Positions 1-39,879 of a stretch of 39,879 nt of DNA are shown piece by piece. Source of the stretch: Candidatus Endomicrobium macrotermitis. Its GTDB lineage: Bacteria > Elusimicrobiota > Endomicrobiia > Endomicrobiales > Endomicrobiaceae. The notes beneath the pieces were generated by a model. The model saw only the letters and a program-made list of their open reading frames with translations, was not told where the DNA came from and did no database searches. How positions within the stretch are numbered: position 1 is the first letter of the stretch; every line of letters starts with the position of its first letter. Both the position numbers and the translations under genes were made by a program. Location: positions 1-39,879 of the forward strand of contig JAISVT010000055.1 of NCBI GenBank assembly GCA_031271405.1. The letters are read 5' to 3'.

Positions 1-1092
1 CTTGGCCATTCCTGTAAAATTCCTTAAAAATAAAAATATAATTACCAGATATGCAAACATCGGGATATACATTCTGTTTCCGTGAAAGGTAATTCTGCTG
101 ATTTTATCGTCTCCGGAAATAAAATTCGGAAGAAGGATGATTAACGGCAACAAAAGATAGAATAATATTTCTTTCACGCCATTTTTATCCTTTTTGTAAA
201 ATGCCGCAAACAGCGATAGTAAAACCGAAATAATCCCCAGAATAAAAATTTTTATATCGCTATGCTCCGCCATCGGGCTTCTAAGGAAAAAAATTGCCGA
301 TATATGGTCGAAAAAAGCTGCGATATTCAACGGATTTCCGAATTCGAAATGCAAACTGTAACCCGTATCGGCCAGAACATTCGCTCTTGCAAAAAGGAAA
401 ACGGCCAAACATAAAGCCCATATGGCATATACGTAAAATTTTAAGCGGCCGGAATCTTTGTTTTTATGCGTTATATGGTATAAAAACAATATGAACGGAA
501 CCGTAACGGCGGATTCTTTCGTAAAAAGGCAAAATAAAAGAAAAAGAATATGAGTCAAAAGAAAAACCGGTTTTCCCGAGCGTATATATTCTATGAAGCA
601 AATCAAACACGCAATAAAATATATAAAAAGCAATGAGTCGTTTCTTCCCGGAATCCAGGCTACGGTTTGAACCGCCACTGGATGAACCGCAAACAAAACA
701 GCCGCCAAAAAAGACAGAGTTTTGTCGAAATTAAGGTATCTTCTGAAAAATAATAGAATAAGAACCGAAGAAATAACATGCAGAAAAACATTTGTCAGAT
801 GCGCAAAGCTCTCGGATTCACCGGCAATTTTATGGTCTGTTATAAAGGATATTGCAAGCATCGGGCGGTAATAGAGAATAGACTTCGTTTTCCAGAAAAT
901 GTCATTTTTAAACGCGTCTTTAAAAACCGACGGCGAATCATATTTCTCCGCGCATATATGTATGAGAAGTTTGTCGTCAAGATTGGTAATCCCGTAATTT
1001 ATAGTTTTAGAGTAAACGGCAAAGGCTATAAAGGCCGTAAAAAAATAAGGCAGAAGCGGCAATAAACGTCCGGAAATTTTTTTAATCTTCAT
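1..1092 (-). CDS. Multi-pass membrane protein, TMTC/GT39-like glycosyltransferase, C-terminus cut by window edge
   Basis: An uninterrupted minus-strand frame runs from an ATG at 1092-1090 through 364 codons and leaves the window without a stop, so the 3' end is missing. The protein has many hydrophobic segments. An early acidic pair follows the first membrane segment (LDDKLLI, residues 39-45). A motif HPVAVQTVAWIPGRND (residues 137-152) resembles the conserved HPxHxEAVAWISGR loop of TMTC/O-mannosyltransferase-like membrane proteins of the GT39/GT-C type. Such proteins move sugars from lipid carriers in the membrane; the substrate here is unknown. It is a distant paralogue of the protein at 2918-4426, which shares the DD motif and an equivalent AVSPVxxNAV...ARGH loop. 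No Shine-Dalgarno precedes the ATG and a TATAAT lies nine bases upstream. The membrane nature is certain; the enzyme class is inferred. Confidence 0.8.
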   Translation of the reverse strand, partial: MKIKKISGRLLPLLPYFFTAFIAFAVYSKTINYGITNLDDKLLIHICAEKYDSPSVFKDAFKNDIFWKTKSILYYRPMLAISFITDHKIAGESESFAHLTNVFLHVISSVLILLFFRRYLNFDKTLSFLAAVLFAVHPVAVQTVAWIPGRNDSLLFIYFIACLICFIEYIRSGKPVFLLTHILFLLFCLFTKESAVTVPFILFLYHITHKNKDSGRLKFYVYAIWALCLAVFLFARANVLADTGYSLHFEFGNPLNIAAFFDHISAIFFLRSPMAEHSDIKIFILGIISVLLSLFAAFYKKDKNGVKEILFYLLLPLIILLPNFISGDDKISRITFHGNRMYIPMFAYLVIIFLFLRNFTGMAK

Positions 1093-1101
1093 AATCAGGA
1101 C

Positions 1102-1107
1102 ATTATA
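1102..1107 (-). promoter_or_regulatory. -10 box TATAAT for the left-edge membrane protein
   Basis: On the minus strand TATAAT is followed by nine bases and then the ATG at 1092. The expected transcription start is within two or three bases of the start codon, giving an almost leaderless mRNA. No good -35 box is visible. Confidence 0.5.
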
Positions 1108-1113
1108 ATATAA

Positions 1114-2658
<1,545 letters not shown>

Positions 2659-2680
2659 AAATTGCTTTTAAGAGGAAAAG

Positions 2681-2902
2681 ATGCCGTTATTTGAATTTAT
2701 ATGCGGTAAATGCGGTAAAGAATTCGAAACGCTGGTTTTAAGCGGGGATGAAAGTACGGAATGCCCTTTTTGCAAAAGCGGCGAAGTTACGAAACTGTTT
2801 TCAAGTTTTTCATCTGTTTCGCCCGCGTCAACATGCGCCAATGCCGATATTTGCCGTCCGAAATCAAGGCATAAATGTTCCGGCGGATGCTGCAATCATT
2901 AG
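2681..2902 (+). CDS. FmdB-family zinc-ribbon regulatory-type protein
   Basis: A 73-residue protein starting MPLFEFICGKCGKEFE, the typical FmdB/putative regulatory zinc-ribbon N-terminus, with two CxxC knuckles (CGKC and CPFC) that would bind one zinc. The tail is Ser-rich, then Cys/His-rich (CANADIC, CSGGCCNH), which could add a second metal site. FmdB proteins were named from a formamidase operon but their biochemical role is not settled; many bacteria carry such a gene beside housekeeping genes. A GAGGA ribosome-binding site precedes the ATG. It follows guaB by 22 bases and precedes the next membrane protein by 15, so the three probably share a transcript. Confidence 0.88.
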   Translation: MPLFEFICGKCGKEFETLVLSGDESTECPFCKSGEVTKLFSSFSSVSPASTCANADICRPKSRHKCSGGCCNH

Positions 2903-2917
2903 GAGTTAACGGCGCGT

Positions 2918-4426
2918 ATGGAGGAAACGAATAAAAACCTTGAAAAGAGAAGATTTCTTTTTCCCGTATTGATTCTTGCGGTTGTTACGGCAATGGTCTA
3001 TCTCGGAAATTATTCCAATGATTACGGATATTATGACGATTATAAAGAAATTGTTTCAAACGAGTATGTCCACCCTTCGGTAAAAGAAGCGTCCGAATTA
3101 TTTACGAACATAGAATCCTTTCATTTTTACGTTCCGCTTAAACACCTTGCGAATTACGTCTTAAACGGCATATCTTTTTTGAATCCGCACATTTCTCATC
3201 TGTTCAGCGATTTTCTGCATATATTCAACGTTATTTTGTGTTATCTTCTTATCATAAAACTGTCAAAATCTTATAAAACCGCATTTTTAACGGCTTTGAT
3301 GTTTGCCGTTTCTCCGGTATGCTCCAACGCCGTCAACGAGATTGCCGCAAGGGGGCATTTATTCACCGCCTTTTTCGGAATGCTGTCGTTTTATATGTAT
3401 ATATTAGCCGACGCTAAAGGATTAAAACGCAATCAGGGACTATATTTTTTGGCCGCTTCCGTACTCTTTTATTTAACCGGCTTATTTTTTTGGGCTACCA
3501 TAATCCTTTTGCCCGTATTATTTGCCGTTTATGAGTTTGCCAAAGAAAAACGCCTTCCGGTTAAAACAATATGTTTGAAAATCTCGCCTTTTCTCGCAAA
3601 AGCCTTTATCGTTTTTTTGATAAACATCTATATTTCGTATTTGAAGCACAGCGCGCAAACGCAGTCCGCGGCTTTTGACAACGGCCTTATATTTTCTTTA
3701 AACCTTTTCGGCTGGCAGTCGCTTTACAAAATTCCCGCTTTGATAGCCGATTACATAACTTACTGTTTTGTCCCTCCGTTTTTTGACATAGTTTTTGCTC
3801 CTCCTTTGCAGAATTTCTTTCAAAGCCCGTTAAAATACATCTTTGCATTTGTAATTTTAGCCGCGTACTCGGCAGTTACCGTGTATATATGTAAAAAAGA
3901 CAAAACTTTTCTTTTCGGAGCCGCGATATTTGCAGTTTTTTTGCTTCCCGGGCTTGTTTTTATGTATAAAACCGAACTGTTGTCTTTGAGGTATATGTAC
4001 ACGGCTTCGATAGGCATATTTTTTACGGTATTTGTTTTTGCAGACATTGCGCTTCAAAAATTTTCACAAAACAAATTTTTCCCCGCTTTAAAGAGGTTCG
4101 GCATTTATATTGCCGTTATATGGTTTTTTTATGCCGCGTCTGACAGCTATTTCCGCAAATACGCGTGGGCAAACCCGAAAACCGTCACTGACGCCATGAT
4201 ATCAAACGGAGATCTGGCGGAAGTTTACGGCTGGTTTTTAAAAATCAACTGGGAAAAAGACCTTTTGCTTAACAGGCAATACCTTATAAAAGCCAAAGAA
4301 ACCCTTGAAAAAAATAAAACCGGATATGACCTGCAATACGGTTTGGTAAACCAAAACATCACCGGAAGGATCCTATATATAGATGCGTTTTTACAGTCCC
4401 TTGATAAAAATAATCCCGATAAATGA
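2918..4426 (+). CDS. Multi-pass membrane protein, TMTC/GT39-like
   Basis: A 502-residue protein with about ten hydrophobic segments. After the first segment (about residues 13-29) comes an acidic DDY motif typical of the first extracytoplasmic loop of GT-C/GT39-like enzymes. The segment FAVSPVCSNAVNEIAARGH aligns by eye with the HPVAVQTVAWIPGRND loop of the left-edge paralogue, but its His and Trp positions have drifted. The C-terminal 90 residues are soluble, with a helical segment reminiscent of tetratricopeptide-like tails (EKDLLLNRQYLIKAKETLEKN). The likely role is transfer or handling of a lipid-linked sugar at the inner membrane; no substrate can be assigned. A weak AGGAG lies 12 bases upstream of the ATG. 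The stop codon TGA forms part of the next extended -10 element. Confidence 0.8.
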   Translation: MEETNKNLEKRRFLFPVLILAVVTAMVYLGNYSNDYGYYDDYKEIVSNEYVHPSVKEASELFTNIESFHFYVPLKHLANYVLNGISFLNPHISHLFSDFLHIFNVILCYLLIIKLSKSYKTAFLTALMFAVSPVCSNAVNEIAARGHLFTAFFGMLSFYMYILADAKGLKRNQGLYFLAASVLFYLTGLFFWATIILLPVLFAVYEFAKEKRLPVKTICLKISPFLAKAFIVFLINIYISYLKHSAQTQSAAFDNGLIFSLNLFGWQSLYKIPALIADYITYCFVPPFFDIVFAPPLQNFFQSPLKYIFAFVILAAYSAVTVYICKKDKTFLFGAAIFAVFLLPGLVFMYKTELLSLRYMYTASIGIFFTVFVFADIALQKFSQNKFFPALKRFGIYIAVIWFFYAASDSYFRKYAWANPKTVTDAMISNGDLAEVYGWFLKINWEKDLLLNRQYLIKAKETLEKNKTGYDLQYGLVNQNITGRILYIDAFLQSLDKNNPDK

Positions 4427-4432
4427 TATAAT
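4424..4432 (+). promoter_or_regulatory. Extended -10 (TGATATAAT) upstream of dnaE
   Basis: The TGA stop of the preceding gene is followed directly by TATAAT, giving the extended -10 form TGN-TATAAT. TTGATA at 4401-4406 lies 20 bases upstream, too far for a standard -35, so the extended -10 probably carries recognition. It would give a dnaE leader of roughly 90 bases. Confidence 0.5.
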
Positions 4433-4448
4433 AAACAGCAAATATTGA

Positions 4449-4514
4449 AATTACGAATAAAAAGCAGTTTGTTGTTGCCGTTAATTCGTAATTCGGCATT
4501 CGAAATTCGTAATT
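4449..4514 (+). repeat. AATTCGTAATT repeats in the dnaE leader
   Basis: AATTCGTAATT occurs at 4483-4493 and again at 4504-4514, 21 bases apart, and its ten-base inverse (AATTACGAAT) lies at 4449-4458. The inverted copies can fold as a hairpin in the leader. This may be a dispersed intergenic repeat rather than a regulator of dnaE. Confidence 0.55.
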
Positions 4515-4531
4515 GCCTTTTCAGGGGTTTT

Positions 4532-7500
4532 ATGGCTGCGGAATTTATCCATCTTCACAATCATACCGAATATTCTCTTCTTGACGGCGCCTGCAGGATC
4601 ACCAACGCGGACGGCAAACCGGGAGAGCTTTTTGACGTTATAGCAAAAGAACACAAAATGCCCGCGCTTGCCATTACGGATCACGGAAATATGTACGGGG
4701 CTATGGAATTCTATTGGGCGGCTATAAAAAGCGGGATAAAACCCATTATAGGCTGCGAAGTTTATGTTGCTCCGAAATCCCGTTTTGACAGGGAAACCGA
4801 TAAAAGCTCCGATGAAGGCAGATACAATCATTTGACTCTTCTTGCCAAAGATTTTAAAGGGTATCAAAACTTAATGCGCATAGTAAGTATAGGTTTTACC
4901 GAAGGCTTTTATTATAAACCCAGGGTAGATAAGGAAATTTTGCAGAAATACGGGCAGGGAATAATTGCCATGTCCGGCTGTTTGGCCGGAGAAACGGCTT
5001 CGCTGCTGCTTAAGGGAAATAAAGAAAAAGCCTTAAATACGGCTGTTTTTTACCGCGATTTGTTCGGGAAAGAAAATTTTTATATTGAAATTATGGATAA
5101 CGGGCTGCCAGACCAGCAAAAAATAATCCCGGACTTGCTCGAACTTTCAAAAACTGCGGGCATTCCTCTTGTGGCGACAAACGACTGCCATTACCTCAGG
5201 AAAGAAGACGCCGCGGTTCAGGACATTTTGCTTTGCATAGGCACGCAGAGAACTCTTAACGACGTAAACAGAATGCGTTTCGATTCGGATATGTTTTATT
5301 TCCGTTCTCCCGAAGAAATGGCAAAGACGTTTTCATATGCTCCCGAAGCGTTAAAAAACACTCTTGAAATCGCGGAGAAAGTAAATATAGAAATTAATTC
5401 CGACAAACTCCTTTTGCCGAGTTTTCCCATACCCGCGGAATATAAGACCGATTCCCAATATCTTGAAAAACTCTGCAAAGAGGGGCTGAAACGCCGCTAC
5501 AAAAACTTATCGCAGGTTCACGAAGACAGGCTTAAACACGAGCTCGGCGTTATAAATAAAATGGGTTTTGCGTCTTACTTTTTGATAGTTTCCGATTTTA
5601 TACAATACGCTAAAAACAGCTCGATTCCCGTAGGCCCCGGCAGAGGCTCGGCCGCAGGGTCCATGGTCGCTTACGTTTTGGGCATTACGGACATCTGCCC
5701 TTTAAAGTACAATCTGCTTTTTGAAAGATTTTTAAACCCCGACAGGCGTTCAATGCCAGATATAGACGTTGATATTGCCGACGCCGGGCGCGAAGACGTC
5801 ATAAATTACGTACGCAAAAAATACGGCGAAGAAAAATGCGCCCAAATCATAACTTTCGGTTCCATGCAGGCGCGCCAGGCCATAAAAGACGCGGCAAGGG
5901 TTATGGAATTTACGCCAACGGAATCGAACAATATCGCAAAACTCGTGCCTATGGGCGCTACTATCGCCGAAGCGCTGAACGCGGGCGGCGATTTGGTAAA
6001 ACTTGTAAAAGCGGACGCCAGAGTCGAAAAACTGATTTCTACGGCCAGAAAAATAGAAGGTTTAAAAAGAAATACGGGCGTTCATGCCGCGGGTATGCTT
6101 ATAGCAAACGAAGAAATAGTAAACTATTCGCCGCTTGCGATAAGCGCGAAAGACAAAGACATTGTCACCACGCAGTACGACGGCGAAACGCTTCCGCAGC
6201 TGGGCCTTTTGAAAATGGATTTTCTGGGGCTGCGCAACTTGACTATCATCGACGACTGCGTTAAGATGATACAGAAAAAAGAGCCGGGTTTTAACATAGA
6301 CGATATTTCGCTTGAAGACAAAAAAACTTACGAACTTTTAAGCAAAGCTCAGACAATGGGCGTGTTTCAGCTTGAAAGCAAAGGCATGCGCGACCTTATA
6401 AGAAAATTGAAGCCGAGCGGCATAGACGACGTCATAGCTTTGGTCGCTTTGTACCGCCCCGGGCCTATGGGTTCGGGAATGCTTGACGATTTTGTCAACC
6501 GCAAACACGGCAGAACGCCGATAGTTTACGATCATCCGCTTCAGGAGCCGATTTTAAAGGATACTTACGGCGTTATTTTGTATCAGGAACAGGTTATGAG
6601 GATGTCCGTCGATTTGGCGGGCTTTACTCCCGGCGAGGCCGACGGACTGCGCAAGGCGATGAGTAAAAAAATCGCCGAAATAATGGAAAAACAGAGAAGC
6701 AAATTCATAGACGGCGCCGCTTCGAAAAAAATAGACAAAAAAACAGCCGAAAAAATATTTAACGATATAGTGCAGTTTGCGGGCTACGGCTTTAACAAGT
6801 CCCATTCCGCGGCCTACGGAGTGGTCGCCTACAGAACGGCTTTTTTGAAAGCGAATTATCCTCTCGAATACCTTACCGCGCTTTTGAATTCGGAGATCGG
6901 GCGTTCCGCGGTAAAAGACAACGAAGACAGCAAACTCGTTATGTATATCGAAGACGCGGAAAATTTCGGGATAAAAATACTTCCGCCGGACATTCAGCAT
7001 TCCGGCAGCAAATTTAAAACGGAAAACGGAAACATACGTTTCGGAATGCTTGCCGTAAAAGGCGTGGGCGAGGGCGTGACTTCGGCTATAGAAGAGGCGA
7101 GAAGCGGCGGGGAATTTAAAAGCTGGGACGATTTCCTGCAAAGGATAGATTTGAAGTCCGTAAATAAAAAAGCTCTTGAAAATCTGGCTAAAGCCGGGGT
7201 TTTCGACTCTTTCGGAAAAAATAAATTTGAAATAAGGGCGGACATAATCGCAAGCATAGACAAATCCGTTGACGCCGCGGCAAAAATCAAGGCGGAGAAA
7301 GAATCGTCGCAGGGATTTTTGTTCGGAGGAGACGAAGCCGTCAATAATTTAATCACACTTAAAAAAGCGGACAAGCCTTTGGAAACCCTTGAGGCTCTCG
7401 GTTTTGAAAAAGAGGTTCTTGGTTTTTATATTTCGGGACACCCTTTGACTCCGCGTAAAAGGGAACTGGTGGCATATTCCAATTACAGCCTCGACAGGCT

Positions 7501-8053
7501 TCCCGTTCCTAAGCCGAACGTGGATTTTAAAAACGCCCAGATAGTAAGAGTGGCGGGGATGATAGCTTCGGTAAAAAAACTCGTTTCAAAAACGAAAAAG
7601 GAGCCTTACGCAAGATTTAAACTCGAAGATTTGCACGGCAGCGTGGATATAGTAATGTTTCCCAAGAAATACGAACAATTGCAGAATTATCTCGTTCAAA
7701 ACAGCGTGGTGGTCGTGAAAGGCCTGCTTATGGGCACGGACGCGCTTCCCGAAATTACCGTTGAAGAAATAATGACCATAGACGAAGCGAAACGCAAATT
7801 TCAGCCGAACTGCGGCGAAGTGCATGTAAAACTTTCAACTACAAGATCCGACGATTCTTTAATAGATGAACTGAAGGAAGTTTTTGCCCGCCATAAAGGC
7901 AAAGCCAAGGTGTTTTTGGATTTGGATGATCCGTCGCACGGAGTTTACAGGATAGAGACGGGATTTTTATCGGATTGTTCCGATAATTTTATAAACGATA
8001 TCGAAAAAATAGTCGGAACGAAAGACATAGTCGAACTGCATTATAACAGTTAG
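4532..8053 (+). CDS. dnaE: DNA polymerase III alpha subunit
   Basis: Replicative C-family polymerase, 1173 residues, typical DnaE1 length. The PHP domain opens with FIHLHNHTEYSLLDG (His7, His9, His11). The palm carries PGRGSAAGSMVAY, then PDIDVDI with candidate catalytic Asp412 and Asp414, and LKMDFLGLRNL with Asp563. The fingers contain VALYRPGPMGSGM and GFNKSHSAAYGVVAY. Later come a helix-hairpin-helix region (about residues 790-850) and an OB-fold (about 970-1060). The ATG at 4532 is chosen because TCAGGGG precedes it and homologues start just before the FIHLHNHT motif; an in-frame TTG at 4445 would add 29 residues encoded by repeat sequence. It stands alone between a membrane protein gene and serS. 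Confidence 0.97.
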   Translation: MAAEFIHLHNHTEYSLLDGACRITNADGKPGELFDVIAKEHKMPALAITDHGNMYGAMEFYWAAIKSGIKPIIGCEVYVAPKSRFDRETDKSSDEGRYNHLTLLAKDFKGYQNLMRIVSIGFTEGFYYKPRVDKEILQKYGQGIIAMSGCLAGETASLLLKGNKEKALNTAVFYRDLFGKENFYIEIMDNGLPDQQKIIPDLLELSKTAGIPLVATNDCHYLRKEDAAVQDILLCIGTQRTLNDVNRMRFDSDMFYFRSPEEMAKTFSYAPEALKNTLEIAEKVNIEINSDKLLLPSFPIPAEYKTDSQYLEKLCKEGLKRRYKNLSQVHEDRLKHELGVINKMGFASYFLIVSDFIQYAKNSSIPVGPGRGSAAGSMVAYVLGITDICPLKYNLLFERFLNPDRRSMPDIDVDIADAGREDVINYVRKKYGEEKCAQIITFGSMQARQAIKDAARVMEFTPTESNNIAKLVPMGATIAEALNAGGDLVKLVKADARVEKLISTARKIEGLKRNTGVHAAGMLIANEEIVNYSPLAISAKDKDIVTTQYDGETLPQLGLLKMDFLGLRNLTIIDDCVKMIQKKEPGFNIDDISLEDKKTYELLSKAQTMGVFQLESKGMRDLIRKLKPSGIDDVIALVALYRPGPMGSGMLDDFVNRKHGRTPIVYDHPLQEPILKDTYGVILYQEQVMRMSVDLAGFTPGEADGLRKAMSKKIAEIMEKQRSKFIDGAASKKIDKKTAEKIFNDIVQFAGYGFNKSHSAAYGVVAYRTAFLKANYPLEYLTALLNSEIGRSAVKDNEDSKLVMYIEDAENFGIKILPPDIQHSGSKFKTENGNIRFGMLAVKGVGEGVTSAIEEARSGGEFKSWDDFLQRIDLKSVNKKALENLAKAGVFDSFGKNKFEIRADIIASIDKSVDAAAKIKAEKESSQGFLFGGDEAVNNLITLKKADKPLETLEALGFEKEVLGFYISGHPLTPRKRELVAYSNYSLDRLPVPKPNVDFKNAQIVRVAGMIASVKKLVSKTKKEPYARFKLEDLHGSVDIVMFPKKYEQLQNYLVQNSVVVVKGLLMGTDALPEITVEEIMTIDEAKRKFQPNCGEVHVKLSTTRSDDSLIDELKEVFARHKGKAKVFLDLDDPSHGVYRIETGFLSDCSDNFINDIEKIVGTKDIVELHYNS

Positions 8054-8185
8054 GAATTAACGGTCCAAGGCCGTTGCCGGGAATCCGCTGTTGCCGTTAA
8101 AAGATACAAAAAATAACAAATCGTTTTTAGTAAAAATGGATACCCGGTAACAACATTCGGGTATGACAAGAATCGGGAGTTTTAA
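8054..8185. repeat. Intergenic palindromic repeats between dnaE and serS
   Basis: The 132-base gap holds TTAACGG...CCGTTAA-type inverted segments (about 8058-8100) followed by an ATGACA-family element at 8122-8168. That element begins GTTTTTAGTAAAAATGGAT, contains the inverted pair ATACCCG/CGGGTAT and ends in ATGACA. No coding sequence is visible. The serS ribosome-binding site CGGGAG lies directly after the element. Confidence 0.6.
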
Positions 8186-9460
8186 ATGTTAGACATCAAG
8201 TTTATAAGAGAGAATCTTAAAGCCGCGGAAACGGCGATGAAAAACAGAAATCAGGATATAAATTTCGAAAGGCTGCTCGCTTGGGACTCCGAAAGACGCG
8301 CGGCAATCGGCGACATTGAGCAGTTAAGGCTTAAAAGAAATCAAAAATCCGAAGAAGTCGGAAAACTCAAAAGAGAAAAACAGGAGCCGTCCCCCGAACT
8401 TCTTGCCGAGATTAATCTTATAAGAGACTCCATACAGGAACGCGAAAAATCGCTTTTGATGGTTGAAAGCCATATGGAGGATTTTTTGCTGAGAATCCCG
8501 AACATTCCGGACGGCAGCGTTCCCGTGGGAAAAGACGAAAAAGACAATAAAATCGTGCGTTTTGCCGGAGATCCGATAAAGCATTCTTTTAAATCGAAAT
8601 GCCACTGGGAAATCGGCGAAAAACTGGGAATTCTGGATTTTGCCACGGCGTCGAAAATTTCCGGTTCCCGCTTTGCCGTTTTGAAAAACGAAGGCTGCGC
8701 TTTGGAAAGAGCGGTTATAAATTTTTTTATAGATACTCATAAAGAAAAAGGATACTCGGAAATAATGACTCCGTATCTGGTCAACAGGATTTCCATGCAG
8801 GGCACGGGACAGCTTCCGAAATTCGAAGAAGACGCGTTTAAATGCGCGCAGGATGATTTATATCTTATCCCGACGGCGGAAGTTCCGGTAACCAATATTT
8901 ACAGGGGCGAAGCTTTGGACGAATCCGAACTTCCGAAAAAGTACGTTTCGTATTCCGCTTGTTTCAGGCGCGAAGCCGGTTCTTACGGAAAAGACACCAA
9001 AGGGCTTATAAGAAACCATCAGTTCAATAAAGTCGAAATCGTTAAATTCGTGCAGCCCGAAAGCTCCATGGACGAACTCGAATCTCTTGTCGCGGACGCG
9101 GGAAACGTTTTGGAAAAGCTGGGTCTTCCGTACAGGGTTTCTCTGCTTTGCACCGGAGACATGGGTTTTGCGTCTGCGAAAACTTACGATTTGGAAGTAT
9201 GGCTTGCGGGAGAAAACGCGTACAGGGAAATTTCGTCCTGTTCGAACTTTAAAGATTTTCAGGCGAGAAGAATGGATATAAAAGTAAAATACGCGCAAAA
9301 TAAGAAAAGAGAATTTCTGCACACGCTCAACGGTTCCGGAGTCGCCGTCGGAAGAACGTTTGCCGCGATACTTGAAAATTTCCAGCAGGAAGACGGCTCC
9401 GTCGTGATCCCGGAAGTTTTGAGAAAATATACGGGCTTCGACGTGATAAAACCGAAATAA
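8186..9460 (+). CDS. serS: Seryl-tRNA synthetase
   Basis: Charges tRNA-Ser with serine using ATP; class II synthetase, 424 residues. The N-terminal antiparallel coiled-coil arm that reaches the long variable arm of tRNA-Ser spans about residues 30-100 (charged heptads [20 protein letters not shown] and onward). The catalytic core has the motif 2 region ([21 protein letters not shown], split here as [13 protein letters not shown] then [13 protein letters not shown]) and motif 3 ([18 protein letters not shown]). CGGGAG stands eight bases before the ATG. It is followed by a strong hairpin terminator. One of its substrates, tRNA-Ser(GCU), is encoded at 15754-15845. Confidence 0.97.
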
Positions 9461-9469
9461 ACGGCAGCT

Positions 9470-9483
9470 TGAAGTTAACTTCA
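9470..9483. repeat. 14-base perfect palindrome after serS
   Basis: TGAAGTTAACTTCA at 9470-9483, followed by CTCTTCA, belongs to the AGTGAA/TTCACT-rich intergenic repeats also seen at 11933-12002, 25157-25173 and 36106-36122. Confidence 0.5.
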
Positions 9484-9516
9484 CTCTTCAGGCTTTTAAA
9501 CTTTAAACCGGCAAAT

Positions 9517-9550
9517 AAGAAAACCGCCCCTTTTAGGAGGCGGTTTTCTT
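9517..9550. terminator. Bidirectional intrinsic terminator between serS and the basic mini-protein gene
   Basis: AAGAAAACCGCC at 9517-9528 pairs with GGCGGTTTTCTT at 9539-9550 around a ten-base loop. T-rich tails lie on both strands, so it can end serS on plus and the small Lys-rich gene on minus. Confidence 0.88.
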
Positions 9551-9568
9551 ATAGATACTGAAGACGGT

Positions 9569-9703
9569 TTACTTCTTTTTTTTCGGAGCAGCTTTTTTCT
9601 TCTTGGGAGCTGCTTTCTTTTTCGCTACGACTTTTTTCTTCTTCGGCGCCGCTTTCTTCTTGCACCCGCAAGCCATTGTAGGCTCCTTTTTGCCTTTCGG
9701 CAT
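9569..9703 (-). CDS. Small Lys/Ala/Pro-rich basic protein, histone H1-tail-like
   Basis: Minus-strand frame of 44 codons from the ATG at 9703. A second in-frame ATG at 9676 would give a 35-residue product starting MACGCKKKAAP. The sequence is built from repeated KKKAAPKKKK blocks with one VVA interruption and ends in KKKK, so it is extremely basic with no hydrophobic core. Proteins of this composition (histone H1 C-terminal tails, AlgP, bacterial Lys-rich tails) bind nucleic acid, so a nucleoid- or RNA-binding role is inferred. A CGC pair near the start could bind metal or form a disulfide. Both starts have ribosome-binding sites: GGAG seven bases before the first, AAGGAG six before the second. 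The GGAG of the first lies beside a TCCGCC/GGCGGA hairpin at 9712-9725. A TATAAT on the minus strand at 9731-9736 could be its -10. Convergent with serS. Confidence 0.72.
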   Translation of the reverse strand: MPKGKKEPTMACGCKKKAAPKKKKVVAKKKAAPKKKKAAPKKKK

Positions 9704-9711
9704 TTTTAATC

Positions 9712-9725
9712 TCCGCCTTGGCGGA
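9712..9725 (-). promoter_or_regulatory. Leader hairpin next to the ribosome-binding site of the basic mini-protein
   Basis: TCCGCC at 9712-9717 and GGCGGA at 9720-9725 form a six-pair stem that includes part of the GGAG preceding the upstream ATG. Folding would hide that site and favour the internal ATG at 9676. Confidence 0.4.
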
Positions 9726-9736
9726 AGTTAATTATA

Positions 9737-9902
9737 ACGCTATTGTAATAAAAGGGAATTAAAAAAGCAATAGTTTTTATTTTTTTCGGGCGGGAAATTA
9801 ATTTTTTGCATTTTTAATTTTTTCAGTCATCGACGGGGAGACGGCGTTTTATTTCGCCCGGCGGAAAAATATTTTTTTCATCGGGAGTTTTTAAAGCCGC
9901 TA
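9737..9902. other. AT-rich intergenic stretch without a recognisable gene
   Basis: Apart from the minus-strand TATAAT just before it and the MATE promoter just after, no coding frame, clear hairpin terminator or RNA gene is visible. It contains several poly-A and poly-T runs. Confidence 0.5.
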
Positions 9903-9931
9903 TTCACACTTCGTTTTTTAGTTTGTAGAAT
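9903..9931 (+). promoter_or_regulatory. Promoter of the MATE gene, leaderless
   Basis: TTCACA at 9903-9908, a 17-base spacer and TAGAAT at 9926-9931, then seven bases to the ATG. Transcription should begin at the start codon. No Shine-Dalgarno is present. Confidence 0.6.
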
Positions 9932-9938
9932 ATGAATC

Positions 9939-11291
9939 ATGGAAAATTCATCCGCGCATTTAAGCCTCGGCACAAAACCCGTAGGAAAACTTTTGATCCA
10001 ATACGCAGTGCCTGCCGTAATCGGAATGATAGCAATGTCGGTTTACAATATAACCGACAGCATTTTTATCGGGCACGGCGTCGGCCCTCTTGCGCTTTCG
10101 GCGCTTGCAATAAGTTTTCCGATAATGAATTTGAGCGCGGCTTTCGGCACTCTTGTCGGAGTCGGCGGGTCGGCTCTTTTGTCCATACGTCTCGGGCAGA
10201 AAGATTACGATTCCGCAAATTATATACTCGGAAACGTCGTAACGCTTAATCTTATAATCGGGGCGGGCCTGTCGGTGCCCGTATTGATCTGGATCGATCC
10301 GATACTGTTGTTTTTCGGGGCAAGCCGGGCGGTGCTTCCTTACGCGCGCGATTTTATGTTTATAATCGTCGCCGGAAACGTAATAATTCATTCGTATATG
10401 GGGCTTAACGCTTTGATACGTTCCGCGGGACATCCCCGAAAGGCGATGTATGCCGCGATCGCGACGGTAGCAATAAACATAGTTTTAAACCCTTTGTTTA
10501 TTTTCGGTTTCGGCTGGGGAATAAGGGGAAGCGCTTTTGCGACGATAATATCGCAGTTTTTGGTTTTGCTGTGGGAAATTTACTTTTTTGCCGACAAAAC
10601 GAATTTTTTGCATTTCAAGAAAGGAATGTATAAGTTAAAAAATTCCATCGTCAGGGGAATAGTCTCGATAGGGCTTGCCCCGTTTTTGCTGAACGCCGCC
10701 TCGTGCGCGGTCATTATACTTTTAAACAGGCAGTTTTCGCATTACGGCGGGGATTTGGCCGTCGGCGCTTACGGAATAGTCAACCGCGTGGCGTTTCTTT
10801 TTATAATGATAGTTTTCGGGATAAACCAGGGAATGCAGCCGATAGCCGGTTACAATTACGGCGCGGGTTTATATCCGAGGGTAAAAGAAGTCCTGAAAAA
10901 AGCGCTTGTCTCGGGCGTCATCGTGATGACTTCGGGTTTTTTAATAGTCGAATTGTTCCCTCATGCCGTCGCCGGCATTTTCTCCACGGAAAAAGAGCTT
11001 ATCGGCATAACCGTTCCCGGGCTTCGCTGCGTATTCATATTTTATTCTCTTGCCGCGGTGCAGGTAGTGACTTCCGCGTTTTTCCAAAGCATAGGAAAAG
11101 CGTATTTAAGCATTGTCCTTTCCGTCACAAGGCAGGTCATATTTTTGATACCGCTTATCCTGATTTTGCCGAAATTTTTTAATATCGCCGGCGTATGGCT
11201 AAGCATGCCGGCGGCGGATTTTATGGCGTTTTTGCTTTGCGCGGCTTTGCTTAAAACGGAATATAAAAAACTCGGAGAGGTAAAAAAATGA
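9939..11291 (+). CDS. MATE-family multidrug/cation antiporter
   Basis: A 450-residue inner-membrane exporter with about twelve transmembrane segments in two homologous halves. The N-terminal half starts LGTKPVGKLLIQYAVPAVIGMIAM and continues YNITDSIFIGHGVGPLALSALAI, the hallmark of the MATE NorM/DinF-type fold. The second half carries FGINQGMQPIAGYNYGA, a strongly conserved MATE segment. MATE proteins expel cationic drugs or metabolites using Na+ or H+ gradients; the substrate cannot be predicted. The ATG at 9939 has no ribosome-binding site and sits seven bases after a -10 box. Its TGA overlaps the ATG of the next gene (ATGA), so translation is probably coupled. Confidence 0.92.
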   Translation: MENSSAHLSLGTKPVGKLLIQYAVPAVIGMIAMSVYNITDSIFIGHGVGPLALSALAISFPIMNLSAAFGTLVGVGGSALLSIRLGQKDYDSANYILGNVVTLNLIIGAGLSVPVLIWIDPILLFFGASRAVLPYARDFMFIIVAGNVIIHSYMGLNALIRSAGHPRKAMYAAIATVAINIVLNPLFIFGFGWGIRGSAFATIISQFLVLLWEIYFFADKTNFLHFKKGMYKLKNSIVRGIVSIGLAPFLLNAASCAVIILLNRQFSHYGGDLAVGAYGIVNRVAFLFIMIVFGINQGMQPIAGYNYGAGLYPRVKEVLKKALVSGVIVMTSGFLIVELFPHAVAGIFSTEKELIGITVPGLRCVFIFYSLAAVQVVTSAFFQSIGKAYLSIVLSVTRQVIFLIPLILILPKFFNIAGVWLSMPAADFMAFLLCAALLKTEYKKLGEVKK

Positions 11292-11908
11292 GCTCTAAGT
11301 TTGCAATAACCATAGCCAGGCAGTACGGCAGCGGCGGATTGCCGATAGGTAAAAAAATCGCGAAAGATTTAGGCGTGCATTATTACGATAAAAATCTTAT
11401 ATCGCTTGCGGCGAAGGAAAGCGGTCTTGTAAAAGAATTTATAGAAGAATCCGCAGAAAAAGTGCCGTTTCGTTTTTTCGGCGGAATCGCGGACGCCATT
11501 TTCGGCGCTTTCGGAGCGGAATACGACGAAAACATAAACGATTCGATTTTTAAAATTCAAAGCGATATCATAAGAAACATAGCCCAAAAAGAGTCCGCGG
11601 TTTTTGTCGGAAGATGCGCGGACTACGTTTTAAGGGAACATCCCAAATGCCTTAACGTTTTCATATACGCCGATATGCGCGACAGGGTAAATGCCATATC
11701 TTCCGTATTAAACATAGATCCGGAAAAAGCCCTGAAAGAAATTGAAAAAAACGACAGGCAGAGAAACAAATATTACGCATATTACACAAACATAGAAAGG
11801 GGAAACGCCGGGTATTATCACCTTTGCGTAAATTCGTCCGTTTTGGGGATAGACAAAACCGCGGATTTTATACGGGAATTTGCCGAAAAAAAGTTCGGCG
11901 AAAAATGA
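11288..11908 (+). CDS. Cytidylate kinase-like family protein
   Basis: A 206-residue P-loop kinase-like protein. The N-terminus AITIARQYGSGGLPIGKKIA carries the RxYGSGG variant of the Walker A loop found in the Cytidylate_kin2 family, which differs from the canonical GPxGxGKS of Cmk. Further on are VHYYDKNLI and FVGRCADYVLRE, typical of the same family. Members are related to CMP kinases, but their substrate is not established, and many sit beside transporters. The ATG overlaps the stop of the MATE gene by four bases, with GGAGAGG ahead of it. Its TGA stop is the TGN of the extended -10 that probably drives metX. Confidence 0.85.
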   Translation: MSSKFAITIARQYGSGGLPIGKKIAKDLGVHYYDKNLISLAAKESGLVKEFIEESAEKVPFRFFGGIADAIFGAFGAEYDENINDSIFKIQSDIIRNIAQKESAVFVGRCADYVLREHPKCLNVFIYADMRDRVNAISSVLNIDPEKALKEIEKNDRQRNKYYAYYTNIERGNAGYYHLCVNSSVLGIDKTADFIREFAEKKFGEK

Positions 11909-11914
11909 TATAAT
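11906..11914 (+). promoter_or_regulatory. Extended -10 (TGATATAAT) for metX
   Basis: The stop TGA of the kinase-like gene followed directly by TATAAT gives an extended -10. No good -35 lies 17 bases upstream. The same stop-codon overlap occurs before dnaE. Confidence 0.5.
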
Positions 11915-11932
11915 CTGTGGAAGTCAAAGTTA

Positions 11933-12011
11933 AAAGTGAAGAGTGAGGAATGAAGATAGCTGAAAATTTGCGGGCAAAGTCCGCTCATTCATTCTTCACT
12001 TTGAATTTTTT
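11933..12011 (+). promoter_or_regulatory. metX leader hairpin followed by a T-run (possible attenuator or inserted repeat)
   Basis: AAAGTGAAGA at 11933-11942 pairs with TCTTCACTTT at 11993-12002. Inside it GAATGA can pair with TCATTC and GCGGG with TCCGC. Six T residues at 12006-12011 follow, just before the metX ribosome-binding site. The shape resembles an intrinsic terminator in a leader, but the arms belong to a dispersed AGTGAA repeat family. Confidence 0.45.
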
Positions 12012-12027
12012 GTAACAGGAGCGTACA

Positions 12028-13152
12028 TTGTCTGACAGTCTGAATAATATCGAAACGAAATATTTTAAATTCGGCAATTTGGTTCTTGAGTCGGGCAAAG
12101 AACTGAAAGACGTTTCCATTGCCTATGAGACTTACGGCGAATTGAACGAAAATAAAAGCAACGCGGTATTGATAGCGCACGCTTTTTCGGGCGACGCGAA
12201 CGCCGCGGGTTTTCATAAAAACGCCTCAAAGCCCGGCTGGTGGGACAATATGATAGGCCCGGGAAAAGCGTTCGATACGGATAAATATTTTGTCATATGT
12301 TCGAACGTTTTGGGCGGATGTTCGGGAAGCACGGGCCCATTGTCGGTAAATCCCGCATCCGGAAAGCCTTACGCTTTGGGTTTTCCCGTCATAACGGTTG
12401 CCGATATGGTCGCCGCGCAGAAAAAACTTATAGATTTTCTCGGAATAAAAAAACTTCTTTCCGTTGCCGGCGGTTCTATGGGCGGAATGCAGGTTTTGCA
12501 ATGGGCGGTTTCTTATCCCGAAGCGCTGCGTTCGGCAATCCCTATTGCCACGACCATGAAACATTCGCCGCAGCAAATAGCTTTTAACGAAGTTGCAAGG
12601 CAGTCCATAATGTCCGACGTAAAATGGAATAACGGCAACTATTACGAGTCGGGGCAAAGCCCGGACAGCGGTCTTGCCATAGCCAGAATGATAGGCCACA
12701 TAACATATATGAGCGATAAGTCTATGGAAGAAAAGTTTTCAAGAAACCTCAAAGAGGACGCGTATTCTTTCAGTTTTTCTTCCGACTTCGAAGTGGAAGG
12801 CTATTTGAGGTACAGGGGAGATTCTTTCGTTAAACGCTTTGACGCGAATTCTTACCTGTACATAACCAAAGCCATGGACTATTTCGACGTTTCCGGCAGA
12901 AATTTTGTCAGCGAGACAAAAAACAAAGACATCAAATTTCTTGTCATTTCTTTCGCTTCCGACTGGCTTTATCCGTCTTATCAGTCGGAAAACATAGTAA
13001 GACAGCTGAAACTTAAAGGATACAATACGACGTATATCGAAATAAAATCCACTTACGGACACGACGCGTTTCTTCTCGAAGTCGAGGACGAAACAAAGCT
13101 CGTAAAACATTTTTTGGACAAAGCGTACAAAGAGGCGAAAGATGAGCGGTAA
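12028..13152 (+). CDS. metX: Homoserine O-acetyltransferase
   Basis: Transfers an acyl group (acetyl in most MetX) to homoserine, activating it for methionine synthesis. The 374-residue alpha/beta hydrolase fold starts at a TTG codon at 12028, six bases after AGGAG; no ATG fits. The nucleophile elbow is GGSMGGMQ with Ser150. Asp312 (ASDWLYP) and His345 (YGHDAF) complete the triad. The N-terminal [11 protein letters not shown] and [13 protein letters not shown] segments are typical of MetX. Acetyl versus succinyl specificity cannot be told from the sequence alone. It overlaps metW by 11 bases, the standard metX-metW arrangement. The leader holds a large hairpin with a T-run. Confidence 0.95.
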
Positions 13153-13735
13153 AAATATTGTTCCCCCGGAATATATAAAAATAGCGTCGGTAATGGAAAA
13201 TAACGCCAAAGTTTTGGATTTGGGCTGCGGGGGCGGCGATTTGATGCATTATCTTTCGCAGGCAAAAAACATAAACGCGCAGGGTATAGAAATAAGCGAA
13301 GAAGCGATTTATTCCTGCGTTGAAAAAGGCCTGACGGTTTTTCATTCCGACATAGAAAGCGGGATAGACGCTTATCCGGATAAAAGTTTCGATTACGTCA
13401 TTATGCACAACAGCCTTCAGCAGATGCACAAAGCCGGAGAAGTTATCGAGGAATGTTTCAGGCTCGGCAAAAAGGTCATAATCGGCTTTCCGAATTTCGC
13501 GTATTTGTGGGCAAGAAAAGATTTGCTGCTGGGGCATTCTCCCGTTACGAAAAGCCTGCCTTACCAGTGGCACGATACGCCCAACGTACGGTTTTTGAGC
13601 ATAAAAGATTTTGAAAACTTCTGCAAAGAAAAAAAATATAAGATTTTAAACGAGTTCTTTTTCAGCGCCGACAAAGAAATTAAATTTTTGCCGAATTTGT
13701 TCGCCCAAACCGCGGTTTTCATCATTTCAAAATAA
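13142..13735 (+). CDS. metW: Methionine biosynthesis protein MetW
   Basis: A 197-residue class I SAM-dependent methyltransferase-like protein with motif [12 protein letters not shown] and the later segments [21 protein letters not shown] and [20 protein letters not shown] that are diagnostic of MetW. MetW is known to act with MetX in many bacteria, probably as an activity partner of homoserine acyltransferase. It overlaps metX by 11 bases, so the two are translationally coupled. The stop is followed directly by palindromic repeat DNA. Confidence 0.92.
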
Positions 13736-13741
13736 GCCGTG

Positions 13742-13832
13742 TCGTCATCCCCGGCAGCGGCATTCGGGTATGACAGGAAATACAAAAATACTGTTTTTAA
13801 TAAAAATGGATTGCGGGTCTGGCCCGCAATGA
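13742..13832. repeat. Composite ATGACA-type palindromic repeat between metW and thiM
   Basis: The first unit runs from GTCATCCCCG to CATTCGGGTATGACA (ending 13775) with inverted ends. A second unit starts GTTTTTAATAAAAATGGAT near 13793, has the stem TGCGGGT/CCCGCA with a short loop, and ends in ATGACA at about 13832. CATTCGGGTATGACA is shared exactly with 8154-8168, and the GTTTTTArTAAAAATGGAT lead is shared with 8122-8140. Confidence 0.7.
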
Positions 13833-13855
13833 CAGATTGTCCGGAGGAATTGAAA

Positions 13856-14650
13856 GTGGATAAGATTTATGAAGTTCTCGAAAGAGTAAGAAAGGAATCG
13901 CCGCTGGTACATCACATTACAAACTGGGTGACAATTTACGACTGCGCCAATATCGTCAAAGTTTTCGGCGGGTCGCCCGTTATGGCGCATGCGCCGGAAG
14001 AAGCCGCGGAAATGACTTCAATATCGGCATCGCTGGTCGTAAACATAGGGACTTTAAACAATACAAGCGTCGAAGCTATGAAAACCGCAATAGCCGCGGC
14101 AAACAAAAAAGGCATTCCGGTGATATTGGACGCCGTAGGCGTGGGAGCTACAAAATACAGAAACGAAAAAATAAAAGAGCTGCTTGAATATAAAATATCC
14201 GTTATAAAAGGCAACGCATCCGAAATTGCAAGCGCCGCAGGGATAAGCGTTACCACTAAGGGCGTTGACAGCGGAAACGTTTCGGGAGATATGGTAAACA
14301 TCGCGAAACAGTTTGCTTACGATAAAGAATGCGTCGTAGTGGCAACCGGAAAAGAAGACATATGCACCGACGGCGAAAGCGTGTATCTTGTCAAAAACGG
14401 CACTCCTATGATGTCGCAGGTGGTAGGTACGGGCAGCATGGCCGCTTCCGTTATCGGGACTTTTTGCGCCGTTGAAAAAGATTATCTTTTCGCGGCTATC
14501 GCCGGCCTGGTGTGTTTCGAAATCGCCGGGGAAAACGCCGACAAAACTTCGGAAGGCCCGGGAACTTTCAAAAACAAGCTTTTCGACAAAATCAGCACTT
14601 TAAGCGACATATCCATAAACAAAATGAAACGCCTTGAGAAAATACGGTAA
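13856..14650 (+). CDS. thiM: Hydroxyethylthiazole kinase
   Basis: Phosphorylates 4-methyl-5-(2-hydroxyethyl)thiazole for thiamine salvage. The GTG start at 13856 sits seven bases after GGAGGA and gives 264 residues, the usual ThiM length; the frame upstream is open only through repeat DNA. Family segments include PLVHHITNWVTI near the N-terminus, a substrate loop GGSPVMAHAPEE, PVILDAVGVGAT, VIKGNASEIA and the nucleotide-site VVATGKEDICTDG and VVGTGSMAASVIG. The NAT-x-GNxSE-like element is KGNASE. No other thiamine genes and no TPP riboswitch are visible nearby, which fits salvage rather than full synthesis. Confidence 0.93.
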   Translation: MDKIYEVLERVRKESPLVHHITNWVTIYDCANIVKVFGGSPVMAHAPEEAAEMTSISASLVVNIGTLNNTSVEAMKTAIAAANKKGIPVILDAVGVGATKYRNEKIKELLEYKISVIKGNASEIASAAGISVTTKGVDSGNVSGDMVNIAKQFAYDKECVVVATGKEDICTDGESVYLVKNGTPMMSQVVGTGSMAASVIGTFCAVEKDYLFAAIAGLVCFEIAGENADKTSEGPGTFKNKLFDKISTLSDISINKMKRLEKIR

Positions 14651-14715
14651 CGGCGGTAAACGGATGATGCGGGGATGCAGGGCAGCGGTGAAATACAAAG
14701 TGTGACGGCAAAGAC

Positions 14716-14751
14716 TGTCATTCCCGAAATCCGTAGTCGGGAATACATTTT
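14716..14751 (-). repeat. ATGACA-family palindromic element, minus orientation
   Basis: Read on the minus strand: AAAATG, then ATTCCCG, an 11-base loop, CGGGAATGACA. The same lead-stem-ATGACA order as the copies at 8122-8168 and 13793-13832. The stem resembles the ATTCCC...GGGAAT core known from Neisseria dRS3 repeats, though homology is not implied. Confidence 0.6.
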
Positions 14752-14786
14752 GCTTTAATGCGGATCCCTATCCGTTAAAATAACCT

Positions 14787-15692
14787 ATGAAAGAAACAAC
14801 AGAAAAACTAAACAGGCTTAAAAAAGAAAAAAACGCCGTGATTTTGGCGCATATTTACCAATTGCCCGAAATTCAGGATATTGCCGATTTTGTCGGAGAT
14901 TCTTTGGATTTGAGCAGAAAAGCGGCCGAGACCGGCGCGGATACAATAGTTTTTTGCGGCGTTCATTTTATGGCTGAAACCGCGGCGATTTTAAGCCCTA
15001 AAAAAACGGTTTTGATTCCGTATGCAAACGCGGGCTGTCCTATGGCGGATATGATAACCGCCGCACAGCTTAAAGCCGAGAAATCTAAATACAGAGATCC
15101 TTTTGTAGTTGCTTATGTAAATACTTCCGCGGCGGTTAAAGCCGAAAGCGACATATGCTGCACTTCTTCAAACGCCGTAAATGTGGTAAAAAGCGTAAAT
15201 GCCGAAACGATAATTTTTGTGCCTGACAGAAATCTCGGCGATTTTGCCCAAAAACAGTCCGGCAAAAAAATGATTATATGGAACGGCTTTTGCCCTACGC
15301 ATAACAATATGCTTCCCGAACACGTTTTAAAAGCCAAAGAAGAACATCCCTCTGCGGAAGTTTTGGTTCATCCCGAATGCCGCCCCGAAGTTGCCGCATT
15401 GGCGGATTTTGCAATGTCAACGGGCGTAATGTGCAGGCACGTTTTGCAAAGTCCCAAAAAAGAATTTATCATAGGCACCGAAACGGGGATTTTGTACAAA
15501 CTTCAAAAAGAAAGCCCGGACAAAAAATTTTACCCTTTATTTGAGCAGGCTGTTTGCCCGAATATGAAAAAAATAACGCTTGCCAAGGTTTTGGATACGC
15601 TAGAAAACAATAAAAATATCGTAAAAGTCAGCGAAGAAATAAGGGAAAAAGCTTACCTGCCTATCAAAAAAATGCTTGCCGTCAACGCGTAA
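14787..15692 (+). CDS. nadA: Quinolinate synthase
   Basis: Condenses iminoaspartate with dihydroxyacetone phosphate to quinolinate in NAD synthesis, using a [4Fe-4S] cluster. The 301-residue length matches the compact NadA type. The three cluster ligands are Cys84 (AGCPMAD), Cys169 (NGFCPTHN) and Cys257 (AVCPNMK). Other conserved elements are ILAHIYQLPEIQDIADFVGDS (given in parts: AHIYQLPE, DFVGDSLDLS), VYVNTSAAVKAESD-like AYVNTSAAVKAESD, VPDRNLG, VHPECRPEV and GTETGILYKL. No nadB or nadC lies in the window. No Shine-Dalgarno precedes the ATG, and TAAAAT lies five bases upstream, so the mRNA may have almost no leader. Confidence 0.96.
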   Translation: MKETTEKLNRLKKEKNAVILAHIYQLPEIQDIADFVGDSLDLSRKAAETGADTIVFCGVHFMAETAAILSPKKTVLIPYANAGCPMADMITAAQLKAEKSKYRDPFVVAYVNTSAAVKAESDICCTSSNAVNVVKSVNAETIIFVPDRNLGDFAQKQSGKKMIIWNGFCPTHNNMLPEHVLKAKEEHPSAEVLVHPECRPEVAALADFAMSTGVMCRHVLQSPKKEFIIGTETGILYKLQKESPDKKFYPLFEQAVCPNMKKITLAKVLDTLENNKNIVKVSEEIREKAYLPIKKMLAVNA

Positions 15693-15694
15693 GA

Positions 15695-15723
15695 TTGCCG
15701 AGCGCTCATTTATTTGTTATAAT
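15695..15723 (+). promoter_or_regulatory. tRNA-Ser promoter
   Basis: TTGCCG at 15695-15700, a 17-base spacer and an extended TGT-TATAAT ending at 15723. It lies 30 bases before the tRNA. Confidence 0.75.
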
Positions 15724-15753
15724 TGCTCCGTCAGTTTAAAACGCCTTGCTTAT

Positions 15754-15845
15754 GGAAGGGTCGCATAGTTGGTCTAGTGCGCTGGTTTGCTAAACCGGTA
15801 TACGGATGAAAGTCCGTATCGAGGGTTCGAATCCCTCCCCTTCCG
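15754..15845 (+). tRNA. tRNA-Ser(GCU)
   Basis: A 92-base cloverleaf. Acceptor GGAAGGG (15754-15760) pairs with CCCTTCC (15838-15844), discriminator G. The anticodon stem CTGGT/ACCGG (one G-T pair) encloses the loop TTGCTAA with anticodon GCT at 15789-15791. A long variable arm with stem TACGGA/TCCGTA confirms a class II serine tRNA. The T-arm is GAGGG-TTCGAAT-CCCTC. No CCA is encoded. It reads AGC/AGU codons. Confidence 0.97.
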
Positions 15846-16074
15846 TTTTTGCTTCGCCTTTGAAGTTTTCGCTTCCTTATACTCCGGCTCATTTAGGTTT
15901 TACCTAAACTTCGCCGCCGCAGGCGTCGCAAAACCTCCAAATGTTTTGCAAAAATTAAAGTCTTGTGAAAACACAAAACTCAAATCTCAAGCGAATCGTA
16001 CGTAACAAAACACTCTAAAGAAGCAAAAAATTTTATAGAATCGAAAAGAAAGCAAACAGTTAAATTTAACATAT
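15846..16074. other. Non-coding stretch downstream of tRNA-Ser
   Basis: No convincing gene is seen. It contains a perfect TTTAGGT/ACCTAAA hairpin with a three-base loop (15892-15908) that lacks a T-run. The tRNA 3' end is not repeated in it, so there is no visible att duplication. Confidence 0.45.
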
Positions 16075-16078
16075 AAAA

Positions 16079-16113
16079 ACAGCCGATCGGAAAATCCGGT
16101 TCGGCTGTTTTTG
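16079..16113. terminator. Intrinsic terminator upstream of the Fic region
   Basis: ACAGCCGA at 16079-16086 pairs with TCGGCTGT at 16101-16108, with an inner GG/CC pair around the AAAAT loop. A T-run follows on plus and an A-run precedes, so it can work on both strands. It probably closes the tRNA-Ser transcript. Confidence 0.82.
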
Positions 16114-16209
16114 TTTGTGTATGAAAACCACCAGCAATGCCTGTGGAGTCAAAAAGCTTTTGTGGCATAAACAGTACATAAATTCGTTAGCATTGATATA
16201 TTTATTTAA

Positions 16210-16236
16210 TTGACTTACATGTATTTTTTTTATAGT
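16210..16236 (+). promoter_or_regulatory. Putative fic promoter
   Basis: TTGACT at 16210-16215, a 15-base spacer and TATAGT at 16231-16236. The transcription start would fall at about 16243, just before the first palindrome of the operator array. The spacer is short, so this is tentative. Confidence 0.45.
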
Positions 16237-16244
16237 GTATATGC

Positions 16245-16347
16245 AAAACCTATCAATATTGATAGGTTTTGATAGATTTTGATAGTGGCCAAGTTATATA
16301 AAATTCGATACACTTATATATAAAATCTATCAACTTTGATAGATTTT
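16245..16347. promoter_or_regulatory. Operator-like array of TTGATAG half-sites in the fic leader
   Basis: Two 26-base inverted repeats (16245-16270, perfect; 16322-16347, arms of 12 with a two-base centre) share the half-site TTGATAG. Half-sites: CTATCAA at 16250 and 16327; TTGATAG at 16259, 16269, 16279 and 16336. The three plus copies at 16259, 16269 and 16279 are exactly ten bases apart, about one helical turn. In both palindromes the inverted half-sites start nine bases apart. Confidence 0.75.
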
Positions 16348-16376
16348 ATTATATTTTAATAGGAGTGACCGTATAT

Positions 16377-17705
16377 ATGAAAATTCCAGAAAAAGCGCCG
16401 AAACTAAAAGATATACTTGATAAGTTCGGCACAAAAAGTTTATTTGAAATATCACTGGATATGAAAAAAATCATAAATGACTATGATTACTGGACAGAAT
16501 TTAAACAAAAAAATTATGGAATAGAACCGGAAATTGCTTGGGTAAAAAGAGAATTCGAATCCTTGTCATACAGAAAAAATCTGCCTTTTTCAGATAAAAG
16601 CGGGAAAAATTTTTCTTTTTGGCTTACGCCAAAAACACAGCCCATTTTGCATTTTATAGATAGAGATTCTCTGTCTTTTCCGATTTCAGATATGCGAAAT
16701 GAAGCGGAAAAAACAAAATATTTAATTTCATCTCTTGTGGAAGAGGCAATAGCGTCAAGCCAAATAGAAGGAGCTGCCACAACACGCCGGGTTGCAAAAG
16801 AAATGCTTGCGGCAAACAGAATGCCTAAAAACAAGTCGGAATGGATGATATATAACAACTATAAAGCAATAAGCCATATTAAAGAAAATGACTGCAAAAA
16901 CCCTTTGAGTGTAGAAATGCTGCTAAATTTGCACAGAGTACTTACGGAAAATACTTTTAAGGACGAGGAAAAACACTGTATCGGCAGATTTCGTTTGCCG
17001 CTTCAAGACGATGATATAGGCGTTTATGATGCGGACGGGACTTTATTATACACTCCTTACCCTGCAGAGCAGGTTCCGCAAGAAATAAAAAAGCTTATTG
17101 ATTTCGCGAATACAAATCATGACGGAGTGCAAAATGAATTTATACATCCTGTTGTAAAGGCAATTATTCTTCATTTTTGGATACCGTATATTCACCCTTT
17201 TACGGATGGAAACGGCAGGACGGCAAGAGCATTATTTTATTGGTTTATGCTAAAAAGCGGATATTGGATTTTCGAATATATTTCAATCTCAAAATTGGTG
17301 TTAAAAATGTCGGGGCAATATAAGAAATCTTTTTTATATTCCGAATGTTCGGATAATGATATGACGTATTTCATCTTATTTAATCTTGATATTATAGAAA
17401 GGTCAATAAAAGATGTTATAGAGCTCATCAATAAAAAAGAAGCCCAGCAGCGCAAAAATCGTTTTATTTTGGAAAAATACCCAAGTCTTAATTTGCGGCA
17501 AAGGGATATTTTAATAAATGCATTAAAAAATCCGAACAAAGAGTATGAGATCTCTTTGCATAAAGGCTTGCATAAAATAAGCTACGGATCTGCAAATTCA
17601 GATTTTATGAAGTTAGTAAGTCTTGGACTTATGGAAAAACGTCTGGTAGGAAAAAAGAATATTTTTATTCCTGTTAAAGATATACTTTTGAAATTGCAGC
17701 CGTGA
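16377..17705 (+). CDS. Fic-domain protein (class II, autoinhibited) with C-terminal winged helix
   Basis: A 442-residue Fic protein; such enzymes usually transfer AMP from ATP to a hydroxyl group on a target protein. The catalytic motif HPFTDGNGRTAR begins at His273. The inhibitory helix motif SSQIEG (Ser127 to Gly132, with Glu131) precedes the core, placing it in class II, where the inhibitory helix is in the same chain. A Fic_N-like region occupies about residues 20-130. The C-terminal part (about 360-440) looks like a winged helix. The ATG at 16377 follows AGGAG by 11 bases; an in-frame GTG at 16365 overlaps that site and is rejected. The gene is AT-richer than its neighbours and is preceded by a phased operator array, so self-regulation through its own DNA-binding domain is plausible. 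No separate antitoxin gene is present. Confidence 0.9.
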   Translation: MKIPEKAPKLKDILDKFGTKSLFEISLDMKKIINDYDYWTEFKQKNYGIEPEIAWVKREFESLSYRKNLPFSDKSGKNFSFWLTPKTQPILHFIDRDSLSFPISDMRNEAEKTKYLISSLVEEAIASSQIEGAATTRRVAKEMLAANRMPKNKSEWMIYNNYKAISHIKENDCKNPLSVEMLLNLHRVLTENTFKDEEKHCIGRFRLPLQDDDIGVYDADGTLLYTPYPAEQVPQEIKKLIDFANTNHDGVQNEFIHPVVKAIILHFWIPYIHPFTDGNGRTARALFYWFMLKSGYWIFEYISISKLVLKMSGQYKKSFLYSECSDNDMTYFILFNLDIIERSIKDVIELINKKEAQQRKNRFILEKYPSLNLRQRDILINALKNPNKEYEISLHKGLHKISYGSANSDFMKLVSLGLMEKRLVGKKNIFIPVKDILLKLQP

Positions 17706-17837
17706 ACGGAAATAAACTATATTTTGCCGGATATCAGCACAAGTACCATAGCATTGGTTCTGTCGCAAATGTTAAAACAAAATAAAATAAAAAAAATCGG
17801 CACTTTCAAAGACGCCAAATATATAAAAGTTAAGTGA
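17706..17837 (+). pseudogene. In-frame winged-helix remnant directly after the fic stop
   Basis: The frame of fic stays open for 43 codons after its TGA and encodes a helix-turn-helix-like piece (LPDISTSTIALVLSQMLK, then IKKIGTFKDAKYIKV) ending at TGA 17835-17837. This resembles the C-terminal DNA-binding wing of other Fic-type proteins (LP.IS..TI...L..ML..g.IkkiG). It has no start codon or ribosome-binding site. It is either debris of a second fic-like gene or the lost extension of this one. Confidence 0.5.
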
Positions 17838-17952
17838 TGAAAGAATTTTAAAATGTCTTCCGGCAGAAGTTCTTGCGAAGCAATCCAGATAATAAAATTG
17901 TGTTTTTTATTAGTTTTCAAATTTTGTTTTGTGGCCTGAAAAGGTTTGGACT

Positions 17953-17979
17953 TTTATTTGCTAAAATACAGCAAATAAA
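17953..17979. promoter_or_regulatory. Palindrome TTTATTTGCT/AGCAAATAAA upstream of the Trypco2-like gene
   Basis: Ten-base perfect arms around a seven-base centre, followed at 17980-17990 by the palindrome GGGATTATCCC. It lies 50 bases before the ATG and could be an operator overlapping a weak promoter (TTGTGG at 17929-17934, TTTTAT at 17952-17957). Confidence 0.5.
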
Positions 17980-18029
17980 GGGATTATCCCTTGAATTACA
18001 GCATGAAACTTTAAGAGGAAGGTGTTAAA

Positions 18030-18368
18030 ATGGAATTAAAAGATTTTATATCACAATCAATAATTGATATTTGCCTAGGGATAAAAGTTGCTCAAAAAAC
18101 GATATACGAAGCAGTTGAGAATGTTCCAATTGCTCCTGCATATATGGGAGGAAAGAGCGTTTTAGAAAAAGGGGAACAAAAAATATCATTTGATATAATG
18201 GTAGAAACCTCAAGCTCTGAGCAAACTCAAAAACAAGGTGATGTGAAAATTTATGTTGTTGGTGGGAGTATAAATAAAGAATCTAATAAAAATAGTGTTA
18301 ATGTAAATAGAATTCAGTTTTCAGTTCCATTTTTCCCGCAAGCGTTAGAAAAATATGAAAAAAAGTAA
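18030..18368 (+). CDS. Trypco2-like small domain protein
   Basis: A 112-residue soluble protein with a good AGGAAGG ribosome-binding site. The order of elements matches the small Trypco2 (trypsin-co-occurring domain 2) family: N-terminal helix MELKDFISQSIIDICLGI, then beta strands ISFDIMVETS and VKIYVVGGSI, then the closing strand VNRIQFSVPFF. Trypco domains are known from predicted conflict and effector systems, usually next to a trypsin-like protease or other effector; none is visible here. Its own function is unknown. The gene is AT-rich, lies in the accessory stretch after fic, and has a palindromic site upstream. Family assignment is from remembered pattern and is moderate. Confidence 0.65.
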   Translation: MELKDFISQSIIDICLGIKVAQKTIYEAVENVPIAPAYMGGKSVLEKGEQKISFDIMVETSSSEQTQKQGDVKIYVVGGSINKESNKNSVNVNRIQFSVPFFPQALEKYEKK

Positions 18369-18460
18369 CTGTGCAATTTAAATCGTAATATTTTTTTATA
18401 CCCAAAAGAATATTTTCCAGAAAATAAGCATTAATATAAGTTGTAAGAGATCTATATATG

Positions 18461-18488
18461 TTGTGGTTTTAAGATATGTCCTTATAAT
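18461..18488 (+). promoter_or_regulatory. Promoter-like element facing no gene
   Basis: TTGTGG at 18461-18466, a 16-base spacer and TATAAT at 18483-18488. The predicted start (about 18495) coincides with the first CGTATCAT copy of the adjoining array. No plus-strand gene follows before 22045. Confidence 0.5.
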
Positions 18489-18494
18489 TCCTTT

Positions 18495-18556
18495 CGTATC
18501 ATTTATGTAGTATTATCGTATCATAAATGATACGCAAAAGCCAATAAAATGATACG
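18495..18556. promoter_or_regulatory. Symmetric CGTATCAT operator array without a target gene
   Basis: CGTATCAT at 18495-18502 and 18517-18524 (plus) and its inverse ATGATACG at 18527-18534 and 18549-18556. Copies on each side are 22 bases apart and the whole block is a mirror arrangement around 18525-18526. The core TGATA is shared with the TTGATAG half-sites before fic. Confidence 0.7.
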
Positions 18557-18590
18557 AAAACTTATTAACGATTGTTTTTGAAAGCCGAAT

Positions 18591-18689
18591 TGTCACCCTG
18601 CGCACTGCAACTTAATGCAGTGTAAACTCCGCCGCAGGGTCTGTAATTTATAGATTCTGCGATAGTGTGTCAGCCTCCGCAGAATGACG
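18591..18689. repeat. Nested palindromic repeats between the operator array and the flavodoxin gene
   Basis: CCCTGCG (18596-18602) pairs with CGCAGGG (18633-18639) outside a CACTGCA/TGCAGTG hairpin (18603-18622). A second hairpin ATTCTGCG/CGCAGAAT (18654-18685) ends in ATGACG. The TGTCA start and ATGAC end match the ATGACA repeat family. No gene is present. Confidence 0.6.
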
Positions 18690-18707
18690 GATGGCTCTGA
18701 ACAATCC

Positions 18708-19325
18708 TCACAGCCCGTTAATCCACTCCGCAATTTTATTATCAACGGCGCTGTTGTATTTCGGAGAAATATTGTTGAACTTTTGATAACTCGCTGTAAC
18801 CGCGTTTTTGGCATTAGCCTTAAAATCCTTCTCAAAAGTACCCTCATTGCTGCCCTGCGTTGAAAAAGGGACTACTTTTTTGCCTTTAAAGTCCGCCTGT
18901 TCCAAAAATGCCAGCACAGGGGTTGCCGCGGTGTACCACCATACGGGCGAGCCGGCAAAAATCAAGTCGTAATTTTCAAAATCCGGAAAATTTGTTTCTA
19001 TTTCGGGGTATTTTTTGGTTTTTATCTGTTTTCTTACGCCCATATACAAAGCTCTGCCAGACGGCATAGGTTCTTTTGTTTTGATTTCGTATATATCGGC
19101 ATTCGTTTTGGCTTTTATTCTTTCTGCTATGTCTTTTGTCTTTCCGCTTAAAGAATAATAAACTACAAGAACTTTCCCCAAATCTTTTTGTACGGCAATT
19201 TGCGCGCCTTCATAGCGCGACATTTCTTTTTTATTTTTAAAATGAACTCTTGTATTATGAAATCCCGCTGCCGCAAGCGCCGCGAGAACCAAAAACAAAA
19301 CCGCATAAAGAGCGTACTTTAACAT
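18708..19325 (-). CDS. Membrane-anchored flavodoxin-like protein
   Basis: A 205-residue protein with an N-terminal hydrophobic anchor (about residues 4-22) followed by a flavodoxin fold. The FMN phosphate loop is VVYYSLSGKTKDIAE (SxSGKT variant of T/SxTGxT). The flavin-ring loops are FAGSPVWWYTAATPVLAFL and PFSTQGSNEGT. These features match the Flavodoxin_4-type subfamily, whose members are predicted FMN-binding electron carriers or quinone reductases. The anchor suggests attachment to the inner membrane or export. AAGGAG stands upstream of the ATG. It starts two bases after the stop of the DUF2339 gene, so the pair forms an operon. Confidence 0.87.
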   Translation of the reverse strand: MLKYALYAVLFLVLAALAAAGFHNTRVHFKNKKEMSRYEGAQIAVQKDLGKVLVVYYSLSGKTKDIAERIKAKTNADIYEIKTKEPMPSGRALYMGVRKQIKTKKYPEIETNFPDFENYDLIFAGSPVWWYTAATPVLAFLEQADFKGKKVVPFSTQGSNEGTFEKDFKANAKNAVTASYQKFNNISPKYNSAVDNKIAEWINGL

Positions 19326-19327
19326 AA

Positions 19328-21916
19328 TTACTCCTTTTTAGAGTTTTTATTGATTTTGCCTATATACTTCTGATAAAGGAACGATACGAGTATAAGTATA
19401 GCCGCCGAACCGAAAAGAGAGCCTATCCTGTACAATTGTCCCAGGCTCCATAAATCGTGCAGGAACAGTTTCAGCGTCGCTGCCAATAAAAGCGCCAGTC
19501 CCGACAATCTTGCGGCTTTCAAATCTTTTATTATCCCGGAAACAAACAGCGCTATTGCAAAAATTCCCCAGCATAAAGTGTACGCCATATCCTGCGCGAA
19601 ACTGTTGTTGAGACTGAACGTAATGTGTGTTCCCGCGGCAAAAAACGCCGCTATTTCTATGTTGAGTAAAACGAAAAGCAATATGACCGCGAAAGAAAGA
19701 ATGGTATTTTTGTTGTTTACGTCAAAATGCTTTTCTTCGGCGGGTTTCCAAAAATGGGCGCCGATAAACATCGCCGCGATGAGTATCGCGTAAACGTAAA
19801 GATACCAGTTCAGCAGGTTTCCCGCAGACACTTCAAAGGCGGAAGTATCGGGGATTACATTTTTAAAAAACACTACGACAAAAATCCAGAAACCCCAATA
19901 TTTAAGCTGTTTATAATTTATAAATTTAAACAATCCTATTAAAACGGCGGCTTCAAGCGCCCAGGAAACGTCAAGCCATTGCGTTTTGAACTGAGCGGGG
20001 AAAATCATTGTTATAAACAACAGTAACGCTGCGGCAAAAATACCTATTCTGGCCGTTTGAGAGTCATCGTCATTATTTCCGAAACTCATAATATGAGCAA
20101 GCGAAGCCCCGAAAATAACTGCAAATACAGCAGGTATAATGCCGAAATAGCCGGCAATTTCGGGGATATTTTCTGCAGTAAGATATATAAGCAGACACTG
20201 AAAAGCCCCCGAGCAGGCTACGGTAAACCACGGCATTTGCATATCCCACAGGCGTTTTCTTGACAGGAAAACAAGCGAAAAGAAAAGCGTGAAAACTATA
20301 AAATACCACAAACAGGCATGATAAGGATTTCCCGCGGAAGAATAAGAAAGCTGCCACAGCAGCTGCAAAGCAAACAGCATTACCGAGGCTATAAAAAAGC
20401 TTATATCCTGCCTTGTTTTGTTTATAAGCATCAGTATAAACGCCAAAACGGACAGTATTGAGCCGGCAATAATAAAAATATCCGGAGACGCAGGCTTAAT
20501 TTTTATCATTGCGGCGCCGAGAAGCACAAAAATAGAAACTAAAAATGCGTCAAACGTCTGATACAAAACATTCTTGTCTCTTCTTACAAAAAGCGGCAGC
20601 ACCGCGCTTATTATGAAAAGCATAAAATAAGAACCTAACCCGAGCCACAGTGTACGCGCCTCTAAAAAGCCGTGCGTCCATATCAAAAGCAGAATATAAG
20701 AGATGCCGGAAGAGAATAAAAACCCGGTTTCAAAATACTTGCCGTTTATCATCAGCATGGCATTACACGCGCTTATTACCAGCAGCAGTTCCAGCGCCTG
20801 ATACCCCGAACTTGAAGGCGAAAGTTTATCAAGCGTCAGGTAAACGAAAATCAGTGAAAAAATATTATACAGCAAAGGCGCCAGTCTGTACGCATTGTTT
20901 TCCAGTTTAAATTTCTTGATGTTTATCAAGGCGAAAGCGGTAAACATAATGCAGAAAAATTCGTAAATCCTTGCCGTTACTTCAGGCCGGAATGTTGTAT
21001 CTGTCAGCATAACCGATATAATGGAAACGCCGGCGAAAGCAAGCCAGGATAAGAAGCTCCAGTCTTTTTTTAACGCCGTTGCCATAATGGTAAAGGTAAT
21101 AACCGCCGTAAAGGTAAAAACGGCCGTAATATCGAGGTTTGAGGCTGAAAAGAGTATAGGCGTAAGATATCCGCACACAGCCGCTAAAACCGCGATAGAT
21201 TTGGAATTTTTACGCAATGATATATCGAGCGCGCCTATCGATGCCGCTATCATTATCATAAAAGACGCGAAGTCGTTCCATATATGATAAATATTGCTTG
21301 AAGCGTATGCCGATACATAAATAAACACGACGCCTATCGCCGATAAAACGTCTCCGGTAGTTTTTAGTTTTTCGCTGCGCGTGCGCAGACCGGCTGATAT
21401 AAAAAGCAATCCTATGACGATACCCGCAAAAATTCTTGTTACGGGATTTATGCGGTCTATTGCGTATTCGGTAAAAAAAATTAATCCCAAAAACGCTGCA
21501 AAACCGCCTATCCATGCGAAAAGTTTTACTCCGGTAAACAATTCCCAGTTTATTATGGATTTGTTTTCGTCTTTGCCTGCAAACTTTTCAATAGTTTTCT
21601 CTTTGTCCGCAAACGTTTCCTGCGTTTTGATGGAAAGGTCAACGGTTTTTTCCGATTCTTTTTCAAGAACCGGCAACCTGTCTATTTTTATTTCATCGAT
21701 TTTTCTTTGTATTTCGTCCCGTACTGCCGACGAAGCGGGAATGCCTGCGGGAGCGGCCTTTTTATTGTCCGAAACCGGCAATTCGGAAGGCAGCTTAAAA
21801 GTATTCTTTCTCTGTTCATCGAGCCGGTCCAAACGCCTTTCAATATCGGACATTTTTGCGGAAACGTGCATCACATAAATAAGTAACGCGAAAACGAAAA
21901 GCCACAGAAAAAACAT
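19328..21916 (-). CDS. DUF2339 large polytopic membrane protein
   Basis: An 862-residue protein. One N-terminal membrane segment is followed by a charged, coiled-coil-prone region (SDIERRLDRLDEQRKNT, about residues 22-120), then more than twenty hydrophobic segments to the end. The sequence W(E/x)LFTGVKLFAWIGGFAAFLG at the start of the membrane part is the hallmark entry of DUF2339 proteins (the pattern E...G.k...w.Gg..l.lG..ff). Function is unknown; some members occur with envelope or redox genes. AAAAAGGAG precedes the ATG. It is first in an operon with the flavodoxin-like gene and diverges from the methionine synthase activation gene. Confidence 0.88.
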   Translation of the reverse strand: MFFLWLFVFALLIYVMHVSAKMSDIERRLDRLDEQRKNTFKLPSELPVSDNKKAAPAGIPASSAVRDEIQRKIDEIKIDRLPVLEKESEKTVDLSIKTQETFADKEKTIEKFAGKDENKSIINWELFTGVKLFAWIGGFAAFLGLIFFTEYAIDRINPVTRIFAGIVIGLLFISAGLRTRSEKLKTTGDVLSAIGVVFIYVSAYASSNIYHIWNDFASFMIMIAASIGALDISLRKNSKSIAVLAAVCGYLTPILFSASNLDITAVFTFTAVITFTIMATALKKDWSFLSWLAFAGVSIISVMLTDTTFRPEVTARIYEFFCIMFTAFALINIKKFKLENNAYRLAPLLYNIFSLIFVYLTLDKLSPSSSGYQALELLLVISACNAMLMINGKYFETGFLFSSGISYILLLIWTHGFLEARTLWLGLGSYFMLFIISAVLPLFVRRDKNVLYQTFDAFLVSIFVLLGAAMIKIKPASPDIFIIAGSILSVLAFILMLINKTRQDISFFIASVMLFALQLLWQLSYSSAGNPYHACLWYFIVFTLFFSLVFLSRKRLWDMQMPWFTVACSGAFQCLLIYLTAENIPEIAGYFGIIPAVFAVIFGASLAHIMSFGNNDDDSQTARIGIFAAALLLFITMIFPAQFKTQWLDVSWALEAAVLIGLFKFINYKQLKYWGFWIFVVVFFKNVIPDTSAFEVSAGNLLNWYLYVYAILIAAMFIGAHFWKPAEEKHFDVNNKNTILSFAVILLFVLLNIEIAAFFAAGTHITFSLNNSFAQDMAYTLCWGIFAIALFVSGIIKDLKAARLSGLALLLAATLKLFLHDLWSLGQLYRIGSLFGSAAILILVSFLYQKYIGKINKNSKKE

Positions 21917-22027
21917 AAAAACTCCTTTTTATACGGTTTTTGCAAGTTCACCGATGGAAATATGCTATCAAAAAACTTGTTTTTAAACAAACGGTTTCCG
22001 CCGCGGGTTAATTTAATATGTGTTATA

Positions 22028-22036
22028 TGGTACAAT
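22028..22036 (+). promoter_or_regulatory. Extended -10 (TGGTACAAT) of the MetH activation gene, leaderless
   Basis: TGG-TACAAT ends at 22036 and the ATG is at 22045, eight bases later, with no Shine-Dalgarno between. The nearest -35 (TTAATT at 22008-22013) is weak. Confidence 0.5.
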
Positions 22037-22044
22037 TTACCGGT

Positions 22045-22656
22045 ATGATAAACGTTTCGGCCGTACAAATACCATATGATAAACTTTTGGCAAGGCTGGG
22101 TTTTCTTAAAGCCAAAACGCAAATGGACGAAAAAACCGAAAGGCTGATAAAAGAAAACTTAAATCTTGTACAAAAACTTATCAAGCCCAAAGCGGTAATT
22201 GCCTTTGACAATATAACCGTAAACGGCGGCATTGCCGCCTTTGAAAACGGGTTTGAAATCAAAAGCGCGGATATGGCAAAACTTTTGGACGGATGTTTTA
22301 AAGCGTACGGCATTGCCGTAACAATAGGCGATGCCGCGGAAAAGAGAAGAGACGATTATATCTCGAAAAAAGAAACTTTCAATGCTTTGATTTTTGACGC
22401 CGCGGGATCGGTTGCGGCCGAAGAAACTATAGCTTCGGCATATAAACAAATAGAAGATTTCGAAAAAACAAATGAAAATTCGCTGACCAAAAGATTTTCT
22501 CCCGGATACGGCGACTGGGCTCTTGAAGCGCAAGGCGGCTTGTTAAACTGGCTTGGAGCCGCGCAAATCGGCATTGCTCTTACCGAATCTTTCCTTATGA
22601 AACCCGAAAAGTCCGTGTCGGCAGTAATAGGCGTTAAAACGGCAAATAACAAATAA
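22045..22656 (+). CDS. Stand-alone methionine synthase activation protein
   Basis: A 203-residue protein matching the MetH activation domain (Met_synt_B12). The diagnostic segment is KRFSPGYGDWALEAQ, then LNWLGAAQIGIALTES and MKPEKSVSAVIGV near the C-terminus. This domain binds S-adenosylmethionine and supports reductive remethylation of oxidised cob(II)alamin. Here it is a separate gene 95 bases before metH, and MetH lacks the domain, as known for Thermotoga. The ATG at 22045 is chosen over 22018 because the extended -10 lies inside the longer reading. The N-terminal 120 residues contain the glycine- and charge-rich segments typical of this split form. Confidence 0.9.
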   Translation: MINVSAVQIPYDKLLARLGFLKAKTQMDEKTERLIKENLNLVQKLIKPKAVIAFDNITVNGGIAAFENGFEIKSADMAKLLDGCFKAYGIAVTIGDAAEKRRDDYISKKETFNALIFDAAGSVAAEETIASAYKQIEDFEKTNENSLTKRFSPGYGDWALEAQGGLLNWLGAAQIGIALTESFLMKPEKSVSAVIGVKTANNK

Positions 22657-22659
22657 AAA

Positions 22660-22700
22660 AGATGCAGTGATGCGCAGAGGCAGAGATGCGAAGCAGCGCC
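22660..22700. repeat. GATGC-rich intergenic repeat before metH
   Basis: GATGC occurs at least three times (GATGCAGTGATGCG, then GAGATGCGAAGCAG). A similar GATGCGGGGATGCAGGGCAG run is found at about 14666-14686, suggesting another short dispersed repeat. Confidence 0.4.
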
Positions 22701-22735
22701 TTTGCCCTGTCTCCAAGCATCGGCCGTTAATTGTA

Positions 22736-22744
22736 TGGTATAAT
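22736..22744 (+). promoter_or_regulatory. Extended -10 (TGGTATAAT) of metH, leaderless
   Basis: TGG-TATAAT ends at 22744; the ATG is at 22752 after seven bases, with no Shine-Dalgarno. No clear -35 is visible. Confidence 0.6.
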
Positions 22745-22751
22745 ACAAACT

Positions 22752-25163
22752 ATGAAAAAAGAACGATTTTTAGAATTATTGAAAAGCCGCGTTTTAATAA
22801 TGGACGGCGCCACGGGCACCGAGCTTCAGAGGAAAAAGTATCTTGACGGCGTTGAAATTCCGGAAGAGCTTAACATAAAATTTCCGGAAAGAATTTCCGA
22901 CATATACTCTTCTTACGCAAACGCGGGTTCGGACATAATCCTTGCCAATACTTTCGGAGCAAACCCTATACGCTTAAAACATCACGGGCTTTTGGACAAA
23001 GCGGACGAAATCATAAAAAACGGCATTGACCTTGTAAGAAAAGCCGGCGGCAGAGATATTATTGCCGCAGGAGACATTTCTTCAATCGGCGAATATATAA
23101 CCCCTTTGGGCGCTTTGTCTTTTGACCAAGCTTATGAAGCGTTTGCGTTTCAGGCAAAGCTGCTGCAAGAACACAATGCCGACATAATAGTTATAGAAAC
23201 GATGACAGAGATAAAAGAGCTTAAAGCCGCCGTTCTTGCCGCAAAAGACAATTTTGGCGGAGCAATAATCGCGCAGATGACGTTTTCAAAAGACGGCGTA
23301 ACCGTTACCGGAAACGATTTGAAAAGTTTTATAGCTATGGCGGAAAGTCTGGGCATCGACGCTTTGGGTCTCAATTGTTCGATAGGTTCGCGGGACTTGG
23401 CCGGACTTGCGAAAACGCTGTGCGAAAGCACAAATTTGCCCGTATCGTTTAAACCGAATGCGGGCGTGCCGGTTTTGGTCAACCGCGAAACCGTTTTTAA
23501 GGAAACAAAAGAAGAATTTATCGAATCTTCTTTAAAAGCTTACTCTTACGGCGTAAATATGTTCGGCGGGTGCTGCGGGACAAATCCCGAATTTATAAAA
23601 GCGCTTGCCGGCGAATTGAAAAATAAGCCGCCGGTAAAAAGAAATAAAGTTGAAAAATTCTATCTTTCGACCCGCGCGAAAGCCGTAAACATAAACGGGT
23701 TGCCCAAGCCCGTAATAATAGGCGAAAGAATAAACCCCACAAACAGAAAAAAACTTCAGGAAGAGCTGCTTAAAGAAAATTTTTCTATGGTAAAAGACGA
23801 AGCGCGGTCGCAGTCCGAATCGGGCGCGCGCCTTTTGGACGTAAATATGGGCGTCCCGGGAGCCGACGAAATAAAACTTCTTTCGGAAGCCGTAAACCAG
23901 ATACAGGAAGTTGTTGCCGTTCCTTTATGCATAGACTCGAGCGATCCGAAAGCTTTGGAAGAAGCGGTAAAAAATTGCGCGGGCAGGCCTTTGATAAATT
24001 CCGTAAACGGAGAGGAAGCGAAACTTCTTTCGGTATTGCCGCTTGTAAAAAGGTACGGCGCCGCGGTCATCGCGCTTACTACCGATGACAGCGGAATACC
24101 CAAAACCGCCGAAGGCAGACTGGATATTGCAAAAAAGATACTGGAATGCGCGGACAAATACGGCGTGCCGCGTAAAAATATAGTTTTCGATTACCTTGTG
24201 CTTTCCGCAAGCTCGTCTCCCGAGCAGGCGGGTGAAACGCTGAAAGCCGTAAAAAAGTCCAAAGAACTTTGGCCGGAATGTAAAATTGCCCTTGGCGTAT
24301 CGAACATTTCTTTCGGCCTGCCTTCAAGGCAGACTATAAATTCGACATTTTTAAAAATGGCGGTTGAAGCGGGTATAGATTTTGCAATAGTCAACCCGCA
24401 TGAAAACTGGGGGATCTTCGACCCCTTTGCAAAAGACCTGCTTGAAAATAAAGACAAGGGCGCGGTCAAATATATGGAAGCGTTTGCTTCTTATAAAAAA
24501 CAGGCGATGCCCGCCGAACAGGAAAATCTTCCCGTTGAAAAGCAGCTTTACTTCGCGGTTTTGCGCGGAAACAAAGAATCGGTGCCGGATATAGTAAATA
24601 AAATCGTTTCGGATAATACGGAAGCGTTTAAAACCGTAAACGGCGCGGTTTTGGAAGCGCTGAATCTGGTAGGCGAGAAGTTTGCGTCAAAAGAATATTT
24701 TTTACCGCAGATAATAATGTCGGCGGAAGCCGCGCAGGCGGCGTTTGCCGTTGTTAAAAAAATGATTAAAAAGCAGCAGCCGGATACGGCTTACGGGAAA
24801 GTCATTATGGCTACCGTTAAAGGAGATATGCACGATATAGGCAAAAATATAGTAAGCGCGGTTTTGGAAAGCTACGGCTTTGAAGTAATAGATATGGGCA
24901 TTAACGTAGATTCGCAAAATATCATAGAAAAAGCCAAAGAAATCAAACCTTTGGCAATAGGGCTTTCTGCATTGATGACTACGACAATGCCGGAAATGGA
25001 AAAAGTCATAAACTTGATGAAATCGGAAAATATCGGCACTCCGGTGATAATCGGCGGCGCCGCAGTAACGCAGAAATACGCGCAGGAAATCGGGGCGCAC
25101 GCTTACGCGAAAGACGCTATGGACACTGCCAAGTACGTAAAGTCTTTGACAAAAGCAGAGTGA
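22752..25163 (+). CDS. metH: Cobalamin-dependent methionine synthase, three-module form
   Basis: Transfers the methyl group of methyltetrahydrofolate to homocysteine through cobalamin. The 803-residue chain has a homocysteine domain (about 1-290) with zinc ligands Cys209 (GLNCSIG) and Cys274-Cys275 (GGCCGTN), a pterin-binding domain (about 310-570, VIIGERINPTNRKK, LLDVNMGVPGADE), a cobalamin cap (about 600-680) and a B12 Rossmann domain with DMHDIG (Asp692, His694, Gly697), where His694 is the axial ligand. The usual C-terminal activation domain of MetH is absent and is supplied by the gene just upstream. The ATG at 22752 is preferred to an in-frame TTG at 22731 because the -10 box lies between them. 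The last codons and stop are shared with an AGAGTGAAAAGTGAAGA repeat. Confidence 0.97.
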   Translation: MKKERFLELLKSRVLIMDGATGTELQRKKYLDGVEIPEELNIKFPERISDIYSSYANAGSDIILANTFGANPIRLKHHGLLDKADEIIKNGIDLVRKAGGRDIIAAGDISSIGEYITPLGALSFDQAYEAFAFQAKLLQEHNADIIVIETMTEIKELKAAVLAAKDNFGGAIIAQMTFSKDGVTVTGNDLKSFIAMAESLGIDALGLNCSIGSRDLAGLAKTLCESTNLPVSFKPNAGVPVLVNRETVFKETKEEFIESSLKAYSYGVNMFGGCCGTNPEFIKALAGELKNKPPVKRNKVEKFYLSTRAKAVNINGLPKPVIIGERINPTNRKKLQEELLKENFSMVKDEARSQSESGARLLDVNMGVPGADEIKLLSEAVNQIQEVVAVPLCIDSSDPKALEEAVKNCAGRPLINSVNGEEAKLLSVLPLVKRYGAAVIALTTDDSGIPKTAEGRLDIAKKILECADKYGVPRKNIVFDYLVLSASSSPEQAGETLKAVKKSKELWPECKIALGVSNISFGLPSRQTINSTFLKMAVEAGIDFAIVNPHENWGIFDPFAKDLLENKDKGAVKYMEAFASYKKQAMPAEQENLPVEKQLYFAVLRGNKESVPDIVNKIVSDNTEAFKTVNGAVLEALNLVGEKFASKEYFLPQIIMSAEAAQAAFAVVKKMIKKQQPDTAYGKVIMATVKGDMHDIGKNIVSAVLESYGFEVIDMGINVDSQNIIEKAKEIKPLAIGLSALMTTTMPEMEKVINLMKSENIGTPVIIGGAAVTQKYAQEIGAHAYAKDAMDTAKYVKSLTKAE

Positions 25164-25300
25164 AAAGTGAAGATAACGGCAAAGCCGTTAATTCCTCGCC
25201 CCTTACGGGAGAGGATGCCCGCAGGTGAGGGGTTTGCCGTTAACCGGGAATAATAACCCCGGAATGCTTTATCAATACTTTGTCTTTTCCGGCAATGACA
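25157..25300. repeat. Composite repeat block between metH and the MFS gene
   Basis: AGAGTGAAAAGTGAAGA (25157-25173) overlaps the metH stop and is identical to 36106-36122. Then AACGGCAAA (25175-25183) pairs with TTTGCCGTT (25233-25241) around a CCTCGCCCC...GTGAGGGG core. The block ends with a CCGG-bounded segment and ATGACA at about 25300. Confidence 0.65.
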
Positions 25301-25334
25301 AATAATATACAACACAAAAGTTAATCAAGCCAAA

Positions 25335-26765
25335 ATGAAAAACTACCCGCAAGAATTAAAAATAAAACTGCTCCTTTGGATCGTTTCGGCCGCAATGTTT
25401 ATGCAAATGCTTGACGGGTCGGTTTTAAATACCGCGATACCGTCTATTGCCGCGAGTTTCGGCGAAAACCCTTTGCAAATGCAGTCCGTCATAATTTCCT
25501 ATCTGCTTTCTGTCGCCATATTTCTGCCTCTTTCCGGCTGGCTTTCCGACAGATTCGGCATTAAAAAAGTCTTTCTTTTCGCCGTAGCGGGGTTCACTTT
25601 CGGCTCGCTGCTTTGTTCGATGTCAAACTCTCTGCTTAGCCTTTCGGTTTCACGGGCTTTGCAAGGTATGGGCGGAGCGTTTCTTGTGCCTGTCGGCCGC
25701 CTTGCGGTTTTAAAAGTGTACCCGCGAAGCCGGTACGTAAACGTTTTAAGTTTTATGGTTTTGCCGGCTTTGATAGGCCCGCTTATAGGCCCGGTGCTTG
25801 GCGGGTTTCTGGTTCAGTACGCCGGCTGGCACTGGATTTTTCTGATAAATATACCTATAGGCATTTGCTGTTTTTTTGCAGCCGCCTATCTTATGCCGCG
25901 CATAGAAAGCGAAAAAAAACCGGCAAAGTTCGATTTCAAAGGGTTTTTAATTTTTGATTTTGCGCTGATTTTGCTGTTTGCCGTAGGCTCTTCCGAAAGA
26001 GTTATGACCGGTTTTTCAAACGGCTGGTTTTTGTTGCTGGCTTTGATTTTCGTATGCGGCTACGCTGTGTACTCTAAAAAAAAGAAACAGGATGCCTTAT
26101 TCGATCCGGAAATGTTTAAAATCCCGAGTTTTTCTTTGGGCATTGCGGGCAATCTTATCATAAGGCTTGTGGGCGGCGCTTTGCCCTATCTTGCCCCGCT
26201 TCTGTTTCAGACGGCTCTCGGATTTTCGCCGTCAAAAGCCGGAGCCGCTCTTATCCCTATGGGAATTGCCGCCATATTTGCAAAAACTTTCGCGGCAAAT
26301 CTGATATTAAAGTTCGGGTACAAAAAATTTCTTATTGCGAACACTTTGATTTTGAGCCTTTTTATAGCCATGCCGGCGTTTATAGACGCTTCTACGCCGT
26401 ATTATCTTATACTGATTTTGTTTGCTTTTATAGGCCTTGCAAATTCTCTTCAGTTTACCGCGATAAATACTCTTGCTCTTATAGACGTTCCGAACAAATT
26501 TATGAGCGGAGCAAATAATGTGCTGTCCGTTTCGTTTCAGATTTCTATGTCTTTGGGAGTCGCGCTTGCGGCTCTGCTTTTGAAAAAAATACCGCACATA
26601 ACGGAATCTTTTGCGCTTTTTTCACAAAATAACGGCCTAGGCCTGTTGTCCTCTTTCCGCATAACATATATAATAATAGGTGTTTTGTCGGCTTCGGGCG
26701 CGCTTATATTTCTTTTTGTTCCGAAAACCGCAGGAAATAACGTGAAAGATGCCGATATTTATTGA
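25335..26765 (+). CDS. MFS exporter, DHA2 (EmrB/QacA-like) family
   Basis: A 476-residue inner-membrane transporter with about fourteen hydrophobic segments. LDGSVLNTAIPSIA in the first segment is the DHA2 motif D1. GWLSDRFGIKKVF between segments 2 and 3 is MFS motif A. ALQGMGGAFLVPVGR and the Pro/Gly-rich LIGPLIGPVLGGF (motif C) follow, the latter typical of exporters. It should use the proton gradient to expel drugs or metabolites; the substrate is unknown. No ribosome-binding site is obvious before the ATG. The lipoprotein gene starts 11 bases after its stop, so they may be co-expressed. Confidence 0.92.
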   Translation: MKNYPQELKIKLLLWIVSAAMFMQMLDGSVLNTAIPSIAASFGENPLQMQSVIISYLLSVAIFLPLSGWLSDRFGIKKVFLFAVAGFTFGSLLCSMSNSLLSLSVSRALQGMGGAFLVPVGRLAVLKVYPRSRYVNVLSFMVLPALIGPLIGPVLGGFLVQYAGWHWIFLINIPIGICCFFAAAYLMPRIESEKKPAKFDFKGFLIFDFALILLFAVGSSERVMTGFSNGWFLLLALIFVCGYAVYSKKKKQDALFDPEMFKIPSFSLGIAGNLIIRLVGGALPYLAPLLFQTALGFSPSKAGAALIPMGIAAIFAKTFAANLILKFGYKKFLIANTLILSLFIAMPAFIDASTPYYLILILFAFIGLANSLQFTAINTLALIDVPNKFMSGANNVLSVSFQISMSLGVALAALLLKKIPHITESFALFSQNNGLGLLSSFRITYIIIGVLSASGALIFLFVPKTAGNNVKDADIY

Positions 26766-26776
26766 CCGGAGGAAAT

Positions 26777-27448
26777 ATGAAAAGGATTGCATTGGTTTTT
26801 ATTTCGGTTTTGTTTGCCGCGGGCTGTGTTTCTTCGAAATCTCCCGACGCGGTTGAGCAGGAAATGTCGGGAAGCTATAAGCTGGATTCGGACAGCAAAA
26901 AAACGGCCGTTGTCATTATGGGCGCGTACAATAATCTGGAGGCCGGCGAAATTCAAAATTTAAGCGAAACTCTGCAATGGGCGTCCGCAGACGGCGAGAT
27001 TGCCGTTACCGATTTTTCCGACACAAACAATCCGCTCTACATTAAAGGCAGAAACGGGGTGAATTATATAGCCGTAAAAGTTTTTCCGGGAAAATATACG
27101 TTAAAAAACTTTGTGATCAAGTGGTCGGATGCGGCTTACGATTTCAATCTGGATTTCGGAAAACGGTATTCCGCCGATTTTGAAATAGCCGAAGGCGAAG
27201 TTATGTTTGTCGGAATAATACGCACGACTTTTGCCAAATTTTCCGAACAGGAATTGAAACTTCCCGGAAAAACCGAAATAAAAGTTTCGTCTTTTCTTGA
27301 AAACGGGAAAGAAGATTTATACAGAGTTACAAGTTTTTACAATATGATTACCAAAAAACCGGTAAAAACGCAGGTTATGTACTGGAACGACTCGGTTCCC
27401 GGAAGTACGCAGTCCCTTATTGCCGCAAGGCAAAAAGTTAATCCGTAA
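26777..27448 (+). CDS. Predicted outer-membrane or periplasmic lipoprotein
   Basis: A 223-residue protein starting MKRIALVFISVLFAAGC, a lipoprotein signal with lipobox FAAGC and Cys17. CGGAGG precedes the ATG at 26777. The rest is predicted soluble and beta-rich (IAVKVFPGKYTLKNFVI, YSADFEIAEGEVMFVGII), reminiscent of small beta-sandwich carbohydrate- or peptide-binding lipoproteins, but no family is recognised. It follows the MFS exporter closely. No close motif reveals its function. Confidence 0.82.
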   Translation: MKRIALVFISVLFAAGCVSSKSPDAVEQEMSGSYKLDSDSKKTAVVIMGAYNNLEAGEIQNLSETLQWASADGEIAVTDFSDTNNPLYIKGRNGVNYIAVKVFPGKYTLKNFVIKWSDAAYDFNLDFGKRYSADFEIAEGEVMFVGIIRTTFAKFSEQELKLPGKTEIKVSSFLENGKEDLYRVTSFYNMITKKPVKTQVMYWNDSVPGSTQSLIAARQKVNP

Positions 27449-27452
27449 TGGC

Positions 27453-27464
27453 CGCGTTAACGCG
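27453..27464. repeat. 12-base palindrome CGCGTTAACGCG
   Basis: A perfect palindrome just after the lipoprotein stop. Its centre GTTAAC recurs in several intergenic repeats of the window (for example 9470-9483). It has no T-run, so it is not a clear terminator. Confidence 0.4.
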
Positions 27465-27495
27465 CCGGAGAGCGCGGCGCTTTCCTCAATGGAAA

Positions 27496-27525
27496 TTGAT
27501 TTAGTTTGCGGATTTTTGATAGAAT
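27496..27525 (+). promoter_or_regulatory. argF promoter
   Basis: TTGATT at 27496-27501, an 18-base spacer and an extended TGA-TAGAAT ending at 27525. It gives a leader of about 33 bases with a CAGGAAA ribosome-binding site before the argF ATG. Confidence 0.7.
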
Positions 27526-27564
27526 ACGAGGAAGTCAAATATTTAGTTAAAAGCAGGAAATATC

Positions 27565-28491
27565 ATGGCAAAAAAAGATTTACTTTCGATTTACAACCTT
27601 TCCGCAAAAGAAATCAAAACATTACTGAACGATGCTTTTGAACTTAAATCAAAAAAGAAACATTTGAACGATTTAAGCGGCAAAACGCTCGGGCTTATAT
27701 TTGAAAAACCTTCCACAAGGACAATGGTGTCTTTTGCCGCGGCTATGGTTCAGCTCGGAGGTACTCCCATTTTGTTAAACGCCCAGAACCTTCAGCGCAA
27801 AAGAGGAGAATCCATACACGATACGGCTTTGGCACTGTCGAAATATTTGGACGGCCTTATGATAAGGGCGTTTAAACATTCGGACGTTGAAGAGTTTGCA
27901 AAATATTCTTCGGCGCCCGTAATAAACGGGCTTACGGATTTTGAGCACCCCTGCCAGATTTTGGCCGATTTAATGACGATAATGGAGCTTCACAAGGTAA
28001 AAACCGTCGAAGCGTTAAAGAAAATAAAAATCGTTTTTATAGGCGACAGCAACAATGTGGCAAATTCTCTTCTTGCCGCTTCGGCCGTTTTAGGACTTGA
28101 TTTTACGCTTATCTGCCCTAAAGAATTCGTACCCGCAAAGCAGGTTCTCAACGAAGCGTTAAAGTGGACTTCTTCGACCGGATCCCACATAATGATTACA
28201 AGCGACATAAAAGAAGCCGAAGACGCCGACGTGATATATACCGATGTTTGGACTTCCATGGGCGCGGAAGGCGAAGAGAAGAAGAGAAAAAAAGCTTTTG
28301 CGCCGTATCAGGTAAATTCGGAACTGCTGAAAGAGGCTTCGCCGAAATGCATAGTTTTGCATTGCCTGCCGGCCGTAAGGGGCGAGGAAATTACCGCCGA
28401 GATCATGGATAAATACGAAAACAGCATATTTACGCAGGCCGAAAACAGGCTCCACGCGCAAAAAGCGGTTCTGCGTTATTTATTGAAATGA
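27565..28491 (+). CDS. argF: Ornithine carbamoyltransferase
   Basis: Joins carbamoyl phosphate to ornithine to give citrulline in arginine synthesis. The 308-residue length is normal. The carbamoyl-phosphate loop is KPSTRTMVSF. HPCQILADL has the HPxQ signature, DVWTSMG follows, and HCLPAVRGEE near the C-terminus is the ornithine-side signature of OTCase rather than aspartate carbamoyltransferase. N-acetylornithine or N-succinylornithine carbamoyltransferase is a less likely alternative because HCLP is intact. The TGA overlaps the ATG of the CutA gene (ATGA), so argF, cutA and maf form an operon. Confidence 0.95.
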   Translation: MAKKDLLSIYNLSAKEIKTLLNDAFELKSKKKHLNDLSGKTLGLIFEKPSTRTMVSFAAAMVQLGGTPILLNAQNLQRKRGESIHDTALALSKYLDGLMIRAFKHSDVEEFAKYSSAPVINGLTDFEHPCQILADLMTIMELHKVKTVEALKKIKIVFIGDSNNVANSLLAASAVLGLDFTLICPKEFVPAKQVLNEALKWTSSTGSHIMITSDIKEAEDADVIYTDVWTSMGAEGEEKKRKKAFAPYQVNSELLKEASPKCIVLHCLPAVRGEEITAEIMDKYENSIFTQAENRLHAQKAVLRYLLK

Positions 28492-28814
28492 AAGATTCCT
28501 GCATAATCGCATTTGTTACGGTTCCCGACCGTAAAACCGCAAATAAAATCAAAAATACCGTTTTGGAAGATAAAACCGCAGCCGCGATCGGCATTATCGG
28601 CGGCGTTTCTTCTTTTTATTGGTGGAAAGGCAAAATCGAAAACGCAAAAGAGTTTTTGCTGGTGATTAAAACCGTGAAGGCAAAGTTTTCAAAACTTGAA
28701 AAACGCGTTAAAGAAGTTCATCCTTACGAAGTGCCGGAAATAATATCCGCTGATGTTTCCGCGGGAAGCAAAGACTATTTAAAATGGATAAAAAAATATG
28801 CCGGTTCGAAATAA
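28488..28814 (+). CDS. cutA: CutA1-like divalent-cation tolerance protein
   Basis: A 108-residue protein of the trimeric, PII-like CutA1 fold. Recognisable segments are IIAFVTVPDRKTANKI at the N-terminus, SSFYWWKGKIENAKEFLLVIKT in the middle (the YxWxGKIE core) and VKEVHPYEVPEII near the end. CutA proteins are linked to copper tolerance in Escherichia coli, but their biochemical role is unresolved. The ATG overlaps the argF stop by four bases, and the end overlaps maf by 17 bases. Confidence 0.93.
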   Translation: MKDSCIIAFVTVPDRKTANKIKNTVLEDKTAAAIGIIGGVSSFYWWKGKIENAKEFLLVIKTVKAKFSKLEKRVKEVHPYEVPEIISADVSAGSKDYLKWIKKYAGSK

Positions 28815-29382
28815 AAGAAAAATAGTTTTGGCTTCGGCTTCGCCGCGCAGAATCGAACTTCTTAAAGAGTGGGGTCTTCATTTCGAAGTTTTGCCGAGCA
28901 ATGCAAGCGAAAAAACGAACTTGACAAGACCGTCTTACATAGTAAAATCCCTTTCTTATAAAAAAGGGCTCGACATCGCAAAAAAAAGGCCGGAAGCGCT
29001 TGTAATATCGGCGGACACGATAGTGTTTTTAAACGGAAAAATCGTAGGCAAGCCGAAAAACAAAAAAGAGTCGGAAAAAATAATAAGAGAGCTGAACGGA
29101 AGCCTTCACAAAGTTTACAGCGGAGTTTCGATAATAGACAATATTTCCGGCAAAAGCAGCGTTTTTTACGATGCTGCATCGGTCAAAATGAGAAAACTTT
29201 CCGAAGAAGCCCTTAAAAAGCTTTTCGGAAAACATATGGATAAAGCCGGCGCTTATGCCGTGCAGGATTCGGGAGACGCTTTCGCAAAAAAAGTTTACGG
29301 CGATTATTACACCGTCGTAGGGCTTCCGCGCATAAAACTTGCCCGCGAGCTCAAAAAGTTCGGCGTGAATTTGAAAAAATAA
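28798..29382 (+). CDS. maf: Maf-family nucleotide pyrophosphatase
   Basis: A 194-residue Maf/HAM1-type fold protein that hydrolyses the pyrophosphate of non-canonical or noncognate nucleoside triphosphates, protecting the nucleotide pool. Motifs are LASASPRRIELL at the N-terminus, SADTIVFLNGKIVGKPK, HKVYSGVSII and DKAGAYAVQDSG. The ATG at 28798 lies within the end of the CutA gene. The operon ends in a strong bidirectional terminator. Confidence 0.95.
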   Translation: MPVRNKRKIVLASASPRRIELLKEWGLHFEVLPSNASEKTNLTRPSYIVKSLSYKKGLDIAKKRPEALVISADTIVFLNGKIVGKPKNKKESEKIIRELNGSLHKVYSGVSIIDNISGKSSVFYDAASVKMRKLSEEALKKLFGKHMDKAGAYAVQDSGDAFAKKVYGDYYTVVGLPRIKLARELKKFGVNLKK

Positions 29383-29408
29383 ACTTATAGAATGCCTTAA
29401 TATAAAAA

Positions 29409-29453
29409 ACAGCCGCCCGAAGCGAAAACTTTGCTTCGGGCGGCTGTTTTTTA
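29409..29453. terminator. Bidirectional terminator between maf and the SurA-N gene
   Basis: ACAGCCGCCCGAAGC (29409-29423) pairs perfectly with GCTTCGGGCGGCTGT (29433-29447) around a nine-base loop, with T-runs on both strands. It separates two converging operons. Confidence 0.95.
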
Positions 29454-29467
29454 TATCAGGTTAAAAT

Positions 29468-30130
29468 TTAGTTTACAAAAATGAACTCGCTGCTTGAAAT
29501 TTTGTAATTTTTAATTGTATCCTGGTACCATTCGTTAAGCAGAGTGTTTATTTTCATGTTCAAAATCATTTCTCTTACGGCGGCGGCGTCCGCTTTAACC
29601 GCGGCGTCGTATTCCTGCTCCATGAGTTTTACCGAAGACGCCAGCAGAACTTTCGTTTTTTCTACGGCAATCTCTTTTTTTCTTAAGGCTTCGTATTCTT
29701 TAGGTTTCATTTTAATGGTTTGAAGAAAGCGATAATACATATTAATGTCAAAGACATTATTATTGTTTCTAAACAACAGAGACTCTTGTATGTCTCTTTT
29801 CAATTCGAGGTCGGACACGAGTATTCCGTAATTTAAGGACTGCTGGTAAAAAACTTCGTCCTGAATCAGGGCCTGCAGAGTTTTTATTTTCAACTGATGT
29901 ATCATTTCTTCGGTCACTTCTTCCGTCCCTCTGCGCGCCATTTCAAGGGAGTTCAAATATATAGAGTTGAAAAGATTTATGGATATTTCGGCGCCGTTTA
30001 CCGTAGCCGCCGTCCGGTAGTCTTCTTTCTGGAAAAAATAAGAGCCGAAACCCATAAAAATACCGGCCAAAAAGCCGAGTATCGTAATTATGAAAATTTT
30101 CCGCATGTGCTTTCTTAAAAAGTTCATCAT
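29468..30130 (-). CDS. SurA-N-like membrane-anchored chaperone domain protein without a PPIase domain
   Basis: A 220-residue protein with an N-terminal membrane segment (about residues 11-32) followed by a helical domain beginning ATVNGAEISINLFNSIYLN, the typical first strand and helix of SurA_N/PpiD-type chaperones. The segment LIQDEVFYQQSLNYGILVSDLE resembles the L..li...ll.qeA...Gi.vsd.e pattern of that fold. No parvulin domain follows, so the role would be chaperone or scaffold rather than isomerase. The ATG overlaps the bactofilin stop, so the gene is translationally coupled to a cell-shape operon. Confidence 0.78.
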   Translation of the reverse strand: MMNFLRKHMRKIFIITILGFLAGIFMGFGSYFFQKEDYRTAATVNGAEISINLFNSIYLNSLEMARRGTEEVTEEMIHQLKIKTLQALIQDEVFYQQSLNYGILVSDLELKRDIQESLLFRNNNNVFDINMYYRFLQTIKMKPKEYEALRKKEIAVEKTKVLLASSVKLMEQEYDAAVKADAAAVREMILNMKINTLLNEWYQDTIKNYKISSSEFIFVN

Positions 30131-30498
30131 TTCTTTTTTTCTCCGGCGGGTTCTCCCGCATGCGCCATAGACGATTTTCCTTCAAAAAACGCGCCTTCCG
30201 ATATTGTAAGCAGATTCGTTTCGATGTCTCCCGAAACTTTCGCTTTGTCGAGAATATCTATGCCTTCTGCGGCGTATATGTTTCCTTCCACGGTTCCGCT
30301 TATCATTATGCCGTCGGCTTTTATGTTGCCTTTAACCGCGCCGTCAGGCCCTATGAGTATGCCCGAGGCTTCCACGTCGCCGTTGATTTTTCCGTCTATT
30401 CTGATTTTTTCGGCTTTAATTTTACCTTCGATAACGGCTTTCTGCCCTATAACGGTTTCGATTCCCTCATGCAAATCTTTTGAATTTTTTCTGGTCAT
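30127..30498 (-). CDS. Bactofilin
   Basis: A 123-residue bactofilin (polymer-forming cytoskeletal protein, DUF583). The central part is a regular beta-helix with repeats such as AVIEGKIKAEKIRIDGKING, SGILIGPDGAVKGNIKADG and IMISGTVEGNIYAAEGIDI. The N- and C-terminal tails are short and polar, as usual. Bactofilins polymerise without nucleotides and localise wall enzymes. AAGGA precedes the ATG, and its first 32 bases overlap the end of the M23 peptidase gene, a pairing known in Helicobacter (ccmA-csd) and other genera. Confidence 0.93.
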   Translation of the reverse strand: MTRKNSKDLHEGIETVIGQKAVIEGKIKAEKIRIDGKINGDVEASGILIGPDGAVKGNIKADGIMISGTVEGNIYAAEGIDILDKAKVSGDIETNLLTISEGAFFEGKSSMAHAGEPAGEKKK

Positions 30499-31462
30499 AG
30501 AAGTTCCTTTCCGATTGGGTATAAAAATAATCCGTTAAGTAAGAATACGGATTTGTGGGCTTTCCTTTATAATGGACTTCATAGTGTATGTGCGAGCCCG
30601 TAGCCGAACCCGTGCTTCCCATTCTGCCTATAGTTTGCCCGCGCATGACAAAATCGCCTATTTTTACAAGCCTTTTTGCCAAATGCCCGTAAAGCGTTCT
30701 ATAATTGTATCCGTGATCTACTACTATCACGTTGCCGTATCCGGACTGCCAGCCGGAAAATACGATTTTTCCGTTGGCTGTGCTGCGAATCGGGGTGTTC
30801 AATGCGTTTGCGATGTCAAGTCCGGAGTGAAAGTCGCGGTTTTGAAAAAAGGGATGGTATCTGAATCCGTAAGCCGAAGAAATTCTTCCGTCGGCAGGCC
30901 ATCCGCGCGGAGTGGCCATGAAAAGAGAGCGCTGTTTCGTAAGATGCGACATAATTTCCCCGAAACTGCGGCTCATAAACTTATATTGTTCGTTTAAGTG
31001 CCACGTCTGCTGCGAAATGGCAGTATAATTCAATTCGTTTGTTTTTCCGGATAAAATCAAAGACAGCGCGTTTGCCTGCATGGGGGTAGCCCCGCCTTCT
31101 CCGAGGTTTTGCCCAAGTCCTTCTTCTATGATCGCTTTTTTCGTATCCAACGCAAGCAGCGAACGGATTCTTTCGTCGTTCATCTGAAATTTTTCTACGA
31201 GTTCTTTGGTTTTTTTAATTTGGTCGGCAAAAAATAAAAACCTCATCTGCATTATTTTGTTGTCGGTTTTTGTTTTTACATAATCGATATGGCGGCTTAC
31301 GAGAAAACCCGCCCAGACGGTAAGAGTTGTCCATGACAAAGCGAAAACGCACAAAAACAGCAGGGAAACGCTTAACTTTACGGGTTTGACTTTCCCGTGC
31401 GGAATGAGCATGAGGGTTATTTTTTTTCCGAAATTGGTTTTTATCCTCGAAAAAATCTTCAT
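30467..31462 (-). CDS. M23 (LytM-type) peptidoglycan endopeptidase, membrane anchored
   Basis: A 331-residue protein with a short cytoplasmic start, a membrane segment (about residues 29-53), a coiled-coil-prone region (about 60-160) and a C-terminal M23 domain. Zinc ligands are His212 and Asp216 (HSGLDIA) and His293, with His291 in HIHYEVH. GWQSGYGNVIVVDHGYNY and GRMGSTGSATGS are conserved M23 loops. It probably cleaves peptide crosslinks in the periplasm. The ATG at 31462 is chosen because a TTGACA promoter and extended -10 lie just upstream; a longer reading to 31570 would run through them. It has no Shine-Dalgarno. Bactofilin and the SurA-N protein follow in the same operon. Confidence 0.93.
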   Translation of the reverse strand: MKIFSRIKTNFGKKITLMLIPHGKVKPVKLSVSLLFLCVFALSWTTLTVWAGFLVSRHIDYVKTKTDNKIMQMRFLFFADQIKKTKELVEKFQMNDERIRSLLALDTKKAIIEEGLGQNLGEGGATPMQANALSLILSGKTNELNYTAISQQTWHLNEQYKFMSRSFGEIMSHLTKQRSLFMATPRGWPADGRISSAYGFRYHPFFQNRDFHSGLDIANALNTPIRSTANGKIVFSGWQSGYGNVIVVDHGYNYRTLYGHLAKRLVKIGDFVMRGQTIGRMGSTGSATGSHIHYEVHYKGKPTNPYSYLTDYFYTQSERNFYDQKKFKRFA

Positions 31463-31473
31463 AAGTATCAAAA

Positions 31474-31503
31474 ATGATATCATTAAAGGGCAGAATTTGT
31501 CAA
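31474..31503 (-). promoter_or_regulatory. Promoter of the M23-bactofilin operon
   Basis: On the minus strand: TTGACA (31503-31498), an 18-base spacer and an extended TGA-TATCAT (ending 31474), then 11 bases to the ATG. The mRNA would have a leader of only about four bases. Confidence 0.75.
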
Positions 31504-31563
31504 TAGAAAATAGTGAAAAAACCGTTAAAAAACAGACGAAAATGCGTGTCGCGCCGATTGAAA

Positions 31564-31590
31564 TTGACATTGGCGGGTTTTTTTTATAAT
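31564..31590 (+). promoter_or_regulatory. tRNA-Thr promoter
   Basis: TTGACA at 31564-31569 and TATAAT at 31585-31590 with a 15-base spacer, 11 bases before the tRNA. The spacer is shorter than ideal. Confidence 0.65.
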
Positions 31591-31601
31591 ATAACCCTCA
31601 C

Positions 31602-31674
31602 GCCGACGTAGCTCAGCTGGTAGAGCAGCGGTTTTGTAAACCGCAGGTCGTAGGTTCAAACCCTATCGTCGGCT
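31602..31674 (+). tRNA. tRNA-Thr(UGU)
   Basis: A 73-base cloverleaf. Acceptor GCCGACG pairs with CGTCGGC, discriminator T. The anticodon stem GCGGT/ACCGC holds the loop TTTGTAA with anticodon TGT at 31635-31637. D-arm and T-arm (GTTCAAA loop) are regular. No CCA is encoded. Its 3' 45 bases are repeated twice downstream. Confidence 0.97.
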
Positions 31675-31882
31675 TCTTTCCCGACTTAAAAAAACATTAA
31701 GATTATCAAAAAGCTGCTCTACTTTATAGACAAGGTTTTGTAAACCGCAGGTCGTAGGTTCAAACCCTATCGTCGGCTTCTTTCCCGACTTAAAAAATCA
31801 TTAAGATTATCAAAAAGCTGATCTACTTTATAGACAAGGTTTTGTAAACCGCAGGTCGTAGGTTCAAACCCTATCGTCGGCT
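31630..31882 (+). repeat. 104-base tandem repeat containing the tRNA-Thr 3' half
   Basis: The 45-base segment from the anticodon stem to the discriminator (31630-31674) recurs without change at 31734-31778 and 31838-31882, exactly 104 bases apart. The connecting 59 bases are also repeated, with only two substitutions seen between the first and second spacer. The extra copies lack the 5' acceptor strand and D-arm, so they cannot fold as complete tRNAs. After the third copy the downstream sequence diverges. Confidence 0.95.
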
Positions 31883-31929
31883 TCTTTCCTTGCCTAAAAA
31901 ATCAGTTTCCTTTTGTTTTTAAAATCAGC

Positions 31930-32053
31930 CGTTAAAGCCGCCCTTAACGCGAGTCTATGAGCGGTCGATTTTTGAAATTGTTTTCAAAAATTGATGGCTA
32001 ATGCGTTCTGCGGCAGTTTTTTGCATACTTTTTGAACGTCTGCAAAAAGTATG
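31930..32053. other. Hairpin cluster upstream of the kinase operon
   Basis: Three stems lie in tandem: CGTTAA/TTAACG (31930-31949), ATTTTTGAAA/TTTCAAAAAT (31968-31991) and CATACTTTTT/AAAAAGTATG (32024-32053). The last competes with an alternative TTTTTGCA/TGCAAAAA pairing (32018-32048). A G-rich run follows. No gene is seen between the tRNA repeats and 32147. Confidence 0.5.
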
Positions 32054-32087
32054 GCGGGGGTTGGGGGCGCAGCGCTCCCCAAAACGG

Positions 32088-32116
32088 TTGAGTTTATAGT
32101 CATTTTTTGGTATCAT
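32088..32116 (+). promoter_or_regulatory. Promoter of the kinase/regulator operon
   Basis: TTGAGT at 32088-32093, a 17-base spacer and an extended TGG-TATCAT ending at 32116. GAGGGT precedes the ATG at 32147 by six bases. Confidence 0.65.
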
Positions 32117-32146
32117 CTACGGACAATAATTTTTGAGGGTTCCGCA

Positions 32147-33712
32147 ATGCGCATGAGTTTAAAAGTAAAACTGATAACCATAGTCATAGCCATAGTCGTT
32201 TCTACGGCTTTAACTCTTACCGTATTTTTCATATACACCCAAAAAGACATACTTAAAAAAAATCTTGAAAAAAGAACCGAAGACATTGCCAAAAGAATAG
32301 CCAATAACAACGAATTTTATATGTCGAACGAGCAAAAAGATGACTTGGATGTCGCGGCAAAGAACACATTGCTTGAAGAAGACGTCATTTACGCGGTGAT
32401 TTACGACAGAAATGCGGTTCAGCTTGCCGAGGCTCACATTACCAATGCCGAAATCAAAGATTACCTGATTGACAATAAGCCCGATATTACCGATCCGGTT
32501 TTTTGGAAAAAAGAGCCTAGAAGCAGCTTTTTTAAATTGAGGAACGCCGGCGATATGTTCGAAGTGTTTGTTCCGATGATCTCTTACGACCGCTCTCCCG
32601 AAATAGCCGGAGCTTCTCTTGCGAACGACAGTCTGGGCAGCGATGACAGGGGCGATATAATCGGAATAGTGCGCGTAGGCGTTACAATGGACAAGCTTAA
32701 CAAGCAGGTTGAAAGCGTGTCGAAAAATGTGGTTTTGCTTACCGTAATAGTCGTGCTGGGAAGTTTGATAATTTCTTTTTTCTTCATAAGGGTGATCATG
32801 AACCCCATAAGGGAGCTTGTAGTTGGAACAAAAAAGCTTTCGTCAGGCGATTTGTCTTACAGGGTCCCGCTTATTTCAAACGACGAATTAAGCGATTTGG
32901 CGAGTTCTTTCAACATGATGGCCCAGGATATAAAAGGCTATGTCGATGAACTTAACAGGGAAAAACAGGACCTGATGCGTTTAAAGGTTGTTCTCGAACA
33001 GCGAAGCGGGGAATTGGAAGAAACTCTCGAAAAAATGCAGAGTATTCAGGAAGAACTGGTAAGATCGGAAAAATTCGCGACTATAGGCCGTCTTGCCTCT
33101 TCGGTCGCGCACGAACTCAGAAATCCTATGGCAAGTTTGAAAAACATATCTTATTATCTTTCCAAAACCGGAAATTTCCAGGATGAAAAAGCAAAAAAAA
33201 TGCTCGATATGCTTTCTTCGGACGTTTCCAGAGCCAATAAAATAATTACGGATCTTCTTGATTTTTCCAGAGCCAAAAAACTCAATAAAATAAACATAAT
33301 GGCCGACGATTTCATAGACAAGGCCGTTTCAAATGTCACAATCCCGCCCAATATTAAAATCGAAAAGCAGGTAGGCCGATTCAGCATATTTATGGATCCC
33401 GATAAAATGACGCAGGTGCTGATCAATATAATTTCGAACGCCAGAGACGCCATGTCCGGCGGCGGTTCCATAAAAATATCCGCCGAACGCCGCAGAAGTT
33501 CCGTGGAAATAAAAGTAGCCGATGACGGCGCGGGTATGGACAAAAAGACTTTAGATCATATTTTCGACCCTCTGTTCACCACGAAATTAAAAGGCATAGG
33601 GTTGGGTTTGTCGATAGTAAAAGAAATAGTAGAAGCGCATTTCGGAACGATTACCGCGCAAAGCGAGCAAGGAAAAGGAACCGAATTTACGATAACGCTT
33701 CCCCCGGAGTGA
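32147..33712 (+). CDS. Membrane sensor histidine kinase with HAMP domain
   Basis: A 521-residue kinase. The first membrane segment covers about residues 8-30, a periplasmic sensor about 31-200, and the second membrane segment about 205-228. HAMP follows (MNPIRELVVGTKKLSSGDLSYRV split here as IRELVVGTKKLSSGDLSYRV), then a coiled coil and the HisKA box SSVAHELRNPMASLKN with phospho-acceptor His322. The ATPase domain has the N box NIISNARDAM, G1 DDGAGMD, the F-type segment IFDPLFTTK and a full G2 GIGLGLS. The ATG at 32147 follows GAGGGT; an in-frame ATG at 32051 upstream would include the promoter and is rejected. The stimulus is unknown. It is first in an operon with the triple-receiver regulator, a second kinase and smpB. 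Confidence 0.93.
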   Translation: MRMSLKVKLITIVIAIVVSTALTLTVFFIYTQKDILKKNLEKRTEDIAKRIANNNEFYMSNEQKDDLDVAAKNTLLEEDVIYAVIYDRNAVQLAEAHITNAEIKDYLIDNKPDITDPVFWKKEPRSSFFKLRNAGDMFEVFVPMISYDRSPEIAGASLANDSLGSDDRGDIIGIVRVGVTMDKLNKQVESVSKNVVLLTVIVVLGSLIISFFFIRVIMNPIRELVVGTKKLSSGDLSYRVPLISNDELSDLASSFNMMAQDIKGYVDELNREKQDLMRLKVVLEQRSGELEETLEKMQSIQEELVRSEKFATIGRLASSVAHELRNPMASLKNISYYLSKTGNFQDEKAKKMLDMLSSDVSRANKIITDLLDFSRAKKLNKINIMADDFIDKAVSNVTIPPNIKIEKQVGRFSIFMDPDKMTQVLINIISNARDAMSGGGSIKISAERRRSSVEIKVADDGAGMDKKTLDHIFDPLFTTKLKGIGLGLSIVKEIVEAHFGTITAQSEQGKGTEFTITLPPE

Positions 33713-33716
33713 GTTT

Positions 33717-34745
33717 ATGGAACAGGATAAAAAACTTAATATTCTTATCGCCGACGACGAAGAAGGCCTGAGGTTTTCTCTCGCGAGCATTCTTGAAATC
33801 GAAGGGCACGACGTTAAAACCGCCGAAAACGGGCTTGAGGCTTTGCGCGTTGCCGGAGAAAACGATTTTGACGTCGCTTTTTTTGACATAAGGATGCCGG
33901 AAATGAACGGCGTGGACGCGTTTAAAGAAATGAAAAAGATAAACCCCAAGACGATGGTCGTTATGATGACCGCTTACGCCATGAACGACTTGGTAAAAGA
34001 ATCTATCAAAGAAGGGGCGTTTGCCTGCATAAGCAAACCTTTTGAAATAGACGACGTTTTAAATACCGTAAAAGAAATAAATTCAAAACCCGTCGCTTTT
34101 ATAATAAGCCCTGACGCCGAAACCGTAAACTTTTTGGTTTCGAATTTAAGGCAGTCCGGTTTTATAGCCGTGCCCCAGCCGAACGATGACAAAGCGCTCG
34201 AGTTTATAGGAAGAAGGCGCCCTTCTCTTATTTTTATAGATGCCGACGCCGGTATTTCCCGGGAATTTTCAGAAAAACTGGAATCCGCCGCAGGCGGCGC
34301 CTCTATCGTGGTTGCGGGAAATTCCGGGCTGAAAATAAAAAATGCCAAAGTTATAGAAAAACCTGTCGCGAAAGACGACATGGCGGAATTTTTCGGCAGT
34401 TCCGGCAAAAGCAAAGTAGCCATAATAAGCGCCGATACTTTGGCGTCTAACAATTTGAAACTTTCAATTGTCGCCAAAGGCTACGACGTAACGTACTTTC
34501 CGTCAATGGACAATTTTTTTAAGAGCACGGATCTGAACGCTTTCGGCAGCATTGTTTTCGAAACCGGAGCGAACTCCGAAATTGAAAGCCTGTGCAAAAA
34601 ATCCGAAACCGGCGAGATAACCGGCAAACTGATAAGAATCATCGATTTCGAAAATCCCGCGACCGGCTGTTTGGACGGGGATAAAATAAAGTTTTTGCAA
34701 AAATCGTCCGAGACTTCCGAACTGTTAAAAATGGTGGAGGAATAA
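33717..34745 (+). CDS. Response regulator with one true and two degenerate receiver domains
   Basis: A 342-residue protein. Residues 1-122 are a canonical receiver: acidic pair Asp13-Asp14, phospho-acceptor Asp57 (FFDIRMPEMNG), Thr85 and Lys107-Pro108. No DNA-binding or enzyme domain follows. Instead residues about 124-224 read as a second receiver-like fold (VAFIISPDAE, LIFIDADAG with Asp175, VIEKPV with Lys215). Residues about 231-342 read as a third (KVAIISADTL, SIVFETGA with Glu282 at the acceptor position). The last two lack the acidic pair and other residues needed for phosphorylation. It probably signals by protein contact. It sits four bases after the upstream kinase and one base before the next kinase. 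Confidence 0.85.
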   Translation: MEQDKKLNILIADDEEGLRFSLASILEIEGHDVKTAENGLEALRVAGENDFDVAFFDIRMPEMNGVDAFKEMKKINPKTMVVMMTAYAMNDLVKESIKEGAFACISKPFEIDDVLNTVKEINSKPVAFIISPDAETVNFLVSNLRQSGFIAVPQPNDDKALEFIGRRRPSLIFIDADAGISREFSEKLESAAGGASIVVAGNSGLKIKNAKVIEKPVAKDDMAEFFGSSGKSKVAIISADTLASNNLKLSIVAKGYDVTYFPSMDNFFKSTDLNAFGSIVFETGANSEIESLCKKSETGEITGKLIRIIDFENPATGCLDGDKIKFLQKSSETSELLKMVEE

Positions 34746-34746
34746 A

Positions 34747-35634
34747 ATGCGGGCGAGCGGCGGATTTCCGGCAAAAATTTTGTTGATTCTCGCGTGCGTT
34801 TGTTCCGTCATATCGGCGTTGTCATCCGGCGTTTTGCAGCAGTCTTGCGGGCTTTTGTCGGCAATGCTGGCCATAGCCGTTTTAATTGCGCTGCCGCGCT
34901 CCGGAAAAAAAGAAGCCGAAAAACCGCAGCCTGTTAAGGCCCCGGCGCCCGTAAAACAGCTTTCAAAAAATGAATTGAACGCCGAAAAAATAGACGTTTT
35001 AAACAGATACGCTTCGGTGGTTTCCCACGATTTGAAAAACCCTCTGGCCAGCATGAAAAACATAGCTTACTATTTTTCCAATTCCGTTAAACTCGAAGGC
35101 GAAGTGCCGAACAAAATGCTGAAAATGCTTTCTTCGGAAGTCGACAGGATGAACAAAATGATAGTCGATCTTCTCGATCTCACAAGAATACGGCAGTTTA
35201 ATTCGGTAATAAGCGATTTGGACGTTTTGATAACGGAGGCCGTTGAAAAAGAAAAAAGCGATAAAATAAAATTCGATTTGAACCTTGCAAATCTTAAGGC
35301 GAAGGTAGATCCCGAAAAGTTTAAACAGGTCATATTGAGTCTGGTAAAAAATTCAAAAGACGCCGTCGGCTCCGGCGGCGGGGATATTTCGATAAATATG
35401 TCTCAAACCGGCGGCAATGCCGCGATAGAGATAACCGATACCGGCAAAGGGATGGACGAACAGACTCTTGAAAAATGTTTTGATCCTATGTTTTCGACAA
35501 AAACCGCGAAAGCGCTGGGGATGTCTCTTACGGTTTCGAAGCAGATAATAAATATGTCCGGCGGCTCGATAAAAGCCGAAAATTGTCCGGGAAAAGGCGC
35601 AAAGTTTACCGTAACTTTGCCTTTGGCTTCATAA
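34747..35634 (+). CDS. Histidine kinase lacking a periplasmic sensor, with altered G2 box
   Basis: A 295-residue kinase. Two short hydrophobic stretches (about residues 9-27 and 32-49) form a hairpin anchor with no sensor loop, followed by a Pro/Lys-rich linker. The HisKA box SVVSHDLKNPLASMKN carries His94. The ATPase domain has N box LVKNSKDAV, G1 DTGKGMD and the CFDPMFSTK segment, but the G2 box reads AKALGMSLTV where GxGLGLS is expected. Its H-box region is similar to that of the kinase at 32147 (NPxASxKNIxYYxS), so they are paralogues. Nucleotide binding may be weakened. It ends immediately before smpB. Confidence 0.88.
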   Translation: MRASGGFPAKILLILACVCSVISALSSGVLQQSCGLLSAMLAIAVLIALPRSGKKEAEKPQPVKAPAPVKQLSKNELNAEKIDVLNRYASVVSHDLKNPLASMKNIAYYFSNSVKLEGEVPNKMLKMLSSEVDRMNKMIVDLLDLTRIRQFNSVISDLDVLITEAVEKEKSDKIKFDLNLANLKAKVDPEKFKQVILSLVKNSKDAVGSGGGDISINMSQTGGNAAIEITDTGKGMDEQTLEKCFDPMFSTKTAKALGMSLTVSKQIINMSGGSIKAENCPGKGAKFTVTLPLAS

Positions 35635-36087
35635 ATGGGAAAAAAAATACTTACGACAAACAGAAAGGCTTTTCACGATTATGAAATCCTTGAAAAACTC
35701 GAGACGGGAATGGTTTTGTCGGGGCACGAGGTCAAATCCGCAAGAAAATCAAACATAAGCCTTTCCGACAGCCTCGTGCGTTTTTCAAACGGGGAAGCTT
35801 TTGCCGAAAATATGTACATAGCCCCTTACGAACAGATCTCCACCCACGTTTCGGATTACGACTCCAAAAGAAGAAGAAAACTGCTGATGCATAAGTCCGA
35901 AATAAACAGACTTCATTCCAAAGTAAAGGAAAAAGGGCTTACGGCCGTTCCCCTCGAAGTTTATGTTTCGCCTCAGGGCAGGCTGAAGCTGCTTATCGGC
36001 CTTGCCAAAGGCAAAAGGTCTTACGATAAAAAAGAAGCGCTTAAAAGAAAAGACATAGCCAGAGAAACTGCGAGAGAAATGCGTTAA
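35635..36087 (+). CDS. smpB: SsrA-binding protein SmpB
   Basis: Binds tmRNA and delivers it to stalled ribosomes for trans-translation. The 150-residue length is normal. Signatures are LTTNRKAFHDYEI at the N-terminus, LETGMVLSGHEVKSAR, FAENMYIAPYE and the basic tail LAKGKRSYDKKEALKRKDIARE that enters the decoding site. It starts on the base after the stop of the kinase, so it is translated as the last gene of the signalling operon. The tmRNA gene itself is not in the window. Confidence 0.97.
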   Translation: MGKKILTTNRKAFHDYEILEKLETGMVLSGHEVKSARKSNISLSDSLVRFSNGEAFAENMYIAPYEQISTHVSDYDSKRRRKLLMHKSEINRLHSKVKEKGLTAVPLEVYVSPQGRLKLLIGLAKGKRSYDKKEALKRKDIARETAREMR

Positions 36088-36090
36088 CGG

Positions 36091-36122
36091 CAGAGTGAAG
36101 GGTCGAGAGTGAAAAGTGAAGA
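36091..36122. repeat. AGTGAA-type repeat after smpB
   Basis: CAGAGTGAAGGGTCG followed by AGAGTGAAAAGTGAAGA (36106-36122). The 17-base segment is identical to 25157-25173 at the metH stop. Confidence 0.65.
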
Positions 36123-36153
36123 CGGCGGATTTTGCGGTCATAGGAAAAAATAT

Positions 36154-39100
36154 ATGAAAATCAGAGCCATAAAATTATTTGTTTGCCCGCTTTTTTTTGT
36201 TTTTGCCGCGTCGGCGTATTGCGGGGCTATAGATTTTATAAACCAAAATGTTGTAAATTCCAGCTGGCAGTATGTAAGTTCCGCAAGTTCAGGGGTGTTT
36301 TACGGCGGATATACGGTTTATATTCCGGCCGAAAGAACCGGGTTGTCTGGAAACGTTATTCTCGCTTCAAACGACGGTTCGACGCGCATTTTAAACTCGA
36401 GCGGAACTCACAGATTTTTATCTTTTAGCGCCGCAAATTCCTCGCTTGCCGCAAGCAACATAACTTTTTACGGCGGAAGGTATAACGGGATGAACACGGC
36501 GGGCGGCGGAGCCGTGTATTCCGGAGCTTCGGGTTTGACGATAAGCGGCAGCAGCGTAATTTTTAACCAAAACCGGTCCGAAACGTCATCAGGCGGCGCA
36601 ATATATCTTGCCGCGGGAACGCTTACTCTGGGCGGTTCGGTGACTTTCAACAACAATACGGCGCAAACGGGTTACGGCGGAGCCGCTTACAGCGGAGGAA
36701 ACATAATTTCTCTTGCGGGAAGCAGGCTTGAAATAAATACAAGCACGTCATCTTACGGCGGCGGCGCTTTTTATGCCGCAAGCGGATATATAGAAATAAG
36801 GGGCGGCGCGGTCATAAACGGCAACAGGACGATTTCCGATCAGGTTGACATAAACGGCGGCGCCTTTTTTGCGTCAAGTTATATATTGTTCGGTTCGGCA
36901 GCGGAAACCATAAGCATCACTTCCAATCAAACCCAGCGTTTCGGAGGAGCCCTTTATTCCGGAAGCTATGTCACTTTTAACGGCGGCGCAAAAATAGATT
37001 CCAACAAAGCCACTACCGGCACAAGCACCTCTACCGCGCGCGGCGGCGGCGCCATATATGCCGTAGGCTCCGTCACATTTGCCTCTTCTACCGCTGCGAT
37101 CGAGCTGACAAACAATACCGCTACCGGAAACGGCGGCGCCATATATTCGAATGCATCCGTAATTTTTTCGGGTTCCTCTTTAATAGACAGAAATTCGACC
37201 GATACGAGCGGGCCGGCAAGCGACGGCGGCGCAATTTGGGCTGACAGCGGCATTAATTTCACAAACGTTTCTTCAACCGCTACAATTACTTCAAATACGG
37301 CTAAAGCCGGAAACGGCGGCGCTTTATATTCGAATACCGGGATAATTTTCAGCGGTTACGTAAATGCGACCGGAAACACCGCCGAAAAAGGTTACGGCGG
37401 ATTTTCCGTTTCAAGTTCGATCGCGGTGCGTGACGGCGGAGAATTTGTATTCAATACCGCCGCCTCAAGCGGCGGCGCAATTTTTATACAAAACGGAAAC
37501 GGCGTTTGGACTTCTTCGATTTCCGCGCGGCCAAAAGACGTTGTTTTCAGAGACAATACCGCGGGCGGAAAAAGAAACGACATACATATGGCCGGAAACG
37601 GCAGGCTTAATTTTTATGCGGATTCCGGAAGAAACATAACCCTTGACGGCGGAATAACAAGCGGCGGTACGGGAAACCTTGTCGTAAAAGAAGGGAGGGG
37701 AAATCTTGTTCTCAACGGCGATTTTTATATGCAGGATTTTAACGTAAACGCGGGCGCCGTTATGCTGGGAAACACCGCGGTTTTCGAAACGGGGAACGCC
37801 GTTTTCGCTTCATCGACGGTTTTTGATTTGAGAAATAACAACAATACCGACATTGTAAGAATATCTTCAAATATAACTTCGTCGGCTCTTATCTATTACG
37901 ATTTCGATTCCGACTCGAACGCTTCGGATTTGATTGTCGCAAATTCCGCAAATATGGCGGGCACCACGATAAAAGTCGGAGTCGCGGGCATAGATTCTTC
38001 GACAAGGACTTATAACGTTATTAAAACTACCGCGGACAGTTCCGGAAGTATTAACATAGATAAAACAAACTCGCAGGGAAACGATATGTCGAGAGTCAGC
38101 GCGGATTTTGTCTATTACAGCGGGAATTCTTCCGGCACTTCGCTTGCCGCCTGGGACAGAGCGGATTTAAACGTTCATATAAATCAGCTCAACGTGATGA
38201 AAGAGCTGACCGGAAACCAGCTTAAAGTGGCTTTGGCTTTGGACAGGGATTACGGAACCGCAACGGACGATTTGTTTAACATTATAGATACCATAGACGA
38301 TTTGCCTTCGGAGCCTGAAAAAAAGTCGGCTTTAAACGATATTTCGGGGCATATCTATGCCAATGCCGTTACGCTGTCCGCTCTGAACGCTTCAAAAAAC
38401 AATATACTTTCCAGGCTTAAAAAGAGTTACTTTATAGCCGATGACAGCGTGCTTAAACGAAATGTCTGGATTCAGGGTTACGGCGCTTTGAACTCATACA
38501 GAGGCGACGACGATTCCCCGGGAGATTTCAGCGCTTCAAACAGCGGCTTTCTTGCGGGTTTCGACACTTTGAAAGACGAAAAACACATATTCGGAATAAG
38601 CGCGGGATATGTCGGCACCGACGCAGAACAAAACGGCGATAAAATAAGCATAGACGGATACAGCATAGGCGGGTACGGTTCGTATTTTTTTGAAAATAAT
38701 TTCGAAGCGAAATTTATGGTTATGGGCGGCAGGCAGAATTACGCGTCTTCAAGGGATATAAGGTATCTCAACAGAACCACAAAAGCTTCTTTTGTCGGAT
38801 ACAGCTTGAACCTTTCGGCGGAAGCCGGGTACGATTATTACTACAAAAACAACGTTTATTTCAGGCCTTTTGCGGGCCTAGACTATTCGTTTGTCGCGAC
38901 AAACGAATTCAGCGAAACCGGAGTGAATTTTTCCACAAGCGCGGCGGATTTGACGATTTATTCGGGTTCGTACAACAGGGTAAACACGGCTTTGGGCATT
39001 CAGATCAATAACGGCACGCAGATGAGGCTGAAATGGTACGGCGAAATTAAAGCGGACCTGCTTTTGCTCGGCAGGGCAGGCGAATTTGCAGGGAAATTCA

Positions 39101-39312
39101 AAAACTCCGAACACGAACTTGAAATAAAAGGCATCACCAACGACGTGTTTAATTTCGGAATCGGAGCGGGCGCTTTGTACGACATATCTTCAAGTTTCAG
39201 CGCTTACGCGAATATCAGCTGTTCGTTTTCCGGCACTCAGACCGGTTTTTACGGCAATTTGGGGTTAAACTATAAATTTTCAACCGAAATTATCGGCTTT
39301 TACGACAGATAA
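36154..39312 (+). CDS. Pmp-like autotransporter with C-terminal barrel
   Basis: A 1052-residue secreted protein. The signal peptide covers about residues 1-23 (KLFVCPLFFVFAASAYC). The passenger (about 25-500) has around twelve GGA(I/L/F)Y-type repeats (GGGAVYSGASG, GGAIYLAAG, GGALYSGS, GGAIYSNAS) spaced 25-40 residues, often with NNT or N(K/Q)xxT between, the pattern of chlamydial Pmp beta-helix repeats. A linker with the VWIQGYGALNSY entry starts the barrel at about residue 770. The last strand YGNLGLNYKF is followed by an unusual ten-residue extension TEIIGFYDR. It is likely a surface adhesin or variable antigen. AGGAAA precedes the ATG at 36154; the frame upstream of it is repeat DNA. Confidence 0.92.
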   Translation: MKIRAIKLFVCPLFFVFAASAYCGAIDFINQNVVNSSWQYVSSASSGVFYGGYTVYIPAERTGLSGNVILASNDGSTRILNSSGTHRFLSFSAANSSLAASNITFYGGRYNGMNTAGGGAVYSGASGLTISGSSVIFNQNRSETSSGGAIYLAAGTLTLGGSVTFNNNTAQTGYGGAAYSGGNIISLAGSRLEINTSTSSYGGGAFYAASGYIEIRGGAVINGNRTISDQVDINGGAFFASSYILFGSAAETISITSNQTQRFGGALYSGSYVTFNGGAKIDSNKATTGTSTSTARGGGAIYAVGSVTFASSTAAIELTNNTATGNGGAIYSNASVIFSGSSLIDRNSTDTSGPASDGGAIWADSGINFTNVSSTATITSNTAKAGNGGALYSNTGIIFSGYVNATGNTAEKGYGGFSVSSSIAVRDGGEFVFNTAASSGGAIFIQNGNGVWTSSISARPKDVVFRDNTAGGKRNDIHMAGNGRLNFYADSGRNITLDGGITSGGTGNLVVKEGRGNLVLNGDFYMQDFNVNAGAVMLGNTAVFETGNAVFASSTVFDLRNNNNTDIVRISSNITSSALIYYDFDSDSNASDLIVANSANMAGTTIKVGVAGIDSSTRTYNVIKTTADSSGSINIDKTNSQGNDMSRVSADFVYYSGNSSGTSLAAWDRADLNVHINQLNVMKELTGNQLKVALALDRDYGTATDDLFNIIDTIDDLPSEPEKKSALNDISGHIYANAVTLSALNASKNNILSRLKKSYFIADDSVLKRNVWIQGYGALNSYRGDDDSPGDFSASNSGFLAGFDTLKDEKHIFGISAGYVGTDAEQNGDKISIDGYSIGGYGSYFFENNFEAKFMVMGGRQNYASSRDIRYLNRTTKASFVGYSLNLSAEAGYDYYYKNNVYFRPFAGLDYSFVATNEFSETGVNFSTSAADLTIYSGSYNRVNTALGIQINNGTQMRLKWYGEIKADLLLLGRAGEFAGKFKNSEHELEIKGITNDVFNFGIGAGALYDISSSFSAYANISCSFSGTQTGFYGNLGLNYKFSTEIIGFYDR

Positions 39313-39342
39313 TCCGGCAAAAGCCGCAAAACAAGCGCGTGT

Positions 39343-39372
39343 TTGACAAAGAAATCTTTTAAATGTTATATT
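39343..39372 (+). promoter_or_regulatory. Promoter of the ferredoxin/NuoF-like operon
   Basis: TTGACA at 39343-39348, an 18-base spacer and an extended TGT-TATATT ending at 39372. An ACGGAGG ribosome-binding site precedes the ATG at 39412. Confidence 0.75.
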
Positions 39373-39411
39373 TACCGAATATAAATCAATATACTTTCAG
39401 ACGGAGGAAAA

Positions 39412-39750
39412 ATGTCTTCTCCAAAAGAAATACTGCAAGCCATAAAAGAGAAATCGAAGCAGGAGCTTGAAAAAATCGGGTTTTTTAAACCGGTAAAAAT
39501 TTACGTGGGTTCTGCTACGTGCGAAAATGCCGCCGGCGCCCAAAAAGCGTCGGAAATTTTTGAAAACGCTTTAAAAGAGGGTTCGGCCGATTTTTATTTG
39601 AGCAAAAAAGGCTGCGCGGGCAGGTGCAATCTTGAGCCTACCGTCGAAGTCGTTACCGGAAAAGAAACGGTAAAATACGTTCAGGTCAACGAAGAAAAAG
39701 CCCGCGAAATCATACAAAAACATTTAAGCAACGCCGGAGAGTCAAAATGA
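39412..39750 (+). CDS. Thioredoxin-like [2Fe-2S] ferredoxin subunit
   Basis: A 112-residue protein of the thioredoxin-like [2Fe-2S] ferredoxin fold found as a separate subunit or N-terminal domain in NADH-oxidising hydrogenases and Complex I (NuoE/HydC/HndA-like). The pattern VKIYVGSATCENAAGAQ (Cys37) and KKGCAGRCNLEPTVEV (Cys68, Cys72) matches the one-Cys plus CxxxC form of these domains, though the fourth ligand is not obvious. GGAGG precedes the ATG. Its stop overlaps the ATG of the next gene (ATGA). It should pass electrons between NADH-linked flavin and downstream clusters. Confidence 0.85.
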   Translation: MSSPKEILQAIKEKSKQELEKIGFFKPVKIYVGSATCENAAGAQKASEIFENALKEGSADFYLSKKGCAGRCNLEPTVEVVTGKETVKYVQVNEEKAREIIQKHLSNAGESK

Positions 39751-39879
39751 CAAAACAGCACATTTACGATAATTTCGACAAAACTTTCGGCGATGTAAAA
39801 TATTTCGAAAAACAAAAGCGCATAGCTTTGAGAAACTGCGGTTTGATAGACCCGGAAAACATTTACGATAGATCGGAAG
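39747..39879 (+). CDS. NuoF/HydB-like NADH-binding flavoprotein subunit, 5' end only
   Basis: Starts at ATG 39747 overlapping the preceding stop and runs 44 codons to the right edge. The visible part (MTKQHIYDNFDKTFGDVKY then EKQKRIALRNCGLIDPENI) matches the segment before the FMN/NADH domain of NuoF, HydB and HndC, where QKRIaLrNcGxIDPe(d/n)I is strongly conserved. Most of the gene, including the Rossmann and [4Fe-4S] parts, lies outside the window, so Complex I and electron-bifurcating hydrogenase cannot be told apart. Confidence 0.85.
   Translation, partial: MTKQHIYDNFDKTFGDVKYFEKQKRIALRNCGLIDPENIYDRSE

Follow-up and report, generated by a model that had tools for sequence, protein, structure and literature searches.

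A tandem array of tRNA-Thr 3′ halves in Endomicrobium as a candidate rtT-like trailer of proposed template-switch origin

Why should a single tRNA gene be followed, at a fixed spacing, by perfect copies of its own 3′ half? The question is raised by the window analyzed here, a stretch of 39,879 nucleotides from Candidatus Endomicrobium macrotermitis, which carries an intact tRNA-Thr(TGT) gene (the only one with a TGT anticodon detected in the genome, and without an encoded CCA). The last 45 nt of this gene (31630–31674; GGTTTTGTAAACC...CGTCGGC plus T) recur unchanged at 31734–31778 and at 31838–31882, with start-to-start distances of 104 and 104 bp. The locus comprises the following features:

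31564–31592, plus strand: sigma-70-like promoter of the tRNA gene (TTGACA-17-TAATAT)
31602–31674, plus strand: intact tRNA-Thr(TGT), identified by ARAGORN and Rfam
31674–31733, plus strand: spacer 1, 60 nt, with 23 flank-like nt, then the inverted tRNA segment, then TTTATAGACAA
31703–31722, minus strand: inverted tRNA segment spanning anticodon loop to D-arm (16/20; GCTGCTCTAC 10/10)
31734–31778, plus strand: first 3′-half copy, anticodon arm to discriminator, identical to tRNA-Thr
31778–31837, plus strand: spacer 2, 58/60 identical to spacer 1, with its own inverted segment at 31807–31826
31838–31882, plus strand: second 3′-half copy, identical to tRNA-Thr
31882–31904, plus strand: flank 3′ of the last half-copy, 19/23 identical to the spacer start
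32088–32116, plus strand: promoter-like site of the downstream histidine kinase gene (TTGAGT-17-TATCAT), aligned in E. embiratermitis and bounding the array downstream

A first-pass annotation had described the exact repeats, their constant period and the repetition of the spacers, all of which were recovered as claimed. The genus of the window genome consists of four species, and one of these, Candidatus Endomicrobium embiratermitis, has three tRNA-Thr 3′ halves in exact 104-bp steps at the same syntenic place, between genes for an M23 peptidase and a histidine kinase in both species; array, copy number and period are thus the same in the two. Two exact tandem 44-mers, together with the same array in a second species, exclude a chance origin of the sequence pattern, and the array is not an assembly artefact. 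Arrays are known only from these two genomes of termite-gut species, both of which are draft assemblies. None was found in the other 75 Endomicrobiaceae genomes searched (two congeners and 73 further members of the family), each of which has at most one copy of the tRNA-Thr half, except for a second complete tRNA-Thr in genome G004, where two complete tRNA-Thr(TGT)-like genes occur (G004:C82:16-88 and G004:C104:2373-2446), one of them at the very end of its contig. A check of the tRNA neighborhoods in both array-bearing genomes (45 tRNA genes in the window genome and 31 distinct ones in E. embiratermitis) revealed no similar trailers behind the other tRNA genes examined.

The surroundings of the array are older than the array itself. 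The order of tRNA-Thr(TGT) followed by a HAMP/HisKA sensor kinase gene (31602–33712 in the window) is conserved across many Endomicrobiaceae genera, and since tRNA-Thr adjoins the same kinase without any array in many of them, the array was a later addition, made in a single lineage, to a locus that is old and stable. The gap between tRNA-Thr and the kinase is often only ∼30–70 bp in the family, and this conserved short gap suggests that the tRNA and the two-component system may be co-transcribed. A recent island insertion between tRNA-Thr and smpB, prompted by the adjacency of these two genes in genome G003, was considered and rejected, because tRNA-Thr beside the kinase is the family-wide state.

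Comparison of the two species also bears on the age of the array and on the forces acting on it. Over ten syntenic genes, they share 53% identity at fourfold-degenerate sites, and are therefore near neutral saturation. The tRNA portion had been reported as unchanged and the spacers as substituted; within the window this contrast does not hold up statistically (0/44 vs. 2/60, Fisher p = 0.51), whereas between species it is clear, with halves identical at 44/44 positions, spacers at ∼38/61 aligned positions and fourfold sites at 53%. Selection, recombination with the gene, or a combination of the two would explain why the half-copies are identical throughout in both species. Selection on the tRNA half and the production of tRNA-derived fragments, both suggested in the first-pass annotation, may be at work. 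Similarly, the earlier proposal of a recent duplication stands with respect to duplication but not with respect to a recent single event: the duplication predates the split of species that are ∼47% divergent at fourfold sites, and the copies were homogenized later. Spacer identity within species (58/60 in the window and 60/60 in E. embiratermitis) greatly exceeds that between species (38/61), which indicates concerted evolution of the spacers. Copying of the halves from their own gene is not continuous, given that the E. embiratermitis tRNA-Thr gene has a T at one T-loop position where both of its half-copies retain the ancestral C. Within the spacer, the first 32 columns match at 17/32 between species, compared with 53% at fourfold sites, and the 25-nt stretch preceding each half (AAAGCNGCTCTAC...ATAGACAA) is conserved at 20/25, a weak hint of constraint (p of about 0.04 over the spacer, and 0.005 for that fixed place).

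The composition of the spacer bears on how the array arose. The inverted segment is conserved as AAAGCNGCTCTAC in E. embiratermitis, with a complementarity of 10/11 at the same offset, and in comparison with shuffled sequences it is significant in both species (p = 0.0015 and 0.008). Among ∼105 tRNA trailers, the longest and the joint second-longest antisense matches are those of the two arrays. An inverted copy of nearby sequence is thus present between the direct copies, as duplication by template switching requires. The similarity between spacer and flank is found in the window species only (19/23; p = 0.62 in E. embiratermitis) and there it ends after ∼23 nt, and no source was identified for the 11 nt TTTATAGACAA of the spacer. 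Two template switches would be expected to give this layout (half and flank, inverted piece, half and flank). Simple tandem duplication would not, because the last half has no whole spacer behind it, and nor would integration, which should leave an attP arm unlike the host flank.

Judging from these patterns, the array is most likely a template-switch duplication whose uniformity has been maintained by recombination. During replication, the nascent strand would have switched template near the tRNA and copied the D-arm to anticodon loop in inverted orientation; a second switch back would then have recopied the 3′ half, giving half and flank, inverted segment, half and flank. Subsequent unequal crossing-over or conversion between the 44-bp halves could have altered the copy number and homogenized the array in 104-bp steps within each species. 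Combining this origin with a role as a trailer, we lean, by somewhat more than an even chance, toward an rtT-like trailer array that has been inherited vertically and lies behind the only tRNA-Thr(UGU) gene.

The trailer part of this reading is less certain than the origin. In addition to the promoter of the tRNA gene listed above, a stretch resembling TTGACTT...TATAAT is conserved upstream of tRNA-Thr in the three other members of the genus, and no terminator-like site was found on the plus strand between tRNA-Thr and the kinase. Neither the array nor its 60-nt spacers contain an ORF of at least 20 aa, and a protein-coding reading of the array was rejected on this basis. The array is likely transcribed; lacking an ORF and not preceded by any evident terminator, it would form a long 3′ trailer of the transcript, to be removed when the tRNA 3′ end is formed. 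The predicted transcript folds better than shuffled sequences (z = −4.6). In minimum free energy folding, which takes no account of the tRNA folding first as transcription proceeds, the predicted full-length transcript loses the D-stem of the cloverleaf in both species, an effect of the inverted segment in the spacer; controls with shuffled spacers fell as low as the real value in 0/200 and 1/200 cases. The trailer is thus predicted to compete for the tRNA D-arm in both species, a lead rather than a demonstration. By pairing with the D-arm, the inverted segment could allow the precursor to refold if maturation is slow.

Considering the array as a whole, the chance that it has a function may be put at roughly one in three. 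A still more specific proposal, which we regard as improbable, is that the trailer is a switch through which the sole tRNA-Thr(UGU) regulates itself, in which anti-D-arm segments and spare 3′ halves (the latter can pair with the 5′ half of the tRNA) would refold the unprocessed precursor and thereby couple the level of mature tRNA-Thr to the capacity for processing. If this were true, arrays of the rtT type that carry an inverted tRNA segment would constitute a recurrent class.

The most serious alternative is that the array is a purely neutral remnant of duplication, with an inert trailer and with halves that are identical only through recombination with the essential tRNA gene. We consider this a substantial possibility that falls somewhat short of even. 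The concerted evolution of the spacers within each species is in keeping with it, as is the neutral level of divergence across most of the spacer (17/32 in the first 32 columns, against 53% at fourfold sites). Recombination with the gene does not, however, account for the E. embiratermitis T-loop position, at which gene and halves differ, and direct-orientation conversion with the tRNA cannot maintain the inverted segment, which is nevertheless still complementary at 10/10 and 10/11 positions. The survival of the array with an unchanged unit length also counts against an inert remnant.

Integration and excision had been put forward in the first-pass annotation, with the halves either as recombination sites or as scars. 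In this scenario, two tandem insertions by a tyrosine integrase at an att core in the tRNA-Thr 3′ half would have lost their bodies, leaving the cores separated by attP arms. The copies do run from the anticodon stem-loop to the tRNA end, which is a usual att core, and tRNA fragments derived from integration are common in prokaryotes (PMC9897764). The window genome also has an integrase beside a tRNA-Val gene: on contig G000:C9 (L093, 2608–4745), the 3′ end of tRNA-Val(GAC) is adjoined by genes for an HTH regulator and a tyrosine integrase of 345 aa. This region is likely an integrated element; a search of the integrase contig for an attR copy of the tRNA-Val 3′ end found none. At the array itself, the evidence points the other way. 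As the earlier annotation had noted, no integrase is nearby: the tyrosine and serine recombinase matches of the window genome (PF00589 and PF00239) are all on other contigs, and no integrase or attP with a core equal to the tRNA half was found in the window genome, its relatives or viruses. The half occurs nowhere else in the window genome or in 76 relatives, apart from the two arrays and the extra full tRNA-Thr of G004. Searches of viral contigs (three exact patterns) and of phages and plasmids (blastn) returned only the phages' own ordinary tRNA-Thr genes. Between the copies there is neither an element nor remnants of one, only the 60-nt spacers; the array occupies one conserved place in two species, and both units would have to have shrunk to exactly 104 bp in each. 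The match between the host flank and the start of the window spacer is a further argument against attP arms. Taken together, these observations make an origin as integration scars unlikely; an involvement of integration restricted to the first event is possible.

A third alternative is a DNA or RNA element that governs read-through from tRNA-Thr into the sensor kinase gene. Its appeal lies in the ancient adjacency of the two genes, with their often short gaps, and in the position of the array between them, but a promoter-like site lies immediately upstream of the kinase and can be aligned between the two species, and the array is absent from most members of the family, and we regard such an element as very unlikely. 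Least credible of all are complete tRNA-Thr pseudogenes with decayed 5′ halves: although a tRNA covariance model aligns whole units at 20.5, 14.5, and 13.9 bits, full pseudo-tRNA units were rejected because these scores all lie below the 29-bit gathering score of RF00005 and are driven by the intact 3′ half, and in the sense direction the spacer resembles the tRNA 5′ half no better than shuffled sequences do (p of 0.10–0.29), whereas its antisense similarity exceeds theirs.

The system that the putative trailer array most closely resembles is the tandem repeats of the Escherichia coli tyrTV-rttR locus (RtT RNA, Rfam RF00391). In E. coli K-12 (NC_000913.3), the last 19 nt of the tyrV tRNA recur three times in exact 178-bp steps (+178, +356, and +534), and the spacer contains 22 nt that match the tRNA-Tyr T-arm region in inverted orientation (19/22, p = 0.0005). 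Behind tyrT, the repeat copy is at +175 rather than +178. The arrays of the window and of E. embiratermitis share this plan: units of exact period lie in tandem directly behind a tRNA gene, each terminates in a perfect repeat of the tRNA 3′ end, and an inverted tRNA segment lies inside the spacer. They differ in the tRNA involved, in having an unrelated spacer sequence and no encoded CCA, in the extent of the repeated tRNA sequence (45 vs. 19 nt) and of the unit (104 vs. 178 bp), and in lacking a small protein such as Tpr. No match to the RF00391 covariance model above 45 bits was found in the window, compared with 133–138 bits for the E. coli control locus. With the same plan, but with no shared spacer sequence and no RF00391 match, the Endomicrobium array belongs to the rtT kind and not to the rtT sequence family.

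Other known arrangements are more distant. The 3′ETS-leuZ RNA is a trailer of a tRNA precursor without repeats, and the Endomicrobium array would likewise be released as a precursor trailer. Like att scars (PMC9897764), the array repeats the tRNA 3′ half behind an intact gene; unlike them, it has no element or integrase, and it has a fixed 104-bp unit in two species, homogenized spacers and an inverted tRNA segment. This serves as a caution: a 3′ tRNA fragment located behind a tRNA need not be a scar of integration.

The rtT repeats of E. coli have long seemed a one-off curiosity, and a literature search, incomplete in its coverage, located no paper on arrays of the Endomicrobium type. An unrelated array of the same plan in the Elusimicrobiota, again with an inverted tRNA segment in its spacer, suggests a common route from tRNA genes to tandem trailers, and makes it possible to test whether trailers of this type have any effect.

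Two other features of the window were noted. Between the array and the kinase (32029–32078) lies a long, REP-like hairpin (CATACTTTTTG...CAAAAAGTATG, then GGGGGCGCAGCGCTCCCC), which is single in the window. Further downstream, at 36109–39312, this insect-gut bacterium encodes a 1067-aa autotransporter with Chlamydia PMP-type repeats.
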